Positions 1-64,000 of a stretch of 64,000 bases of DNA are shown here, one piece after another. The position numbers were made by a program, and so were the translations under genes. Origin of the DNA: Stutzerimonas stutzeri (GTDB lineage Bacteria > Pseudomonadota > Gammaproteobacteria > Pseudomonadales > Pseudomonadaceae); assembly GCF_024448895.1 (NCBI RefSeq), contig NZ_JAMOIC010000006.1, positions 124,001 through 188,000 on the forward strand, written 5' to 3'. The notes beneath the pieces were generated by a model. That model made no database searches, was not told the origin of the DNA, and saw only the letters and a program-made list of their open reading frames with translations. The first letter of the stretch is position 1; each line of letters begins with the position of its first letter.

Positions 1-558
1 TGGTACTGCGGCCGATGTGTTGTGCATCATCATTCGCAACGTCCGTGGGATGTCCTGATTCAGCTCGGCTTCGGCAACCCCCGGCTGCTGAAAATAGAGG
101 ATGTAGTTGAAGCGATCCGCAAACTGGCTGCGGATCATTTCGATGGCGGGCTTTTTCGGGCGCCCGCCGTAGGGGACGGCCATGGCACCAACGACTTGTA
201 CCCGCTCCGGCTCCAGCAGCGCCAGATGCCATGCAACCGGTGCGCCCCAGTCGTGCCCTACCACCGCTACCCTGTGCTGCCCGAGCAGGTCCATCGCCGC
301 CTGGATATCGCTACAAACCGTAATGAGGTCATACGCGGCGATGTCATCCGGCGCGCTGGTTTGCCCATAGCCGCGCATCTCCGGCACCAAGACCCGAAAG
401 CCTGCTTCTACCAGCGCCTGAATCTGGTGACGCCACGAAAACCAGCTTTCTGGAAAACCGTGCAGCAACCAGACGACGGGTCCATCTGCAGGGCCGGCGC
501 TATAAAGGCTGAGTGTGATGTCGTTGACCGGCAAAAGCTGATGTTCGTATGTCTGCAC
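1..558 (-). CDS. Alpha/beta hydrolase, epoxide hydrolase-like (partial, C-terminus outside window)
   Basis: The reading frame is open from a GTG at 558 to the window edge, so the C-terminal part is missing. The translation shows the oxyanion-hole motif HGFPESW (residues 33-39) and the nucleophile elbow GHDWGA with Asp103. An aspartate nucleophile with HGFPES is typical of soluble epoxide hydrolases and haloalkane dehalogenases, which hydrolyse through an ester intermediate. The later segment NYILYFQQPG fits the cap region of epoxide hydrolases. I chose GTG 558 because AAGGAG lies five bases upstream. An in-frame ATG at 591-589 overlaps the uppP stop (TGATG) and would add 11 residues. Either start implies co-transcription with uppP. 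The substrate cannot be told from sequence. Confidence 0.85.
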   Translation of the reverse strand, partial: MQTYEHQLLPVNDITLSLYSAGPADGPVVWLLHGFPESWFSWRHQIQALVEAGFRVLVPEMRGYGQTSAPDDIAAYDLITVCSDIQAAMDLLGQHRVAVVGHDWGAPVAWHLALLEPERVQVVGAMAVPYGGRPKKPAIEMIRSQFADRFNYILYFQQPGVAEAELNQDIPRTLRMMMHNTSAAVP

Positions 559-590
559 GGGCGCTCCTTGAGCAATCTTCTGCGGGCGCA

Positions 591-1421
591 TCAGCCTGCC
601 GCGGTACTCCAGTCGATCAGGCTGAACTGCCAGGTGGCCAGGATGATGATGCCGAAGATGATTCGATACCAGGCAAATGCCGCGTAGCTATGGTTACCTA
701 TAAATTTCAGCAACGCTCGTACCGCCAGCATCGCGAATATGAACGAGGTAACGAAGCCAATCGCAAATACCGGAAAATCCCCCGGCGTAAACAGTTCGCG
801 GTATTTGTAGCCCGAATAGACCGCTGCACCGACCATGGTGGGCATTGCCAGAAAGAAAGAAAACTCAGTTGCGGCCTTGCGCGATAACCCGAACAGCAGC
901 CCACCAATGATGGTCGCGCCCGAGCGAGACGTGCCCGGAATGAGTGCCAGGCACTGAGCAAACCCGACCTTCAGGGCGTGGGTCCAGTGCATATCGTCAA
1001 CAGTCTCGGCCTGTACTTCATGTTGACGCTTTTCGGCCCATAGCATCACCACCCCGCCCACTACCAACGCGGCGGCAACCGTGATCGGGTTGAACAGGTA
1101 TTCGTGAATCAGGTCAGCAAAAGTCACTCCCAGAACGACCGCCGGAAAGAACGCAACGAGCAGGTTCGCTGTGAACTTCTGCGCCTGTTTCTCTTTAGGC
1201 AGCCCGATCACTACATCAACGATCTTGCGACGGTACTCCCAAACGACTGCCAGGATCGCACCAAGCTGGATGATGATGTTGAAGGCCAACGCGCGCTCCC
1301 CACCAAAGCCGATGAGGTCGGCGACGATGATCTGATGCCCGGTGCTGGAAATGGGCAAAAACTCCGTAATGCCCTCTACCACGCCTAGAAGCAATGCCTG
1401 AAAGGCAATCCAAAGATCCAT
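591..1421 (-). CDS. uppP: Undecaprenyl-diphosphatase UppP (BacA family)
   Basis: The 276-residue polytopic inner-membrane protein dephosphorylates undecaprenyl pyrophosphate to recycle the lipid carrier for peptidoglycan and O-antigen synthesis; the family was first named for bacitracin resistance. Both family signatures are present: [14 protein letters not shown] (residues 16-29, with the two glutamates) and PGTSRSGAT (162-170, with the essential arginine and serines). The length matches the usual 265-280 residues. GAGGAG sits just upstream of the ATG. The stop codon overlaps a possible start of the hydrolase gene that follows, suggesting a two-gene transcript. No odd features. Confidence 0.97.
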
Positions 1422-1699
1422 CTACTCCTCGATAACGGTGCCAATCACCGCGCATGAATATGCAACTAAGGTATATGTCAGATAGCCATCTGAGCGCTGT
1501 TCTGACTCGCTTGGAGCACGTAAATTCAGTGCCTCATCGTTGCAACCCTCATCTTTTCCCTCCAACTGCCGAAACACTATTCGATGGGCCATATCAAATT
1601 GCCGCTTCCGTAGCCGGTGTTGCGAAGCAGACCGTTCCGCCGCGCTCATAACTATTCGAATAATAAAGACGATCTGCTTTAACAGGAGCTTACAAACCA

Positions 1700-3334
1700 A
1701 TGAATATCCTACGAAATTTTCCGATCAGCAGGCGTCTGTGGCTCATACCTCTGGTAGCTGTCGCCATGTTATTCATTCTTGGTTTGTTGATGATTCAACA
1801 GGTGCGTGTCGATCTCTACAAAGGCAAGGAGGTCATGACGCAGAACATCGTCGAGACCGCGCGCGGCGTGCTCGACTATTACCAGAAGCTCGAAGCCAGT
1901 GGCAGCATGAGCACTGCCGATGCGCAGAAGGCGGCGAAGGACCAGATCCGGATGATCCGTTATGGTCATAACGACTACTTCTGGATCAATGACATGCAGC
2001 CGGTCATGGTGATGCATCCGATCAAACCAGAGCTCGAGGGTCAGGACCTTTCCAAAACCAAGGACCCGACCGGTAAAGCGCTCTTCAATGAAATGGTCAA
2101 GGTCGCGCAACTCCAGGGTGCTGGACTGGTGGACTACCAATGGGCAAAGCCAGGTGAGAAGGACCCGGTCCCGAAGATCTCCTATGTCGAGCTGTTCAAG
2201 CCTTGGGGCTGGATCATCGGGTCTGGCATCTATGTGGATGACGTAGAGGCAGAGTTCCGTAACTATCTCGTGCGCTTCTCGCTCATAGGTCTGGCTATCG
2301 CAGCGCTGATGGCCGTTCTCGTCGCAATCCTGATTCGCAGCATTACCCAACCATTGCGCCATTCGATGCAGGCCATGGCCAACATCGCCAGTGGCGAGGC
2401 TGACCTCACTCGTAACCTCGATGTCTCCGGTAATGACGAGCTGACCACGTTGAGCCGCGACTTCAACACCTTTACCCAGAAGCTGCGCACGGTAGTCGCT
2501 CAGCTGTTCGAGACTTCAAGTTCCCTGGAGCTGTCGTCCAGCGCCCTAGGCGGACTGGCGGGACAGGCACATCAACAGAGCCAGCAGCAATCCCAACAGA
2601 TGGAACTCGTCGCGACCGCAGTGAACGAAGTGACCTACGCCGTTCAGGAAGTTGCCAAGAACGCCGAGCACGCTTCAAGTGAAGTGGGCGAGGCGGAGAA
2701 GCAAGCCGGTCAGGGCCAGCGGAACATCGAGGCCAGCCTCCTGCAGATTGATCAGCTTTCAACCACCATCAATGAGGCGGTTGGTGTGATCCAGTCGCTG
2801 GCGGATGAAACTACTCAGATCGGCTCGGTGCTTGAAGTGATCGGGTCCATTGCGGACCAGACCAACCTCCTCGCCCTGAACGCGGCAATCGAGGCCGCAC
2901 GCGCCGGTGAGCAGGGTCGGGGCTTCGCTGTCGTGGCTGACGAGGTTCGCCTGCTGGCTCAGCGCACTCAGACCTCGACCGCCGAGATCCATACCATGAT
3001 CGAGCGGCTGCAGAAGAACTCCAGCGCAGCTGTCACCGTCATCACGAAAAGCAGCCGCGCCTCCCAGGCAACGGTTGAACAAGCCAGTCAGGCTGGCGAG
3101 AGCCTAGGACAGATCGCTCAAGCCCTGCGCAACCTGTCGGGATTGAACGCCTCAATTGCGAGCGCAACGCTGCAGCAGACCCACGTAGTGGAGGACATCA
3201 ACCAGAACGTTACTCAAGCAGCCGGATTGGCGCAGCAAAGTACTCTTGCTGCTGAGCAATCCAGCGCAGCCGGCAAGCAGCTTGGAGAGTTGGCCGAGCG
3301 CCTGAACCGCCTGCTCAGGCAATTCAAGGTCTGA
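1700..3334 (+). CDS. Methyl-accepting chemotaxis protein with single Cache domain
   Basis: The 544-residue transmembrane chemoreceptor couples a periplasmic ligand signal to the CheA kinase array. An N-terminal membrane helix (about 12-32) is followed by a periplasmic sCache_2-type domain (about 35-190) containing [17 protein letters not shown] and a late [13 protein letters not shown] segment. A second membrane helix lies near 192-212, then a HAMP domain and the cytoplasmic coiled coil. The conserved signalling tip, [20 protein letters not shown], sits near residues 386-405. There is no C-terminal CheR/CheB docking pentapeptide. CAGGAG lies nine bases before the ATG. The gene stands alone and ends in a strong terminator. 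The ligand is unknown; sCache_2 receptors often bind small organic acids. I saw no sigma-28 box in the 278 bases upstream. Confidence 0.96.
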
Positions 3335-3356
3335 TCGCCTGAGACCCGCTAGCTAC

Positions 3357-3395
3357 GTAAAGGCCAGGTTTGAAACTCAAACCTGGCCTTTTTTA
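3357..3395 (+). terminator. Rho-independent terminator after the chemoreceptor gene
   Basis: A perfect 12-base-pair stem (3361-3372 with 3378-3389) closes a five-base loop and is followed by a run of six T. An A-rich stretch precedes the stem, but the T tract is clearly on the plus-strand side, so it serves the chemoreceptor gene. Confidence 0.95.
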
Positions 3396-3699
3396 TTCGG
3401 ATAGTTGCGTCATTTCGCCACATATTTCCCAAGGCGCATGCGCGCGAATTCGACCTGTATTAGCGATGCGGCTGTTATAGCACCAATAAAATCAGATGCT
3501 TACAGTGTTTCAAACGCAGGTTTTTCAACTTTCGTCCAACTTATACTTTTGGCTAATTGCAATGAACCTCAAAAATTACGAAACCACTGTGTGACTTATC
3601 AGTCCTCTGTGAACATCAATGGATATGTAAAGCCAACGCCGGCAGCCTGGCGGCAGGCTCAAATCCGTATTTTGGTTATCACACAGAGAGACATGCCCG
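3396..3699. other. Gene-free stretch between chemoreceptor terminator and small-protein cassette
   Basis: About 300 bases with lower GC content than the neighbouring genes and no convincing coding frame. TATACT at 3542-3547, preceded by CT, could be a -10 element of the stationary-phase type, but no good -35 is present. GCGCATGCGC at 3434-3443 is a short palindrome of unknown meaning. It probably holds the promoter of the small gene starting at 3700. Confidence 0.4.
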
Positions 3700-3969
3700 A
3701 TGAACAGCCCGCTTCGTTTCAACGACGCCCTTCTCATTACTGATCGCGCTTTCAAGCCGTTCCAGTGCGTCGCCTGGACGCTGCTCGAAGGCAACGGCGA
3801 ACTCAGCATCACGGTCCTGGATGGCAGCGAATCTCGCGCCGTCGGCCACTGCAAACTCTCCAGCAGCGTTTATTCTGATCCGGTCAAACTCGGCGAGTCG
3901 CTAAAGCAGGCCCGTGCAGACCTGAGCCGTCAGGGCGTAACCCTCGCCCCTTGGCAAATGCCAGCCTGA
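3700..3969 (+). CDS. Small protein of unknown function, paralogue of the gene at 4564
   Basis: The 89-residue product is not recognised. It has no signal peptide or membrane segment and looks like a small soluble alpha/beta domain. Its C-terminal pattern (arginine-containing helix, then LSRQGVTLAPWQMPA) matches that of the 94-residue protein encoded at 4564-4848 (LSKDGITLSAWSLPA). The N-terminal parts also align around a phenylalanine followed by P/C and a Ser-rich beta hairpin. The two are therefore diverged copies of one family. The ATG follows a weak GAGA-type binding site. Coding is supported by the conserved paralogue rather than by any known domain. Confidence 0.75.
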   Translation: MNSPLRFNDALLITDRAFKPFQCVAWTLLEGNGELSITVLDGSESRAVGHCKLSSSVYSDPVKLGESLKQARADLSRQGVTLAPWQMPA

Positions 3970-4111
3970 GACCGGTCGACGTACGCCGTGGTCTGCCGTG
4001 CCGTCCACCATTTCTTCGCGCACTGCGACCTCAGCGCGTCGAGCTGATGTAGGGCGCTGCTCAGTCAGGCCAGTCAGTACGTTCAGCTTTTAGATGCCGT
4101 TCATCACAACG

Positions 4112-4142
4112 AGGCCCGTCAGCGCAAGCGCCGGGCCTTGTC
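4112..4142 (+). terminator. Possible terminator hairpin between small genes
   Basis: AGGCCCG (4112-4118) pairs with CGGGCCT (4132-4138), and GCG/CGC (4122-4124 with 4129-4131) pairs inside it. Only TTGT follows, so it is a weak intrinsic terminator at best. Confidence 0.4.
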
Positions 4143-4241
4143 TGTATCCGCCGCCCGCCCTCCGCGCCCCAGCTTCGCCTCTCACTGACCCATTCGCTTG
4201 TTTCACGGTCCCAGAAGTATGTGAATCAACTGGAGAACGTC

Positions 4242-4523
4242 ATGAAAGGTGCACAGGCTTACGTCAACGATCAATTGCATAGCAGTGGGCTGGCCCATCT
4301 GCCCGAAGGGCCCGAAGGCCATTGCGTGACGTTGAAGTACGTCATTCCGCGAGACACTCAAACCACAGGCCTGATCACCCATATTCGGGATGTCGCGCAG
4401 CAGAAACTCAGCGAGTTCTACAAGGGTCGTGAGGTTTCACCAAGGCCCGTGGAGGGTTCAGTCGTGGGTGACGGCAGCGGCGACGGGATCGAGCTCGTAT
4501 TCGATGTACAGCCAGCTGACTGA
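4242..4523 (+). CDS. Small protein of unknown function between two paralogues
   Basis: A 93-residue product that I do not recognise. It is soluble, acidic at the C-terminus and has no cysteine-pair or membrane motif; a glycine- and serine-rich segment (SVVGDGSGDG) precedes the final beta-strand-like ELVFDVQ. The ATG at 4242 was chosen because GGAG lies six bases upstream; a GTG at 4221 would add seven residues without a binding site. It sits between the paralogues at 3700 and 4564, about 40 bases before the second, so a shared transcript is likely. Confidence 0.7.
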   Translation: MKGAQAYVNDQLHSSGLAHLPEGPEGHCVTLKYVIPRDTQTTGLITHIRDVAQQKLSEFYKGREVSPRPVEGSVVGDGSGDGIELVFDVQPAD

Positions 4524-4563
4524 TTGCCGCCCATAAATTCCTGACAAGCGGAGCAGGCAAGCC

Positions 4564-4848
4564 ATGCACACTCATCTATCGCTTGAGGAAGCCGTCAGCA
4601 TAAGTCAGATGGCTTTTCTGCCTTGTCGGGCTACAGCCCACGTTGATCAGGGCGATGCCAGCTTTTCGCTGCGCGTGCATGGCTCGAGTGGTGACGAAAT
4701 TCTGTCCATCGCCCACATCGCACGAACCCAGTATGCGTCCCCGGCTCATCTAGCGGCGTTGCTGGAAAACGCGAGATTGGAGTTAAGCAAGGACGGTATC
4801 ACGCTGAGCGCTTGGTCATTGCCGGCGCAACCGGGCAACCCTACCTGA
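4564..4848 (+). CDS. Small protein of unknown function, paralogue of the gene at 3700
   Basis: The 94-residue product shares the C-terminal pattern L-x-x-A-R-x-x-L-S-x-x-G-x-T-L-x-x-W-x-x-P-A with the 89-residue protein at 3700. It also shares a preceding region of Ser/Asp-rich strands and a Y-x-S/D-P turn. There is no membrane segment or catalytic signature. It ends 20 bases before the start of the DUF421 gene and probably shares its transcript. The function is unknown; the duplication and the block of small genes suggest a lineage-specific family. Confidence 0.75.
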   Translation: MHTHLSLEEAVSISQMAFLPCRATAHVDQGDASFSLRVHGSSGDEILSIAHIARTQYASPAHLAALLENARLELSKDGITLSAWSLPAQPGNPT

Positions 4849-4868
4849 AGTTTTCTGCCGAGAATGGG

Positions 4869-5561
4869 ATGACGCCTTTCGATTTGCAGCGAATGCTGCT
4901 GGATGACTTTCCTGCGCTGTTCATTGGCGAAGTCGCGCTACGTGCAACCTTCGCCTTCGTCGCAGTATTTCTGTTCCTGAAAATCAGTGGCCGACGGGGC
5001 ATACGGCAGCTTTCACTGTTCGAGCTCGTTGTGATCCTCACGCTCGGTTCTGCAGCGGGTGACGTGTCGTTTTATGAGGACGTGCCTCTTCTGCCGATCT
5101 TCACCGTATTCATCACACTGCTCCTCCTATATCGGCTGACGCTCTGGTTCATGGCCCGCAACGAGCGCTTCTCAAGCTGGATGGAAGGCAAGCCCGTGAC
5201 CATCATCAAGGATGGGCTGTACGACCTGCACAGCTTGGAGCAGCTGAATATTTCCTCCGACGAGTTCTTCATGGAGCTGCGTCAGCAAGGGGTCGAGCAC
5301 CTCGGCCAGGTTCGTCTGGGCATCCTGGAGACTGATGGCGACGTCAGCCTGTTCTTCAATGACGAAGATTCCGTGCTGCCGGGTCTGTCAGTGCTCCCGC
5401 CAGAGCACAGGCCCACCTTCCAACGCGCACCGGCAAGCGGTCTTTATGCGTGCACTCGCTGCGGCTATCCGCAGATCGTTGAAGAGCATCAGGGTGCAGT
5501 CTGCCCCCGCTGCGAGAACACGCAATGGGCAGTGGCACTGAAAACTCCGCGCTCGCGCTGA
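4869..5561 (+). CDS. DUF421 (YetF-like) membrane protein with C-terminal zinc ribbon
   Basis: The 230-residue protein has three N-terminal membrane helices (about 15-40, 45-65, 70-95) followed by the cytoplasmic DUF421 domain. GRRGIRQLSLFELVVILTLG and the KPVTIIKDG strand are characteristic of this YetF-like family, whose function is not established. The C-terminus adds CTRCGYP and, about 15 residues later, CPRCEN, a four-cysteine rubredoxin/zinc-ribbon-like knuckle. I moved the start to ATG 4869 because the family begins close to the first helix; an upstream frame extends to 4812 and would overlap the preceding gene. Confidence 0.88.
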   Translation: MTPFDLQRMLLDDFPALFIGEVALRATFAFVAVFLFLKISGRRGIRQLSLFELVVILTLGSAAGDVSFYEDVPLLPIFTVFITLLLLYRLTLWFMARNERFSSWMEGKPVTIIKDGLYDLHSLEQLNISSDEFFMELRQQGVEHLGQVRLGILETDGDVSLFFNDEDSVLPGLSVLPPEHRPTFQRAPASGLYACTRCGYPQIVEEHQGAVCPRCENTQWAVALKTPRSR

Positions 5562-5657
5562 TGCACGGCGCGAACCCCCAGGCCTGGACTCGGTCATTTA
5601 TTAGGGGCAAGCGCCACGCTGCGCAGCCTCTGAACTCACCAATCCGGGAGCGTAATT

Positions 5658-5822
5658 ATGATCGGCGACTATTCCTCAATAAATGACCATCTCGAAACCG
5701 CACGTAAGCTTGCCGACACTGCGGAGACCAAAGCTGACCCTGCTATCTACCGTGAAGCGATCGATGAGTTGGTCGCTGCCATACGCCTATTGATGCGTAA
5801 TTCCCAGGAAAGCGAAAACTGA
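5658..5822 (+). CDS. Small 54-residue protein of unknown function
   Basis: This short frame begins at ATG 5658 with GGGAG seven bases upstream and ends at TGA 5822. The product is predicted to be almost wholly helical, with heptad-like leucine, isoleucine and alanine spacing (for example AIDELVAAIRLLM), so it may form a short coiled coil. It has no recognised domain. It lies between the DUF421 and topoisomerase genes, all in the same direction. The good ribosome binding site is the main support. Confidence 0.6.
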   Translation: MIGDYSSINDHLETARKLADTAETKADPAIYREAIDELVAAIRLLMRNSQESEN

Positions 5823-5886
5823 TCCAAAGCTGCGTCACCTGCTGACGGTGACTCACAGCGATATCGGGTAATAGATTGGGTTTCTT

Positions 5887-7002
5887 ATGCTGACTGATCA
5901 GGGTACAGAGTCATCGCTGCTGCTGGCCGAAGGCATCCGCCCCGTGCCGGCGGATGAATATCCGGACACCGGGACGGCTTTGTGCCCAGATCTGCCCGAG
6001 GACCTTCATTACGTAGACGACAGCGGACCGGGCATCAGCCGCAGGAAGCTCCGCGGCAAGTTTGCCTACTTCCTTCCATCGGGCGAGCGGATCAAAGACC
6101 AGGCGGATATATCACGCATCAACAAGCTGGCCATTCCGCCCGCCTACTCTGATGTGTGGATTTGCCCCGATCCGCAGGGCCATATGCAGGCAACGGGGCG
6201 AGACGCACGCGGCCGCAAGCAATACCGGTATCACCCACGATGGCGAGAAATCCGCGACTGCAACAAATATGATCGGGTCATCGCATTCGGCGCTGCGCTG
6301 CCGAAAATGCGTGAGGGACTCGAACAGCATCTGGCGGTGCGAGGGATGCCGCGAGATAAGGTAATGGCTTTATTGGTCCAGTTGCTCGAATCGACGTTGA
6401 TACGCGTCGGCAACTCGCGCTATGCGAAGCAGAACCGCTCTTACGGCCTGACCACCCTGCGCACGCGGCATGTCGATGTACGAGGCTCAGCAATCCGTTT
6501 CCATTTTCGTGGCAAAAGTGGCGTGGAGCATCGCGTGACGCTTAAGAACCAGCGCCTTGCCCGCATGGTGCGCCGCTGTATGGATATTCCCGGCCAGCAC
6601 CTGTTCCAGTACCTCGACGAGGACGGCACGCGCCACCCGGTGAGCTCCAGTGACGTCAATCAGTTCATCCAGGAAACCACGGGCGGAGACTTCACTGCCA
6701 AGGACTATCGCACTTGGGCTGGCAGTGCATTGGCACTCGATTATCTGCGCAAGCGCGAATGGCAGCCGGAAAGCGTGGGCCGGCGCAATCTGGTCGAAAC
6801 GGTGAAGGAAGTGTCCCAGCAACTGGGCAACACCCCGGCAGTCTGCCGTCAGTGCTATATCCACCCAGAGGTGCTCGAGGCCTTCGTCTCTGGCGACCTG
6901 GCGCGACTGCCAAAGGCACGTAAACGTAAATGGATGAGCAGCGAGGAAGTCACGTTGCTGAACTTCCTCAAGGCCCGGTGCACGACCAACAGCGATGGCT
7001 AG
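5887..7002 (+). CDS. DNA topoisomerase IB (poxvirus/eukaryotic type)
   Basis: The 371-residue enzyme relaxes supercoils by nicking one strand through a 3'-phosphotyrosine. The N-terminal beta domain includes YVDDSGPGISRRKLRGKF and the RIKD...INKLAIPPAYSDVWICP block. The catalytic domain carries the RVGNSRYAKQNRSYGLTTLR segment with the active-site arginine, then KDYRTWAGS. The likely nucleophile is the tyrosine in CRQCYIHP (about residue 324). The length is normal for bacterial TopIB. The stop codon lies in the tetranucleotide CTAG at 6999-7002, which also supplies the stop of the opposing cyclase gene. TopIB is patchily distributed in bacteria but common in pseudomonads. Confidence 0.95.
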   Translation: MLTDQGTESSLLLAEGIRPVPADEYPDTGTALCPDLPEDLHYVDDSGPGISRRKLRGKFAYFLPSGERIKDQADISRINKLAIPPAYSDVWICPDPQGHMQATGRDARGRKQYRYHPRWREIRDCNKYDRVIAFGAALPKMREGLEQHLAVRGMPRDKVMALLVQLLESTLIRVGNSRYAKQNRSYGLTTLRTRHVDVRGSAIRFHFRGKSGVEHRVTLKNQRLARMVRRCMDIPGQHLFQYLDEDGTRHPVSSSDVNQFIQETTGGDFTAKDYRTWAGSALALDYLRKREWQPESVGRRNLVETVKEVSQQLGNTPAVCRQCYIHPEVLEAFVSGDLARLPKARKRKWMSSEEVTLLNFLKARCTTNSDG

Positions 7003-7952
7003 CCGTAGACGGTGAGGCGGTTGCGCCCTGCCGACTTCGATCCATACAAGGCATTGTCAGCGCGCTCGATCAGCTGCGCATAGCCACTGGTAGGCTGGCT
7101 TAGATCGGTGATCCCTAGGCTGACAGTGAATCGGATGCTATGGCCTTCGTAAACCACCTCATGCGCCTCTATCGACTGGCGAAGCCGCTCGGCAAAGGTT
7201 ACTGCGCCCTCACAGTCAGTATCAGGCAACAGCACCACGAACTCTTCACCGCCATAGCGCCCGGAAATGTCGGCGTCCCGGGTGCACTGACGTATGAGCT
7301 CGGCTGTCTGCTGGATCACCGCGTCACCCGCCTGATGACCATAGGTATCGTTGATCTTTTTAAAATGATCGATATCGAACATCACTAATGCAGCGTTGCG
7401 CTCATAGCGGCAGTGCCGCGCGTAATCCTGCCGCAGCATCTCTTCCCAATGGCCCCGGTTGAACAAACCTGTCAGGCGATCCGTGCTGGACAGGCGTTGC
7501 AGCTCCTGGTTGGCTGCCTGCAGCTGACGACGGTTGGTCGCCACATCGGTCACATCGTAGATGATCAGACAGATCTGCTCGATTCGACCGCTAAGCCCCT
7601 TCAGCGGCATGAGAGTTGTGTTCTGATACATGAAATCTTCCAGCCCGGTGATCGGCTGGTAATTTTTGAATCGCAGCAGGTAGGGGCGCTGCTCCCAGAT
7701 GGTGAACGATGGGGTACCGAGCGTAGCGACGTTCTCAACCTTGCGCCTAAACCACTGTTCATCAACCTCGGGAAACAACTCGAAGAACGACTTCTTCCGC
7801 GCCTCTTCGGGGAGTCTGCCGGAGCGGTTTTCCATGAAGGTGTTCCAGACATCTATACGGTACTCGCGGTCCAGCACCACAACGCCCACATCAATGCTCT
7901 GCACGATAGCCAGCAACCAGTGAAGCCCGCTCAGATCGTTGGAATTGGACAT
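6999..7952 (-). CDS. Diguanylate cyclase with N-terminal PAS domain
   Basis: The 317-residue protein makes the second messenger c-di-GMP. A PAS domain fills roughly residues 8-140 and ends in the DVTDV linker helix. The GGDEF domain follows, with DxLTGLxNR at 158-166 and the active-site motif GGEEF at 234-238. An intact RxxD inhibitory site (R225-D228) sits five residues before it, so product inhibition is expected. There is no membrane segment. The start lies two bases after the stop of the REC-CheC gene (TAACCATG), so translation of the pair is coupled. The partner probably sets its activity or shares its signal. Confidence 0.96.
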   Translation of the reverse strand: MSNSNDLSGLHWLLAIVQSIDVGVVVLDREYRIDVWNTFMENRSGRLPEEARKKSFFELFPEVDEQWFRRKVENVATLGTPSFTIWEQRPYLLRFKNYQPITGLEDFMYQNTTLMPLKGLSGRIEQICLIIYDVTDVATNRRQLQAANQELQRLSSTDRLTGLFNRGHWEEMLRQDYARHCRYERNAALVMFDIDHFKKINDTYGHQAGDAVIQQTAELIRQCTRDADISGRYGGEEFVVLLPDTDCEGAVTFAERLRQSIEAHEVVYEGHSIRFTVSLGITDLSQPTSGYAQLIERADNALYGSKSAGRNRLTVYG

Positions 7953-7954
7953 GG

Positions 7955-8938
7955 TTAATTCATCAGGTAGGCGAGTTTGCGGTTCAACAGCTCAACCGAA
8001 TCTTCGGTGAACAGCAACAATAGATCGAAATGGATATCGTGGCCTTCCAGGCTATAGCTGATTTCTACCGCAAGCGTGTTTTTCCAGCGCTGGCGGTTGA
8101 CCAGAATCAGCTCATCGATCGAAGCATGCTGCCCCAATACCTGGGGATGCCCCTGAGAGAACACCACATCGATCTGGTCAGCGATGCCGCTCAGGCAGGC
8201 GCTTATCAGCAAGCTCGAAAGATCGAGCAGCATTTCCAGCTCAAGGTATTCATCGGCCCGCATCAGGCGAGCCATGTCGGCGATTTCCGAGTCGTGGAAG
8301 ATCAGCAACGCCTCGCCAGCGATGCCACCGCCGATATAGCCCTGGCACACGGCGGAAAGCTTGTCGCCCTGAGCCGCATCGGCAAGCGCCATGTGCAGCT
8401 CACCGACTTCAAGGATGTTCACATTGGGAATGGGAAGCTGGACGAAGACGCCAAGAACTTTCGCAAGCAGCGCCGCGGCGCGCCCCATTGCGACGTTTAC
8501 CACTTCTCGAAAAGCGTCACGGAACGCGATGGGCCCGGTGCCCCGCTCGCCCAGCACCGGCACTTCGCCGCCCGCAATACCGAGTCCAGCGAGCGCCTGC
8601 TGCAGATATGCCGGATCGGCGGGTTTGCGAATGAAGGCCAAGGCGCCCAGCTCGAGAACGCGGCGTACCGCCTCGTCCTGCACGTCAGCCGATATCACGA
8701 CAACCTGACAGCCAAGCTTCTCTGCACGAAGCGCAGCAAGCACCTCGTATCCATCCATATCCGGCATCGTAAGATCGAGCAGCAACACATCTATGTTGCC
8801 TTCGCGAATTTTCTCCAGCGCCTCGCGACCACTGGTCGCCTGGCTGATCTCCAGTGGCCACGCGGCCGGCAGCGCACGCAACAATTGCTTGCGCGCAAGG
8901 TTTGAATCATCACAGATCAACAGGGAAACGGCAGACAT
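7955..8938 (-). CDS. Response regulator fused to a CheC/CheX-type phosphatase domain
   Basis: Residues 1-120 form a receiver domain with the acidic pair D10-D11, phospho-acceptor D55 (VLLLDLTMPDMDG), switch S83 and K105. Residues 135-327 resemble the CheC/CheX/FliY phosphatase family. The first ExxN site is complete (E145, N148 in DAFREVVNVAMG), while the second helix (DLSSLLISACLSG) lacks the glutamate and asparagine. CheC-like enzymes dephosphorylate CheY-type receivers, so it may act on itself or on another regulator. It is translationally coupled to the downstream PAS-GGDEF cyclase. No histidine kinase is adjacent, so the phosphate donor must be elsewhere. The binding site before the ATG is weak. 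Confidence 0.93.
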   Translation of the reverse strand: MSAVSLLICDDSNLARKQLLRALPAAWPLEISQATSGREALEKIREGNIDVLLLDLTMPDMDGYEVLAALRAEKLGCQVVVISADVQDEAVRRVLELGALAFIRKPADPAYLQQALAGLGIAGGEVPVLGERGTGPIAFRDAFREVVNVAMGRAAALLAKVLGVFVQLPIPNVNILEVGELHMALADAAQGDKLSAVCQGYIGGGIAGEALLIFHDSEIADMARLMRADEYLELEMLLDLSSLLISACLSGIADQIDVVFSQGHPQVLGQHASIDELILVNRQRWKNTLAVEISYSLEGHDIHFDLLLLFTEDSVELLNRKLAYLMN

Positions 8939-9077
8939 TCAGCGCTCGCTCAGGTAGCCAGGACTCTGGAACCGGGACAGCTTATCTCAGCAAACAAGCG
9001 CCGTGGAGGCGACGCTAACCAATAGTGGCATTTTGCCAAGAAGTGGCCGAATCAGCCACCGTTTGGGCTGTTACAGC

Positions 9078-9662
9078 TTAGTAGTACGCATTGTCCCGAT
9101 TGGTATGGTCGGTCACATCGCGCACACCCTTAAGCTCAGGGATCCTTTCCAGCAGCGTTTTTTCGATGCCTTCCTTGAGGGTCACATCTGCCTGGCCGCA
9201 GCCTTGGCATCCGCCACCGAATTGCAGAACCGCAACGCCTTCGTCCACAACGTCGATCAAGGTGACCTGACCGCCATGGCTGGCAAGCCCCGGATTGATC
9301 TCGGTCTGCAGGTAATAGTTGATGCGTTCGTTCAGCGGGCTGTCCTCGTTGACCATCGGAACCTTGGCATTCGGCGCCTTGATAGTCAGCTGGCCGCCCA
9401 TGCGGTCGGTGGCATAGTCAACCAGTGCATCTTCCAGAAATGGCTCGCTGACGCTGTCGATCCAGGCGGTAAAGCGTTGCAGGGCGATGGCCACGTCGTC
9501 TGGCTTTTCCTCACCCGGCTTGCAGTAAGCGATGCAGGTTTCAGCGTAGGGGGTTCCGGGCTGAGTGATGAAGACCCGGATACCGATTCCTGTCGTGTTC
9601 TGCTTCTCGAGCAGATCGGCCAGGTAGTCGTGTGCAGCTTCGGTGATGGTAATGGCGCTCAT
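9078..9662 (-). CDS. nfuA: Fe-S cluster carrier NfuA
   Basis: The 194-residue scaffold or carrier delivers [4Fe-4S] clusters to client enzymes, especially under oxidative stress or iron limitation. The N-terminal half (about 1-100) is a degenerate A-type carrier domain lacking the usual cysteine triad. The C-terminal Nfu domain has the cluster-binding pair C152-xx-C155 (GGGCQGCG). Length and architecture match E. coli NfuA. GAGAGGAG precedes the ATG. It is divergently oriented from metH, with about 290 bases between them. Confidence 0.97.
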
Positions 9663-9894
9663 GGGAACTCCTCTCAGACATGCCCGGGAGTGTACGCCAA
9701 CCGCTGCGGAGGATAAAGTCCTAGTGTTTTAGTAGGAGATATCCATTCACCCGTTTGGCTTGTCAATTGCAGCACCGTGAGCCTGCGGGTGCACTACATA
9801 TCAATCAGTGTCATCTACGACTGGGCAAGGAAGCTGATCAGGCACTAAAAGCACTAGCCGGCAACATGAGCGACTTTCATGCAAAGTCTCAAGT

Positions 9895-9923
9895 GATCAA
9901 AAAGCGTGCAGCTTTGCTATTAT
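9895..9923 (+). promoter_or_regulatory. Candidate metH promoter
   Basis: TATTAT at 9918-9923 is a fair -10 element 33 bases before the metH start, but no clear -35 lies 16-18 bases upstream. The 294-base nfuA-metH gap contains no cobalamin (B12-box) riboswitch or S-adenosylhomocysteine riboswitch core that I can recognise. Confidence 0.35.
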
Positions 9924-9956
9924 GCGCGGCTCTTGCCACCGTTTCAGGTAGTCCCC

Positions 9957-13649
<3,693 letters not shown>

Positions 13650-13781
13650 TGTCGGGCACAGCGCCGCCCCGGCTGGCGCACGGCCATAACGGTAACGGCC
13701 TGAGGTTTCATCGGCCCGTCAGATCGGTCACACTTGCCGTTGGAGCGACTGAGTCTTCAGCCGAAGCCGCGGGCTAGGCGT

Positions 13782-15539
13782 CTAGCGATCAGCGAGCCAA
13801 TGCTCGAAAGCTTCGACGCGCAGGGGTTTCGAGAGCAGATATCCCTGAGCCTCATCACAGCCGAGAGCCTTCAGCAATTCATAGACTTCAGGCTCCTCGA
13901 TACCCTCGGCCACCACGCTGTAACCGAGATCATGCGCCATATTCACCATTGATTTGACCAGCGTCTGACTGCGCACGCGATGGTCGAGCGCTGTGATGAA
14001 AGAGCGGTCGATCTTCACCACCTGGGCCGAAATCTTCTGCAGATAGGACAGGCTGCTGTAACCGGTTCCGAAGTCATCGATGGCGATACTGATGCCCGCC
14101 TGCTGCAATGCCGACAACTGGCTGGACGCCGCTGGACTGTTGCTGATCAGGGCGCTTTCCGTCAGTTCCAGCTCGATAGCTGACGGGGCCAGGTCATGTT
14201 CGAGCAGCGCAGCAATCAACGTGTCTGCGAAATCCGTTTCCTCAAGGTTCAAAGCGGTGACGTTAATCGAGATGCAGAGTTGCAAGCCCATGCGCTGCCA
14301 TTGCGCAGCTTGATCGACTGCGGTGGCGACCACCCATGCCGTCAGCGGACGCGCCAGACGCGTCTGCTCGACCAGCGGGATGAATTCCACAGGTGAGATG
14401 TTGCCCAGCAACGGATGCTCCCACCGAATCAGTGCTTCGGCGCCTACACATGCGCCGGTCTTCATATCGACACGCGGCTGATAGTCGAGCCGCAGCTGGC
14501 CAGCGTGGGTCAATGCGGTACGGAAATCTGCAAGCAGCAGGAAGCGACGCTGATGACGCGCATCGATTTCGCTGGAGTAGAGCCCGACGCCCATCTCCTC
14601 CTGCCGGGCATCCTGACAGGCGCAGTGAGCGATGCGCAGCGCATCCTCGGCAAGGCGCTCACCCAACCGGAACGGTGCAACACCTATGGCAGGACGCATC
14701 ATCATTGAAGCGGAATCATCCGGCGCCAGGGCCGCGAGTTCAGCGTGCAAGGCGGCTGCCAAGCGAACCGCTTCCCCATCGCCACTGGCCTCGACCACAT
14801 GCACGAATTGGCAAGGGCTCACGCTGTAAAGACGGACGCCTTCGGGCAATAAGCGCTGTAAATGCGACGCGGCAGACCTGACGAGCTTGTCAAGGAACGC
14901 AGGGCCCATGACTCGCTGGATGGATATCATCTGCGACATGTCCACCAGGTCAGTGAAGAATGCATAAAGCGTCTTGCCCGGCTGGTCGCGACCAAGATCA
15001 TCGAGGTCCTCGAGAAACTGGCTGCGGTTGGCCAGGCCGGTCAGCGGATCAACGCGGCCATAGGCATGCTGCATCTCGATCTGGCCCATGACCATGGAGG
15101 CCAGGTCACGCAGGACCGCTTGCTCCTGCTCGGAGATGCAGCGAGGCTCAGTCCCCAGCACGCACATGGCGCCCAGGGTGTAGCCGTCGCGCGTCACCAG
15201 TGGAGCACCTCCGTAGAAGCGAATCCCTGAATGCGCGAGCGTGCTGTCGCTGTAATACGGCGACGCGAGCAGATCATTGATCACGAGCATCCCGGACGTA
15301 TCAGCGACTTCGCCGCAGCACGCCTTGAATCGGGGGATTTCGCTATGCTCCACCCCGACGCGTGACTTGAACCATTGACGGTCGCTGTCGGTGAGGGAGA
15401 CCGCTGCAATCGGCAAGTCAAATAGCTGGCTAGCCATTCGCGTGATTCGGTCGAAGCTCTCGCTGGGCGGGGTATCCAAGAGATTCAACTGCCTTAGGGC
15501 GAACAGCCGCTCTTGCTCGTACGATGTCATGGACAGCAT
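13782..15539 (-). CDS. GAF - degenerate GGDEF - EAL protein, likely c-di-GMP phosphodiesterase
   Basis: The 585-residue soluble protein begins with a GAF domain (about 1-150; the start matches GAF-cyclases with YEQERLFALRQLNLLDTPP). A GGDEF-like domain follows, with DPLTGLANR but SPCQF where the GGDEF signature should be, so it cannot make c-di-GMP. The EAL domain is complete: EALIRW, the asparagine in SINVTALNL, ELTES, IDDFGTGYSS, KIDRSF, EGIEE and QGYLLSKP. It should therefore hydrolyse c-di-GMP, possibly under control of the GAF and the degenerate domain. ATG 15539 follows GGAG at close spacing; the frame extends to 15584. No operon partner. Confidence 0.92.
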   Translation of the reverse strand: MLSMTSYEQERLFALRQLNLLDTPPSESFDRITRMASQLFDLPIAAVSLTDSDRQWFKSRVGVEHSEIPRFKACCGEVADTSGMLVINDLLASPYYSDSTLAHSGIRFYGGAPLVTRDGYTLGAMCVLGTEPRCISEQEQAVLRDLASMVMGQIEMQHAYGRVDPLTGLANRSQFLEDLDDLGRDQPGKTLYAFFTDLVDMSQMISIQRVMGPAFLDKLVRSAASHLQRLLPEGVRLYSVSPCQFVHVVEASGDGEAVRLAAALHAELAALAPDDSASMMMRPAIGVAPFRLGERLAEDALRIAHCACQDARQEEMGVGLYSSEIDARHQRRFLLLADFRTALTHAGQLRLDYQPRVDMKTGACVGAEALIRWEHPLLGNISPVEFIPLVEQTRLARPLTAWVVATAVDQAAQWQRMGLQLCISINVTALNLEETDFADTLIAALLEHDLAPSAIELELTESALISNSPAASSQLSALQQAGISIAIDDFGTGYSSLSYLQKISAQVVKIDRSFITALDHRVRSQTLVKSMVNMAHDLGYSVVAEGIEEPEVYELLKALGCDEAQGYLLSKPLRVEAFEHWLADR

Positions 15540-15862
15540 CAACTCCGAACTACATTTTTCTGGAAAGCGCAGCAGCAAGGTCACGGCAGATCACCTTTAG
15601 TAGTGCAGCAACCATGGCCAGGGCCTGTGTCTCAGCCGAAGCGACTCTGTTGCGATTGGCTGGGATTGCGATGCGTTTTCGGTATGCGATCTGTATAACG
15701 GCCGCTGCCCGCTTCTCCTTTACGACCACTGGTCGACGCCCGCCCGTGGCCGAGGCACGTCACGGCGCAGCGATACTGGCTCGTGTCACTGGCACAGGGT
15801 TAAATAGCGACTCAGCCAATCGATCGGGTAAGCCGGTCGCATTTCCAAATGGACGAAAATCA
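15540..15862. other. Intergenic region between divergent EAL and small-protein genes
   Basis: This 323-base stretch holds no convincing gene. The plus-strand frame of the small gene extends back through it, but the encoded sequence is arginine- and alanine-rich and lacks a plausible start. TATAAC near 15694 could be a -10 element for the plus-strand gene, without a good -35. Confidence 0.4.
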
Positions 15863-16189
15863 ATGCACACCGAGACGCCGTATCTGCTGGATCAACTGGA
15901 AGCCGCCGACATGCTGGAGATCGACGCCCTCCACGCCTGGCAGTTCGAACTCGATGAGGCCCTGCTCGACGAAGCCGACGCAGCGGCCGAGGCGGAACTG
16001 CCATTCGCCAGCGAGCAAATCGTGTTGACCATCGAGGGCGTTGACGGGCGCGAGCGACGCGTCTGGCGTTTCAGCTATAACCAGGTGATGGAGGCCGAGC
16101 ACCTGGTTGATGATGACGTCTGGTTACTCGACGGCGGCAAGCATCGCCTGCGCTGTCTGGGTGCAATCTCGGTCGATGACGAGGCCTGA
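15863..16189 (+). CDS. Small acidic protein, possibly DUF5629 family
   Basis: The 108-residue product is strongly acidic (LDEADAAAEAE segment) and soluble. Its pattern LEAADMLEIDALHAWQFELD followed by GRERRVWRFSYNQVMEA resembles a small family I associate with Pseudomonas (DUF5629), but I am not certain of the name. The function is unknown. ATG 15863 is the start nearest the conserved region; its binding site (GGACGA) is poor. No neighbour suggests a role. Confidence 0.7.
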   Translation: MHTETPYLLDQLEAADMLEIDALHAWQFELDEALLDEADAAAEAELPFASEQIVLTIEGVDGRERRVWRFSYNQVMEAEHLVDDDVWLLDGGKHRLRCLGAISVDDEA

Positions 16190-16229
16190 CGCCCGGCAAC
16201 TGGTAATTGAAAGCTGCGGACCGGCCATA

Positions 16230-17316
16230 TCAGCGCTGGTAAGCCATCTCAGATTGCGGCTGTTCAGCTTCCGGCTTGGCTGCGTTCGTCATCAGCGGTT
16301 TCTCGATATGCCTGAAGCTGAGAAACGCCGCGATCAGGGACAGCGTCACACACGTCGTCAATCGCGGCAGGATGGGGATACCCGCGAGCCAGTGCATGGT
16401 AAACAGCCAGACCGGGATGTGGCACAGATATAAAGAGAACGACAGGCTGCCGATTGCTTCGATAGGCCGCGAGAGCACACCAAATACGACGTCGCTGGAA
16501 AAGGCGTTGAGCACGAAGCAAACGCCAAGCACCAGGGTTGCGGCAGTCCAGCGAAATGAGGCCAGATCTGCCAGCGCACCGGCGATCAGCGCCGCGCACA
16601 CCACGGCACCGATTGAAACCGCGGCCTTGATGCCAGACCTCAGCTGGTTGATTTCATGCTCTACCAGCTTGAATGGTTCAAGCGTGGAAAGCTTCCAGAC
16701 CAGCAGCCCGGCGAACAGCGCATTGGCGCGGTACAACCATTCGGGGCTGAATGGGCTGGCGAAGCTCAACCAGAGCAGAATGCCTATCACCGCCCACCAG
16801 AAGTACTGACGAAGCAGCAAGAGCAGCGGAAAGAACAGGTAAAACTGAACTTCGAGAGCGATCGACCAGAAATAGCCGAAGTCGGTTTCGTGAATAGAGT
16901 TGTAGACATTGGCCAGAAAGAATGCCGCGCTGCTCGTAATGCCAAGAATCGGCTACAGCTCGTAAACAGGCTGATCGCGTTGCATGTCCAGCAAACCAGC
17001 ACAACGACCACCGATGCCCAGAACCAGGTCGGTATGAGTACCCGCTTGATCCGCTTTTTATAGAAGGAATAAACAGCAGCAAGCTCGAAAGTCCGTTGCT
17101 TGCGCAGAAAGGTTGCGCCCATCAGTTAGCCGGAAATCAGGAAAACAAATCGACGCCCGCGCCTGGGAGAATCTTCAGCAGCACACCATCCCAGTAGGCC
17201 GCCTCCTCCCCGACCAACATCACCGATGCGTGCGCAAATAGCACCATTGTGACCGCAAGCCCCCGTAAAAACTGAATGTTGCGATTATTGCCCTGCTGAC
17301 TGCCTACCTCACCCAT
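16230..17316 (-). pseudogene. Acyltransferase-3 family gene, disrupted by frameshifts and a stop
   Basis: Three frames together spell one polytopic acyltransferase-3 (OafA/NolL-like) of about 360 residues, a family that O-acylates surface sugars. Block one (from ATG 17316) begins with NNRNIQFLRGLAVTMVLFAH. A missing T in the run at 17142-17145 shifts the frame within VDLFFLISG. Eighteen bases on, the original frame has TAA (17126-17128) where TAC (Tyr in ISGYLMG) is expected. Block two runs to about 16956. A second one-base shift near 16950-16958 joins block three, which reads GITSSAAFFLANVYNS and continues intact to 16230. The stop substitution argues for real decay rather than sequencing error alone. 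Confidence 0.88.
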
Positions 17317-17544
17317 AAAACAACCAAATCCTTCTTTTGCCCGCCTGCCGCCCGTGCTGCTACCGAAATCAATCCTTGAGGGTGGTCGGCTCATCGATTC
17401 CGTCCGGCCGCCTCGTTCGCGCCGCACGGTGCAGACTCACCCTCACTATCCTGAGACTGCTGACAGACCGCAGTCGCGGTCGCGGTCGTTCGGTCAGGTG
17501 TCATGGACCAAGATGCGAATCGGCGCTCCGACGCTGCTCGGCAT

Positions 17545-18456
17545 TCAGCGTTCCGCGCTGCTGCGGCGCAATAGCAAGCCGATCGCCAACAGCACCAGCA
17601 CGCTGCCTGGCAGCCAGTGCCAGCCCATCCGCTGCGGCTGGTAAGCGAGCAACAGCAGCATCGATACGAACGGCACCAGATAGCTGTAAGCCGTGACGGC
17701 ACCAGGCGTGAGCACCGAGGTGGCTCGCTGCTGCAGGAAAAAGGTCATGCCACTGGAAAACACGCCGAGATAGGCCACCAGCGCCACATCCGAAAGCGTC
17801 ATTCCCAGCAGGGCTCCTGCATCCTCGCTGAACAGGCCAAGGGTGCCGATCAGTAAGGCGCCGACCAGCAGGCTCCAGAACGTGCGTAATCCCGCCTGAG
17901 GCGCTAGCCAGCCGCGCTGCAAACCCCACTTGCTCAAGACCGGATACAGAGCAGATGCCACACAACCGAAAAAGAATCCCAGCTCGCCGAACCCCAGTTG
18001 TAGACCGTTGAAATCGCCACCGTTCTCCGCCCATGCCAGCCCCAAGGCGCCAATCGCGCCCAATGCGAGGATCGCCAGGAGCCGCCCGGCGGGCTGCTCC
18101 ACCCCCAGCCCCCGCCCGATGCAGTAGGCCAGCAGCGGCACACTGACGAACAAGGTCGCCATCGATAATGCACTCACGCGATGGGCCGCCCAGAACATGG
18201 TGCCGAAGAACCCGGCCAGGCTCAGGCCCATCAGCGCATAAAGCACCAGCCCCAGACGGCTCGGCCAGCGTTCAGCATGCCGAAACAGCAACGGCGATAG
18301 CGCCAGCGCGGCGATGCTGAACCGCATCGCGGTTAATAAAAGCGGCGGCAGTCCTTCACTCATCAAACCCACGGCGGGAAATGAGAGCCCGACGAACAGC
18401 GCCCAGAGCAACATGCCAAGGTGCGCGCGGCTGGTACGGCGTTTCGAATCAGACAT
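17545..18456 (-). CDS. EamA/DMT-family transporter
   Basis: The 303-residue inner-membrane protein has ten predicted helices in two EamA repeats and belongs to the drug/metabolite transporter superfamily, whose members export amino acids, metabolites or drugs. SFPAVGLMSEGLPPLLLTAMRF in the first helices is typical. The ATG at 18456 lies inside the end of the upstream marR gene, giving an eight-base overlap (ATGTCTGA). The two are clearly one operon, and the MarR protein probably controls this exporter. The 228 bases downstream, up to the disrupted acyltransferase gene, hold no gene that I can see. Substrate unknown. Confidence 0.92.
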   Translation of the reverse strand: MSDSKRRTSRAHLGMLLWALFVGLSFPAVGLMSEGLPPLLLTAMRFSIAALALSPLLFRHAERWPSRLGLVLYALMGLSLAGFFGTMFWAAHRVSALSMATLFVSVPLLAYCIGRGLGVEQPAGRLLAILALGAIGALGLAWAENGGDFNGLQLGFGELGFFFGCVASALYPVLSKWGLQRGWLAPQAGLRTFWSLLVGALLIGTLGLFSEDAGALLGMTLSDVALVAYLGVFSSGMTFFLQQRATSVLTPGAVTAYSYLVPFVSMLLLLAYQPQRMGWHWLPGSVLVLLAIGLLLRRSSAER

Positions 18457-18964
18457 CGTCGTGCTCCTCCAGCGGCGCCAACAAGGTCCGCAATGCCTGG
18501 GCCAGCTGCAGGCGCTGATCCTCATCCAGAGGCGCCTGTAGCTGGTGCAGCGCCGCCAGATATTCGTCCAGGCAGCCAAGCAGCAAGGTCTGCCCTTTAT
18601 CGCTAAGACGGATAAGTAGGCTGCGTCGGTCGTGCGGGTTGGCCACGCGCTGGATCAGCCCGGCAGACTCCAGACGATCCAACCGATTGGTCATGGCGCC
18701 TGAGCTGAGAACCGCAGCCCGACGGAGGGCATTGGGTGTCAGCCCCTCGGCTTGGCCGCTGCGATAGAGGGTGGCGAGTAGATCGAATTCACCGTCATGC
18801 AATCCATGCCGACGAAACACGGCAGCGACCCGACGATTCAAGTATTTGGACAGCCGATAGAGACGGGTGAACACCGCCATCGGAGACACGTCTCGATTCG
18901 GCGTAACGCTGTGCCATTGTTCGAGAACCAAGTCGACATGATCTGGGTGGCTGGGCGTGCCCAT
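18449..18964 (-). CDS. MarR-family transcriptional regulator
   Basis: The 171-residue protein has the MarR winged helix: helices around FDLLATLYRSG, a recognition helix in LSSGAMTNRLDRLESAGLI, and the wing ANPHDRRSLLIRLSDKG with the conserved DxR. Such proteins are usually ligand-released repressors. ATG 18964 was chosen because GGAG lies seven bases upstream; a TTG five codons earlier has no such site. It overlaps the EamA gene it probably regulates. A palindromic sequence just upstream may be its own operator. Confidence 0.93.
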   Translation of the reverse strand: MGTPSHPDHVDLVLEQWHSVTPNRDVSPMAVFTRLYRLSKYLNRRVAAVFRRHGLHDGEFDLLATLYRSGQAEGLTPNALRRAAVLSSGAMTNRLDRLESAGLIQRVANPHDRRSLLIRLSDKGQTLLLGCLDEYLAALHQLQAPLDEDQRLQLAQALRTLLAPLEEHDDV

Positions 18965-19003
18965 ATTTAGCTCCAGCAAAAGAATCTTTACGTGAAGCTA
19001 AAT
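18965..19003. promoter_or_regulatory. Candidate MarR operator
   Basis: ATTTAGCT (18965-18972) and AGCTAAAT (18996-19003) form an eight-base inverted repeat. Within it, TTTACGTGAAGCTAAA (18987-19002) is itself an imperfect palindrome with TTTA/TAAA arms of the length MarR dimers bind. It abuts the marR start, fitting autoregulation of the marR-eamA operon. Confidence 0.45.
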
Positions 19004-19076
19004 GTCGGAGATCAATCTAGCAAGGCTGGACGATGAGAATGCCGGGCAGTCTGACGGATGGCAGCTGCTGGATGAC

Positions 19077-19379
19077 TTACTTCAGCTCGGAAGGAGAATT
19101 GCGAACGATCTTGATCTTGTGAGTCAGCGTCGGCTTGCGCGTGACGCTGATGGCTTTACGGGTGATGGTATCGATAGTGATGTTCCAGAAGCCGGTGCCG
19201 GGCACCTTGATCTTCGCCGGAAACTCATCGAATGCGCCGCCGTGATAGGCGTGTCGGCCACCATTACGGAAGCTGCGAAAATTCTTGTCGTTCATCAATC
19301 GGATGTTGCAGGGTTGCGAGCACTCGATGATCACGAAGTCGTCTTCGTTGAGGTGTTCGCGCTGGTGAATGAACTTCAT
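19077..19379 (-). CDS. DUF1883-type protein
   Basis: The 100-residue product matches a small conserved domain that I recall as DUF1883: MKFIHQREHLNEDD at the start, IECSQPCNIRLMND, and NGGRHAYHGGAFDEFP in the middle, ending in a beta-rich WNITIDTITRKAISVTRK. In some other bacteria this domain is joined to TIR domains, but here it stands alone at full domain length. It lies between marR and the MFS gene on the minus strand and shares no obvious operon. Function unknown. Confidence 0.8.
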   Translation of the reverse strand: MKFIHQREHLNEDDFVIIECSQPCNIRLMNDKNFRSFRNGGRHAYHGGAFDEFPAKIKVPGTGFWNITIDTITRKAISVTRKPTLTHKIKIVRNSPSELK

Positions 19380-19565
19380 GTACCGCTCCGGGCCGCAGTG
19401 TCTGTCAAGGCGCGCAGATTAACATGGCCGGCCCGGACGGCGTTCGCTGCGCGTCAATCAGCCATCCAGTGCGGGCTGATCAGCGTCCGGCCTGATTGTT
19501 TGCGACAATGCACAGCGACGCCGGCGCACCGGCGTCTCCTTTCATTCCTGCTCCGGAAACCGCTC

Positions 19566-20714
19566 ATGTTCGCGGCGAATCACCCTGTCGATGCTGCATC
19601 CCCCATCGCCATACGCGCCACCCGGGTAGGGTTCTTCATGGCCGGCTTCGGCCTCTCCATCTGGGCGCCACTGGTACCCTACGTTCGAGCCCGCATCGAG
19701 ATGAGTGATGCCCTGTTCGGCACCCTATTGCTGTGCATCGGTATTGGTTCGCTGACCTGGATGCCACTGTCCGGCTTGCTCGTGGCCCGTCGCGGTATCC
19801 GCCCCGTCATCCTGTTCAGCATAGCCTTGCTCGCCTTGGCGTTGGCCGGTATGGCGCTGACGGAATCGCTGTGGCTTCTCGCACTTGCCCTCTTCTGTTT
19901 TGGCGGCAGCCTCGGCGTGATCGATGTGGTCTTCAATATCCAGGGTGTGATGATTGAGCGCGATACCGGCAAGCGTCATATGTCCAACTTCCACGGCATG
20001 TTCAGCCTCGGATCGATATGCGGAGCGCTGGCTTTGACCGCCGCGCTCACGCTGGGCCTGCCCCCGGCAATCGGCACCCTGCTAATGATCGGGCTGATCG
20101 TGCTCGCCAATTTGGCAGTTTCGTCTGGATTTCTACGCGAGCGAGCGCCGACCGGCGGGGTCGCGTTCGTCCGTCCGAGCGCAGCGGTCATGCTGGTCGG
20201 CGGGCTGTGTTTCGTCGTCTATCTGGCCGAAGGCGCGGTGCTGGACTGGAGTGCGCTCTATCTCACCGAAAAAAAGGCACTGGAAACCGCCAAAGGCGGC
20301 CTCGGCTACGCGAGCTTTGCGCTGATGGTGACGGTGGGACGTTTCGCCGGCGCACCGGTGGTCAACGCACTCGGTACCGCACGGACGATCGCGTGCGGAG
20401 GGATGCTTGCGGCCGTCGGGATTGCACTGACCCTGATCACAAACCACTGGGGATTGGCATTACTGGGTTACGGGTTGTGCGGCCTGGGTTGCGCCAATGT
20501 CTCCCCCGTACTGATTTCTTCGCTCAGCAGACAGCAGGACATGCCGGTGAATCAGGCAATCACCGCGGCTACGACCATCGGGTTTGCGGGCGTACTGGCC
20601 GGCCCGGCGCTGATCGGTGTGATCGCTCACTACGCATCGCTAACCCTGGCGTTCGCCCTGCTGGCGTTGCTCCTTCTAGGGTTGGTACTGGGCAGCCGCC
20701 GTTTCAGCGAATGA
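19566..20714 (+). CDS. MFS transporter (YbjJ-like)
   Basis: The 382-residue inner-membrane carrier has about twelve helices. The first helix contains RVGFFMAGFGLSIWAPLVPYV, and the loop between helices 2 and 3 contains SGLLVARRGIRP, a variant of the MFS motif A. Sugar- or drug-like substrates are possible, but the sequence does not say which. ATG 19566 was chosen as the start giving a normal N-terminus; the frame runs back to 19002 over the antisense of the DUF1883 gene and is not likely used. The next gene starts 52 bases downstream. Confidence 0.9.
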   Translation: MFAANHPVDAASPIAIRATRVGFFMAGFGLSIWAPLVPYVRARIEMSDALFGTLLLCIGIGSLTWMPLSGLLVARRGIRPVILFSIALLALALAGMALTESLWLLALALFCFGGSLGVIDVVFNIQGVMIERDTGKRHMSNFHGMFSLGSICGALALTAALTLGLPPAIGTLLMIGLIVLANLAVSSGFLRERAPTGGVAFVRPSAAVMLVGGLCFVVYLAEGAVLDWSALYLTEKKALETAKGGLGYASFALMVTVGRFAGAPVVNALGTARTIACGGMLAAVGIALTLITNHWGLALLGYGLCGLGCANVSPVLISSLSRQQDMPVNQAITAATTIGFAGVLAGPALIGVIAHYASLTLAFALLALLLLGLVLGSRRFSE

Positions 20715-20751
20715 CCGCCATGCTGCTACAGACCGCAACCTGGCGTTTGGC

Positions 20752-20757
20752 TAGAAT
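20752..20757 (+). promoter_or_regulatory. Candidate -10 element very close to the RlmN-like start
   Basis: TAGAAT ends nine bases before the ATG at 20767, and no Shine-Dalgarno sequence is visible between them. If used, transcription would start at or next to the ATG, giving a leaderless mRNA. The -35 region is poor. Confidence 0.35.
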
Positions 20758-20766
20758 GCGCGCCCT

Positions 20767-21825
20767 ATGCGTATCCATGACATCCATCAACAGCTCACCG
20801 AACTCGGTGCCAAGCCTGTCCATATCGGGCGGGTGACCCGTGCCTGGCTGCAAGGCAAGCCGCTGGACGCAGGCACTCGCCATCAACCCACCGAGGATTT
20901 CCTGCCGCTATCGGTACGCAACGGCCTGTCGCGCGTCAGCGACACGATTGCCGGCCTGGTGCGCTTGCGTTCCGAGCACCCGGGTACGGATGGCTCGGCG
21001 AGGCTGCTCGTCGAGCTTGGCGATGGGCAGATGGTCGAGAGCGTGTTGTTGCCACGCGATGGTCTATGCGTGTCGAGCCAGGTGGGCTGCGCGGTGGGCT
21101 GCGTATTCTGCATGACGGGGAAGAGTGGCCTGCTACGCCAGCTCGGAAGTGCCGAGATCGTTGCGCAGGTTGCCCTGGCGCGACGCTTCCGGCCGGTGAG
21201 GAAGGTTGTCTTCATGGGCATGGGCGAGCCTGCGCACAATCTGGACAACGTGCTGGAGGCCATTGACCTGTTGGGAACCGACGGCGGTATCGGCCACAAG
21301 AATCTAGTGTTCTCCACTGTAGGAGATCCGCGAGTATTCGAGCGGCTGCCGCATCAAGCCGTGAAGCCCGCCCTGGCACTCTCGCTTCACACCACCGACG
21401 CAGAGCTGCGCAGGGTCCTGTTGCCACGAGCGCCCGCCTTTGATCCCGCCGAACTGGTGGAGTTGGGCGAGCGTTACGCGCGGCTGGTGGGTTATCCGAT
21501 CCAGTACCAATGGACATTATTGAAGGGCATCAACGACAGCCAAGATGAGATGGACGGCATCATCCGGCTGCTGCGTGGCAAGTTCGCGATCATGAATGTG
21601 ATCCCCTATAACAGCCTCGACGACGATGAATTCCAGCGCCCTGATGCCGAGCGTATTCACCAGATCATGCGCTACCTCCACGATAACGGCGTTCTGACCA
21701 AGGTGCGCAACTCAGCAGGTCAGGACATCGACGGCGGCTGTGGTCAGCTACGTGCCCGTGCCGAGCGGGTGGTTCGTGAACGACGGCAGCCTGCTCCAGA
21801 CGCCGTGATAGCGCCGTTGCGCTGA
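20767..21825 (+). CDS. RlmN/Cfr-family radical SAM methyltransferase (paralogue)
   Basis: The 352-residue enzyme has the radical SAM cluster motif C108-xxx-C112-xx-C115. It also has both mechanistic cysteines of the RlmN family: C101 in LCVSSQVGC and C325 in DIDGGCGQL. The GEP motif (FMGMGEP) follows. RlmN methylates C2 of adenine in 23S rRNA (A2503) and some tRNAs. The sequence is more divergent than housekeeping RlmN, and it is not in the usual ndk/pilF/ispG neighbourhood, so it is likely a second copy. Its RNA target is unknown; resistance of the Cfr type is possible but not shown. Confidence 0.88.
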   Translation: MRIHDIHQQLTELGAKPVHIGRVTRAWLQGKPLDAGTRHQPTEDFLPLSVRNGLSRVSDTIAGLVRLRSEHPGTDGSARLLVELGDGQMVESVLLPRDGLCVSSQVGCAVGCVFCMTGKSGLLRQLGSAEIVAQVALARRFRPVRKVVFMGMGEPAHNLDNVLEAIDLLGTDGGIGHKNLVFSTVGDPRVFERLPHQAVKPALALSLHTTDAELRRVLLPRAPAFDPAELVELGERYARLVGYPIQYQWTLLKGINDSQDEMDGIIRLLRGKFAIMNVIPYNSLDDDEFQRPDAERIHQIMRYLHDNGVLTKVRNSAGQDIDGGCGQLRARAERVVRERRQPAPDAVIAPLR

Positions 21826-21943
21826 ACAAGCGCTGCCCTCCACTGTCCTAGCGCACGCATCCAATCCGAACACCGTCGAGCGTAGCCGTCTTCATCAGAG
21901 GGCGGATGACGCGAACACAGCGACCCGGCCAGACGAGAACAGC

Positions 21944-23269
21944 ATGCACACACTGGAACAACTCAAAAGCGGCGAACTGGCCGGCGCAACGCGCCTTGAT
22001 CTGTCCGAGAATCTGCAGCACTTTCCCCGCGAGATCTTCGATCTGGCCGACTCCCTTGAAGTGCTTAACCTCTCCGGTAATCAGCTCTCCAGCTTGCCGG
22101 ACGACCTGCCGCGCCTGCATCGGCTGCGCATACTGTTCTGCTCGGACAATGCGTTCACTGAGGTACCGGCCGTGGTTGGCCGATGTGACAGCTTGGAGAT
22201 GGTCGGCTTCAAGGCCAATCGCATCCGCACGGTAGCGGCCGAAGCGCTGCCGCCCCTGCTGCGATGGCTGATCCTCACCGACAACCAGCTCGAAAAGCTG
22301 CCAGCCGAAATCGGGCAATGCACGCGCCTGCAGAAGCTGATGCTCGCCGGTAACAAGCTGCAGGCTCTGCCGGAGACGCTAGCCAACTGCCGTCGTCTCG
22401 AATTGCTGCGAATCGCCGCAAATCAGCTGCCCGCCCTGCCCGCCTGGCTGCTCGATATGCCACGGTTGAGCTGGCTGGCTTTTGCCGGCAATCCGTTCAG
22501 CGATGCAATGGAGGCCGAGATACTGGCGCAGCATCCCTTGCCGCCGGTGGATCGCGCTCAGATCGCCTTGGGCGAGGTGCTGGGCCAAGGCGCATCCGGC
22601 GTCATCCATCGTGCTGAGTGGAATCAGCCGGGCCAATCTGCCAAGCCCATGGCGGCCAAACTGTTCAAAGGCAGCCTGACCAGTGACGGGCTGCCCCATA
22701 GCGAGATGGCCGCCTGTATTGCGGCCGGTGCTCACGCCAACCTTATCCCGGTCACCGGTCCCCTGGCTGAATGCGCCGATACCCTGCCTGGCCTGCTCAT
22801 GGCGCTGATCGATCCGTCCTACCAGACCCTCGCGGGCCCACCGTCGCTCGCCAGCTGCACGCGCGACTGTTACACGGAGGAACGCCGCTTCAGCGCTGAT
22901 GAGGCGCTGCGCATAGCAAGCAATGTGGCGTCCGTAACGGCCCACCTCCATGAGCGCGGGATTCTGCACGGCGATCTTTACGCCCATAACCTGCTGGTGA
23001 ATCCGCAAGGCCATGCGCTGCTTAGCGATTTTGGTGCCGCTTCGTTCTTCGACTCGACTACCGATCAGGGCAGGGCCCTCCAGCGCATCGAGGCCCGCGC
23101 GTTTGGTTGTTTGCTCGAAGAGGTGCTGCAGCGTAGCGATCACAGGGACACCAATCCTCGCCTTTTGAACATGGCGGAGCTGATGCGGCAATGCATGGAT
23201 GAAAACACGCAGGCGCGTCCGGACTTTGTTGCACTGGCCCAGCGATTCGAACAAATAACGGTCAGCTGA
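21944..23269 (+). CDS. Leucine-rich repeat protein fused to a eukaryotic-like protein kinase
   Basis: Residues 15-195 hold about seven leucine-rich repeats of the LxxLxLxxNxLxxLP bacterial type. Residues 205-441 form a Hanks-type kinase domain. It has the glycine loop GQGASG (214-219), catalytic lysine K239 (MAAKLFKG), helix-C glutamate likely E254, catalytic loop HGDLYAHNLL with D344 and N349, and DFG at 362-364. All key residues are present; the usual HRD arginine is glycine, so activation-loop phosphorylation may not be needed. No signal peptide or membrane helix is seen, so it should be cytosolic. Target unknown. Two small membrane-protein genes follow. Confidence 0.93.
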   Translation: MHTLEQLKSGELAGATRLDLSENLQHFPREIFDLADSLEVLNLSGNQLSSLPDDLPRLHRLRILFCSDNAFTEVPAVVGRCDSLEMVGFKANRIRTVAAEALPPLLRWLILTDNQLEKLPAEIGQCTRLQKLMLAGNKLQALPETLANCRRLELLRIAANQLPALPAWLLDMPRLSWLAFAGNPFSDAMEAEILAQHPLPPVDRAQIALGEVLGQGASGVIHRAEWNQPGQSAKPMAAKLFKGSLTSDGLPHSEMAACIAAGAHANLIPVTGPLAECADTLPGLLMALIDPSYQTLAGPPSLASCTRDCYTEERRFSADEALRIASNVASVTAHLHERGILHGDLYAHNLLVNPQGHALLSDFGAASFFDSTTDQGRALQRIEARAFGCLLEEVLQRSDHRDTNPRLLNMAELMRQCMDENTQARPDFVALAQRFEQITVS

Positions 23270-23335
23270 GCTGATCCGGCGAGCTAGTTGCATACAGGAG
23301 TCGTCTTCCACCAGTTCTGACGGCTTCCTGACACC

Positions 23336-23788
23336 ATGGCTCTTTCCGAAACAAGCGATACCGTCCCCTCCGCGCCCTATCCAGCTGCCGGCGACATGGC
23401 ATTGGATCGCGACCCTTTCATCATCGGACTGAAGCAGCGGCTTCCTGAGGATCTTCGCGAAAGCTTTACCGATCAACAGCTGGAAGGCTTGCGTAGCGCT
23501 TTTGCAACGCGCTCATGGGGTCGGCATCAGGTTGACTGGCGCGGCACCTTCAGCCTATGGAGCAATCAGTACTATTTCGTGCTTGTAGGGGGGCGCAACA
23601 AACGCAACCTGTCGCGGGCCCAGCGCAACCTCTCGCTTGCGGCAAAGGCAGGAGCCATCACCCTGTTCCTGTTCTTCTCCGTTCTGGTCGGTCTCGTGGC
23701 GCTTTATCTGCTCAAGTCGGCCCTCGGCATCAACCTATTCCCTAATTTTTCGCTGGGCCTTTGGGACTGGTTCAAAGGCGGGCGCTAA
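23336..23788 (+). CDS. Small membrane protein of unknown function
   Basis: The 150-residue product has a soluble N-terminal part (about 1-95) and one strong membrane helix (about 105-130, AGAITLFLFFSVLVGLVALYLL), followed by a short aromatic tail ending in WDWFKGGR. The motif RHQVDWRGTFSLWSNQYYFVLVGGRNKR before the helix looks conserved-family-like, but I cannot name it with confidence. It lies 66 bases after the LRR-kinase gene in the same direction, so the two may be co-transcribed. Binding site before the ATG is poor. Confidence 0.75.
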   Translation: MALSETSDTVPSAPYPAAGDMALDRDPFIIGLKQRLPEDLRESFTDQQLEGLRSAFATRSWGRHQVDWRGTFSLWSNQYYFVLVGGRNKRNLSRAQRNLSLAAKAGAITLFLFFSVLVGLVALYLLKSALGINLFPNFSLGLWDWFKGGR

Positions 23789-23947
23789 GCCCTGGATTGC
23801 GGATCGCCCCGTATTGATTGCCAGCTCCGCGCAGGGTGATCAACACGGCCCCGCACTTGCAGGCGTTTGGCTCGCGGCGGCCCAGCAGATCGGAAAAAAT
23901 AGCGACGGTCGCCGGTCAGAGGCTACCGACTGCCGTCATGGCTATAG

Positions 23948-23972
23948 TGGTGGTCGTGGCCGCCGACCACCA
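23948..23972. other. GC-rich perfect hairpin in intergenic region
   Basis: TGGTGGTCG (23948-23956) pairs with CGACCACCA (23964-23972) around a seven-base loop. No T tract follows on either side, so it is not a standard terminator. It lies 62 bases before the DUF2970 start. Confidence 0.35.
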
Positions 23973-24033
23973 ACACCAGCTCCATCTCGATTGCCGTCTA
24001 GACTTCACCACAATCGAACTCGTGGAGACAGGC

Positions 24034-24252
24034 ATGGATGACGATCAACAACCCAAGTCACTTACGTTCCGGCAGATGCTGCAGAGCGTTCTCGCCGGTG
24101 CCTTAGGCGTTCAGAGCGGGAAGAATAGAGAGCGGGACTTCAGTCATGGCAAACCCAGCCACTTCATCTTCTTAGGGGTTGGGTTTACCGTGATCTTCGT
24201 ATTGGTGATTCTGGGCGTGGTGAAGCTGGTGCTCTACCTTGTCGGGCTTTGA
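24034..24252 (+). CDS. DUF2970 small membrane protein
   Basis: The 72-residue protein matches the DUF2970 family: FRQMLQSVLAGALGVQS, then NRERDFSHGKPSHFI, then one membrane helix to the C-terminus. The family is widespread in beta- and gammaproteobacteria and has no assigned function. ATG 24034 was chosen because GGAG lies eight bases upstream; the frame extends back to 23818 with unlike sequence. The length is normal for the family. Confidence 0.9.
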   Translation: MDDDQQPKSLTFRQMLQSVLAGALGVQSGKNRERDFSHGKPSHFIFLGVGFTVIFVLVILGVVKLVLYLVGL

Positions 24253-24269
24253 CCTAATCAGGCGAGTCT

Positions 24270-24383
24270 TTATTGATGGCTGACCCAGAATACAGCGGTC
24301 GCTACCACCAGCATGATGATCAGAAAGATTGCGGTGGCGTCTGCGCGACTATCGCTTCCACGAGGGTTCGAATGTTCGGACAT
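24270..24383 (-). CDS. 37-residue single-helix membrane protein
   Basis: A short frame starts at ATG 24383 with a perfect AAGGAG seven bases upstream and ends at TAA 24270. The product has a polar N-terminus (MSEHSNPRGSDSRADATA) followed by one hydrophobic helix (IFLIIMLVVATAVFWV). Such very small membrane proteins are often missed in annotation and commonly bind larger membrane complexes. It runs toward the DUF2970 gene, with 17 bases between their ends. No homologue is known to me. Confidence 0.65.
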   Translation of the reverse strand: MSEHSNPRGSDSRADATAIFLIIMLVVATAVFWVSHQ

Positions 24384-24521
24384 TGGCTGTCTCCTTGTTA
24401 TTAACGGGATTACAGGCCCGGTTGTTAGGCAGTTAAGACCACAGCGGCATTCGCCTCAAGGTGCGCTCGGTAAATGCCCAAAATCGGCAGTTTCGTTCTA
24501 AACATATTCCCAAACATCACT

Positions 24522-24549
24522 TTTACGCATAACTGCTAGCTGGTATCTT
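24522..24549 (+). promoter_or_regulatory. Candidate cysI promoter
   Basis: TTTACG (24522-24527) and TATCTT (24544-24549) are spaced by 16 bases, with an expected leader of about 65 bases. An imperfect palindrome, ATAACTGCTAGCTGGTAT, lies between them and could be a regulator site such as CysB, but this is only suggestive. Confidence 0.35.
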
Positions 24550-24620
24550 GCCCGCCTCCCTGAACGGGTGCGCGGCCGTGCGCGCAAAAAGCTGTAAACA
24601 GCCTGCAAACAGGACATTTC

Positions 24621-26279
24621 ATGTACGTATACGACCAGTATGACCAACACATCATCGAGGATCGCGTGCGTCAGTTCCGTGACCAGATTCGCCGCTATCT
24701 GGCTGGCGAACTGACTGACGCTGAACTGCTGCCCCTTCGCCTGCAAAACGGTCTGTATATCCAGCGCTACGCGCCCATGCTGCGCATTGCCGTGCCCTAC
24801 GGGCTGATGTCTTCCACTCAGATTCGTAAACTTGCGGATATCACCCGCAAGTACGACAAGGGCTATGCCCACATCAGCACCCGAACCAATGTGCAGCTCA
24901 ACTGGCCCGAACTTGAGGATGTACCTGACATCCTTGCTGAACTGGCGACGGTGCAGATGCATGCCATCCAGACCAGCGGCAACTGTATTCGCAACACCAC
25001 CACCGATCAGTTCGCAGGTGTAGCCAAAGACGAGCTCGTCGACCCCCGTCCCTGGTGCGAAATCATTCGCCAGTGGTCGACCTTCCATCCCGAATTCGCA
25101 TTCCTGCCGCGCAAGTTCAAGATTGCGGTAAACGGCGCCGTTAGCGACCGTGCAGCAATCGAGGTTCATGACATTGGCCTTGAGGCAGTAAAAAATGATG
25201 CAGGTGAGCTAGGCTTCCGTGTTTCCGTTGGTGGCGGCCTCGGGCGCACGCCGATCGTGGGGAGCTTCATTAACGAGTTTCTGCCCTGGCAGCACCTGCT
25301 GACCTACCTTGACGCCATCTTGCGTGTGTACAACCGCTACGGGCGTCGCGACAACAAGTTCAAGGCGCGCATCAAGATCCTGGTCAAGGCACTTACGCCG
25401 GAAGTCTTCGCTGAACGTGTTGAAGCCGAATGGTCCTACCTGAAGGACGGCCTCAATACCCTGACTGAAGATGAAGTCGAGCGTGTGAGCAAGTTCTTCA
25501 TCGATCCGGCCTATAAGGCTCTGGATGATCAGGACGCCGTACTTGCTCAGCTGGACGCTGAACACCCCGGATTTGCGCGCTGGCGCCAACGCAACGTGGT
25601 TGCACACAAGAAGCCCGGCTACGCGGCCGTGACCCTGTCTTTGAAGAGCACCGGCGTGGCTCCCGGCGATGTGACCGACAGGCAGCTCGATACCATCGCC
25701 GAGCTGGCTGATCGTTACAGTTTTGGCGAAGTGCGTAACTCGCACGAGCAGAACATGATCCTGGCGGACGTAGAGCAGTCGCGACTGTTCGAACTGTGGC
25801 ACGAATTGCGCGACCTCGGCGTTGCCACGCCCAACATCGGATTGCTGACCGACATCATCTGCTGCCCTGGCGGTGATTTCTGCTCGCTCGCCAATGCCAA
25901 GTCGATCCCGATTGCCGAAGCCATCCAACGCCGCTTCGACGACATGGACTACCTGTTCGACATCGGTGACATCGACCTGAACATTTCGGGATGCATGAAC
26001 GCATGTGGCCACCACCATGTGGGCCACATCGGCATCCTCGGCGTCGACAAGAAAGGCGCAGAGTTCTATCAGGTATCACTCGGCGGCAGCTCCGGCCGCA
26101 AAGCAACCCTTGGCCAGATACTCGGCCCGTCCTTTGCGCAGGACGTGATGCCCGATGTGATTGAAAAGGTCATCGGCGTCTATGTGGAGCACCGTACTGA
26201 AGATGAACAGTTTCTCGACACTTTCCGCCGAATTGGCATCGACCCCTTCAAGGAGCGCGTCTATGCAGCGAATCATTAA
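24621..26279 (+). CDS. cysI: Nitrite/sulfite reductase hemoprotein (CysI type)
   Basis: The 552-residue cytosolic enzyme reduces sulfite to sulfide for cysteine synthesis. It has two ferredoxin-like halves and two siroheme-binding halves. The four cysteines that hold the [4Fe-4S]-siroheme centre are C415 and C421 (CCPGGDFC) and C458 and C462 (NISGCMNACG). Siroheme-contact arginines fall in STRTNVQLNW and GNCIRNTT. No CysJ flavoprotein gene is nearby, as is usual in Pseudomonas, where another reductant is assumed. The downstream DUF934 gene overlaps by 17 bases, a pairing I recall as conserved. ACAGGA precedes the ATG. Confidence 0.95.
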   Translation: MYVYDQYDQHIIEDRVRQFRDQIRRYLAGELTDAELLPLRLQNGLYIQRYAPMLRIAVPYGLMSSTQIRKLADITRKYDKGYAHISTRTNVQLNWPELEDVPDILAELATVQMHAIQTSGNCIRNTTTDQFAGVAKDELVDPRPWCEIIRQWSTFHPEFAFLPRKFKIAVNGAVSDRAAIEVHDIGLEAVKNDAGELGFRVSVGGGLGRTPIVGSFINEFLPWQHLLTYLDAILRVYNRYGRRDNKFKARIKILVKALTPEVFAERVEAEWSYLKDGLNTLTEDEVERVSKFFIDPAYKALDDQDAVLAQLDAEHPGFARWRQRNVVAHKKPGYAAVTLSLKSTGVAPGDVTDRQLDTIAELADRYSFGEVRNSHEQNMILADVEQSRLFELWHELRDLGVATPNIGLLTDIICCPGGDFCSLANAKSIPIAEAIQRRFDDMDYLFDIGDIDLNISGCMNACGHHHVGHIGILGVDKKGAEFYQVSLGGSSGRKATLGQILGPSFAQDVMPDVIEKVIGVYVEHRTEDEQFLDTFRRIGIDPFKERVYAANH

Positions 26280-26763
26280 GGACGGCCAGGTCATCGACGA
26301 GACCTGGCATTTGCTGCCAAAGGACGTAACGCTTGACGGCCTTTCCAATTGTGACGACCTGATCGTGCCATTTCAGTTGTGGCTTGATCATGCCCATGCC
26401 TTGAAAGCGCGCGATGGCGGCCTGGGTATCTGGTTGGACTCTGACGAAGCCGTTGAGGAAATCGCCGATGACCTGGAGCATTTCCAGGTCGTCGCCTTGA
26501 ACTTCCCCGCCTTCACAGATGGCCGCCATTACTCCAGCGCACGCCTGCTGCGAGACCGCTACGGTTATAAAGGCGAAGTCCGTGCTATCGGTGATGTGCT
26601 TCGTGATCAGCTGTTCTATATGCGCCGTTGCGGCTTCGATGCTTTTGCCGTGCGACCGGATCGGGATCCATACGATGCGCTGGAAGGCCTGAAGGATTTT
26701 TCCGTCACTTACCAGCCAGCCGCGGACGAACCGCTCCCACTCTTCCGTCGTAGACAGGGCTGA
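26263..26763 (+). CDS. DUF934 protein, sulfite reductase partner
   Basis: The 166-residue soluble protein matches DUF934: GLGIWLDSDEAVEEIADDL, then FPAFTDGRHYSSARLLRDRYGYKGEVRAIGDVLRDQL, ending near RRCGFDAFAVR. The family is almost always encoded next to a sulfite reductase and is often called an oxidoreductase-associated protein; its biochemical role is not established. ATG 26263 has AAGGAG seven bases upstream, inside cysI, giving a 17-base overlap and translational coupling. It probably helps the CysI reaction or its electron supply. Confidence 0.93.
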   Translation: MQRIIKDGQVIDETWHLLPKDVTLDGLSNCDDLIVPFQLWLDHAHALKARDGGLGIWLDSDEAVEEIADDLEHFQVVALNFPAFTDGRHYSSARLLRDRYGYKGEVRAIGDVLRDQLFYMRRCGFDAFAVRPDRDPYDALEGLKDFSVTYQPAADEPLPLFRRRQG

Positions 26764-26777
26764 CTTGATCCGATGAC

Positions 26778-26810
26778 AAAAAAACCCGCCTTTCGGCGGG
26801 TTTCTTTTAT
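26778..26810. terminator. Bidirectional terminator between DUF934 gene and small minus-strand gene
   Basis: AAACCCGCC (26782-26790) pairs with GGCGGGTTT (26795-26803) around TTTC, with T-rich sequence on the plus side and an A run on the other. It can end both the cysI transcript and the small gene at 26812-26910. Confidence 0.92.
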
Positions 26811-26811
26811 C

Positions 26812-26910
26812 TCAGCAATACATCCAGAAGTTCGGATGATCGGTTTGGACGTCGTCCACTGGTAGTTTTTTGCCGAGAGTTTCTTTGATTTTCTCTGCCA
26901 AAGCTTTCAT
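26812..26910 (-). CDS. 32-residue small protein
   Basis: A short frame from ATG 26910 to TGA 26812 encodes an amphipathic helix rich in lysine (ALAEKIKETLGKKL), followed by PVDDVQTDHPNFWMYC with a C-terminal cysteine. Base use is coding-like, and a bidirectional terminator lies just downstream. The ribosome binding site (AGAGAAA) is weak. I believe similar tiny genes occur beside cysI in other pseudomonads, but cannot verify this. Function unknown. Confidence 0.55.
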   Translation of the reverse strand: MKALAEKIKETLGKKLPVDDVQTDHPNFWMYC

Positions 26911-27021
26911 GAGGTTTCTCTGCTGCGTTTGAGTGACGTTAGCTTCACTCAATCGATCGCAAACCCAAATCGCTTTTAGCTATCTTTGTAATAGGTGACA
27001 AAGCTGCACCAGTTAAACCTG

Positions 27022-28014
27022 TTAATCGAGTCGGACCAGCATCCGTCCGGTTTGCTGGCCAGCCAGGATTCGCTCGATCGCAACGGGGAGCTCCTCTAGC
27101 GGAATCTCTTGCACCAGGTCATTGAGATTCGGCAGCTTCCATTGCACTGAAAGCTTGTCCCACATCGATGCCTTCACGACTAATGGAATCTCCACTGAGT
27201 CGACACCCAGGAGGTTCACGCCGCGCAGGATGAACGGAAGCACGCTGCCTTGAAAGCCAGTACCGGCAGTCAACCCGCAACACGACACACTCGCGCCGCG
27301 CCGCAAGGACTTCACCACATTGAAGAGAATATCACCGCCTACCGTATCGACAGCTCCTGCCCACTGCTCTTTCAACAATGGCTTCTCGGTACCGGCCTGA
27401 AGCGCACTTCGCTCAACGATCTGCTTCGCGCCCAGCCGGGTTAGAAATTCTGCCTGATCTGCTTTGCCCGTCACGGCCGCCACGTTGTAGCCGAGCTGAG
27501 ATAAAAGCGCGACTGCGACGCTGCCGACTCCACCAGTCGCCCCGGTAACCAGTATCTCGCCTTCGCCTGGCTCCAGGCCGGCCTGTTCAAGCTTGTCGAT
27601 GCAGAGGGCTGCCGTCAGCCCGGCAGTACCGAGCGCCATCGCTTCGCGCAACGAAAGACCCGCGGGACGCTTGATGACCCATGCAGCCGGCACCCTGATG
27701 TATTGGCCAAAACCTCCAGCGGTGTTCATACCGAGGTCATACCCGGTGACGATGACCTCATCTCCATTGCCAAATTCGGCAACGCTTGATTCGGCCACTG
27801 TGCCTGCCGCATCAATGCCAGGCGTATGAGGGAAGTTGCGAGTCACTCCACGATTGCCGCTCGCTGAAAGCGCGTCCTTGTAGTTGAGCGATGAATAGCT
27901 GACGCGAATCAGTACCTCGCCAGCCGGCAGATCGTTGATGTCTCGCTCGATGATCCGCGTCTCGAAACGCCCTTCTTCTTTTTCACTGGTCTGCAGGGCC
28001 TTGAAGCTAGTCAT
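27022..28014 (-). CDS. acuI: Acryloyl-CoA reductase-type quinone oxidoreductase (AcuI/YhdH)
   Basis: The 330-residue zinc-independent MDR-family enzyme has a GroES-like N-terminal fold (SYSSLNYKDALSASG) and a Rossmann domain with the NADPH motif TGATGGVGSVAV near residues 158-169. The YhdH/AcuI subfamily reduces acryloyl-CoA to propionyl-CoA and detoxifies acrylate. The sequence PGIDAAGTV and the C-terminal GRMLVRLD fit the subfamily well. Zinc-ligand cysteines of the alcohol dehydrogenases are absent, as expected. The ATG is 11 bases downstream of the sohB stop, so the two are likely one transcript. Confidence 0.9.
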   Translation of the reverse strand: MTSFKALQTSEKEEGRFETRIIERDINDLPAGEVLIRVSYSSLNYKDALSASGNRGVTRNFPHTPGIDAAGTVAESSVAEFGNGDEVIVTGYDLGMNTAGGFGQYIRVPAAWVIKRPAGLSLREAMALGTAGLTAALCIDKLEQAGLEPGEGEILVTGATGGVGSVAVALLSQLGYNVAAVTGKADQAEFLTRLGAKQIVERSALQAGTEKPLLKEQWAGAVDTVGGDILFNVVKSLRRGASVSCCGLTAGTGFQGSVLPFILRGVNLLGVDSVEIPLVVKASMWDKLSVQWKLPNLNDLVQEIPLEELPVAIERILAGQQTGRMLVRLD

Positions 28015-28025
28015 CAGTAATCCTC

Positions 28026-29051
28026 TTATTGCCAGAATCGTTGTTCGTTTAGCCGCGTCCAGCCTTTCAGAACCGTGCTCTCCAGTGCGGTGCTCGCGGC
28101 CATGCCGAAGCGCTCGGGAAGGCTTTTCTTCTCCGCAAAATGCAGCTGAAAAAGATCTGCTTCACGAGCGCGGGCAGCCAGGTATTCGTCACTGGTCATC
28201 AATTCGTCGACCAGCTGTTTACCAAGTGCTGCTATACCAAGCCAGACTTCTCCGGTGGCGACATCATCAATGGACAGCTGCTGGCGGTAACGTGCAACGA
28301 AGTTCTTGAACAGTTCGTGAGTGGTTTCGAGATCGTCCTGGAATTTCTCCCGCCCCTTTTCAGTGTTTTCTCCGAAAATGGTCAGGGTCCGCTTGTACTC
28401 GCCCGCGGTCAGCACCTCGACATCGACATCGTGTTTTTTGAGCAGACGGTGCACGTTAGGGAGCTGCGCAACGACGCCAATGGAACCAAGAATCGCAAAA
28501 GGCGCGCTCAGTATCTTCTGCCCAATGCAGGCCATCATATAACCGCCACTGGCAGCCACTTTGTCGACACATACCGTCAGGGGCACGCCTGCATCCCGGA
28601 TACGGACCAATTGCGAAGCTGCAAGCCCGTATCCGTGGACCATGCCGCCGCCACTTTCCAGGCGCAGCACAACCTCGTCCTGCGGTGTCGCCAGCGTAAG
28701 CAGCGCAGTGATTTCATGACGCAGGTTCTCTACCGCCGAAGCCTTGATGTCACCATCGAAATCCAGTACGAAAACACGTGGACGGTTTTCGGGACTTTTC
28801 TTCGCCAGCTTGGCCGCCTTGGCTTCCCGCTTGCGCTGCAGCTTGAGCTGGTCTTTTTCGATCAGTGACTGCTCGAGACGCTCACGCATGGATTTATAGA
28901 AGTCGTTCAGCTTGTGGACTTCCAGATGGCCGCCACCTTGCTTGCCTCGTCCACGTCTCAGAGAAGCAATTGCGATGAGTACTATCAGTACCGCTGCTAC
29001 CAGCGTAACGGTCTTGGCCAAAAAGCTTGCATAGTCAGCAAGAAATTCCAC
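28026..29051 (-). CDS. sohB: SohB-type membrane serine protease (SppA family)
   Basis: The 341-residue protein has one N-terminal membrane helix (about 12-30), a basic coiled segment (60-88, KLQRKREAKAAKLAKK) and a S49 peptidase domain. The Ser-Lys dyad is visible as S168 (VAASGGYMMAC) and K220 (GEYKRTLT). The length and single catalytic domain distinguish it from SppA itself, which has two. SohB proteins degrade membrane-associated or leftover signal peptides; the physiological substrates are not known. It is followed by acuI after 11 bases. Confidence 0.94.
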   Translation of the reverse strand: MEFLADYASFLAKTVTLVAAVLIVLIAIASLRRGRGKQGGGHLEVHKLNDFYKSMRERLEQSLIEKDQLKLQRKREAKAAKLAKKSPENRPRVFVLDFDGDIKASAVENLRHEITALLTLATPQDEVVLRLESGGGMVHGYGLAASQLVRIRDAGVPLTVCVDKVAASGGYMMACIGQKILSAPFAILGSIGVVAQLPNVHRLLKKHDVDVEVLTAGEYKRTLTIFGENTEKGREKFQDDLETTHELFKNFVARYRQQLSIDDVATGEVWLGIAALGKQLVDELMTSDEYLAARAREADLFQLHFAEKKSLPERFGMAASTALESTVLKGWTRLNEQRFWQ

Positions 29052-29232
29052 GGATCCCCCTTGGGTTAACTACTGCGCCAGCGGAACAGTTCGCATTGGC
29101 TCGATTGGGCAAGCATACCGATTGCATGACCGACTGAGCCAGCGATGGCAATTCAAACGAACGTATGATTTATCGTTGACACTCCGTGGTGATCCCCCTA
29201 CCCTCGCGAAAACTGGGGTCCCGGAGCAGAAC

Positions 29233-29946
29233 ATGGGCAGTATCTACCTGATCAGACACGGTCAGGCCTCATTTGGCGCCGAAAATTATGACGTTCTGTC
29301 ACCGCTCGGTTTTCGGCAGGCCGCCGCTCTAGGTGATCATCTCGACCAGCTGGGCATACGTTTCGACCGCTGTTTCAGCGGAGAGTTGAACCGTCAACAG
29401 GACACCGCGCGGGCGACACTCGAGCGAATGGCTTCGACTGACCACAGCCTGCAGCCAAACCTGGAAATCGACTCGGCATTCAACGAATTTCATGCTGATG
29501 AAGTTATTCGCGCTCACATCGAGGATCTGTTGGCGGTCGAGCCTGACGCCATGCAGATATTTCGCAACGCTGCCAGCCACAGAGCAGAATTTCAGCGACT
29601 GTTCCGATACATCATCCAGCGTTGGGTTTCGGGTGACCACGAAAAGGAAGGCCTTGAAAGTTGGCAAAGCTTTCTTGATCGCGTGCAAGCCGGCCTGAAG
29701 CGCTTGATCGACCAGGCGGAGAAGAAGGATCAAATCGCTGTGTTCACCTCAGGCGGAACCATCACTGCTCTGCTGCAACTGATCGTCGGTGTGCCCGCCA
29801 TAAACGCATTCGAACTCAACTGGCAGATCGTGAACACATCGGTCAGCCGCCTGAAGTTTCGTGATCAGGAGGTGACGTTGGCTTCATTCAACAGTCACAC
29901 CCATCTCGAGCTGCTGAAAAATCCGGAGCTGGTCACGTACCGATGA
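29233..29946 (+). CDS. Histidine phosphatase (phosphoglycerate mutase superfamily)
   Basis: The 237-residue soluble protein carries the RHG motif (R8-H9-G10 in LIRHGQASF), whose histidine is phosphorylated in catalysis. A second histidine is expected to lie after the long insert; TSGGTITAL here takes the place of the usual SHG-type motif, so the proton donor is altered. The substrate is unknown; most such proteins are small-molecule phosphatases rather than true mutases. ATG 29233 has GGAG nearby; the frame extends back to 29122. It begins a run with the SCP2, phosphotransferase and SDR genes. Confidence 0.88.
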   Translation: MGSIYLIRHGQASFGAENYDVLSPLGFRQAAALGDHLDQLGIRFDRCFSGELNRQQDTARATLERMASTDHSLQPNLEIDSAFNEFHADEVIRAHIEDLLAVEPDAMQIFRNAASHRAEFQRLFRYIIQRWVSGDHEKEGLESWQSFLDRVQAGLKRLIDQAEKKDQIAVFTSGGTITALLQLIVGVPAINAFELNWQIVNTSVSRLKFRDQEVTLASFNSHTHLELLKNPELVTYR

Positions 29947-30010
29947 GCTCCAGCCAAACGCGGCCAAGGGCTGCATGTTTTTCCACGACAACAAACAAAG
30001 GGACAATCCG

Positions 30011-30325
30011 ATGAGCAACGTCGACGAAACCATCCAGGGTATGAAGGCCAAGTTCAATCCAAGTGCTGCGGCCGGCCTGGACCTGGTTTTCCAGTTCAAC
30101 ATCACCGATGCCGAAAATTACTATCTGGTCGTTAAGGACGGCACCTGCGATTTCCATAAAGGCGAGTCCGCCGATGCCAACGTTACACTGATCATGGACA
30201 GCGAAACCATGCAAGGCGTCATCAGCGGCGAGACTGACGGTATGCAGGCATTCATGGCCGGAAAGCTGCGCGCTGAAGGTGACATGATGCTCGCGTTGAA
30301 ATTGAGCGAACTGTTTCCAGCCTGA
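30011..30325 (+). CDS. SCP2 sterol-binding domain protein
   Basis: The 104-residue protein is a stand-alone SCP2 domain: early VDETIQGMKAKFNPSAA, then VLFQF-type strands, and the late helix GVISGETDGMQAFMAGKLRAEGD typical of the lipid-binding tunnel. Such proteins bind fatty acyl chains, acyl-CoA or hydrophobic ligands in the cytosol. ATG 30011 was chosen because AAGGGA precedes it; an upstream frame starts at 29975. A good terminator follows directly. With the neighbouring phosphotransferase and SDR it probably serves lipid metabolism. Confidence 0.93.
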   Translation: MSNVDETIQGMKAKFNPSAAAGLDLVFQFNITDAENYYLVVKDGTCDFHKGESADANVTLIMDSETMQGVISGETDGMQAFMAGKLRAEGDMMLALKLSELFPA

Positions 30326-30341
30326 TTGTCAGGTGCTAAAG

Positions 30342-30374
30342 AAAGACCGAAGTCCTGCGACTTCGGTTTTTTTA
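30342..30374 (+). terminator. Rho-independent terminator after the SCP2 gene
   Basis: ACCGAAGTC (30346-30354) pairs with GACTTCGGT (30359-30367) around CTGC, followed by seven T. Confidence 0.95.
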
Positions 30375-30566
30375 TGCGCTTTTTTAATGATTTTCGAGCA
30401 TCAAGCAGCTTGATCACCCGGCAACACCCTGACCAATAACAGCCAAGTTTGCTTGGTCTGTCGTGGGCACACGATTAGATTTACCAGCGCCGTATGGTTC
30501 GTCGGCGCTTCGCGCGATAACAGCGACACCGGCTAACCAAAGCACCGATTATAAGAAGGGATAAGC

Positions 30567-31634
30567 ATGGCGCTAACAGATCAGACCAGCCACGTACGGG
30601 CCGGTGAAGAGCTGCCTACCGAGGTCATCGACCAGTATTTGAAAGCCCATATCTCAAGGCTAAGCGGCAGTCCGAATATTTCTCAGTTCCCGGGTGGCGC
30701 ATCGAATCTGACCTATTTGCTGGAGTACCCGAGCCAGGAGCTGGTACTTCGGCGGCCTCCTTTTGGCCACAAAGCAAAATCCGCCCATGATATGGGCCGC
30801 GAATATCGAATTCTCAATCAGCTAAATGCAGGCTTCCCGTATTGCCCGAAGGCCTACGTGCATTGCACCGACGAGGCGCTGATCGGAGCGGAGTTCTATG
30901 TCATGGAGCGCGTCAAGGGCATCATTCTTCGAGAAGACATGCCTGCAGAGCTTGGCTTCAGCGCCGGCCAGACCACCGCGCTATGCAAGAGCTTCATCGA
31001 CAAGTTCGTGGAACTGCACAACGTTGACTACAAGGCCTGCGGTCTTGGCGATCTGGGCAAGCCCGAGGGCTACGTACAGCGCCAGATAGAAGGCTGGATA
31101 GATCGCTACGAGCGCGCAGCGACCTCCGATGCGCCCGGCTGGGCACCGGTCAAAGAGTGGCTACGGGACAAGATGCCCGAGGATCACCCCAAGCCCGGTA
31201 TCGTCCATAACGACTACCGTCTCGACAACGTCATTCTCAACCCGGATAACCCGATGGAAATCATCGGCGTGCTGGATTGGGAGATGACTACGATCGGTGA
31301 TCCCCTGATGGATCTCGGTAATACGCTCGCCTACTGGATCGAAGCGACTGATCCCGCCCCGATGCAACTGATCCGCAGGCAGCCCAGTAACGCGCCAGGC
31401 ATGCTTACGCGTCAGCAGTTCGTCGAGTACTACGCCGAGCAGGCAGGTATCCGTATCGACAACTTCGACTACTACTACACCTATGGCCTGTTTCGGCTGG
31501 CGGCAATTGTTCAGCAGATCTATTACCGGTATTTCCACGGCCAGACCCAGGACAAACGATTCGCTAAATTCGTGCAAATGAATGCCCTGCTTGAGCAGGT
31601 AAGCCTGCACGTCATCAACAATTCGAAGCTGTAA
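30567..31634 (+). CDS. Aminoglycoside phosphotransferase-family kinase-like protein (ACAD10/11-type)
   Basis: The 355-residue protein has the APH kinase fold. The catalytic loop is HNDYRLDN (residues 214-221, D216 as base), and the metal-binding DWE follows about 20 residues later (VLDWEMTTIGDPLMDLG). The family resembles the N-terminal kinase domain of ACAD10/ACAD11, which phosphorylates 4-hydroxyacyl-CoA during hydroxy-fatty-acid catabolism; this activity is inferred, not shown. AAGGGA precedes the ATG. The SDR gene follows after 26 bases, and they probably form an operon in fatty-acid degradation. Confidence 0.9.
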   Translation: MALTDQTSHVRAGEELPTEVIDQYLKAHISRLSGSPNISQFPGGASNLTYLLEYPSQELVLRRPPFGHKAKSAHDMGREYRILNQLNAGFPYCPKAYVHCTDEALIGAEFYVMERVKGIILREDMPAELGFSAGQTTALCKSFIDKFVELHNVDYKACGLGDLGKPEGYVQRQIEGWIDRYERAATSDAPGWAPVKEWLRDKMPEDHPKPGIVHNDYRLDNVILNPDNPMEIIGVLDWEMTTIGDPLMDLGNTLAYWIEATDPAPMQLIRRQPSNAPGMLTRQQFVEYYAEQAGIRIDNFDYYYTYGLFRLAAIVQQIYYRYFHGQTQDKRFAKFVQMNALLEQVSLHVINNSKL

Positions 31635-31660
31635 GACAGCTCACCATAAGGAATCGCCCC

Positions 31661-32428
31661 ATGAGCAAGACCAATCTATTCGATCTCGACGGCAAGATCG
31701 CCTTCGTCTCCGGAGCCAGCCGTGGTATTGGAGAAGCGATCGCCAAGCTTCTGGCCCAGCAAGGCGCGCACGTAATCGTCTCCAGCCGCAAAATCGATGG
31801 CTGTCAGGCTGTTGCGGATGCAATCGTCGCAGCGGGTGGAAAGGCCACTGCGGTGGCCTGTCATATTGGCGAGCTGGAGCAAATCCAGGCGGTCTTTGCC
31901 CAGATCCGTGAGCAGTTCGGCCGACTGGATATCCTGGTCAACAACGCAGCTACCAACCCACAGTTCTGCCATATCCTGGATACCGATGCTTCTGCATTTC
32001 AGAAGACTGTCGACGTGAACATCCGTGGCTACTTCTTCATGTCGGTCGAAGCGGGCAAGCTGATGCGTGAGCACGGCGGCGGCAGCATCATCAACGTTGC
32101 ATCCATCAACGGTGTAACGCCGGGCAATTTCCAGGGTATCTATTCGGTCACCAAGGCAGCAGTCATCAACATGACTAAGGCGTTCGCCAAGGAATGCGCT
32201 GCTCAAGGCATTCGATGCAATGCGCTGTTACCGGGCTTGACGGATACCAAGTTCGCTTCGGCGCTGGTCAAGAACGACTCTATTCGCGAAGAAGCTCTGC
32301 GCCATATCCCACTGCACCGGGTCGCCGATCCAAGCGAAATGGCCGGAGCTGTGCTCTATCTCGCCAGCGACGCATCGAGCTACACCACTGGGTTGTCGCT
32401 CAATGTGGATGGCGGCTATCTCGCCTGA
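31661..32428 (+). CDS. Short-chain dehydrogenase/reductase
   Basis: The 255-residue classical SDR has the nucleotide motif SGASRGIG (17-24), NNAA (94-97) and the catalytic S148, Y161 and K165 (YSVTK). The cofactor preference is unclear: the segment after the second strand is SSRK, which often suggests NADP(H). The substrate is unknown; its context with an APH-type kinase and an SCP2 protein points to acyl or hydroxyacyl compounds. It ends just before a long terminator hairpin. Confidence 0.94.
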   Translation: MSKTNLFDLDGKIAFVSGASRGIGEAIAKLLAQQGAHVIVSSRKIDGCQAVADAIVAAGGKATAVACHIGELEQIQAVFAQIREQFGRLDILVNNAATNPQFCHILDTDASAFQKTVDVNIRGYFFMSVEAGKLMREHGGGSIINVASINGVTPGNFQGIYSVTKAAVINMTKAFAKECAAQGIRCNALLPGLTDTKFASALVKNDSIREEALRHIPLHRVADPSEMAGAVLYLASDASSYTTGLSLNVDGGYLA

Positions 32429-32440
32429 GTAGTCCATACG

Positions 32441-32475
32441 AAGAAAGGGAACCCTCGGGTTCCCTTTCTTGTTTC
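32441..32475. terminator. Terminator hairpin between SDR gene and convergent hypothetical
   Basis: A perfect 13-base-pair stem (32441-32453 with 32458-32470) closes on CTCG. Each side carries a short AAGAAA/TTTCTT flank, so it may serve the SDR gene and the opposing gene alike. Confidence 0.85.
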
Positions 32476-32506
32476 AGCGCTTCTTGTTTCAGCACCAAGG
32501 GCCATG

Positions 32507-33154
32507 TTACCAGTCCTTCAACGCTCGCTCGGCTGCAGCGTTTGCCGGCTTGGCCAGCAGTCCCGTCGGCGCCATCTCGACCTTGTATTCGGCACCATCG
32601 GCAATCGGCAGAAAACTGACGCGTCGCGGCTGCGCCTCGATCAGCAGTGGTGTGCACTGACAACTCTGCAACCAACGCCAGAAGTCGACTCCCGCTCGAC
32701 TGTTCGCCAGTGCTACGTTGGGATGCCGCAGATGATCTTGTTGCTCGACAGCGAGGTAGCGACCAGAGAGTTTCTCCAACCGATAGCCGGGCTCGAGCCC
32801 TATCAAGGTTGCGATGCCTTTCCAATGCAGCGCGCGTAGATCGAGCTGCCACAGATCGCCTTCCAGCGTAACGAAGCGAACCTTCTGCCCCTCCTCCATC
32901 CTCACCTGATACCGCTGCTGCCCATCGGCTTTGAAGGACAGCGAGACCAGCGGCGTGCCGATCTTGAGAGGCTGGTAGGTTGTAAGGTCCCAGGCGATCA
33001 GCCCGACCAGAGCGGCTAACCCCAGGACCAGCATTCCAAAGGTGCCGCGCAACCAGCCGAGCAGCCAGTGCCCACCAGCCAGCATACGCACCGCGATCAA
33101 CGCAGTGAGCAGCGCAACTAGCGCGACAACCACCGCAAGCCCCAGATATTGCAT
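32507..33154 (-). CDS. Two-helix membrane protein of unknown function
   Basis: The 215-residue product has two membrane helices near the N-terminus (about 3-23 and 36-55), then a large extracytoplasmic or cytosolic beta-rich domain. That domain contains LKIGTPLVSLSFKADGQQRYQVRM and PLLIEAQPRRVSFLPIADGAEYKVEM. I recall a similar Pseudomonas protein labelled as a cation/multidrug efflux pump, but nothing in this sequence supports transport. ATG 33154 has GAAGG about six bases upstream; an upstream ATG adds five residues. It is convergent with the SDR gene. Confidence 0.75.
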   Translation of the reverse strand: MQYLGLAVVVALVALLTALIAVRMLAGGHWLLGWLRGTFGMLVLGLAALVGLIAWDLTTYQPLKIGTPLVSLSFKADGQQRYQVRMEEGQKVRFVTLEGDLWQLDLRALHWKGIATLIGLEPGYRLEKLSGRYLAVEQQDHLRHPNVALANSRAGVDFWRWLQSCQCTPLLIEAQPRRVSFLPIADGAEYKVEMAPTGLLAKPANAAAERALKDW

Positions 33155-33366
33155 TGACCGCCTTCCCAATTAATACGACGGCCCATTATCGGTAGCGTAT
33201 CGGAGCCCAGCCACAGCAAGTTCAGAACACTGGAGACGAGTCGACATTCTGCTTTCGCAACGTATGTCCGACGTTGATTGATGCAAATCACGCTACGGCG
33301 ATTGGCTTGTGGGTGCGCCACCGGCATTATGCTTCGCTGTTCTGCCCTCTCGTCTTGAGTCGCTGT

Positions 33367-34149
33367 ATGCCGATCTTTGAAGTTACCGCCGATCCGCTGG
33401 TTCTGATTGTGCTGATGCTCGTTGCCTTTCTGGCGGGCTTTATTGATGCAATTGCGGGTGGAGGCGGCCTCTTGACCCTGCCGGCATTGCTCACGGCTGG
33501 CCTGCCGCCTCACCTGGTCCTCGGCACAAACAAGCTGTGCGCAACCTTTGGTTCGGCCACGGCGAGTTTTACGTTCTACCGCAGAAAATTGTTCGATCCC
33601 AGGCAATGGCGATTCGCGTTGTTAGCTACGGCTATAGGTGCAGCGCTAGGCGCTGGACTTGCGCACTGGATCCCAGCTCACTGGCTTAATCAGATGCTGC
33701 CTCTGATCGTTTTCGGCTGTGGGCTTTATCTGCTGTTCAGTCGGACGCCGACCGCACCGAGAGGCGTAGGAGCGACGATTGGCCAGCGTCGGCAGTGGCC
33801 TCAGGGATTGGCGCTGGGTTTCTACGATGGCGTCGCGGGACCTGGCACTGGCGCGTTCTGGACGGTCAGCAACATGCTGCTTTATCCGGTGGATCTGCTT
33901 AGGGCCAGCGGCGTGGCGCGCAGTATGAACTTCGTCAGCAACGCCATGGCACTCACTGTATTCATCATCAGTGGGCAGGTTGCATGGGCATTGGGTATCG
34001 GAATGGGCCTCGCCTTGATGGCAGGCGCCTATCTTGGTGCGCGCACGGCGATACAGGGAGGCTCTAAGTTCATCCGGCCGATATTCATATCGGTGGTGTT
34101 GGTGCTTAGTTTGAGGCTAGCCTGGCAACACTGGTTCGGCACGGCCTAA
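33367..34149 (+). CDS. TauE/SafE (TSUP) family anion permease
   Basis: The 260-residue inner-membrane protein has seven to eight helices in two TSUP repeats. It carries the characteristic glycine-rich start [20 protein letters not shown] and, in the second repeat, [16 protein letters not shown]. Members export sulfite, sulfoacetate or other organosulfur compounds; the exact substrate cannot be read. ATG 33367 was selected as the start giving the usual N-terminus; the frame extends to 33274. The end overlaps the 3' end of nudC by 33 bases in opposite orientation. Confidence 0.93.
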
Positions 34150-34950
34150 ACGCCTCGCCAGATACAGCTCGATCAGGTAGCGCGCGATGGATTTAGCAGC
34201 TGGCAATTGGGGTAGATCGTGAATCGAGAACCAGCCAGCGTCCTCAATCTCTTCAGGCTGCATGACGATTTCACCCGACGCATATTCGGCATGGAATCCA
34301 AGCATAAGGGAATGGGGAAATGGCCAACCCTGACTGCAGATATATTGCGGCTCATGGATCGACACTCCAACCTCTTCATTCACCTCACGGCGAACGCACT
34401 GTTCGACCGACTCTCCAGGCTCAACGAAGCCCGCCAACGTGCTGTAAACACCTGAGGCGAATCGAGGGGATCGAGCCAATAGCAACTCATCACCTCGGGT
34501 AACCAGAACGATCATGCTGGGTGATATACGGGGGTAATGATGAATGCCGCAACTGTCGCACTGCATCGCCCGCTCTGTTAGATGCTGCCGCATCCGATGC
34601 CCGCAGCTGCCGCAGAAACGATGGTGGTTGGCCCAGGTACCAATCTGAGCAGCAAACCCGAGCATTCGAAATCTGTCGGAATCCTCGTCCTGCATCATGA
34701 ACTGCCGCAGACCTTGCCACGCTGCGCCAGGCACTTCGACTGGGTGCGCAAGCTCAAGCAGGAATATCTGGTCACCGTCGAAGTAACCCAGCCCTTGTTC
34801 GCTCAACAGCGGTAGTTCGAGACGCTTCAGCCATGCCCTTGGAAAGAGCACTCCGCTCTCGTCGAACAGAAAGCCTTGCTGGCAATGCACTACCGCCCAC
34901 CCACCCTCACCGGCGGGATCAAGCAATGCAGGTTGCCAGCGAAGACTCAT
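34117..34950 (-). CDS. nudC: NAD(H)/RNA-cap pyrophosphohydrolase NudC
   Basis: The 277-residue enzyme hydrolyses NADH to NMNH and AMP and can remove NAD caps from RNA. The zinc ribbon is visible (C113, C116, C131, C134). The Nudix box G174-V196 has REVNEEVG with the metal-binding glutamates. The NADH-specific motif SQGWPFPHS follows, so this is NudC rather than a generic Nudix enzyme. Its ATG overlaps the fimL stop (TAATG), giving coupled translation. Its 3' end overlaps the opposing TSUP gene. Confidence 0.97.
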
Positions 34951-36632
34951 TAGGCCGCCACCGGAAGCCCCAGGGCTCGAACACTTTCAGTTGCGATGTC
35001 GAGGACGCTGATGCGCGAATCGTCGCGCCGCAATATCGCGCCGCCGTCTAGGTAGTACTCAAGACTGGTCAAGGCATCGGCCAGGGTTTCGAGCAATTGC
35101 TCCGGAGGCATCTGCACGCCTTCGAGCATCTGTTTCTGGATGAACTCCGCACAAGCGCCTATCAGTTCGGCAGCACGGTCTTGCTCAAGAAAACGGAGCC
35201 CGCCACGGACAGCCATCAGGCTGAAGGGGACGTTAGCCAGGTGCAGTTTTTCCCCATTGGATTCCAGATAAGCCGTGATAGCGCGCTTGGCGAGTGCGAG
35301 GCCGGCAGTCGCCTCACCGATAACCACGATGCAGGCTTCCGCAAGCTGATGGTTGGCAAAGGCTTCGGCTTCATGGCCGGGCTGTACAACCTGTGGCCGT
35401 GTTTCACGGCGCTCGCCGCGCTCCAGACTGGCCACCATGCTTTCGACGTAGAGGACAGCGTCAGCCAGCTTGAGCAGCGCCTGCGAGTCTGGGAGCTGCT
35501 CGAGACTCCAGCCTGAAACCACCGGGAGCTGCGCTTGCAAGTTGCTGGAAGCGGATGACAGTCCCACCATGCCCAGTGTCTTGGCAAGCTTGCCAAGAAG
35601 GCTATGCAGAGTCCCATACGACTCAGCCGGCGCCGTCTGACGCTCTATGAGATCAAGCAGATCCTTGAGGCTGGCCAGCTCTTCGCGGATGGCAGAGGAC
35701 AGCGAACGCATGACGGCTTGGCCAGGACCGGCCAGACGCTGCGATTCGTCCTCGAGCAGATGGTCGGTGAAAGGTAGCGAACCAAGCGAGAAGGTTTCCC
35801 GAACCTGTGTAGCCAGAGGGCCATTGCTTTCTGCAAGCGCAACCAGATAAAGCAACTCTTTCAGCAGCACCCGCGGCGGTTCATAGGCGGTGTTGCTGTA
35901 AAGCTGACGCAGCTCGCGATCCAGTCTTGAGAACAACTGTTTGCGAGACTGGCGCGGCAACAGCTGTCCATCCAACTGGGCTTCCAACGCTGCACTGCCC
36001 AGCCAGCACAGTCGTCCACCAGGGGTATTGGCAAACAGCAGATCAAGACGACTGAGCGCTCTGCCCATGAGCTTGAGACTTGCCTGAGCGTTATCCTCCC
36101 GAATGAATCCCAGCAAGCCGACCTGATACATCTGACGCAACCGGCGCGCTTCACTTGCGCGCACAGAAGGTTCGCGCACCGCTGCGGCAATCGGCGGGCG
36201 CAAATGATCTAGCCTGACGCTGAAGAAAAAGCTTTCGGGCAATGCCGACTGAGCACTGACACGCCGCAGGGCATTGATTGGCGGCAAAAGCAGCTCGGGC
36301 ATTTCCTGGCGACTGGCGTCAACACTTTCCAGGTAGCGCCCGAGCACATAAAGCGCATTGCTCAGCGCTGCCAGCTGGCTGTCTCGCTCTTCGCCTGCAC
36401 CGACGGGGATATCTGTCGCCAGTTGTAAAATTTCCTGCGCGAGCAGTTCTGCACCAGTCAACTCTATGAGTCGCAAGGTGCCGCGAACCTGCTTGAGGTT
36501 TTCAACGGCCTGCTGCAACAGGCTGCCGTTGTTTCGGTCGATGATGAAATGCTCGAGACTCTGCTCGGCTTCCTCCATGGTTGCGAAAAGCTCATCGCGG
36601 ACCAGGCTCAGTGAAGTAGCTCCAGTAACCAT
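34950..36632 (-). CDS. fimL: FimL-like regulator of type IV pilus and virulence signalling
   Basis: The 560-residue protein is soluble and nearly all helical, with Hpt-like helical bundles ([21 protein letters not shown] and later repeats) but no clear phosphorylatable HxxKG histidine. In Pseudomonas aeruginosa, FimL is a 556-residue relative of the ChpA N-terminus that raises cAMP by activating CyaB and is needed for twitching. The assignment rests on the length, the sequence character and the nudC neighbour; no catalytic motif is diagnostic. The last codon overlaps the nudC start by one base. Confidence 0.85.
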
Positions 36633-36669
36633 GCCTAGCGCGCCTCCCGCGCAACGTTCAAATAATGCA

Positions 36670-37482
36670 TCAGTCAGCGAAGTCCGGTTTCTGTTTGCTC
36701 ATATGGGCAGCCATGGCGACCTTGAGGTCTGCTGACTGAAGCATTGCCGCATTCCAGGTAGCGATGTACTCCAATCCATCGTCCACTCTGTGATCGCGCA
36801 TGTAACGGATCATCTCCTTGGTACCGCGAATTGCCACGGGTGACTTCGCTGCGATGTCTGCGGCCAGCGCGGAAACAGCAGCCGTAAGCGCTGCCTGATC
36901 GGCATAGGCCCGGTTGACCAGCCCGATGGCCTGCGCTTCCTGCCCTTCGACGGTACGGCCGGTATAGGCCAGTTCACGCATCATTCCATCACCGATGATT
37001 CTCGGTAAGCGCTGCAGCGTTCCAACGTCCGCCGCCATGCCCATGTCGATTTCCTTGATGGAAAACTGAGCATCAAGGGTGCAGTAACGCATGTCGCATG
37101 CTGCGATCAAGTCGATCGCACCACCAATGCAATATCCCTGGATTGCAGCGATAACCGGCTTGCGACAGTTATCGACAGCATTGAACGAGGCTTGGAGCTT
37201 GAGAATCTGGCGGCGCAATCGTTCGGCGTTACGTCCGACGTCAGGTCCCATCTGGGTAGCAGCTTGAGCCAGCAACTGCAGGTCGATACCTGCGGAGAAA
37301 TGCTTGCCCTCGCCGGTTAACAGCACGACCCGAATCTCATCGGTATCGTCGATCCATTGGAAGATCTCGACGATCTCGCTCCAGAACGCGGCGTTCATGG
37401 CATTGACCTTGTCGGGCCGATTGATCGCCACATGGGCGACCTTATCCTTCAGCTCCACTCGGAATGCTTGGTATTCAGTCAC
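36670..37482 (-). CDS. Enoyl-CoA hydratase/isomerase family, dienoyl-CoA isomerase-like
   Basis: The 270-residue crotonase-fold enzyme has the oxyanion hole segments GKHFSAGIDL and GYCIGGAIDLI. Three acidic residues line up with those of the ECH1 dienoyl-CoA isomerase: the aspartate in GGAIDLIAACD, and the glutamate and aspartate in KEIDMGMAADVGTLQRLP. That suggests Delta3,5-Delta2,4-dienoyl-CoA isomerase activity for oxidation of unsaturated fatty acids with double bonds at odd positions. It is not part of an obvious beta-oxidation operon. The start is the natural family N-terminus. Confidence 0.9.
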   Translation of the reverse strand: MTEYQAFRVELKDKVAHVAINRPDKVNAMNAAFWSEIVEIFQWIDDTDEIRVVLLTGEGKHFSAGIDLQLLAQAATQMGPDVGRNAERLRRQILKLQASFNAVDNCRKPVIAAIQGYCIGGAIDLIAACDMRYCTLDAQFSIKEIDMGMAADVGTLQRLPRIIGDGMMRELAYTGRTVEGQEAQAIGLVNRAYADQAALTAAVSALAADIAAKSPVAIRGTKEMIRYMRDHRVDDGLEYIATWNAAMLQSADLKVAMAAHMSKQKPDFAD

Positions 37483-37676
37483 GCTATCATCCTCGACAGC
37501 CGAGGCACCAAAGTGCCAGAAACAAGATGGACAGGCCCCGCAAGGGGGACTGCTCTCAGCCGAGCAACTATAGCAACAGCCTGATGAAAGTCGATGCGGG
37601 ACGTTGTGATGCAGCCCACGACCTCGCGCATCATCGGCTTTGACAACCGCATTAACGGCCCCCGCCAGTCGCTGGC

Positions 37677-39929
37677 TTAGCTTTCAAGGATGCAATCGAC
37701 GGTATACCTGGCCCCGTCGGGGTGATCCTCATGCTGCAAACCATGAACATCGGCATCGAAACCCGGGAACTGCTCGGCGAAACGCTGTGCGAAGGCAAGG
37801 TAATCGAGGATGGACCGGGTCTCAGGCGTGAATCGTTCGCCGGGCATGATCAGTGGAATACCAGGCGGATACGGCACAAGCATGACCGCAGCAATACGGC
37901 CTTCGAGCGCCTCGATCGGGACCGCCTCCACTTCACCCCTGACCAATTTGTCGTATGCATCAGCCGGCTTCAAGGCCAGCGCCGGTAACGCTGTGTACAT
38001 CCGACGCATGGCTTTTGCCGTCGCGTTCTCTCGATAGCAATCGTGTAAGGAATCACACAGATCTTTCAGTCCCATGCTGACGTATCGATTTCCTCCCGCC
38101 TGAACGACGGTAGGCAGTGCATCGCATAAGGGCACGTTACTGTCGTAATGCCTTTTGAATTCCAGCAACTCAGTGAGCAACGTGCTCCATTTTCCTTTGG
38201 TGATCCCCATGGAGAACAGCACCAGGATCGAGTACAGCCCTGTCTTTTCGACAACAAGCCCCCGCTCCCAGAGAAACTTGCTGACGACCGCGGCAGGGAT
38301 GCCCCGCTCACCCAGTTTCCCCCCGGCAGTGAGCCCCGGCGTGACCAGCGTGACCTTGATCGGATCGAGCAGTACATAGTCGTCCGCGACGTCACCGAAA
38401 CCATGCCAGTCCGCTTCCGGCTCTAGCAGCCAATCGTTCGTGATCAGTTCATCAGTACCTTCCGCCGCGGGCGGCTGCCAGATGCTAAACCACCAGTCAT
38501 CCGGCGCCAGATGCTGCCGCAGGTTGGCCAGAGCACGGCGAAAGCTCAAGGCTTCATCGAACGTTTCCTGGATCAACGAGCGGCCTGCCGGCCCTTCCAT
38601 CATGGCTGACGCAACGTCCAGCGAAGCCAGAATGCCGTACTGTGGTGAGGTCGAGATATGCATCATGAACGCCTCATTGAAGCGATCACGATCGAGCTGC
38701 CGCTGTTCACTGTCGAGCACATGGATCATGGAAGCCTGGCTGAAAGCGGCGAGAACCTTGTGCGTCGAATGGGTTGTGAAGACCAGCGGACCCTGCTCAC
38801 GGGTATCCATCCCATAGCGCCCGTCGTAGAACTCGTGAAAGGCAGCGTAGGCATACCAGGCCTCATCGAAATGCAGCACATCGACACTGTTTCCAAGGGT
38901 CCGCTTGATCAGATTGGCGTTGTAGCAAAGGCCGTCATAAGTGGAATTGGTGACCACGGCGAGCCTGACCCGCGACGTCCTGCCCCGCGCCAGGGGATTA
39001 GCGTCGATCTTGGCCTGGATTGATTCCGGTGAGAATTCCTCAAGCGGAATTGGCCCGATGATTCCGAGCTCGTTACGCGACGGCGTCAGATATAGCGGGA
39101 TCGCGCCGGTCATGATGATGGAGTGCAATATCGACTTGTGGCAGTTGCGGTCCACCAGTACCAAGTCGTCCCGCGCGACCATCGAATGCCAGACGATCTT
39201 GTTGGCCGTGGAGGTGCCATTGATCACGAAGAACGTATGGTCTGCACCAAAATTGCGAGCAGCGCGCGCTTCGGCCGCGGCCAGCGGGCCGGTGTGGTCG
39301 AGCAGTGAGCCAAGCTCCGGCACCGACACAGACAGATCCGAACGAAGGGTATTTTCGCCAAAGAACTGGTGGAAGGCTTGGCCAACCGGGCTTTTTCGAA
39401 AGGCCACGCCACCGCCGTGGCCGGGAGTGTGCCAGGAATAGTTCGAGTCGCCAGTGTGCTGCACCAGCGCACGAAAGAACGGCGGAAGCAGACCATCAAG
39501 ATAGCTGCGCGCCGCCCTGGCTACCTGCCGCGCCAGGAAGGGCACGGTGTCTTCGAACAGATAAAGCAGCCCGCGCAGCTCGTTCAGATCAGCCATCGCC
39601 TCGGCAGGAGCATTCTCGATGGTGATCTGTTCGCCTAACGCGAAGATAGGCAGCTGAGGAGCGCGTCGACGTGCGACCCGGATCAGCCCTACGACGTCCT
39701 GCAACAACCGTTGATTTTCACCAGCGCCTTCGGCGGCAACCAGAATGCAAGCCAGCCCGTGATGGGTAGAAGCAACGATACGTCCTTCGGCGGCACTGCC
39801 AGTGGGGAGGATATGAAAGCCATCCCGCTCGAGCTCGGCAGCAATTTCACGCACTCGCTCACCGGCGACGGTGTCGGCCTTGATGTCGCGATGAACGATG
39901 AGGATGGGGAATTTGAGGTCTTTGTACAT
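37677..39929 (-). CDS. ldcA: Lysine/ornithine/arginine decarboxylase family, likely lysine decarboxylase LdcA
   Basis: The 750-residue PLP enzyme has the N-terminal wing domain (ILIVHRDIKADTVAGERV), the core with the Schiff-base lysine near residue 391 (THSTHKVLAAFSQ), and the C-terminal domain. Length and N-terminus fit LdcA of Pseudomonas (751 residues), which makes cadaverine from lysine. Closely related arginine and ornithine decarboxylases have the same fold, so the substrate remains an inference. ATG 39929 has AGGA nearby; the frame extends to 39953. It stands alone, with about 190 bases between its stop side and the enoyl hydratase gene. Confidence 0.88.
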   Translation of the reverse strand: MYKDLKFPILIVHRDIKADTVAGERVREIAAELERDGFHILPTGSAAEGRIVASTHHGLACILVAAEGAGENQRLLQDVVGLIRVARRRAPQLPIFALGEQITIENAPAEAMADLNELRGLLYLFEDTVPFLARQVARAARSYLDGLLPPFFRALVQHTGDSNYSWHTPGHGGGVAFRKSPVGQAFHQFFGENTLRSDLSVSVPELGSLLDHTGPLAAAEARAARNFGADHTFFVINGTSTANKIVWHSMVARDDLVLVDRNCHKSILHSIIMTGAIPLYLTPSRNELGIIGPIPLEEFSPESIQAKIDANPLARGRTSRVRLAVVTNSTYDGLCYNANLIKRTLGNSVDVLHFDEAWYAYAAFHEFYDGRYGMDTREQGPLVFTTHSTHKVLAAFSQASMIHVLDSEQRQLDRDRFNEAFMMHISTSPQYGILASLDVASAMMEGPAGRSLIQETFDEALSFRRALANLRQHLAPDDWWFSIWQPPAAEGTDELITNDWLLEPEADWHGFGDVADDYVLLDPIKVTLVTPGLTAGGKLGERGIPAAVVSKFLWERGLVVEKTGLYSILVLFSMGITKGKWSTLLTELLEFKRHYDSNVPLCDALPTVVQAGGNRYVSMGLKDLCDSLHDCYRENATAKAMRRMYTALPALALKPADAYDKLVRGEVEAVPIEALEGRIAAVMLVPYPPGIPLIMPGERFTPETRSILDYLAFAQRFAEQFPGFDADVHGLQHEDHPDGARYTVDCILES

Positions 39930-40042
39930 GGGCGCTTCCTGGAGGCGTTCCACCCCAGCGTAGAACCTCCGCCCTCAAGCTCCAAGCGCGAAATATGATT
40001 TGCGCCTTGCTGATGCGGGGCATGCAGCCCCGCAATGAGAAT

Positions 40043-40804
40043 CTACGCGGGCAATGCTTCACCCTGAATCTCGGCGGGTTGCTCCAGCTGAACCCAGAGT
40101 GGCGCCGCTCCAGCCGCCTTTTCGATTGCCTGCATGCGCGCTGCATGAGCCGCTATTTCATCTGCACTGGCGCGGATCACCAAGGTGCCTGGCCGATCGG
40201 CCGGCAGACGTCGGATCGGGGTGGCCTGTTGGCGGCCGCCGTTTTCGGAATCCGCACCTTCGCCAGCAAGGGACAGATTGGTCTGCCCGCCAGTCATGGT
40301 CAGGTATACGTCTGCAAGAATCTCGGCATCCAGCAGAGCGCCGTGCAGGTCGCGTCCGGAATTGTCCACGCCGTATCGTTTGCACAACGCATCGAGACTG
40401 TTGCGCTGTCCCGGATGGCGTTCGCGGGCCATCAACAGGGTGTCCAGAATGCCGCAATGGTCGCTGAGCTCTGCGCGATCCTGCTGGCCGAGCAGCGCAA
40501 ATTCGTTGTTGATGAAGCCCACGTCAAACGCGGCGTTATGAATGATCAGCTGCGCGCCCTTGATGAATTCAAAGAACTCATCAGCCACTTCCTTGAACCT
40601 TGGTTTGTCGGTTAGGAACTCGTTGGTGATGCCGTGGACGGCGATAGCGCCTTCGTCAACCTCACGATCCGGCTGCAGGTATACGTGGTAATGCCGGCCC
40701 GTCAGGCGTCGACCTATGACTTCGACACAACCGATCTCGATGATCCGGTGGCCATCAGTCACCGGCATGCCAGTGGTTTCGGTGTCCAGTACTACGCTAC
40801 GCAT
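40043..40804 (-). CDS. dnaQ: DNA polymerase III epsilon subunit DnaQ (proofreading exonuclease)
   Basis: The 253-residue protein carries all three DEDDh exonuclease motifs: Exo I VLDTETTG (D7, E9), Exo II HNAAFDVGF, and Exo III with HGALLDAEILA, in which the histidine and aspartate are in place. It removes misincorporated bases as part of the pol III core. The Ala/Gln-rich C-terminal tail is the alpha-binding segment. The gene is 12 bases downstream of rnhA on the same strand, the arrangement commonly conserved in proteobacteria, although often the two are divergent; here they are co-directional. Confidence 0.97.
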   Translation of the reverse strand: MRSVVLDTETTGMPVTDGHRIIEIGCVEVIGRRLTGRHYHVYLQPDREVDEGAIAVHGITNEFLTDKPRFKEVADEFFEFIKGAQLIIHNAAFDVGFINNEFALLGQQDRAELSDHCGILDTLLMARERHPGQRNSLDALCKRYGVDNSGRDLHGALLDAEILADVYLTMTGGQTNLSLAGEGADSENGGRQQATPIRRLPADRPGTLVIRASADEIAAHAARMQAIEKAAGAAPLWVQLEQPAEIQGEALPA

Positions 40805-40816
40805 ATCTCAACTCAC

Positions 40817-41269
40817 TCACGCTGTTTGTCGTTTGGCCTGCACCACGCCGCGGTTGGCGAGAACATCGGCGCGCTCATTACCAGGATGGCCGGTATGTCC
40901 GCGAACCCACTGCCAGCTCACCTGATGGCGATTGACCTGCTCATCCAGTTGCCGCCACAGATCGGCATTCTTGACCGGCTGCTTGGCAGCTGTTTTCCAG
41001 CCACGCTTCTTCCAATTGGGCATCCAGTCGTTGATGCCCTGCATGACATACTGAGAGTCGGTCACCAGTTTCACCTGGCAAGGTCTTTTCAGTTCTTCCA
41101 GCGCGCGGATCGCGGCCATCAACTCCATGCGGTTGTTGGTGGTGTCCGCTTCGCCGCCCCAGAGTTCGCGCTCGACTCCTTTGTAGACGAGCAGCGCACC
41201 CCAGCCACCCGGCCCGGGATTGCCTTTGCAGGCCCCGTCCGTGTACACCTCAACCGTTTCTTCACTCAT
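40817..41269 (-). CDS. rnhA: Ribonuclease HI
   Basis: The 150-residue enzyme cuts RNA in RNA:DNA hybrids. The carboxylate residues are present: D11 ([16 protein letters not shown]), E49 (NRMELM), D71 (VTDSQY) and D135 (GNERAD). H125 in GHTGHPG is the flexible catalytic histidine loop. The length is normal. It lies between a methyltransferase gene and dnaQ, all on the minus strand with 12-14 base gaps, so they are probably one operon. Confidence 0.97.
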
Positions 41270-41283
41270 GAATGATCATTTGC

Positions 41284-42042
41284 CTATTGCTGTTCGGCGT
41301 CGCGGCGGCTGACTTTGGCAACCGGCATCGGCAGCAGCTGGCCCATGCGCTCACGACGACTCTGTCGCAGCGGTCGTAGACCGACCATGAGCTTGCGCGC
41401 TACCAAAAGATAAAAGCCACCAGTCGGCATCTGCAACCGGTCGCCAGCGACCTCGAGGCCGGAAAGACGCGCCCGCCACTGAGCCGAAGAAAGCGGCGGA
41501 CAATAGCACCCGTAACGGCGTTTCTCCAGCGCGAATCCGAGCAGATTCAGCCAGTCTCCGACCCGTGAAGGACGAATGCAGCGCGCATGGCGAAGGGCCT
41601 TGCGGGACAGCAGACGGCTCGCGCCCCAGGGGCTCCAAGGATTGACGCCGACTATCACCAGATGCCCGCCCGGCCTGACACTGCGAGCGGCTTCGCGCAA
41701 CAACGCGTGTGGCGAAAGACTGAAATCCAGACCGTGCTGCACCACTACGACATCGGCAGCATGCTCGCCGATCGGCCAGGACTGCTCTTCGCAGACGATC
41801 TCGACACCGGCGAGCGGCGGCCCCAGACGTACGCTGCGCTTGATCTTCTGTGGCTCGATAGCGCTGTTGGCAAAGGGGCCGTAATGCACCAGATAACTAC
41901 CAAAGCAGCGCGACAGTTCCTGACTGATTACGCGCTGCTCCTGCTCCAGTAGCTGCCGTCCCGCTGGGCTGTCGAACCACGCACTGGCATCATTCATCAG
42001 CGACAGCCAACGCTCATCCGACTTGCTACAAGACTCACTCAT
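41284..42042 (-). CDS. SAM-dependent methyltransferase (type 11-like)
   Basis: The 252-residue protein is a class I methyltransferase-like protein in which motif I is not a clear GxGxG. The conserved ADVVVVQHGLDFSLSPHALLREAARSVRPGGHLVIVGVNP section is the motif II-III region of type 11 methyltransferases. The weak SAM-binding start leaves catalytic activity uncertain. It heads the rnhA-dnaQ operon, and the divergent gloB begins 112 bases away. Substrate unknown. Confidence 0.82.
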   Translation of the reverse strand: MSESCSKSDERWLSLMNDASAWFDSPAGRQLLEQEQRVISQELSRCFGSYLVHYGPFANSAIEPQKIKRSVRLGPPLAGVEIVCEEQSWPIGEHAADVVVVQHGLDFSLSPHALLREAARSVRPGGHLVIVGVNPWSPWGASRLLSRKALRHARCIRPSRVGDWLNLLGFALEKRRYGCYCPPLSSAQWRARLSGLEVAGDRLQMPTGGFYLLVARKLMVGLRPLRQSRRERMGQLLPMPVAKVSRRDAEQQ

Positions 42043-42154
42043 GGCTTGCCTCCGGTCATCGGTTCGGCCGTATCCACGGGCCTTCTCGGTCGGTTCAACT
42101 TTTGGATTCGGCTGTTAGGATGCGCCTTTGCTAATGACTTGGCGACCCGTACCT

Positions 42155-42934
42155 ATGATGCAGATAGAAGCTCTCCCCGCCTTTACCGACAATTACATAT
42201 GGATGCTCCTGGATGTCGAGCGCCGTCTCTGCGTAGCAGTCGATCCGGGCGATGCAGGCCCCGTTCAGGCATGGATGGATGAGCACCCAGACTGGCGCCT
42301 GACCGACATCCTGACCACCCACCATCATCACGATCATGTGGGTGGCGTCGAACAGCTCAAAGGCCGATATGGCGCGACGGTTTACGGCCCGGCATCCGAG
42401 CGCATCCCCGGTCGAGACAATGCGCTAGTGGACGGACAGAACATTCGCATATTGGACCACGAGCTGCAGGTGATCGAGGTCCCCGGCCATACCAGCGGGC
42501 ACATCGCTTACTTCCATTGCAACGCTGACGAGCCCTGGTTACTGAGCGGCGACACGCTCTTTGCAGCGGGTTGCGGGCGGCTTTTCGAAGGTACGCCGGA
42601 ACAGATGTTCACCTCATTGCAAAGGCTGGCAGCTTTACCACCTTCCACCAAGGTGTATTGCGCCCACGAGTACACCTTGAGCAATCTGCGCTTCGCCCGA
42701 GCGGTCGAGCCGGACAACCAGGCCATTGCAAAACGTTTCGAAGATGTCACCCAATTGCGTGCCGTGGGGCGCATCACACTGCCCTCAGATCTGCATACCG
42801 AAAGGGCTACTAATCCCTTCTTGCGAAGCGGAGAAGCCACCGTAGCCGCTGCGGCAACCAGACACACGAGCCGTCAGCTCGATACGCCACAGGCCGTTTT
42901 CACGGCGTTGCGTGCATGGAAGGACAGCTTTTAA
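42155..42934 (+). CDS. gloB: Hydroxyacylglutathione hydrolase (glyoxalase II)
   Basis: The 259-residue metallo-beta-lactamase-fold enzyme hydrolyses S-D-lactoylglutathione in the last step of methylglyoxal detoxification. The metal motif [10 protein letters not shown] occupies residues 55-64, and further ligands are in PGHTSGHI and SGDTLF. The C-terminal glyoxalase-specific segment ([20 protein letters not shown]) is present. ATG 42155 and 42158 are alternatives; the first is used here. The mltD gene begins immediately after, about 100 bases on. Confidence 0.97.
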
Positions 42935-43034
42935 CGAAGTTCGACCAGTACCCAAAAACCCTGAAGTCGGGTTGACCCACCGGAACGGCATTCCTACACT
43001 CCCCCGAATTTGCGCCATGGGAGCCCACCAGCCA

Positions 43035-44585
43035 ATGCCGTCTGACTCTTCGAACAGCCCACATCCGGACGCCTTGGCAGCCTCCGGCAGGGCCCTGGCG
43101 CTGGCCATCTGTCTTGTAATCACAGGCTGCCAAACGACCGGTTCTCAAACGCCGGCTCAAACCGCCGTGCCGAAGCGACCTGCGCCACAGGTGCAGGAAA
43201 CGCTTTGGCTGACAGCCAGCGAACCGACCCCTGCTACACACACCAACATATGGGACAGGGTCAGACAGGGATTCAAGCTGCAGGACCACCTCGACAGCAA
43301 TCCTCGCATCGAGCAGCAACGGCTGCTGTTTGCGGCCCGATCGAATTCGATCGAAATCGCAAGTGAGCGCGGCGGCCCTTACATTCATTACATCGTCGAG
43401 CAACTCGAAGAGCGCGACATGCCGCTCGAGCTGGCACTACTGCCAATCATCGAAAGCGCCTACAACCCCTTCGCCTACTCTCCAGCTCAAGCGGTCGGGC
43501 TCTGGCAATTCATTCCTTCGACGGGCCGGCACTTCAATCTGCAGCAGACCAGCTGGTACGACGGGCGCCGCGATATCACCGCATCCACTGCCGCCGCCTT
43601 GCGCTACCTGACCTACCTGCACGGCCTGTTCAACGACGATTGGCTGCTCGCGCTAGCTGCCTATAACTCAGGCGAAGGCACTGTCAGCCGTGCCATAGAG
43701 CGAAATCAGAAGCTCGGCCTGCCTACTGATTACTGGAACCTGCCACTTCCGCGAGAGACTCAGGACTACGTACCAAAGCTCCTCGCCCTGTCGCAGATGG
43801 TGCAGACGCCTGAAGCATACGGCTTGGACCTGACTCCGATTGCCAATGAACCCTACTTTGAGGTGGTCGCGCTAAAGCAGCGGATGGACCTCGCCAGAGT
43901 CGCCGAGATGGCGGAGCTCGATGAAGACGAGATCTACCAGCTGAACCCGGCTTTTACCCGTCGCATAACCCTTGATGGACCTCAGCATCTCCTGGTCCCG
44001 AGCGCCAAAGCCGAGATGTTCGCCGCGAACCTGGCCCTGATGAAGCCGCAGGATCTGGTTGACTGGCAGCAGTATAAGGTACGCCCCGGCGATACTCTTG
44101 GTGCGATCGCCAACAGGCACAACCTGTCAGTCAACATCATCCGGGATCTCAACCGCCTGCGCAGCGACAGCCTGCAGATAGGACAGGTCTTGAGCCTTCC
44201 ACAACCAGCCGGCACGAAGCAGTCCGCCGAGCTTCTTCATGCCGTGGCAAGAAGCCAACCGGCGCCACGCAGCTATCGGGTCCGCAAGGGAGACAGCCTT
44301 TGGGACATTGCCAAGAGCCAGAAAGTCTCGGTGCATGATCTACAGCAATGGAACAACCTGTCCGGCAGCACCCTGAAGGTAGGCCAGGCGCTGTTTCTTC
44401 AGGCAGCCGGCAGCAATCAAAAGGCCAAACCTGCTCCAACCTATTACAAGGTGAAGAAAGGCGACTCGCTTTACGAGATAGCCAAGCGCTTCAACGTTCA
44501 GATCAACAACCTTAAAACATGGAATCCGAGAGACAGCCAGAAGCTCAAACCGGGCCAAACGCTTACGCTCTATATTCCGCGTTAA
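43035..44585 (+). CDS. mltD: Membrane-bound lytic murein transglycosylase D (MltD), three LysM repeats
   Basis: The 516-residue lipoprotein cleaves peptidoglycan to anhydromuropeptides. A signal peptide ends in the lipobox LVITGC, so it should be anchored in the outer membrane. The transglycosylase domain has the catalytic glutamate at E140 (LPIIESAYNP), followed by the SPAQAVGLWQFIPSTGR and AAYNSGEG motifs. Three LysM repeats follow, beginning YKVRPGDTL (near 347), YRVRKGDSL (near 413) and YKVKKGDSL (near 471). Start choice: ATG 43035 or ATG 43017; both give a signal peptide, and neither has a perfect binding site. Confidence 0.95.
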   Translation: MPSDSSNSPHPDALAASGRALALAICLVITGCQTTGSQTPAQTAVPKRPAPQVQETLWLTASEPTPATHTNIWDRVRQGFKLQDHLDSNPRIEQQRLLFAARSNSIEIASERGGPYIHYIVEQLEERDMPLELALLPIIESAYNPFAYSPAQAVGLWQFIPSTGRHFNLQQTSWYDGRRDITASTAAALRYLTYLHGLFNDDWLLALAAYNSGEGTVSRAIERNQKLGLPTDYWNLPLPRETQDYVPKLLALSQMVQTPEAYGLDLTPIANEPYFEVVALKQRMDLARVAEMAELDEDEIYQLNPAFTRRITLDGPQHLLVPSAKAEMFAANLALMKPQDLVDWQQYKVRPGDTLGAIANRHNLSVNIIRDLNRLRSDSLQIGQVLSLPQPAGTKQSAELLHAVARSQPAPRSYRVRKGDSLWDIAKSQKVSVHDLQQWNNLSGSTLKVGQALFLQAAGSNQKAKPAPTYYKVKKGDSLYEIAKRFNVQINNLKTWNPRDSQKLKPGQTLTLYIPR

Positions 44586-44609
44586 TCCAACCCGAATTGG
44601 TTGAGGCGA

Positions 44610-46070
44610 TCAGCTGCGTTTACTCAATGCTTCGAGGCAACGACCTGCCAGCTGCGTGAACCGCTGGAAGGCTATGAACTGCTCATGCTTCAACGCGCGA
44701 TCGGAAATGCGGTTGTCCGCATAGAGCACACCGATTTCCCGCGTGCCGGCCATGAGCGGTGCAATGAAGAACATCCCCTTCCCCAGCTGCTGGCGAAGCG
44801 GCAAGGTTACGAGGTCATCGAGGTTGTAGCTTGCTGGCACCCCCATCCAGAGGGGCTGACGCTGTCTTAGCACGTAGCTGAAGATATGCGCCTGCCCCGA
44901 CGAATCACCCGGCAGAACGAAGCTCTCGAGCCACGGTTGAGTTTGCTCACCAGCGACACGCTTGGCGCGAAACGCAGTTTGCTGCTCAGCGAGAACCGCG
45001 AGCATCACGCGTTCGAGCCCTGCCCCTTCATGCAGACCTTTGAGCAAAGCGTTCAGAATCAGTGCGACATCGCCTCGACTGGACGTCATCATCCCCAGAT
45101 CCTGCATCGATTGCTGCATCAAAAGCAGGTTAGGCTGCAGAAGACTGGCCGCGCGCTGGGCCTGTTGCAGCTTGACCTGCTCCGGGTCTGTTGACGGAAT
45201 CAGCTTCCCCAAGCGGCTCGCGCCGAATGTCGTTGCGACATTGACTGCCTCGTCTGCGCTGGCGAGGATCTGCTGCATTGCATCTTCTTCGGATATCCCG
45301 CTGAACTCCGCCAGCTCCTTTACCAACGCGTCCATCTCGGGACATCCCCAGCCGTTCAGCGCGGCTACGCCAATACGAGCACCAAGACTCACTGAGCGCA
45401 CTGCGGGATCGCGCAGGTTCGCCGAGCTGTGAGCGAAGCTGGCCAGTTCTCCGATGTTCCAGCTCTTAATGAGCCCAAGATTCAACTGACGAAAACTCGT
45501 GCCGATGATCCTCTCGACAGCTTGATCGTGGTCCACTTCGCTTACGGTCAAGGCAGCTGCAAGCTCATCTGCCTGCGCACCGCCACAGCCCCAGAAGGCA
45601 AGCTCACCAACCTCGTGTAGCAAGGTCGCGATGAAAACCTCTTCTTCGTGCTTGGTCAGTACATAGCCCGCGATATTTCGGGCCTGAACAGCTGCGTGGA
45701 ACGACCTGGCCAGCAGTTCCTGTAGCTGTTGACGTGGCGCTTGATCCAGAAGGCCATCGATCAGGCTGACTGAAAGGCTGATCAATCGAACATTGTCGAA
45801 GCCGATCATCACGATGGCGCGGGATATGGTCTTGATAGTTTCCTGCGACGGATTGTAATAGCTGCTATTCCCGACCCTAAGGACCTTGGACGTCAGCGAC
45901 GCGTCGCGTAGCAGCACGTCCGCTAGTTGCTGAACGGAGGCATTCTCCTGCTGCGTTAGCCGCTGCAGATCCTGCACGACCGCCGCCAAGGCAGGCAGCT
46001 CGGACTGATTCAAGCGGTCTATCCATGACTGCAGCCCATAGGTAGTTTCACTCAAGATCTGCGACCTCAC
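44610..46070 (-). CDS. HDOD-domain protein with C-terminal GAF-like region
   Basis: The 486-residue soluble protein starts with an HDOD domain (about 15-215: LPALAAVVQDLQRLTQQENAS, then LLRDASLTSKVLRVGNSSYYN and HEVGELAFWG). HDOD proteins regulate signalling and stress responses and lack phosphodiesterase activity. The C-terminal part (about 330-480) has GAF-like features: FIAPLMAGTREIGVLYADNR near its end. There is no output enzyme domain. It is convergent with mltD, with a 24-base gap. The partner is unknown. Confidence 0.9.
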   Translation of the reverse strand: MRSQILSETTYGLQSWIDRLNQSELPALAAVVQDLQRLTQQENASVQQLADVLLRDASLTSKVLRVGNSSYYNPSQETIKTISRAIVMIGFDNVRLISLSVSLIDGLLDQAPRQQLQELLARSFHAAVQARNIAGYVLTKHEEEVFIATLLHEVGELAFWGCGGAQADELAAALTVSEVDHDQAVERIIGTSFRQLNLGLIKSWNIGELASFAHSSANLRDPAVRSVSLGARIGVAALNGWGCPEMDALVKELAEFSGISEEDAMQQILASADEAVNVATTFGASRLGKLIPSTDPEQVKLQQAQRAASLLQPNLLLMQQSMQDLGMMTSSRGDVALILNALLKGLHEGAGLERVMLAVLAEQQTAFRAKRVAGEQTQPWLESFVLPGDSSGQAHIFSYVLRQRQPLWMGVPASYNLDDLVTLPLRQQLGKGMFFIAPLMAGTREIGVLYADNRISDRALKHEQFIAFQRFTQLAGRCLEALSKRS

Positions 46071-46177
46071 CCAGGCATTGGGCGGCTAAAAAAGGAAAGG
46101 CAGTTTGCCCAGATGGCTGGCCTTTTTCCAGCCGATACAAGCTGTTACTGTACTCGGCCGAAAAGACCGAAAGCGCC

Positions 46178-48028
46178 ATGGATCGGATTCACCGTTTGAT
46201 GCGACCCATCCTAATACTATTGAGCTGCCTGGGACTGAGCTTTCCGTCTTTCGCCACCATCAGCGAAAGCCACGGTTATGCGCAGTTCGGCACGCTTAAA
46301 TATGCAGAAAACTTTGCCCATTTCGATTGGGTCAACCCCGACGCGCCAAAGGGCGGGATTGTCCGCTTGATGGCATCAGGCACCTTCGACACGCTCAATC
46401 CCTATACCTTCAAGGGCACCAGCCCGACCGCGACACCCGGTTTCTTTCAGTACGGCATCAGCGAGATGAACGAACCGCTGATGGTCGGCACCGGCGTTTA
46501 TGACCCCTCGGGTGATGAGCCCGCTTCTGCTTACGGGTTGATCGCAGAAACCATCGAATACAGCGACAACCATAGCTGGGTGGTTTTCAATCTGCGCGAA
46601 TCTGCGCGCTTCCATGACGGTCGCCCGATCACCGCCTACGACGTTGCCTTCTCCTACCGACTTCTGATCAAGGACGGTCATCCCCGTTTTCGCACCGATC
46701 TGCAAGGGGTCGAGCGAGTTGACATACTCAACCGGCACCGCATCCGCTTCGTGTTCGACAAGCCCGAACAGCCCCTGCTTATCATGAGGCTCGGTGAGCT
46801 GCCGGTCCTACCTCAGCATTACTGGAAAGACCGGGATTTTCGAGCCACCACGTTCGAGCCGCCGCTCGGAAGTGGTCCATATCGAATCAGCGAGGTACAG
46901 CCAGGCCGCAGGGTAGCGTTCGAACGGGTCCAGAACTGGTGGGGCGCCGATCTCCCAGCCAACCGAGGGAAGTACAACTTCAACCGGGTCGAAGTGGAGT
47001 TCTATCGCGACACAACCGTCGCTTTCGAAGCATTCAAAGTCGGTGAATTCGATTTCTACATCGAGCATCAGGCGAAGAACTGGGCCAACGGTTATCAATT
47101 CCCGGCCGTCCTGCGCGGCGATGTCATTCGTGCCGAAATCCCACACCAGATTCCGACCCAGACGCAGGCGCTGTTCTTGAATGGTCGGCGGCCCACCTTT
47201 GCGGATATCAGGGTTCGTCAGGCATTGGGCATGCTGTTCGACTTTGAATGGACGAATCGCGCGCTGTTCTATGGGGCCTACAAGCGGAGCGAAAGCTACT
47301 ACCCGAACAGCGACTTCGCAGCGACCGGATTACCGGAAGGCGGAGAATGGCTGCTGCTGTCACCCTTCCGCGATCAGCTGCCAGCGCAGTTATTCACTGA
47401 GCCATTCGAACTGCCGGAAACGGACGGCCGCGGGATTCCGCGTGACACCTTACGCAAAGCTCTGGCCCTACTCCAGGAAGCCGGCTGGAAGCTGACCCCG
47501 GATGGCCTTCGCGACAAAGCTGGTCGCGCTTTTCGCTTCGAGATCCTGCTCGTCAACCCACGTCTCGAGCGCATCCTGCAACCCTATACGGAGAACCTGG
47601 CGCGAATCGGTATTCAGGCGAATCTGCGCAGCGTCGATGGAGCGCAGTACAAGCAACGCCTGGATCAGTACGACTACGACGTGATACTGACGACTCTGGG
47701 CCAGAGTCTGAGTCCAGGACTCGAGCAGTGGCTGTATTTCCATTCCAGCCAGGTCAGCGTCAAGGGCGGGCGAAACTACGCCGGCATTGCCAATCCGATA
47801 GTCGACGAGCTACTGACGAAGCTGCTTGCAGCCAAATCCCGGGACGAGCAGATCGCTGCGGCGCGCGCCATCGACCGTGTCTTGCTGTGGAATCACTACA
47901 CCATTCCAAACTGGTACATCAGCTACCACCGACTGGCTTATCGCAACCGGTTCGCCCACGTCACCACCCCGCCTTATACACTCGGGGTACGTGCATGGTG
48001 GTTAAAGGACCTGGAGAAGGCTCAATGA
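46178..48028 (+). CDS. Peptide ABC transporter substrate-binding protein (YejA-like, first copy)
   Basis: The 616-residue periplasmic protein has a signal peptide (residues 1 to about 26, with PILILLSCLGLSFPSFA) and a class C binding-protein fold (SBP_bac_5). Shared with the next gene are [14 protein letters not shown] near the start, FDTLNPYTF, ARFHDGRPITAYDV and FEWTNRALFYGAYKRSESY. It is expected to present oligopeptides or other bulky ligands to the YejBEF permease. Its stop overlaps the next start (ATGA). It begins the operon; a weak hairpin (46115-46133) lies in the 107-base leader region. Confidence 0.94.
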   Translation: MDRIHRLMRPILILLSCLGLSFPSFATISESHGYAQFGTLKYAENFAHFDWVNPDAPKGGIVRLMASGTFDTLNPYTFKGTSPTATPGFFQYGISEMNEPLMVGTGVYDPSGDEPASAYGLIAETIEYSDNHSWVVFNLRESARFHDGRPITAYDVAFSYRLLIKDGHPRFRTDLQGVERVDILNRHRIRFVFDKPEQPLLIMRLGELPVLPQHYWKDRDFRATTFEPPLGSGPYRISEVQPGRRVAFERVQNWWGADLPANRGKYNFNRVEVEFYRDTTVAFEAFKVGEFDFYIEHQAKNWANGYQFPAVLRGDVIRAEIPHQIPTQTQALFLNGRRPTFADIRVRQALGMLFDFEWTNRALFYGAYKRSESYYPNSDFAATGLPEGGEWLLLSPFRDQLPAQLFTEPFELPETDGRGIPRDTLRKALALLQEAGWKLTPDGLRDKAGRAFRFEILLVNPRLERILQPYTENLARIGIQANLRSVDGAQYKQRLDQYDYDVILTTLGQSLSPGLEQWLYFHSSQVSVKGGRNYAGIANPIVDELLTKLLAAKSRDEQIAAARAIDRVLLWNHYTIPNWYISYHRLAYRNRFAHVTTPPYTLGVRAWWLKDLEKAQ

Positions 48029-49905
48029 CAAGAAATGCACGACTGTCTTTCCTGCGAGCGGGCGCCCTGGCTCTCCTGTGTGTCAGCGGGATGCTCAAAG
48101 CCGCACCCCAACATGCGCTGACCCTGTACGGCGAAAAGCCCAAGTATCCAGCGGAATTTGCTCATTTCGATTACGCCAACCCGGACGCGCCGAAGGGCGG
48201 TCTGCTCCGCCAGGCGGGCTTCGGCAGTTTCGATACCCTGAACCCCTTCATTAACAAGGGCGTTTCAGCTGACGACATCGGTCTCGTTTACGACACGCTG
48301 ACGACCAGCAGCCTGGACGAGCCTTTCACCGTTTACGGGCTGCTGGCAGAAAAGATCGAGAAAGGCCCGAACAACGAGTGGGTGCGCTTCTATCTGAGAC
48401 CCGAAGCGCGCTTCCATGATGGCGAGCCCGTAGAAGCCGAGGACGTTGTTTTCAGCTTCGAGACCCTCGTCAGCAAAGGCGCTCCGCATTACCGTGGCTA
48501 TTATGCAGACGTCGAAAAGGCCGTGGCTGAAGGCCCTCGGCGCGTTCGTTTCGATTTCAAACATGCTGGTAACCGAGAGCTGCCATTGATTCTTGGCCAG
48601 CTTCAGATCTTGCCGAAACACTGGTGGGCTGACCGAGACTTCACTTCAGGCAGCATGGAAATACCCCTCGGCAGCGGTCCTTATCGCGTCGAAAAGGTCG
48701 AGGCTGGTCGATCCGTTCGATATGCCCGGGTCGAAGACTATTGGGGTAAGGATCTGGCGGTAAATAGAGGTTTCTACAACTTCGACCACGTGCATTTCGA
48801 TTACTACCGGGACAACACGGTTGCACTTCAAGCATTCAAAGCCGGCCATTTTGATTACTGGCTGGAAACCAGCGCGAAGAACTGGGCGACCGCCTATGAC
48901 ATCCCGGCCGTCAAGAACGGGCGAATAGTCAAAGAAGAAATCGAAAACCATAATCCGCAAGGTATGCAGGGTTTCATTTTCAATACTCGTCGCGCTCGGC
49001 TGCAGGACATCAAAGTACGAGAAGCCCTGGCTTTGCTTTTTGATTTTGAATGGACGAATCGTCAGCTGTTCAACGGCGCCTACACGCGCACCACCAGTTA
49101 CTTCGACAACTCTGAACTCGCATCTTCGGGATTGCCGAGCGAGAAGGAACTGAGTGTGTTGGAGCCACTGCGTGGCAAAGTACCCGATGCTGTGTTCGAC
49201 AAGGCTTTCGAACTGCCCCAGACCAAAGCCGACGGCATGATTCGCGAACAGCAGCGACGCGCCTATGAGCTGTTGACTGCCGCTGGCTGGAAGATCGAAA
49301 ACGACCGCATGGTCGATGCCAACGGCAAGCCGGTAAAGCTGGAGTTCCTGCTGGTTCAGGCTGACTTCGAGCGTGTGCTGCTGCCATACAAGCGCAACCT
49401 TGCGGGCTTGGGCATCGACCTGGAAATCCGCCGAGTCGATGTCTCGCAGTACATCAATCGGCTCCGCTCCCGTGACTACGACATGATCGTCAGCGGCTTC
49501 GCCCAATCAAGCTCCCCAGGTAACGAGCAGCGCGAATATTGGCACTCGGCCAGCGCGGACAATCCGGGAAGTCGCAACTTCATTGGATTGAAGGATCCGG
49601 CAATCGACACCTTGGTAGAAAAGCTGATCAACGCCGACTCGCGCGAAGAGCTGATCACTCGCACTCGCGCCTTGGATCGTACCCTGCTGTGGGGCCACTA
49701 CGTGATCCCCAACTGGCACATCAAGACCTGGAGGGTTGCTTACTGGAATCATCTTGCTCATCCGTCAATCACCCCCGACTCGAATGTGGGCCTGATGACC
49801 TGGTGGCATAAGCCCGATATCGATATGCCCAAGCCGAAGCCAATCGAAGATGGGGACACGGACGGATCAAACCCCGCCGGCGCTAATCCTGCGGCGGAGA
49901 GATAA
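48025..49905 (+). CDS. Peptide ABC transporter substrate-binding protein (YejA-like, second copy)
   Basis: The 626-residue paralogue of the preceding gene has its own signal peptide ([19 protein letters not shown]). It keeps the same landmarks: [39 protein letters not shown] and [19 protein letters not shown]. Two binding proteins with one permease suggest different ligand ranges. The C-terminus carries an unusual Asp/Pro/Lys-rich tail (about 25 residues) absent from the first copy. It overlaps the upstream gene by four bases, has GGAG before the ATG, and the permease gene starts two bases after its stop. Confidence 0.95.
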
Positions 49906-49907
49906 GC

Positions 49908-50981
49908 ATGCTTGCTTATGTTTTCCGGCGGTTGTTGCTGATCATTCCAACCCTGTTCGGCATCTTGCTCATCAACTTCATCATTATTCAGGCTGCCCCT
50001 GGTGGGCCGGTCGAGCAGGCTATTGCCAAGCTGGAAGGGTTTGAAGGCGCGACCAGTCGGATAGCCGGCGGCGGTTCCGAAGTGGCCACCGGTAGCAACA
50101 ACTATCGAGGCGGGCAAGGCCTTGATCCCGACCTTATTGCTGAGATCGAGCGGCTCTATGGGTTTGACAAACCGGCTCCTGAGCGCTTCTGGATCATGCT
50201 GAGCAACTACCTGCGCCTCGACTTCGGGGAGAGCTTCTTCCGAGACGCCAAGGTGACCGACCTGATCATCGAGAAGATGCCAGTCTCTATCTCCTTGGGG
50301 TTATGGAGCACGCTGATCATGTACATGGCCTCGATACCGCTGGGAATCGCCAAGGCGACTCGCCATGGCACGGCGTTCGACGTCTGGACCAGTTCGGCAA
50401 TCATCGTGGGCTACGCAATACCAGCGTTCCTGTTTGCCATTCTGCTCATCGTGTTGTTTGCCGGCGGCAGTTATTGGAACTGGTTTCCGTTGAGAGGACT
50501 CACGTCGGGCAACTTCGACGAACTGACGCTTGGTGGGAAAATCATCGACTACTTCTGGCATCTGGCGCTTCCGGTGACGGCATTGGTCATTGGGAATTTC
50601 GCGACCCTGACCCTGCTGACGAAAAACAGCTTCCTCGACGAAATCAACAAACAGTACGTCATCACAGCGCGCGCAAAGGGCCTCAGCAAGAATCGCGTGC
50701 TCTATGGCCATGTCTTTCGCAATGCCATGTTGATCATCATTGCCGGCTTCCCCTCCGCATTCATCGGCATGTTCTTCACTGGCTCGCTGTTGATCGAAGT
50801 GATTTTTTCGCTGGACGGGCTGGGACTGCTCAGCTTCGAAGCCGCCATCAACCGCGACTATCCAGTGGTATTTGGCACGCTCTTCCTGTTCACCCTGCTC
50901 GGCCTCGTCGTAAAGCTGATTGGCGACCTGACCTACACGCTCGTTGATCCACGAATCGACTTCGAAAGCAGGGAGGCCTGA
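49908..50981 (+). CDS. yejB: ABC transporter permease YejB-like
   Basis: The 357-residue inner-membrane permease has six helices. The N-terminal segment [20 protein letters not shown] is typical of the DppB/OppB family, and the cytoplasmic EAA-like loop is [22 protein letters not shown]. The insertion between the first two helices ([15 protein letters not shown]) is the mark of the YejB group. It forms the channel with YejE. It is translationally close to both neighbours. Confidence 0.94.
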
Positions 50982-50982
50982 A

Positions 50983-52002
50983 ATGACGCTGTCGCCGTTG
51001 AATCAGCGTCGTTTTGCCCTGTTCAAAGCGCACAAGCGGGGCTGGTGGTCGCTCTGGATATTTCTCACGCTGTTCATCCTGAGTCTCGGGGCGGAGATGA
51101 TCGCCAACGACAAGCCCATCGTCGTGCGTTTTGACGGCGGGTGGTATTTCCCCGTCGCCAAGCGCTACCCCGAGACAGTATTCGGTGGGGAGTTTCCCTT
51201 GCAGGCCAACTACAAAGGCCCTTACATCCAGGAGCTGATCGAGAAAAAAGACGGCTGGATGATCTGGCCACCGATTCCGTTCCATCACTCCAGCATCAAT
51301 TACGATCTTCAGGTTCCAGCACCTGCCCCACCATCCCTAGATAACTGGCTGGGGACCGACGACCAGGGCCGCGATGTCCTTGCCAGAGTCATCTACGGCT
51401 TTCGAATCTCCGTTCTGTTTGCACTGACGCTCACCCTGATCAGCTCGGTGATCGGTGTAATTGCTGGCGCCTTGCAAGGGTTCTATGGGGGCTGGGTGGA
51501 TCTCGTGGGTCAGCGCGTCCTGGAGATCTGGTCGGGGTTGCCAGTGCTCTACCTGCTGATCATCCTCGCGAGCTTCGTGCAGCCCAACTTATGGTGGCTG
51601 CTCGGAATCATGCTGCTTTTCTCGTGGATGAGTCTGGTTGATGTTGTCCGTGCAGAGTTCCTGCGAGGTCGAAATCTCGAATATGTACGCGCAGCAAGGG
51701 CATTGGGGATGCGTAACGGAGCCATCATGTTTCGTCACATTCTCCCTAACGCGATGGTCTCAACCATGACCTTCATGCCGTTCATCCTCACCGGCGCGAT
51801 AGGTACCTTGACTGCATTGGACTTCCTTGGCTTCGGTCTGCCGCCTGGGGCGCCGTCTCTCGGCGAACTGGTCGCACAGGGCAAGTCGAATCTGCAGGCG
51901 CCCTGGCTGGGCATCAGTGCCTTCATGGTGCTTGCCGTCATGCTGACGCTGCTGGTGTTTATCGGCGAGGCCGCGCGTGATGCCTTCGACCCAAGGAAAT
52001 AG
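50983..52002 (+). CDS. yejE: ABC transporter permease YejE-like
   Basis: The 339-residue partner of YejB has an N-terminal helix, a large periplasmic loop (about 45-120, with GGWYFPVAKRYPETVFGGEF), and the DppC/OppC-like core with NWLGTDDQGRDVLARVIYG. The EAA loop is RAARALGMRNGAIMFRHILPNA. ATG 50983 lies one base after the yejB stop; a longer frame begins at 50944 inside yejB and was rejected. Together with YejF it completes one importer. Confidence 0.94.
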   Translation: MTLSPLNQRRFALFKAHKRGWWSLWIFLTLFILSLGAEMIANDKPIVVRFDGGWYFPVAKRYPETVFGGEFPLQANYKGPYIQELIEKKDGWMIWPPIPFHHSSINYDLQVPAPAPPSLDNWLGTDDQGRDVLARVIYGFRISVLFALTLTLISSVIGVIAGALQGFYGGWVDLVGQRVLEIWSGLPVLYLLIILASFVQPNLWWLLGIMLLFSWMSLVDVVRAEFLRGRNLEYVRAARALGMRNGAIMFRHILPNAMVSTMTFMPFILTGAIGTLTALDFLGFGLPPGAPSLGELVAQGKSNLQAPWLGISAFMVLAVMLTLLVFIGEAARDAFDPRK

Positions 52003-52003
52003 C

Positions 52004-53653
52004 ATGACCGAGAATCTGATTGAGATCCGCGATCTGGCCGTCGAGTTTGTCACAGGTGGCAAAGCTCACCGCGTAGTCGAGGGCGTGAGCTTCGATATTC
52101 GCAAGGGCGAGACGCTGGCGCTGGTGGGTGAAAGCGGTTCCGGCAAGTCCGTCACTGCGCATTCCATACTGCGGCTCCTGCCCTACCCGCTGGCCCAGCA
52201 CCCCGCAGGCGAAATCCGTTATGCCGGGGAAGACCTGCTCAAAGCCTCTGAAAAACGCATGCGGGGCGTTCGCGGTAATCGCATCGCAATGGTATTTCAG
52301 GAGCCGATGACTTCGCTCAACCCCCTTCACACCATCGGCAAGCAGATCAACGAGGTACTGCAAATCCACAAGGGGCTCAATGGCAAGGCCGCCACGGCAC
52401 GTACCTTGGAGCTTCTCGAACTGGTGGGAATTCCGGAACCTGCAAAGCGGATCCGTGCGTATCCCCATGAGCTATCAGGCGGACAACGTCAGCGCGTGGT
52501 GATTGCCATGGCGTTGGCAAACGAACCTGAACTACTGATCGCCGACGAGCCCACCACCGCGCTGGACGTTACGGTGCAACTGAAGATCCTGGAGCTGCTC
52601 AAGGATCTGCAGGCGCGCCTGGGAATGGCGCTTCTGCTGATCAGCCACGATCTGAATCTCGTTCGACGCATCGCTCATCGAGTATGTGTCATGCAGAGCG
52701 GTCGCGTCGTCGAACAGGCAGCTTGCGAAAAACTGTTCAGATCGCCAGAGCATCCTTATACCCAGGAACTGCTTGCGGCCGAACCCAGCGGAGACCCGGT
52801 GGCAGTTGTGGAAGCCGCCCCAGCATTATTGGAAGTCAAAGACCTGCGAGTCTGGTTTCCTATCAAGAAGGGACTCTTTCGGCGCACCGTTGACCACATC
52901 AAGGCGGTCGACGGCGTCACGTTCAGTTTGCCCCAAGGGCAGACGCTGGGGATCGTAGGTGAAAGTGGATCGGGAAAGTCCACACTAGGGTTAGCGATAC
53001 TTCGACTGATCTCCAGCACCGGTGAGATTCGTTTTCGGGACCAGGCGCTGGAGAAAATGTCGCAAGGGGCAGTACGCCCGCTTAGACGTCAGATGCAGGT
53101 GGTGTTTCAGGATCCTTTTGGCAGTCTCAGCCCGCGCATGTCTGTAGGCCAGATCGTCGGAGAGGGCCTCAGCATTCACGGGATGGGCTCCGCTACGGAG
53201 CAAGCGCGAGCAATCATCGATGCGCTGGTCGAAGTCGGACTCGACCCGGAAAGTCGACACCGTTACCCCCACGAGTTTTCCGGTGGGCAGCGGCAGCGGA
53301 TCGCCATTGCCAGGGCACTGGTTCTCAAGCCTGATCTGATCCTGCTTGATGAACCTACCTCGGCGCTGGATCGAACCGTGCAGCGGCAGGTAGTGGAGCT
53401 ACTACGCTCGCTACAGGCCAAGTACAACCTGACCTACCTGTTCATCAGCCACGACCTGGCGGTGGTAAGGGCGCTAAGTCACCAGATGATGGTGGTCAAG
53501 CAAGGCAGGGTCATTGAACAGGGAGCAGCAAAGGCCATCTTTGCCGCCCCCCAACATCCGTATACACAGCAGTTGCTGGAATCGGCCTTCATGGCGCCGG
53601 CTACTGATGAACAACCAGAAGAGGGACAAGCACATGGGTTTTCTTACCGGTAA
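52004..53653 (+). CDS. yejF: ABC transporter ATPase YejF-like, two nucleotide-binding domains
   Basis: The 549-residue protein carries two complete ATPase domains. The first has Walker A GESGSGKS (near 45), signature LSGGQRQRV and Walker [13 protein letters not shown]. The second has Walker A GESGSGKS (near 320), FSGGQRQRI and [13 protein letters not shown] fused dimer of this type energises the permease and is typical of YejF. The ATG is one base after the yejE stop, with AAGGA upstream. The 3' end overlaps fabI by 20 bases. Confidence 0.97.
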
Positions 53654-54428
53654 GCGCGTACTGATCGTCGGCGTCGCCAGCAAACTGTCGATTGCCTCCG
53701 GCATCGCCGCGGCCATGCACCGTGAGGGCGCCGAACTGGCTTTCACCTATCAGAACGAAAAGCTCAAGGGCCGCGTCGAAGAGTTCGCTGCCAGCTGGGG
53801 CTCGAGTCCGGATCTGTGTTTCCCTTGCGACGTTGCAAGCGACGACGAAATCGTCAAGGTATTCGAAGAACTGGGCAAAAAGTGGGATAGCCTTGATGGC
53901 ATCGTCCATTCCGTCGGTTTCGCACCTGGCGATCAGCTAGATGGTGATTTCACCGATGTCACCACGCGCGACGGCTTCCGCATCGCACACGACATCAGCG
54001 CCTACAGTCTCGTTGCGCTGGCCAAGGCTGGCCGTCCTCTGATGAAAGGACGTAACGGCAGCATCCTTACCTTGTCCTACCTCGGCGCTGAGCGCACCAT
54101 GCCCAACTACAACGTCATGGGCATGGCCAAGGCCAGCCTCGAAGCGGGTGTACGTTATCTGGCTGGCAGCCTTGGCCCTGAAGGTACGCGGGTTAACGCA
54201 GTTTCAGCGGGCCCTATCCGGACCCTCGCCGCTTCAGGCATCAAGAGTTTCCGTAAGATGCTGGCCGCCAATGAGAAACAGACGCCCCTGCGCCGCAACG
54301 TAACCATCGATGAAGTCGGCAATGCCGGCGCATTCCTCTGCTCCGACCTCGCATCTGGGATCAGCGGTGAAATCCTCTATGTCGATGGTGGTTTCAACAC
54401 TACCGCCATGGGTGCAATCGAGGATTGA
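53634..54428 (+). CDS. fabI: Enoyl-ACP reductase [NADH] FabI
   Basis: The 264-residue enzyme completes each fatty-acid elongation cycle and is the target of triclosan. It has the FabI-type active site: Y149, Y159 and K166 ([19 protein letters not shown]), corresponding to Y146/Y156/K163 of E. coli. The cofactor motif [13 protein letters not shown] lies at 13-25. ATG 53634 has GGGA upstream and starts 20 bases inside the end of yejF. A strong terminator follows. Whether it has its own promoter inside yejF cannot be judged, but an essential gene would be expected to have one. Confidence 0.98.
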
Positions 54429-54440
54429 TAAGTCCGAGCG

Positions 54441-54478
54441 AAACAAAAAAACCCGCATTGGATGCGGGTTTTTTTTTG
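54441..54478. terminator. Bidirectional terminator between fabI and ppiD
   Basis: AACCCGCAT (54450-54458) pairs with ATGCGGGTT (54462-54470) around TGG. Runs of A and T flank it, so it can end both convergent transcripts. Confidence 0.95.
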
Positions 54479-54492
54479 CCTGTTAATGCCTG

Positions 54493-56346
54493 TCAGAAAG
54501 TTTCGATCTTGGCATCACTGTGCAGCATTTGCCGATACGCAGCGAAATCCTGCTGCCCGCTACGTGAGGCAAGGAAGCGACGATAGTTTTGCTTGTCTTC
54601 TTCCGATAGCGCGGATTCAGGCTCGCTAACACCGCTTAACCGAACGACCACATAGTCACCATTAGTGAGCCTAACCATGCCATAGCTAGGCTTTTCGTTG
54701 GCTTCAGGCTTCGGCATGCGGAACACTTGCTGCAGCACCTCAGGTTCAACACCCTCCTGGCTGCGAGAAGCGGCTTCTACGGGCTGCCACTGGCCGCTCG
54801 CGTCACCACCGTCACGCAAGGTGGCGATCAGTTCCTCACTCGCCTGCTTCGCCTGATCAGTGGCCTTGCTGCGCTGAAGCTGCGCGACGATATCGTCCTT
54901 GACCTCATCGAATGGCAACGCTTCAGGTTGCAAGTGCTGCTTCACGCGGACTGCAATGGCGGTATCTGGGTCCAGTTCTATGACACCACTGTTCGCGCCA
55001 TCAACTAGAACTTCTTCGCTGAACGCGGCCTGGATGACCTGCCGATTCGCTGCCACACCTGCCCCACCCTCACGTCCAAAGGCTTGAGTTGTCTGGACGG
55101 AAAGGCCCAACTCCTGAGCCGGTTGGGCAAGGTCGGAGGATTCAAACGCGGTGTCTTCAAGCTGCTTGCTAGCTTCGACAAAGCGTTGTTCTACTTGCTG
55201 AGCCTTGATCTCACGAACCAGCTCGGGCCTGAGGCTATCGAGAGTCGGAACCTCCGGTGACTGAACGCCGAGCAGCTTGATCAGATGCCAGCCGAACTCT
55301 GAACGAATCGGCTCAGAAACCTGGCCATCCTTTAGTGCGTACAGAGCCTCTTCAAAGGCCGGGTCGTAGACACCTGGGCCTGCGAAGCCGAGATCTCCAC
55401 CTTCATTAGCAGAGCCGGGATCCTCTGAAAGCTCCTTGGCCAAAGCGGCGAAGTCCTCGCCTTCACTCAGGCGTTTGGCAACTTCGTCAATTTTGACTCT
55501 CGCATCGCCATCGCCCGCGTCATCAGCCTCGATCAGGATATGTGCGGCACGACGTTGTTCTGCCAGATTAGCGATGCGTTGCTGATACAGATCATTTACG
55601 TCGTCGTCTGAAGCCTCAACCTGATCAAAGAAGGACTCCTTCTTCAACTCGACGTACTCAACCACCACCTGCTCTGGCGAGCGATAGCGGTCAGTGTTCT
55701 GCTCGTAGTGCTGGCGCGCTTCGTCGTCGCTTACCTCCACGCTAGCTGTGTCTGCAGGAATGGAAATAGTGGCGAAATCACGAGTTTGCTGTTCGAGACG
55801 AGCAAACGCCTCGATCTGCTCGTCCGTCACGAAGCCAGAACCGGATATCCCGGCCCGAAGCTGACCTATGAGCATTTCCTGCTTCATGAGCTCACGAAAT
55901 TGAAACCTCGTGTAGCCCATCTGCTGAATGACCTGGTCGAAGCGCGCCGCGCTGAATGCACCATCAACGGTGAACTCGGGCGTTTGCAGAATCAACTGGT
56001 CGAGCGCCGTCTCGGAAAAAGCGAAATCCGCGTCGCGGGCACCTTGAAGCAACAGTGCACGGTCGATCAAAGCGCGCAAGGAAGACTCGCGTACGAGCTT
56101 GTCATCAAGCATCGAAGGATCGAAATTACCACCAAGTTGCTGGGCGAGCTGACGTCGCTGCATGTTCATTGCTTGGTTGAGCTCATCCAGCGAGATTTCC
56201 TCACCGTTGACCTCAGCGGCGTTTCGGCTGTTGCTGGCAGCGTTGAAGATGGCGTCGAAGCCCGTCAGCGCCAGCAACATGATAATGATGCCGATGATCG
56301 TTTTGGCAATCCAGCCTTGTGAATTGTCCCTGATGTTCTGAAGCAT
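54493..56346 (-). CDS. ppiD: Periplasmic folding chaperone PpiD (SurA N-like plus parvulin)
   Basis: The 617-residue protein is anchored by one N-terminal helix (about 12-35, TIIGIIIMLLALTGFDAIF). A SurA N-like chaperone region follows (about 40-210). A parvulin-type PPIase domain lies around residues 265-370 (RRAAHILIEADD, GGDLGFAGPGVYDPAFEEAL, SEFGWHLIKLL), followed by a C-terminal region. It sits at the Sec translocon and helps outer-membrane and periplasmic proteins fold. ATG 56346 is preceded by GGGGGA; the upstream frame to 56379 adds eleven residues not seen in the family. Confidence 0.95.
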   Translation of the reverse strand: MLQNIRDNSQGWIAKTIIGIIIMLLALTGFDAIFNAASNSRNAAEVNGEEISLDELNQAMNMQRRQLAQQLGGNFDPSMLDDKLVRESSLRALIDRALLLQGARDADFAFSETALDQLILQTPEFTVDGAFSAARFDQVIQQMGYTRFQFRELMKQEMLIGQLRAGISGSGFVTDEQIEAFARLEQQTRDFATISIPADTASVEVSDDEARQHYEQNTDRYRSPEQVVVEYVELKKESFFDQVEASDDDVNDLYQQRIANLAEQRRAAHILIEADDAGDGDARVKIDEVAKRLSEGEDFAALAKELSEDPGSANEGGDLGFAGPGVYDPAFEEALYALKDGQVSEPIRSEFGWHLIKLLGVQSPEVPTLDSLRPELVREIKAQQVEQRFVEASKQLEDTAFESSDLAQPAQELGLSVQTTQAFGREGGAGVAANRQVIQAAFSEEVLVDGANSGVIELDPDTAIAVRVKQHLQPEALPFDEVKDDIVAQLQRSKATDQAKQASEELIATLRDGGDASGQWQPVEAASRSQEGVEPEVLQQVFRMPKPEANEKPSYGMVRLTNGDYVVVRLSGVSEPESALSEEDKQNYRRFLASRSGQQDFAAYRQMLHSDAKIETF

Positions 56347-56400
56347 GCATCCCCCAGGAGTCAGCTGCGCAATGTTCACTGCAGCAAGGGTGGAATCCGG

Positions 56401-56432
56401 ATAAAAGAAAGGCGCATCCAGGGATGCGCCTT
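56401..56432 (-). terminator. Intrinsic terminator of the hupB transcript
   Basis: On the minus strand AAGGCGCATCC pairs with GGATGCGCCTT (56409-56419 with 56422-56432), and TTTCTTTTAT follows it. Confidence 0.9.
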
Positions 56433-56550
56433 CTCGGAGCTTTTGGAGCAGTTGGGCTTATCCCCCAAGCCCGAACACAACAGGCAATGCCTGTTTGAAT
56501 AACCGCTCCAGGCCAGAGTCAGCATTAGCGACTACTGGCCGGATCGAAAA
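56433..56550 (-). ncRNA. Candidate structured RNA in the hupB 3' untranslated region
   Basis: Between the hupB stop and its terminator, the minus-strand RNA can fold into two elements. The first is a hairpin (56511-56540): GGCCAG/CTGGCC outer stem, then AGTC/GACT and GC/GC around TAAT. The second is a three-way junction: an outer stem of nine pairs (56501-56509 with 56445-56453) encloses hairpin AACAGGC/GCCTGTT (56479-56495) and hairpin GGGCTT/AAGCCC (56454-56472). One outer-stem pair is G-U in the minus-strand RNA but A-C on the other strand, which favours minus-strand transcription. It may be a 3'-UTR-derived small RNA or a stabilising structure; no family was recognised. Confidence 0.55.
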
Positions 56551-56553
56551 CGC

Positions 56554-56826
56554 TTAGTTGACAGCGTCTTTCAGTGCTTTACCAGCCTTGAAACCCGGAA
56601 TCTTAGCAGCAGCGATGTCGATCGGCTTACCAGTCTGAGGGTTGCGGCCGGTACGAGCAGCACGCTCCTTGACAGCGAAAGTACCGAAACCAACCAGTAC
56701 CACGGAATCACCAGCCTTCAGAGCGCCTGTGACGGATTCAATTACTGCATCCAGCGCGCGGCCAGCAACAGCTTTCGGGATATCAGCAGATGCAGCAATG
56801 GCATCGATCAGTTCCGACTTGTTCAC
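56554..56826 (-). CDS. hupB: DNA-binding protein HU (HupB-type)
   Basis: The 90-residue histone-like protein binds and bends DNA nonspecifically as a dimer. It has the HU start [11 protein letters not shown], the [28 protein letters not shown] arm with the proline at the tip, and the C-terminal helix ending in ALKDAVN. Length is exact for the family. It follows lon on the same strand, as in many proteobacteria, and has its own strong promoter. The long structured region after its stop is described separately. Confidence 0.98.
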
Positions 56827-56914
56827 TCTAAGTCCCCTTATTTCTGTTGAGTCGTATCTTTAATTTTGGGTGTAAGCAAAGCGGCGCCGAAATAGCAACG
56901 ACACGAAGGGCCGG

Positions 56915-56944
56915 CTTATATCAAGGCTACCGAAAATGTGTCAA
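56915..56944 (-). promoter_or_regulatory. Sigma-70 promoter of hupB
   Basis: On the minus strand a perfect TTGACA (56939-56944) is followed, 18 bases later, by TATAAG (56915-56920). The start would lie about 80 bases before the hupB ATG, just after the lon stop. Confidence 0.8.
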
Positions 56945-56958
56945 TGAAGCCTTGCAGA

Positions 56959-59355
56959 CTAATGCGTGCTGATTCGCTCCTTGGAATCAGGCTCGCGCTT
57001 GTCGTCCTTTGCAACGATATCAGGAGCCGCATCGGGCAAGGGCTCCGGCGCGTATTGCAGCGCAATTTGGAGGACTTCGTCAATCCACTTGACCGGTTTA
57101 ATCTGCAGGTCCTGCTTAATATTCTCCGGAATCTCTTTCAGATCACGCTGATTCTCTTCTGGAATGATCACAGTCTTGATGCCACCCCTATGTGCGGCGA
57201 GCAACTTTTCCTTCAAACCACCAATAGCCAGAACCTGACCACGCAGAGTGATTTCACCGGTCATGGCAACTTCGGCACGCACCGGTATTTGCGTCAGCGC
57301 TGATACGAGCGCTGTGCACATGCCGATACCTGCGCTCGGGCCGTCCTTAGGCGTAGCGCCCTCCGGAACGTGGATATGGATGTCCTGCTTCTCGTGGAAG
57401 TCAACGGGAAGGCCAAGACTTGCCGCCCTACTACGAACCACGGTCAGCGCAGCAGTAATGGATTCTCCCATCACGTCGCCGAGCGAACCTGTTTTGGTCA
57501 GCCTGCCTTTTCCAGGGACCACAGCCGCCTCGATGGTCAGCAGTTCGCCGCCAACCTGTGTCCATGCAAGGCCCGTCACCTGCCCAACCTGATCCTGCTG
57601 TTCAGCGAGGCCGTAACGGAACTTACGCACGCCGAGGAAATGCTCGAGCGAATCGGCAGTGACTTTCACTTCAAAGCGCTTTTCCGCTGCGTGCTCCTTC
57701 ACGACCTTGCGGCATACCTTCGCCACCTGACGCTCCAAGCCACGTACGCCCGCTTCGCGCGTGTAGAAACGGATGATGTCGCGGATGGCCTCCTCTTCGA
57801 ACAGCAACTCGGTTTTTTTCAGCCCATTGGCCTCAACCTGCTTCGGGACCAGGTAGCGCGTGGCGATATTGATCTTCTCGTCTTCGGTGTAGCCAGGCAG
57901 ACGAATGATCTCCATCCGATCCAGCAGCGGTGCCGGGATGTTCATGGAGTTAGCAGTGCAGAGGAACATTACGTCGGAAAGGTCGTAGTCCACCTCGAGG
58001 TAATGGTCGTTGAAATTATGGTTCTGCTCGGGGTCCAGTACCTCCAGCAGCGCGGACGCAGGATCACCGCGCATGTCGTTCCCCATCTTGTCGATCTCGT
58101 CGAGCAGGAACAGCGGGTTGCGAACACCCACTTTGGTCATCTTCTGGATCAGACGGCCCGGCATCGAACCGATATAGGTGCGCCGATGGCCACGAATCTC
58201 AGCCTCATCACGCACGCCGCCCAGCGCCATTCTCACGAACTTGCGGTTAGTCGAGCGCGCAATGGATTCGGCAAGTGACGTTTTACCCACACCTGGGGGA
58301 CCTACCAGGCACAGCACTGGCCCCTTGAGCTTCTTAACGCGCTTCTGCACGGCGAGGTATTCAAGGATACGGTCTTTGACTTCCTCAAGGCCGTAGTGAT
58401 CAGTATCGAGCACCTCTTCCGCCTTGGTCAGGTCGAGGCGAACCTTGCTCGCTGCCTTCCAAGGCACATTGACCAACCAATCAATGTAGGTCCGGACTAC
58501 TGTCGCTTCGGCGGACATCGGCGACATCTGCTTGAGCTTGTTCAGCTCGGTCGTGGCCTTCGTATACGCGTCTTTGCTCAATCCGGCGTTTTCAATGCGC
58601 TTTTTCAGGTCATCGATTTCGTTGTGACCTTCATCAATGTCCCCCAGCTCCTTCTGAATGGCCTTCATCTGCTCATTCAGGTAATACTCGCGCTGGCTTC
58701 GCTCCATCTGTTTCTTGACACGACCCCGGATGCGCTTCTCGACCTGTAGGAGGTCTATTTCAGCGTCCAGCAGCGCCAGAACGTGCTCGACTCTTTCAGG
58801 CAGGTCGGTGATTTCGAGTATGGCTTGCTTTTGCTCAATCTTGAGCGCCATGTGAGCAGCCATGGTATCGACCAGACGTGCCGGCTCGTCAATGCTGGCG
58901 AGAGATGAAAGCACCTCGGAAGGCACCTTCTTCCCGAGCTGAACGTACTGCTCGAATTGGCTCAAAAGACTGCGGGTGAAGACTTCAGCTTCACGCTCTT
59001 CGATTTCCGTTTCATCGATCAGCGATACTTCAGCGCGGCAATGGTCGTCCACATCGAAAAAGCGATCAATCACACCACGCTGTTCACCCTCGACCAGCAC
59101 TTTGACTGTGCCGTCTGGCAGCTTCAACAGTTGCAGAACCGTCGCGACCGTACCCACCCGGTACAGGCCTTCTTCGTTCGGATCATCGTCAGCCGGGTTC
59201 TTCTGGGCCAAGAGCAGTATCTGCTTGTCGCCGGACATCGCCGCTTCCAGCGCCTCGATAGATTTTTCCCGCCCGACGAACAGCGGAATCACCATATGCG
59301 GGTAAACCACTACGTCGCGCAGCGGTAAAAGGGGCAGTTCGATGGTTGTCTTCAT
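56959..59355 (-). CDS. lon: ATP-dependent protease Lon
   Basis: The 798-residue cytosolic protease degrades misfolded and regulatory proteins. An N-terminal substrate domain (to about 300) is followed by the AAA domain with Walker [10 protein letters not shown] and Walker [10 protein letters not shown]. The C-terminal protease domain has the serine near residue 674 ([11 protein letters not shown]) and the catalytic lysine about 40 residues later ([10 protein letters not shown]). Length and order are normal for LonA. It lies between clpX and hupB on the minus strand, a block of heat-shock genes; a sigma-32-like promoter precedes it. Confidence 0.98.
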
Positions 59356-59412
59356 AAATTCAGCTCTACGACGGCCATACGGCGATAAACGGAGAAAACA
59401 TGCTTGGCATCA

Positions 59413-59441
59413 AGATGAGGGCGCCAGGGGCAAAAAACAAG
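59413..59441 (-). promoter_or_regulatory. Candidate sigma-32 heat-shock promoter of lon
   Basis: On the minus strand CTTGTT (59436-59441) and CCTCATCT (59413-59420) are separated by 15 bases. The -10 matches CCCCATnT at seven of eight positions; the -35 matches CTTGAA at four of six. Its position, about 58 bases before the lon ATG, is right for a promoter. Confidence 0.5.
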
Positions 59442-59455
59442 GATGCTGTAGAAAA

Positions 59456-59478
59456 GCAAAGGGGCCCGGAGGCCCCTT
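59456..59478 (-). terminator. Terminator of the clpX transcript
   Basis: On the minus strand AAGGGGCC pairs with GGCCCCTT (59459-59466 and 59471-59478) around four bases, with TTTGCTTTTCT following. Confidence 0.85.
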
Positions 59479-59484
59479 GTTGTA

Positions 59485-60765
59485 TTACGCGTCCGGCGCA
59501 GCCTTCGCAGGCGGCTCGCTGTTCTCGTAGATAAGCAGCGGCTGTGAAGTACCTTCGATCACGCTTTCGTCGATCACGACCTTGCTGACATCCTTCTGAG
59601 ACGGGATCTCATACATGGTATCCAGCAGAACGCCTTCAAGGATCGAACGCAGACCACGCGCCCCGGTCTTGCGCTCCAGTGCCCTGGAAGCAACCGCCTT
59701 GAGGGCATCGGTACGGAATTCGAGATCTACGCCTTCCAGTTCGAAAAGCTTGGCGTACTGTTTCGTCAAAGCGTTCTTGGGCTCGGTAAGGATCTGAATG
59801 AGCGCCGCTTCATCCAGCTCGTCAAGCGTAGCAATGACCGGCAAGCGACCTACGAACTCGGGGATCAGACCAAACTTAACCAGATCGTCCGGCTCAACCG
59901 CTCGTAGAGATTCACCTATCTTCTTACCAGGGTCTTTACTACGGACTTCGGCATTGAAACCAATCCCGCCCTGCGTCGAGCGACCTTGAATAACCTTTTC
60001 CAGCCCGGCAAATGCGCCACCGCAAATAAACAGGATGTTACGAGTGTCGACTTGCAGGAATTCCTGCTGGGGATGCTTACGGCCACCCTGAGGCGGCACC
60101 GAGGCAACAGTACCCTCGATCAATTTAAGCAGCGCTTGCTGAACACCCTCACCAGATACGTCACGGGTAATGGAAGGGTTATCCGACTTGCGAGATATCT
60201 TGTCGATTTCGTCGATGTAGACGATGCCCATCTGGGCTTTCTCTACGTCGTAATCGCACTTCTGTAGCAGTTTCTGAATGATGTTCTCGACATCCTCGCC
60301 AACGTAACCAGCCTCAGTAAGCGTTGTGGCGTCAGCGATGGTAAACGGTACGTTCAGCAGCCGTGCGAGTGTTTCGGCGAGCAGTGTCTTGCCTGAACCG
60401 GTCGGCCCTATGAGCAGGATGTTGCTTTTGCCCAGCTCGACTTCTTCTTTCTTGTCGCGCTGATTGAGTCGCTTGTAATGGTTGTAAACAGCCACTGCGA
60501 GGATTTTCTTGGCGCGCTCCTGACCAATTACGTACTGGTCGAGAATGCCGCTGATCTCCTTGGGCGCAGGCAGTTTTTGCGCGCTGCTTTCGGCCTGTGC
60601 TTCTTGCACCTCCTCACGGATGATGTCATTGCACAGGTCTACGCACTCGTCGCAGATAAAGACAGAGGGGCCGGCAATCAACTTGCGTACTTCATGCTGG
60701 CTTTTGCCGCAGAAAGAGCAATAGAGCAGCTTGCCGGAATCCTCGCCGTTGCGGGTGTCAGTCAT
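59485..60765 (-). CDS. clpX: ATP-dependent Clp protease ATP-binding subunit ClpX
   Basis: The 426-residue unfoldase partners with ClpP. The N-terminal zinc finger has C16, C19, C38 and C41. Walker A GPTGSGKT lies near 120, Walker [10 protein letters not shown] near 185, and the pore and IGF-type loops are in the right places (IGF variant [18 protein letters not shown] after the AAA domain). Length is normal. It follows clpP by 119 bases on the minus strand. That gap has its own sigma-32-like promoter, so it may be made independently of clpP. Confidence 0.98.
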
Positions 60766-60799
60766 TCGATCGATCCAATCGGGGAAGGCTTGAAATACA

Positions 60800-60859
60800 A
60801 GATGAAGGCAAATGCGGGCATTTTCAAGGGTGCAAAAAGCGCACGTGACGGATGCCCGC
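60800..60859 (-). promoter_or_regulatory. Candidate sigma-32 promoter of clpX, inside an inverted repeat
   Basis: On the minus strand CTTGAA (60823-60828) is a perfect -35, and CTTCATCT (60800-60807), 15 bases later, matches the sigma-32 -10 at six of eight positions. An eight-base inverted repeat, GCGGGCAT/ATGCCCGC (60814-60821 and 60852-60859), straddles the -35 region and may be a binding site. The predicted leader is about 30 bases. Confidence 0.55.
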
Positions 60860-60884
60860 TCTCTACACCCTCCAAGACCAGTGT

Positions 60885-61529
60885 TTAGACTGGCAGTTGC
60901 CGTTTTTCGTGGACAGCGTCGACAACACCGTACTCGAGCGCTCGAGAAGCACTCATGAAGTAGTCGCGATTGGTATCACGCTCAATTGTCTCCAGATCCT
61001 GCCCTGTGTGGTGGGCAAGCAACTGGTTCAGCCGCTCACGAATGAAAAGAATCTCACGCGCATGGATATCGATATCCGAAGCCTGACCCTGGAAGCCACC
61101 CAAAGGCTGGTGAATCATTACTCGAGCATTCGGCAGACAGAAGCGCTTACCCTTTGCACCACCGGCAAGCAGGAACGCGCCCATGCTGCAGGCCTGACCG
61201 ATACAGGTGGTCGAGACATCCGCCTTGATGAACTGCATGGTGTCGTAGATGGCCATACCTGCGGTTACCGACCCACCAGGAGAGTTGATGTACAGATGAA
61301 TATCCTTCTCGGGGTTTTCTGCCTCGAGGAACAGCATCTGCGCCACGATAAGGTTAGCCATGTAGTCTTCCACTTGGCCAACCACGAAAATCACCCGCTC
61401 CTTCAGGAGGCGGGAGTAGATGTCATACGCACGCTCGCCACGAGCGGACTGCTCGATGACCATCGGCACCAGTCCACCAGCGGCCTGGATATCTGGTGCT
61501 TGCATAAACGAATTGCCGGACATTTCCAA
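60885..61529 (-). CDS. clpP: ATP-dependent Clp protease proteolytic subunit ClpP
   Basis: The 214-residue serine protease forms the tetradecameric chamber. The catalytic triad is visible as S115 (GQACSMGAF), H140 ([11 protein letters not shown]) and D189 (RDTNRDYFM). The N-terminal propeptide-like start and the [16 protein letters not shown] segment are typical. It lies between tig and clpX on the minus strand, with a hairpin between it and tig. Read-through from tig could give a tig-clpP-clpX transcript. Confidence 0.98.
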
Positions 61530-61557
61530 CGATACTCCCTATGTCACGCCGCAAATA

Positions 61558-61584
61558 CATAAGCCAGCACTAGGCTGGCTTATG
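61558..61584 (-). terminator. Hairpin between tig and clpP (possible attenuator or terminator)
   Basis: An eleven-base inverted repeat (61558-61568 with 61574-61584) closes a five-base loop. The following minus-strand sequence is only modestly T-rich, so partial termination is more likely than complete. Confidence 0.55.
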
Positions 61585-61610
61585 AATGTGCATTAAACGA
61601 TTGAAGAGGT

Positions 61611-62921
61611 TCAGGCAGCTTGCGGAGCTTCCGCAGGCTTCACTGCTTCTTCGTAGGAGACCGATTTGTCGGTCACTTTAGCCTGCTGCAGGACAGTATC
61701 TACAACTTGTTCTTCGAGCACAACAGAACGGACTTCGTTCAATTGCTCGTCATTTTTGTAGTACCAGGAGACGACCTGCTCAGGCTCTTGATAAGCCGAA
61801 GCCATTTCTTCGATCAGCTCGCGGACGCGCGCGTCATCAGGCTTCAGCTCGTACTGCTTGACCACTTCAGCAACGATCAGGCCCAGCACTACACGGCGCT
61901 TGGCCTGCTCTTCAAACAGCTCGGCCGGCAGTTGATCGGGCTTGATGTTGCCACCGAACTGCTGAACGGCCTGAACTCGCAGACGGTTCACTTCGTTGTC
62001 GATGAGTGCTTTTGGAACTTCGATCGGATTCGCGCTTACAAGCCCTTCCATGACCTGGTTCTTGACCTTGGTCTTGATGGCCTGACGCAGTTCTCGCTCC
62101 ATGTTCTTCTTCACTTCAGCACGGAAGCCTTCGAGGCCACCTTCCTGAACGCCGAATTGTGAAAAGAATTCCTCATTCAGCTCTGGCAGCTTAGGAGCTT
62201 CAACGCTGTTCACAGTGACTGTAAATTCGGCAGTTTTGCCAGCCAGATCGAGGTTCTGGTAATCCTCGGGGAAAGCCGGGTTGATCACTCGCTCTTCACC
62301 AGCCGTTGCACCAACCAAGGCCGATTCGAAGCCTGGGATCATGCGGCCGGAGCCAAGTACAAGCTGAGTACCTTGTGCCGAGCCACCTGCAAAGGCCTCA
62401 CCGTCGATCTTGCCGACGAAGTCGATGTTCAGCTGATCGCCGTCTTCAGCCGCGCGATCGGCTTTCTCGTAACGAGTGTTCTGCTTGCGCAGGATTTCGA
62501 GCATGTTATCTACGTCGGAGTCCGCCACTTCGGCCTCCAGACGCTCGACTTCAATGGCGTCAAGACCAGCAACTTTGAACTCAGGGAATACTTCGAAAGT
62601 GGCAATGTATTCGAGGTCCTTGCCCTTCTCGAACACTTTAGGCTCGACTGCTGGCGCGCCAGCCGGATTCAGCTTTTCGGCAACTACTGCTTCGTAGAAG
62701 GTAGCCTGGATCAGATCGCCCAACGCTTCCTGGCGTGCAGCCGCTTCGTAGCGCTGGCGGATTACGCTCATCGGCACCTTGCCGGGACGGAAGCCTGGGA
62801 TCTTTGCACGACTGGCGGTCTGTTGCAGACGCTTGTTGACTTCGGTCTCGATGCGCTCGACCGGCACGCCAATGGTCATGCGGCGCTCAAGAGCGGAGGT
62901 GCTTTCAACAGAAACTTGCAT
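61611..62921 (-). CDS. tig: Trigger factor
   Basis: The 436-residue ribosome-associated chaperone folds nascent chains. The N-terminal ribosome-binding domain has the signature [17 protein letters not shown] (near 43-59). The FKBP-type PPIase domain lies about 150-245 with [13 protein letters not shown], and the helical C-terminal arms follow. Its length equals that of E. coli trigger factor plus a short Ala/Pro-rich tail. ATG 62921 has GAGGA just upstream; the frame continues to 62975 with unlike sequence. Confidence 0.98.
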
Positions 62922-62977
62922 GGATTTTCCTCGTTGCACAGACATAAGCCGGCGTTCCGGCCCCAGAATGGGCAAGC

Positions 62978-63006
62978 ATTCTAGTGGCTCGTACCAGAGA
63001 AGTCAC
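62978..63006 (-). promoter_or_regulatory. Candidate sigma-70 promoter of tig
   Basis: On the minus strand GTGACT (63001-63006) and TAGAAT (62978-62983) are separated by 17 bases, placing the start about 50 bases before the tig ATG. A small GCCGG/CCGGC hairpin (62948-62961) lies in the resulting leader. Confidence 0.55.
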
Positions 63007-63144
63007 CCTGCCTCTAAGGCCGGTTCGCTCTGGCACCGCCGATTCTTAGTTGTGTGATGCCAACGAAAGGCAAGACGCCGAAGACCTGGACTATTCTTGA
63101 ACACAGCCTTGGCATGCCATGTCAACTACCCCGCACTGTTCGCT

Positions 63145-63558
63145 ATGATCAGCTCCATGACTGCATCGGTACAAATTCGCCAGCCCTGCCCTCCTGCCGC
63201 TTGTATCTGTGGCCGCGCGGAGCTTTCGGATATCGCTGAAAGCGATCTAAGAATTCTTCGCCTGACGCGGCATGAGGAAGGACGCTTGATCGAGCGGTTG
63301 GAAAATCTGGCTAGCCTCGAAGACCTCGAGCACATGCAGCTGCAGCTCTATCAAAAGCTGGGCATCCGGCTCGCAGTGTCGCCGGGCTCGACCGAAGTGC
63401 GCAGCATGCGAGGGATCCGTATCGAACTGGCCGAACTTCCAGGGCTGTGCAGAAAAACCCGCCAAGCCATTCCCGCTGCTATCAGGCGGGCCATGGAGAG
63501 ACGCCCGGAGATTGCCTACAACCTGCTGAATGCGCATGACCTGCTGCGTGATGCCTGA
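63145..63558 (+). CDS. Hypothetical protein with Cys-rich N-terminus
   Basis: The 137-residue product begins with a cysteine cluster (CPPAACICGR) followed by a helical, basic region with many leucines (LIERLENLASLEDLEHMQLQL), then a mixed region ending AIRRAMERRPEIAYNLLNAHDLL. No known domain is recognised. The three cysteines could bind a metal, but the spacing is not a standard finger. ATG 63145 is used; ATG 63157 is another candidate. It lies between tig (opposite strand) and the TRAP gene. Confidence 0.65.
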   Translation: MISSMTASVQIRQPCPPAACICGRAELSDIAESDLRILRLTRHEEGRLIERLENLASLEDLEHMQLQLYQKLGIRLAVSPGSTEVRSMRGIRIELAELPGLCRKTRQAIPAAIRRAMERRPEIAYNLLNAHDLLRDA

Positions 63559-63841
63559 CCGTTATCGATCTAGCGATCAATACTCCGGCAATAGCGCTCG
63601 CCAATGCCTTCTGCGATAGTTGGCCGACCAGTCTCTTCCGACTGACACGCTGTTCACCCATAAGGTCTTCAGCGCCTTGGACGCCTCCTCGCTCGCCGCC
63701 TCCACCAGGTGCAGCCAGCTGCGTCGTATTCCGCGCTACCCGCGCGTCCCGATGGCTTACCCGCCCTCGCCGCCAGTCGTTGCGTACCATCGCCTGGCCG
63801 TTCGCCAATAAAACCAAGACTAATCCGAACAAGGACGCCTC
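63559..63841. other. Gene-free stretch before the TRAP gene
   Basis: These 283 bases have no convincing coding frame. I looked for a sigma-54 box (TGGCAC-N5-TTGC type), common before such genes, and did not find one. No terminator hairpin follows the preceding gene clearly. Confidence 0.4.
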
Positions 63842-64000
63842 ATGAAACTGACTCGCTGCCTAACCGCGTTGGCCGCTGCTGCCGCCCTGTCTGCAACATT
63901 CTCGGCTGCCGCTCGCGAATACTCCGTTTCCACCGTGCTTTCCGACGCCTTTCCATGGGGTCAAGCAGCGCAGAAATGGGCTGATCTCGTAGAGGAGCGC
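63842..64000 (+). CDS. TRAP-type transporter solute-binding protein (DctP family, partial)
   Basis: Only the first 53 residues lie in the window. A signal peptide (MKLTRCLTALAAAAALSATFSAAA) is followed by REYSVSTVLSDAFPWGQAAQKWADLVEER, which fits the start of the DctP/SBP_bac_7 domain (binding proteins for C4-dicarboxylates and related acids). The membrane subunits should lie downstream. AAGGA lies eight bases upstream of the ATG. The ligand is unknown. Confidence 0.85.
   Translation, partial: MKLTRCLTALAAAAALSATFSAAAREYSVSTVLSDAFPWGQAAQKWADLVEER

Follow-up and report, generated by a model that had tools for sequence, protein, structure and literature searches.

What occupies the interval between the stop codon of hupB and its terminator in Stutzerimonas stutzeri, and from what did it arise? 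In the window (the whole 64,000-nucleotide stretch of DNA analyzed here), an earlier note made from the letters alone had described the minus-strand RNA of this interval as a long hairpin, a three-way junction and an intrinsic terminator, and had read it as a 3′-end-derived small RNA or a stability element of the hupB mRNA. We examined the fold of this element, its variation within Stutzerimonas, and the genes found at the same place in relatives.

A folded element downstream of hupB

The upstream gene of the transcript is hupB (HU beta, open reading frame of 90 aa, 56554..56826), which lies on the minus strand, as do all features below. Between its stop codon and the slot held by a tRNA gene in relatives, the RNA forms a leader hairpin (GGCCAGTAGTCGCTAATGCTGACTCTGGCC, 56540-56511). 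The three-way junction that follows is closed by an outer stem of nine pairs between a 5′ arm (GGAGCGGTT, 56509-56501) and a 3′ arm (AACTGCTCC, 56453-56445); the MFE structure adds T56510-A56444, and the G-U pair noticed earlier in this stem is confirmed as G56504.U56450, one of the nine. The fold places two hairpins inside the junction. The first, of seven pairs (56495-56489/56485-56479, spanning 56479..56495), stands in place of the D and anticodon arms of a tRNA, and the second, of six pairs (56472-56467/56459-56454, spanning 56454..56472; seven with a G.U in the MFE structure), abuts the 3′ strand of the outer stem with no gap, comparable to a T arm on an acceptor stem. A linker (AAAAGCTCCGA, 56434..56444) leads to the intrinsic terminator (56408..56433), a G+C-rich hairpin with a T run. 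Hairpin, junction and terminator, as first described, were thus all recovered in both sequence and fold.

Folding of 56405-56553 on the minus strand gave an MFE of −71.8 kcal/mol (z = −5.40), and none of 200 dinucleotide shuffles was as good. The plus strand of the same interval folds equally well (z = −5.43), so folding energy cannot choose the strand. Without its terminator the window element has z ∼ −3.8, and the mean of 194 distinct related elements is −2.39; the description of far more structure than in a normal 3′ UTR therefore fits the window copy and is less apt for the family.

ARAGORN found no tRNA gene and no GTC-anticodon cloverleaf in the whole window, and a comparison of the whole window with Rfam, a check named in the earlier note, matched no family at its gathering score; STnc320 and TarB (E = 4.4 and 4 within 56250-56700) lay far below that score and were rejected. 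A 181-base query had a single match in its own genome and no copies in the plasmid collection.

Two minor features of the unpaired regions were noted. The GCTCC of the 3′ arm (56449-56445) is repeated in the linker (56440-56436) with an A-run between, which offers the 5′ arm two possible partners; in loci L006 and L119 the longest helix is an alternative of the CTTGGAGC/GCTCCGAG type. The loop of the second inner hairpin holds GGGGGA (56466-56461), conserved through much of Stutzerimonas, and a pseudoknot between this loop and the linker CUCC was discarded as inconsistent on a by-eye look at the Stutzerimonas alignment.

Covariation and strand within Stutzerimonas

The 181-base query matched 55 of 56 genus genomes, the window's own included, and the 55 elements taken comprised 52 distinct sequences. 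RNAalifold over all 52 returned a weak consensus, and the window's own MFE structure was used for the covariation test instead. Under this structure 91.5% of cells were paired, compared with 31–49% when it was slid by 1–3 columns, a figure favored by the choice of a structure that belongs to one of the 52 sequences. Both-side changes occurred at 18 pairs, a number reached in none of 500 shuffles (mean 9.1) and compared with 8–15 in slid versions, and the cells changed on both sides numbered 62 versus 15–29 after sliding. By helix, such changes affect 10 of 12 pairs in the leader hairpin, 3 of 10 in the outer stem, and 3 of 7 and 2 of 7 in the inner stems; nine of the ten terminator pairs are invariant in the 52 sequences.

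In each of the four variable helices, G.U cells are more numerous than A.C cells (74:5 in the leader hairpin, 45:22 in the outer stem, 25:6 and 43:10 in the inner stems of the 52 sequences), which favors the minus (hupB) strand. Most of the 22 A.C cells in the outer stem probably belong to its outermost extension pair, where 18 cells are unpaired. The folding energy of the window copy, the covariation and the balance of G.U and A.C cells all support the view that the hupB strand carries a 3′ UTR element that is structured and covaries, and to this extent the earlier note is borne out.

A tRNA-Asp gene occupies the same slot in relatives

hupB loci were taken from the genome collection (at least 80), from the genus Stutzerimonas and from the family. 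Of 215 Pseudomonadaceae-centered loci, 213 have the terminator by the pattern used (L083 and L088 were dropped); the genomes overlap in part (e.g. L049/L220 and L045/L212), so these loci are not all separate species. A terminator like that of the window, followed by ppiD, is also found after hupB in related loci, and it is common to the family loci with an intact tRNA. ARAGORN called an intact tRNA-Asp(gtc) in the slot in 9 of the 213 (L057, L058, L059, L168, L210, L227 and L241–L243), with 76–77 of 77 bases matched. Three further calls have decayed bodies: L219 (57/77), and L101 and L106 (tRNA-Asn, 64/77), both from Pseudomonas lundensis, where tRNA-Asn(gtt) is read in a decayed Asp-type body.

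Outside this set, hupB was named by protein match in genomes with a match (96 of 115 at order level, 86 of 143 at class level), and the loci compared are best matches or top-of-list picks, not a random draw. An intact tRNA-Asp follows hupB in 11 of 48 order-level best matches, two of the 48 being Pseudomonadaceae. Among 29 class-level best matches, tRNA-Val(tac) follows hupB in 27, and tRNA-Val then tRNA-Asp in 24; a terminator separates hupB from the tRNAs in one of them (L319). These class-level loci (L298–L326) point to an old association of the nucleoid-protein gene with two tRNA genes. Because intact tRNAs occur in other order- and class-level loci, the intact state would predate the family, and hupB with a tRNA would, as the simplest reading, be the older state.

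By eye, same-place stems resemble acceptor remnants in five loci of other families that have no intact tRNA (L100, L250, L271, L272 and L296). Among loci of other families with an intact tRNA-Asp, a leader hairpin of unrelated sequence precedes the tRNA in L253, L258, L261, L262 and L267; such a hairpin is absent, again by eye, before the intact tRNA-Asp of L252, L257, L268, L269 and L297.

The outer stem carries a private acceptor subtype

The hupB-linked tRNA-Asp of the family has its own acceptor subtype, GGAGCGG...CCGCTCC. In the eight searched genomes of the nine intact loci, the hupB-linked copy is the only full-length match at 99–100%, and the other strong tRNA-Asp copies match just from base 3 or 4. 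The two functional tRNA-Asp copies of the window genome read GCAGCGG...CCGCTGC. The 5′ arm of the window's outer stem consists of GGAGCGG, identical to the 5′ acceptor strand of the ancestral tRNA-Asp (7/7), followed by TT; the 3′ arm consists of AA and then CTGCTCC, compared with CCGCTCC in the 3′ acceptor strand (6/7). Thirteen of the 14 acceptor bases of the hupB subtype are therefore present, and all seven pairs are kept, one as G.U. The tRNA 3′ GCCA is replaced by AAAA (CCA to AAA). On this comparison of sequences, the three-way junction occupies the ancestral tRNA-Asp slot and its outer stem matches the acceptor stem, an origin that the earlier note had missed.

The core of the Stutzerimonas elements resembles tRNA-Asp no better than chance (45/77 matches in L001 versus a shuffled mean of 48.3), the interior has a mean z of 1.1 with 1 of 50 elements above 3, and the first inner hairpin retains no residual tRNA sequence. 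Descent in Stutzerimonas thus rests on position, on the acceptor arms and on relatives. Among the latter, Azotobacter-type loci are readable pseudo-tRNAs, with interior z of 4.2–7.0 in all three distinct elements and one (L219) still called by ARAGORN; the tree groups them, along with four other loci, close to Stutzerimonas (support 0.755). A residual core z above 3 was found in a fraction of 0.62 of 32 P. fluorescens-type and 0.33 of 18 g9 elements, and in 0/11 g12, 2/25 other g15 and 0/8 Halopseudomonas-type elements.

Two further derivations were considered. The leader hairpin shows no similarity to tRNA-Val (mean z 0.1–0.6) and was rejected as a relic of it. Regain of an intact hupB-linked tRNA by conversion from other tRNA-Asp copies is disfavored because the intact hupB copies retain the GGAGCGG acceptor; conversion of the core alone is possible.

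The acceptor-like stem across the family

Collapsing identical elements and discarding any shorter than 80 nt left 194 distinct ones, 185 of them without an intact tRNA. An outer stem of at least six pairs at the expected offset is present in 150 of the 194, compared with 38 and 49 when two sets of control offsets are used. Among the 185, an acceptor-like outer stem of this length is present in 141 versus 35 at control offsets, and it is absent in 44. Their MFE structures contain the outer stem in 169 of 185 versus 281 of 555 mononucleotide shuffles, and exactly two inner branches in 101 versus 26 of 555; among 49 Stutzerimonas elements, seven have no outer stem in the MFE structure. Of the three-way elements (n = 99), 74 have their second inner helix 0–1 nt from the 3′ side of the outer stem, as a T arm would be, whereas 36 have the first inner helix equally close to the 5′ side. 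An unanchored test of helix length with G.U allowed overlapped widely with shuffles (mode of nine pairs versus seven in the null) and was set aside in favor of these anchored tests.

The stem exceeds control offsets in nine of 11 inferred loss clades, two of the nine being single loci. It ties with them in a clade of three loci and in one of 16 (P. mendocina, P. chengduensis and others; seven versus seven). In g9-type loci, the stem is present in 9 of 20 versus five at control offsets.

Probable decay history and conservation

A tree was built from hupB and ppiD DNA of 188 of the 213 loci, omitting those with a ppiD of <200 aa or an incomplete hupB. Intact tRNAs are scattered across it, requiring 11 losses if no regain is allowed, or 10 with weak branches collapsed, versus seven gains. 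Parsimony within the family prefers the seven gains over 10–11 losses; losses are favored because other families carry intact copies, because the acceptor subtype is private to the hupB-linked tRNA and because pseudo-tRNAs occur as intermediates. At one extreme the remnants are nearly complete pseudo-tRNAs, at the other a bare acceptor hairpin (L186 and L187).

Conservation was compared with four-fold sites. In the P. fluorescens-type set (35 sequences in our own grouping: L072–L110 without some outgroups, plus L041, L168, L178, L184 and L185, of which L168 carries an intact tRNA), identity is 0.93/0.91 in the acceptor arms, 0.96 in GCCA and 0.64 at four-fold sites; the core stands at 0.45–0.57, a low value that is partly alignment error, so that misalignment may exaggerate the drop. 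In 27 Stutzerimonas sequences (a list that also omits the short loci L111–L127; L128–L135 are absent from one conservation list), identity is 0.88/0.91 in the outer arms, 0.90 in the second inner stem and 0.78 in the hairpin, versus 0.59 at four-fold sites, and every part of the element, loops and joints too, reaches 66–98% compared with 59%. The linker is 91–96% identical within Stutzerimonas, depending on the subset, and falls within the same range in the 35 P. fluorescens-type sequences. It differs by genus, with GCUCCGAG in Stutzerimonas, where this stretch and the GGGGGA loop are the conserved unpaired segments, and GTTACGAG in P. fluorescens-type loci.

Proposed origin and role

Beyond the slot, the structure and the conservation of its ends, which are direct observations, we consider it probable that the element descends from the tRNA-Asp gene that closed an old hupB-(tRNA-Val)-tRNA-Asp operon, that this gene has decayed and been partly put to new use, and that its remains now act in cis as a folded tail of the hupB mRNA. 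RNase P cleavage at tRNA 5′ ends is established for tRNAs in general. The enzyme would have cleaved the ancestral transcript where the tRNA begins, which would have released the tRNA and left the hupB mRNA with a 3′ end upstream of that tRNA, located in Pseudomonas just past the leader hairpin. Other tRNA-Asp genes would have made the hupB-linked copy redundant, and its decoding core may then have decayed separately in several Pseudomonas and relative lineages, with the leader hairpin, acceptor stem and terminator, the parts that would shape the mRNA end, mostly retained. In Stutzerimonas, the relic would have settled as a three-way junction composed of an acceptor-derived stem of ∼9–11 pairs, a middle hairpin and a stacked T-arm-like hairpin. 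Its present role would most likely be that of a folded 3′ end in cis, slowing the degradation of the hupB mRNA by 3′ exonucleases. We infer that the leader hairpin and the acceptor-derived stem were retained because they shape and protect this end.

A reading compatible with a tRNA origin, possible but in our view less likely than not, is that the relic still serves as an RNase P substrate, the enzyme cutting on the 5′ side of the acceptor-derived stem and so defining where the hupB mRNA ends. Cleavage by RNase P extends to tRNA-like elements outside tRNAs, including in certain mRNAs, and the RNA of the enzyme pairs with the RCCA end (PMC11143913). Such use would account for the acceptor stem and CCA outliving the core: the P. 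fluorescens-type loci keep exactly the ends relevant to RNase P, CCA being kept in 25 of 31 of these and in 15 of 20 g9 loci (67 of 201 loci without an ARAGORN call keep it overall), and in the window an inner hairpin stacks on the stem as a T arm would. Against this, 3 of 60 Stutzerimonas loci retain CCA, the window has AAA, and g12 loci have 0 of 11 by the pattern used, with L211 and L214 carrying it just outside the pattern; moreover, the outer stem continues beyond the would-be cleavage site, to 10–11 pairs, in the window and many relatives. With CCA lost, residual cleavage in the window would be possible yet weakened, and cleavage would be likelier in the P. fluorescens-type and g9 groups, where CCA is retained, than in the window and Stutzerimonas, where it is rare.

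We regard it as unlikely that a fragment of 56410-56510 accumulates as a 3′ UTR-derived trans-acting small RNA, the first of the two roles suggested earlier. The stable fold downstream of hupB, the intrinsic terminator at its end, and the conservation in Stutzerimonas of the unpaired linker and the GGGGGA loop agree with such a product. The linker varies between genera, however, no Rfam family matched, and the literature, among the matches listed, names no product of the locus.

Neutral decay of a functionless tRNA pseudogene is a still poorer account, and we think it improbable. It would explain why the P. fluorescens-type core is no better conserved than four-fold sites, why end states are so many, and why the stem of the 16-locus clade equals its control offsets; but the acceptor arms, linker and terminator are conserved far above four-fold sites, the Stutzerimonas stems are conserved with both-side changes at 18 pairs, and the stem beats control offsets in nine of 11 loss clades, two of them single loci. 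Least probable of all, and very improbable in our judgment, is that the 3′ UTR fold of Stutzerimonas is unrelated to the tRNA and lies by chance where other genera hold one: the chance-level core similarity agrees with it, but 13 of 14 acceptor bases stand at the homologous place, the subtype-specific second pair included, at an equal offset to the shared terminator, and nearby genera carry pseudo-tRNAs.

Descent from the hupB-linked tRNA-Asp remains our preferred reading. A bolder claim, which we put forward tentatively as plausible without favoring it, is that a housekeeping mRNA repeatedly took over the shell of its downstream tRNA, the core being lost many times and the acceptor stem being selected as a device that forms the hupB 3′ end. 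If true, this would constitute a recurrent route from a tRNA gene to an mRNA 3′ UTR element. On our preferred reading, one fixed locus in a well-studied family displays many stages of a single conversion, from intact tRNA via pseudo-tRNA to three-way junction and bare stem. This allows a test of what an mRNA can make of the parts of a tRNA when decoding is irrelevant, and gives a reason for the heavy structure of the hupB 3′ UTR here. It is also a caution for small RNA annotation at this locus, which may be picking up a tRNA relic.

Relation to known systems

mRNA-tRNA operons cut by RNase P exist, and hupB-tRNA in relatives with an intact tRNA looks like one, whereas the window retains just the stem. 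Literature on hupB-linked tRNAs, hupB small RNAs and tRNA pseudogenes contained no report of the relic among the open-access matches listed, as judged by title and the start of the abstract, and the main text of a map of 5′-monophosphate ends in P. aeruginosa does not mention hupB, PA1804 or PA1805 (PMC5870498).

The nearest precedent is the Bacillus cereus pseudo-tRNA "tRNA-Other", likewise a non-translational tRNA gene proposed as the tRNA-like part of a larger RNA; it flanks a pathogenicity island, and its deletion alters antibiotic resistance and cell wall morphology (PMC3399842). The hupB relic differs in being the 3′ end of a housekeeping mRNA, in having decayed separately in several lineages by our reconstruction, and in often consisting of the acceptor stem alone. 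Small RNAs derived from 3′ UTRs are also structured RNAs at mRNA 3′ ends that finish in a terminator, and the passages of a review on them describe no tRNA-derived case (PMC9438474). tmRNA is a dedicated, aminoacylated RNA, whereas the window relic has neither CCA nor an anticodon arm; tmRNA and other RNase P-processed RNAs with a tRNA-like part nevertheless combine an acceptor stem with a T-arm-like hairpin without a full cloverleaf, as here (PMC11143913 and PMC5870498).
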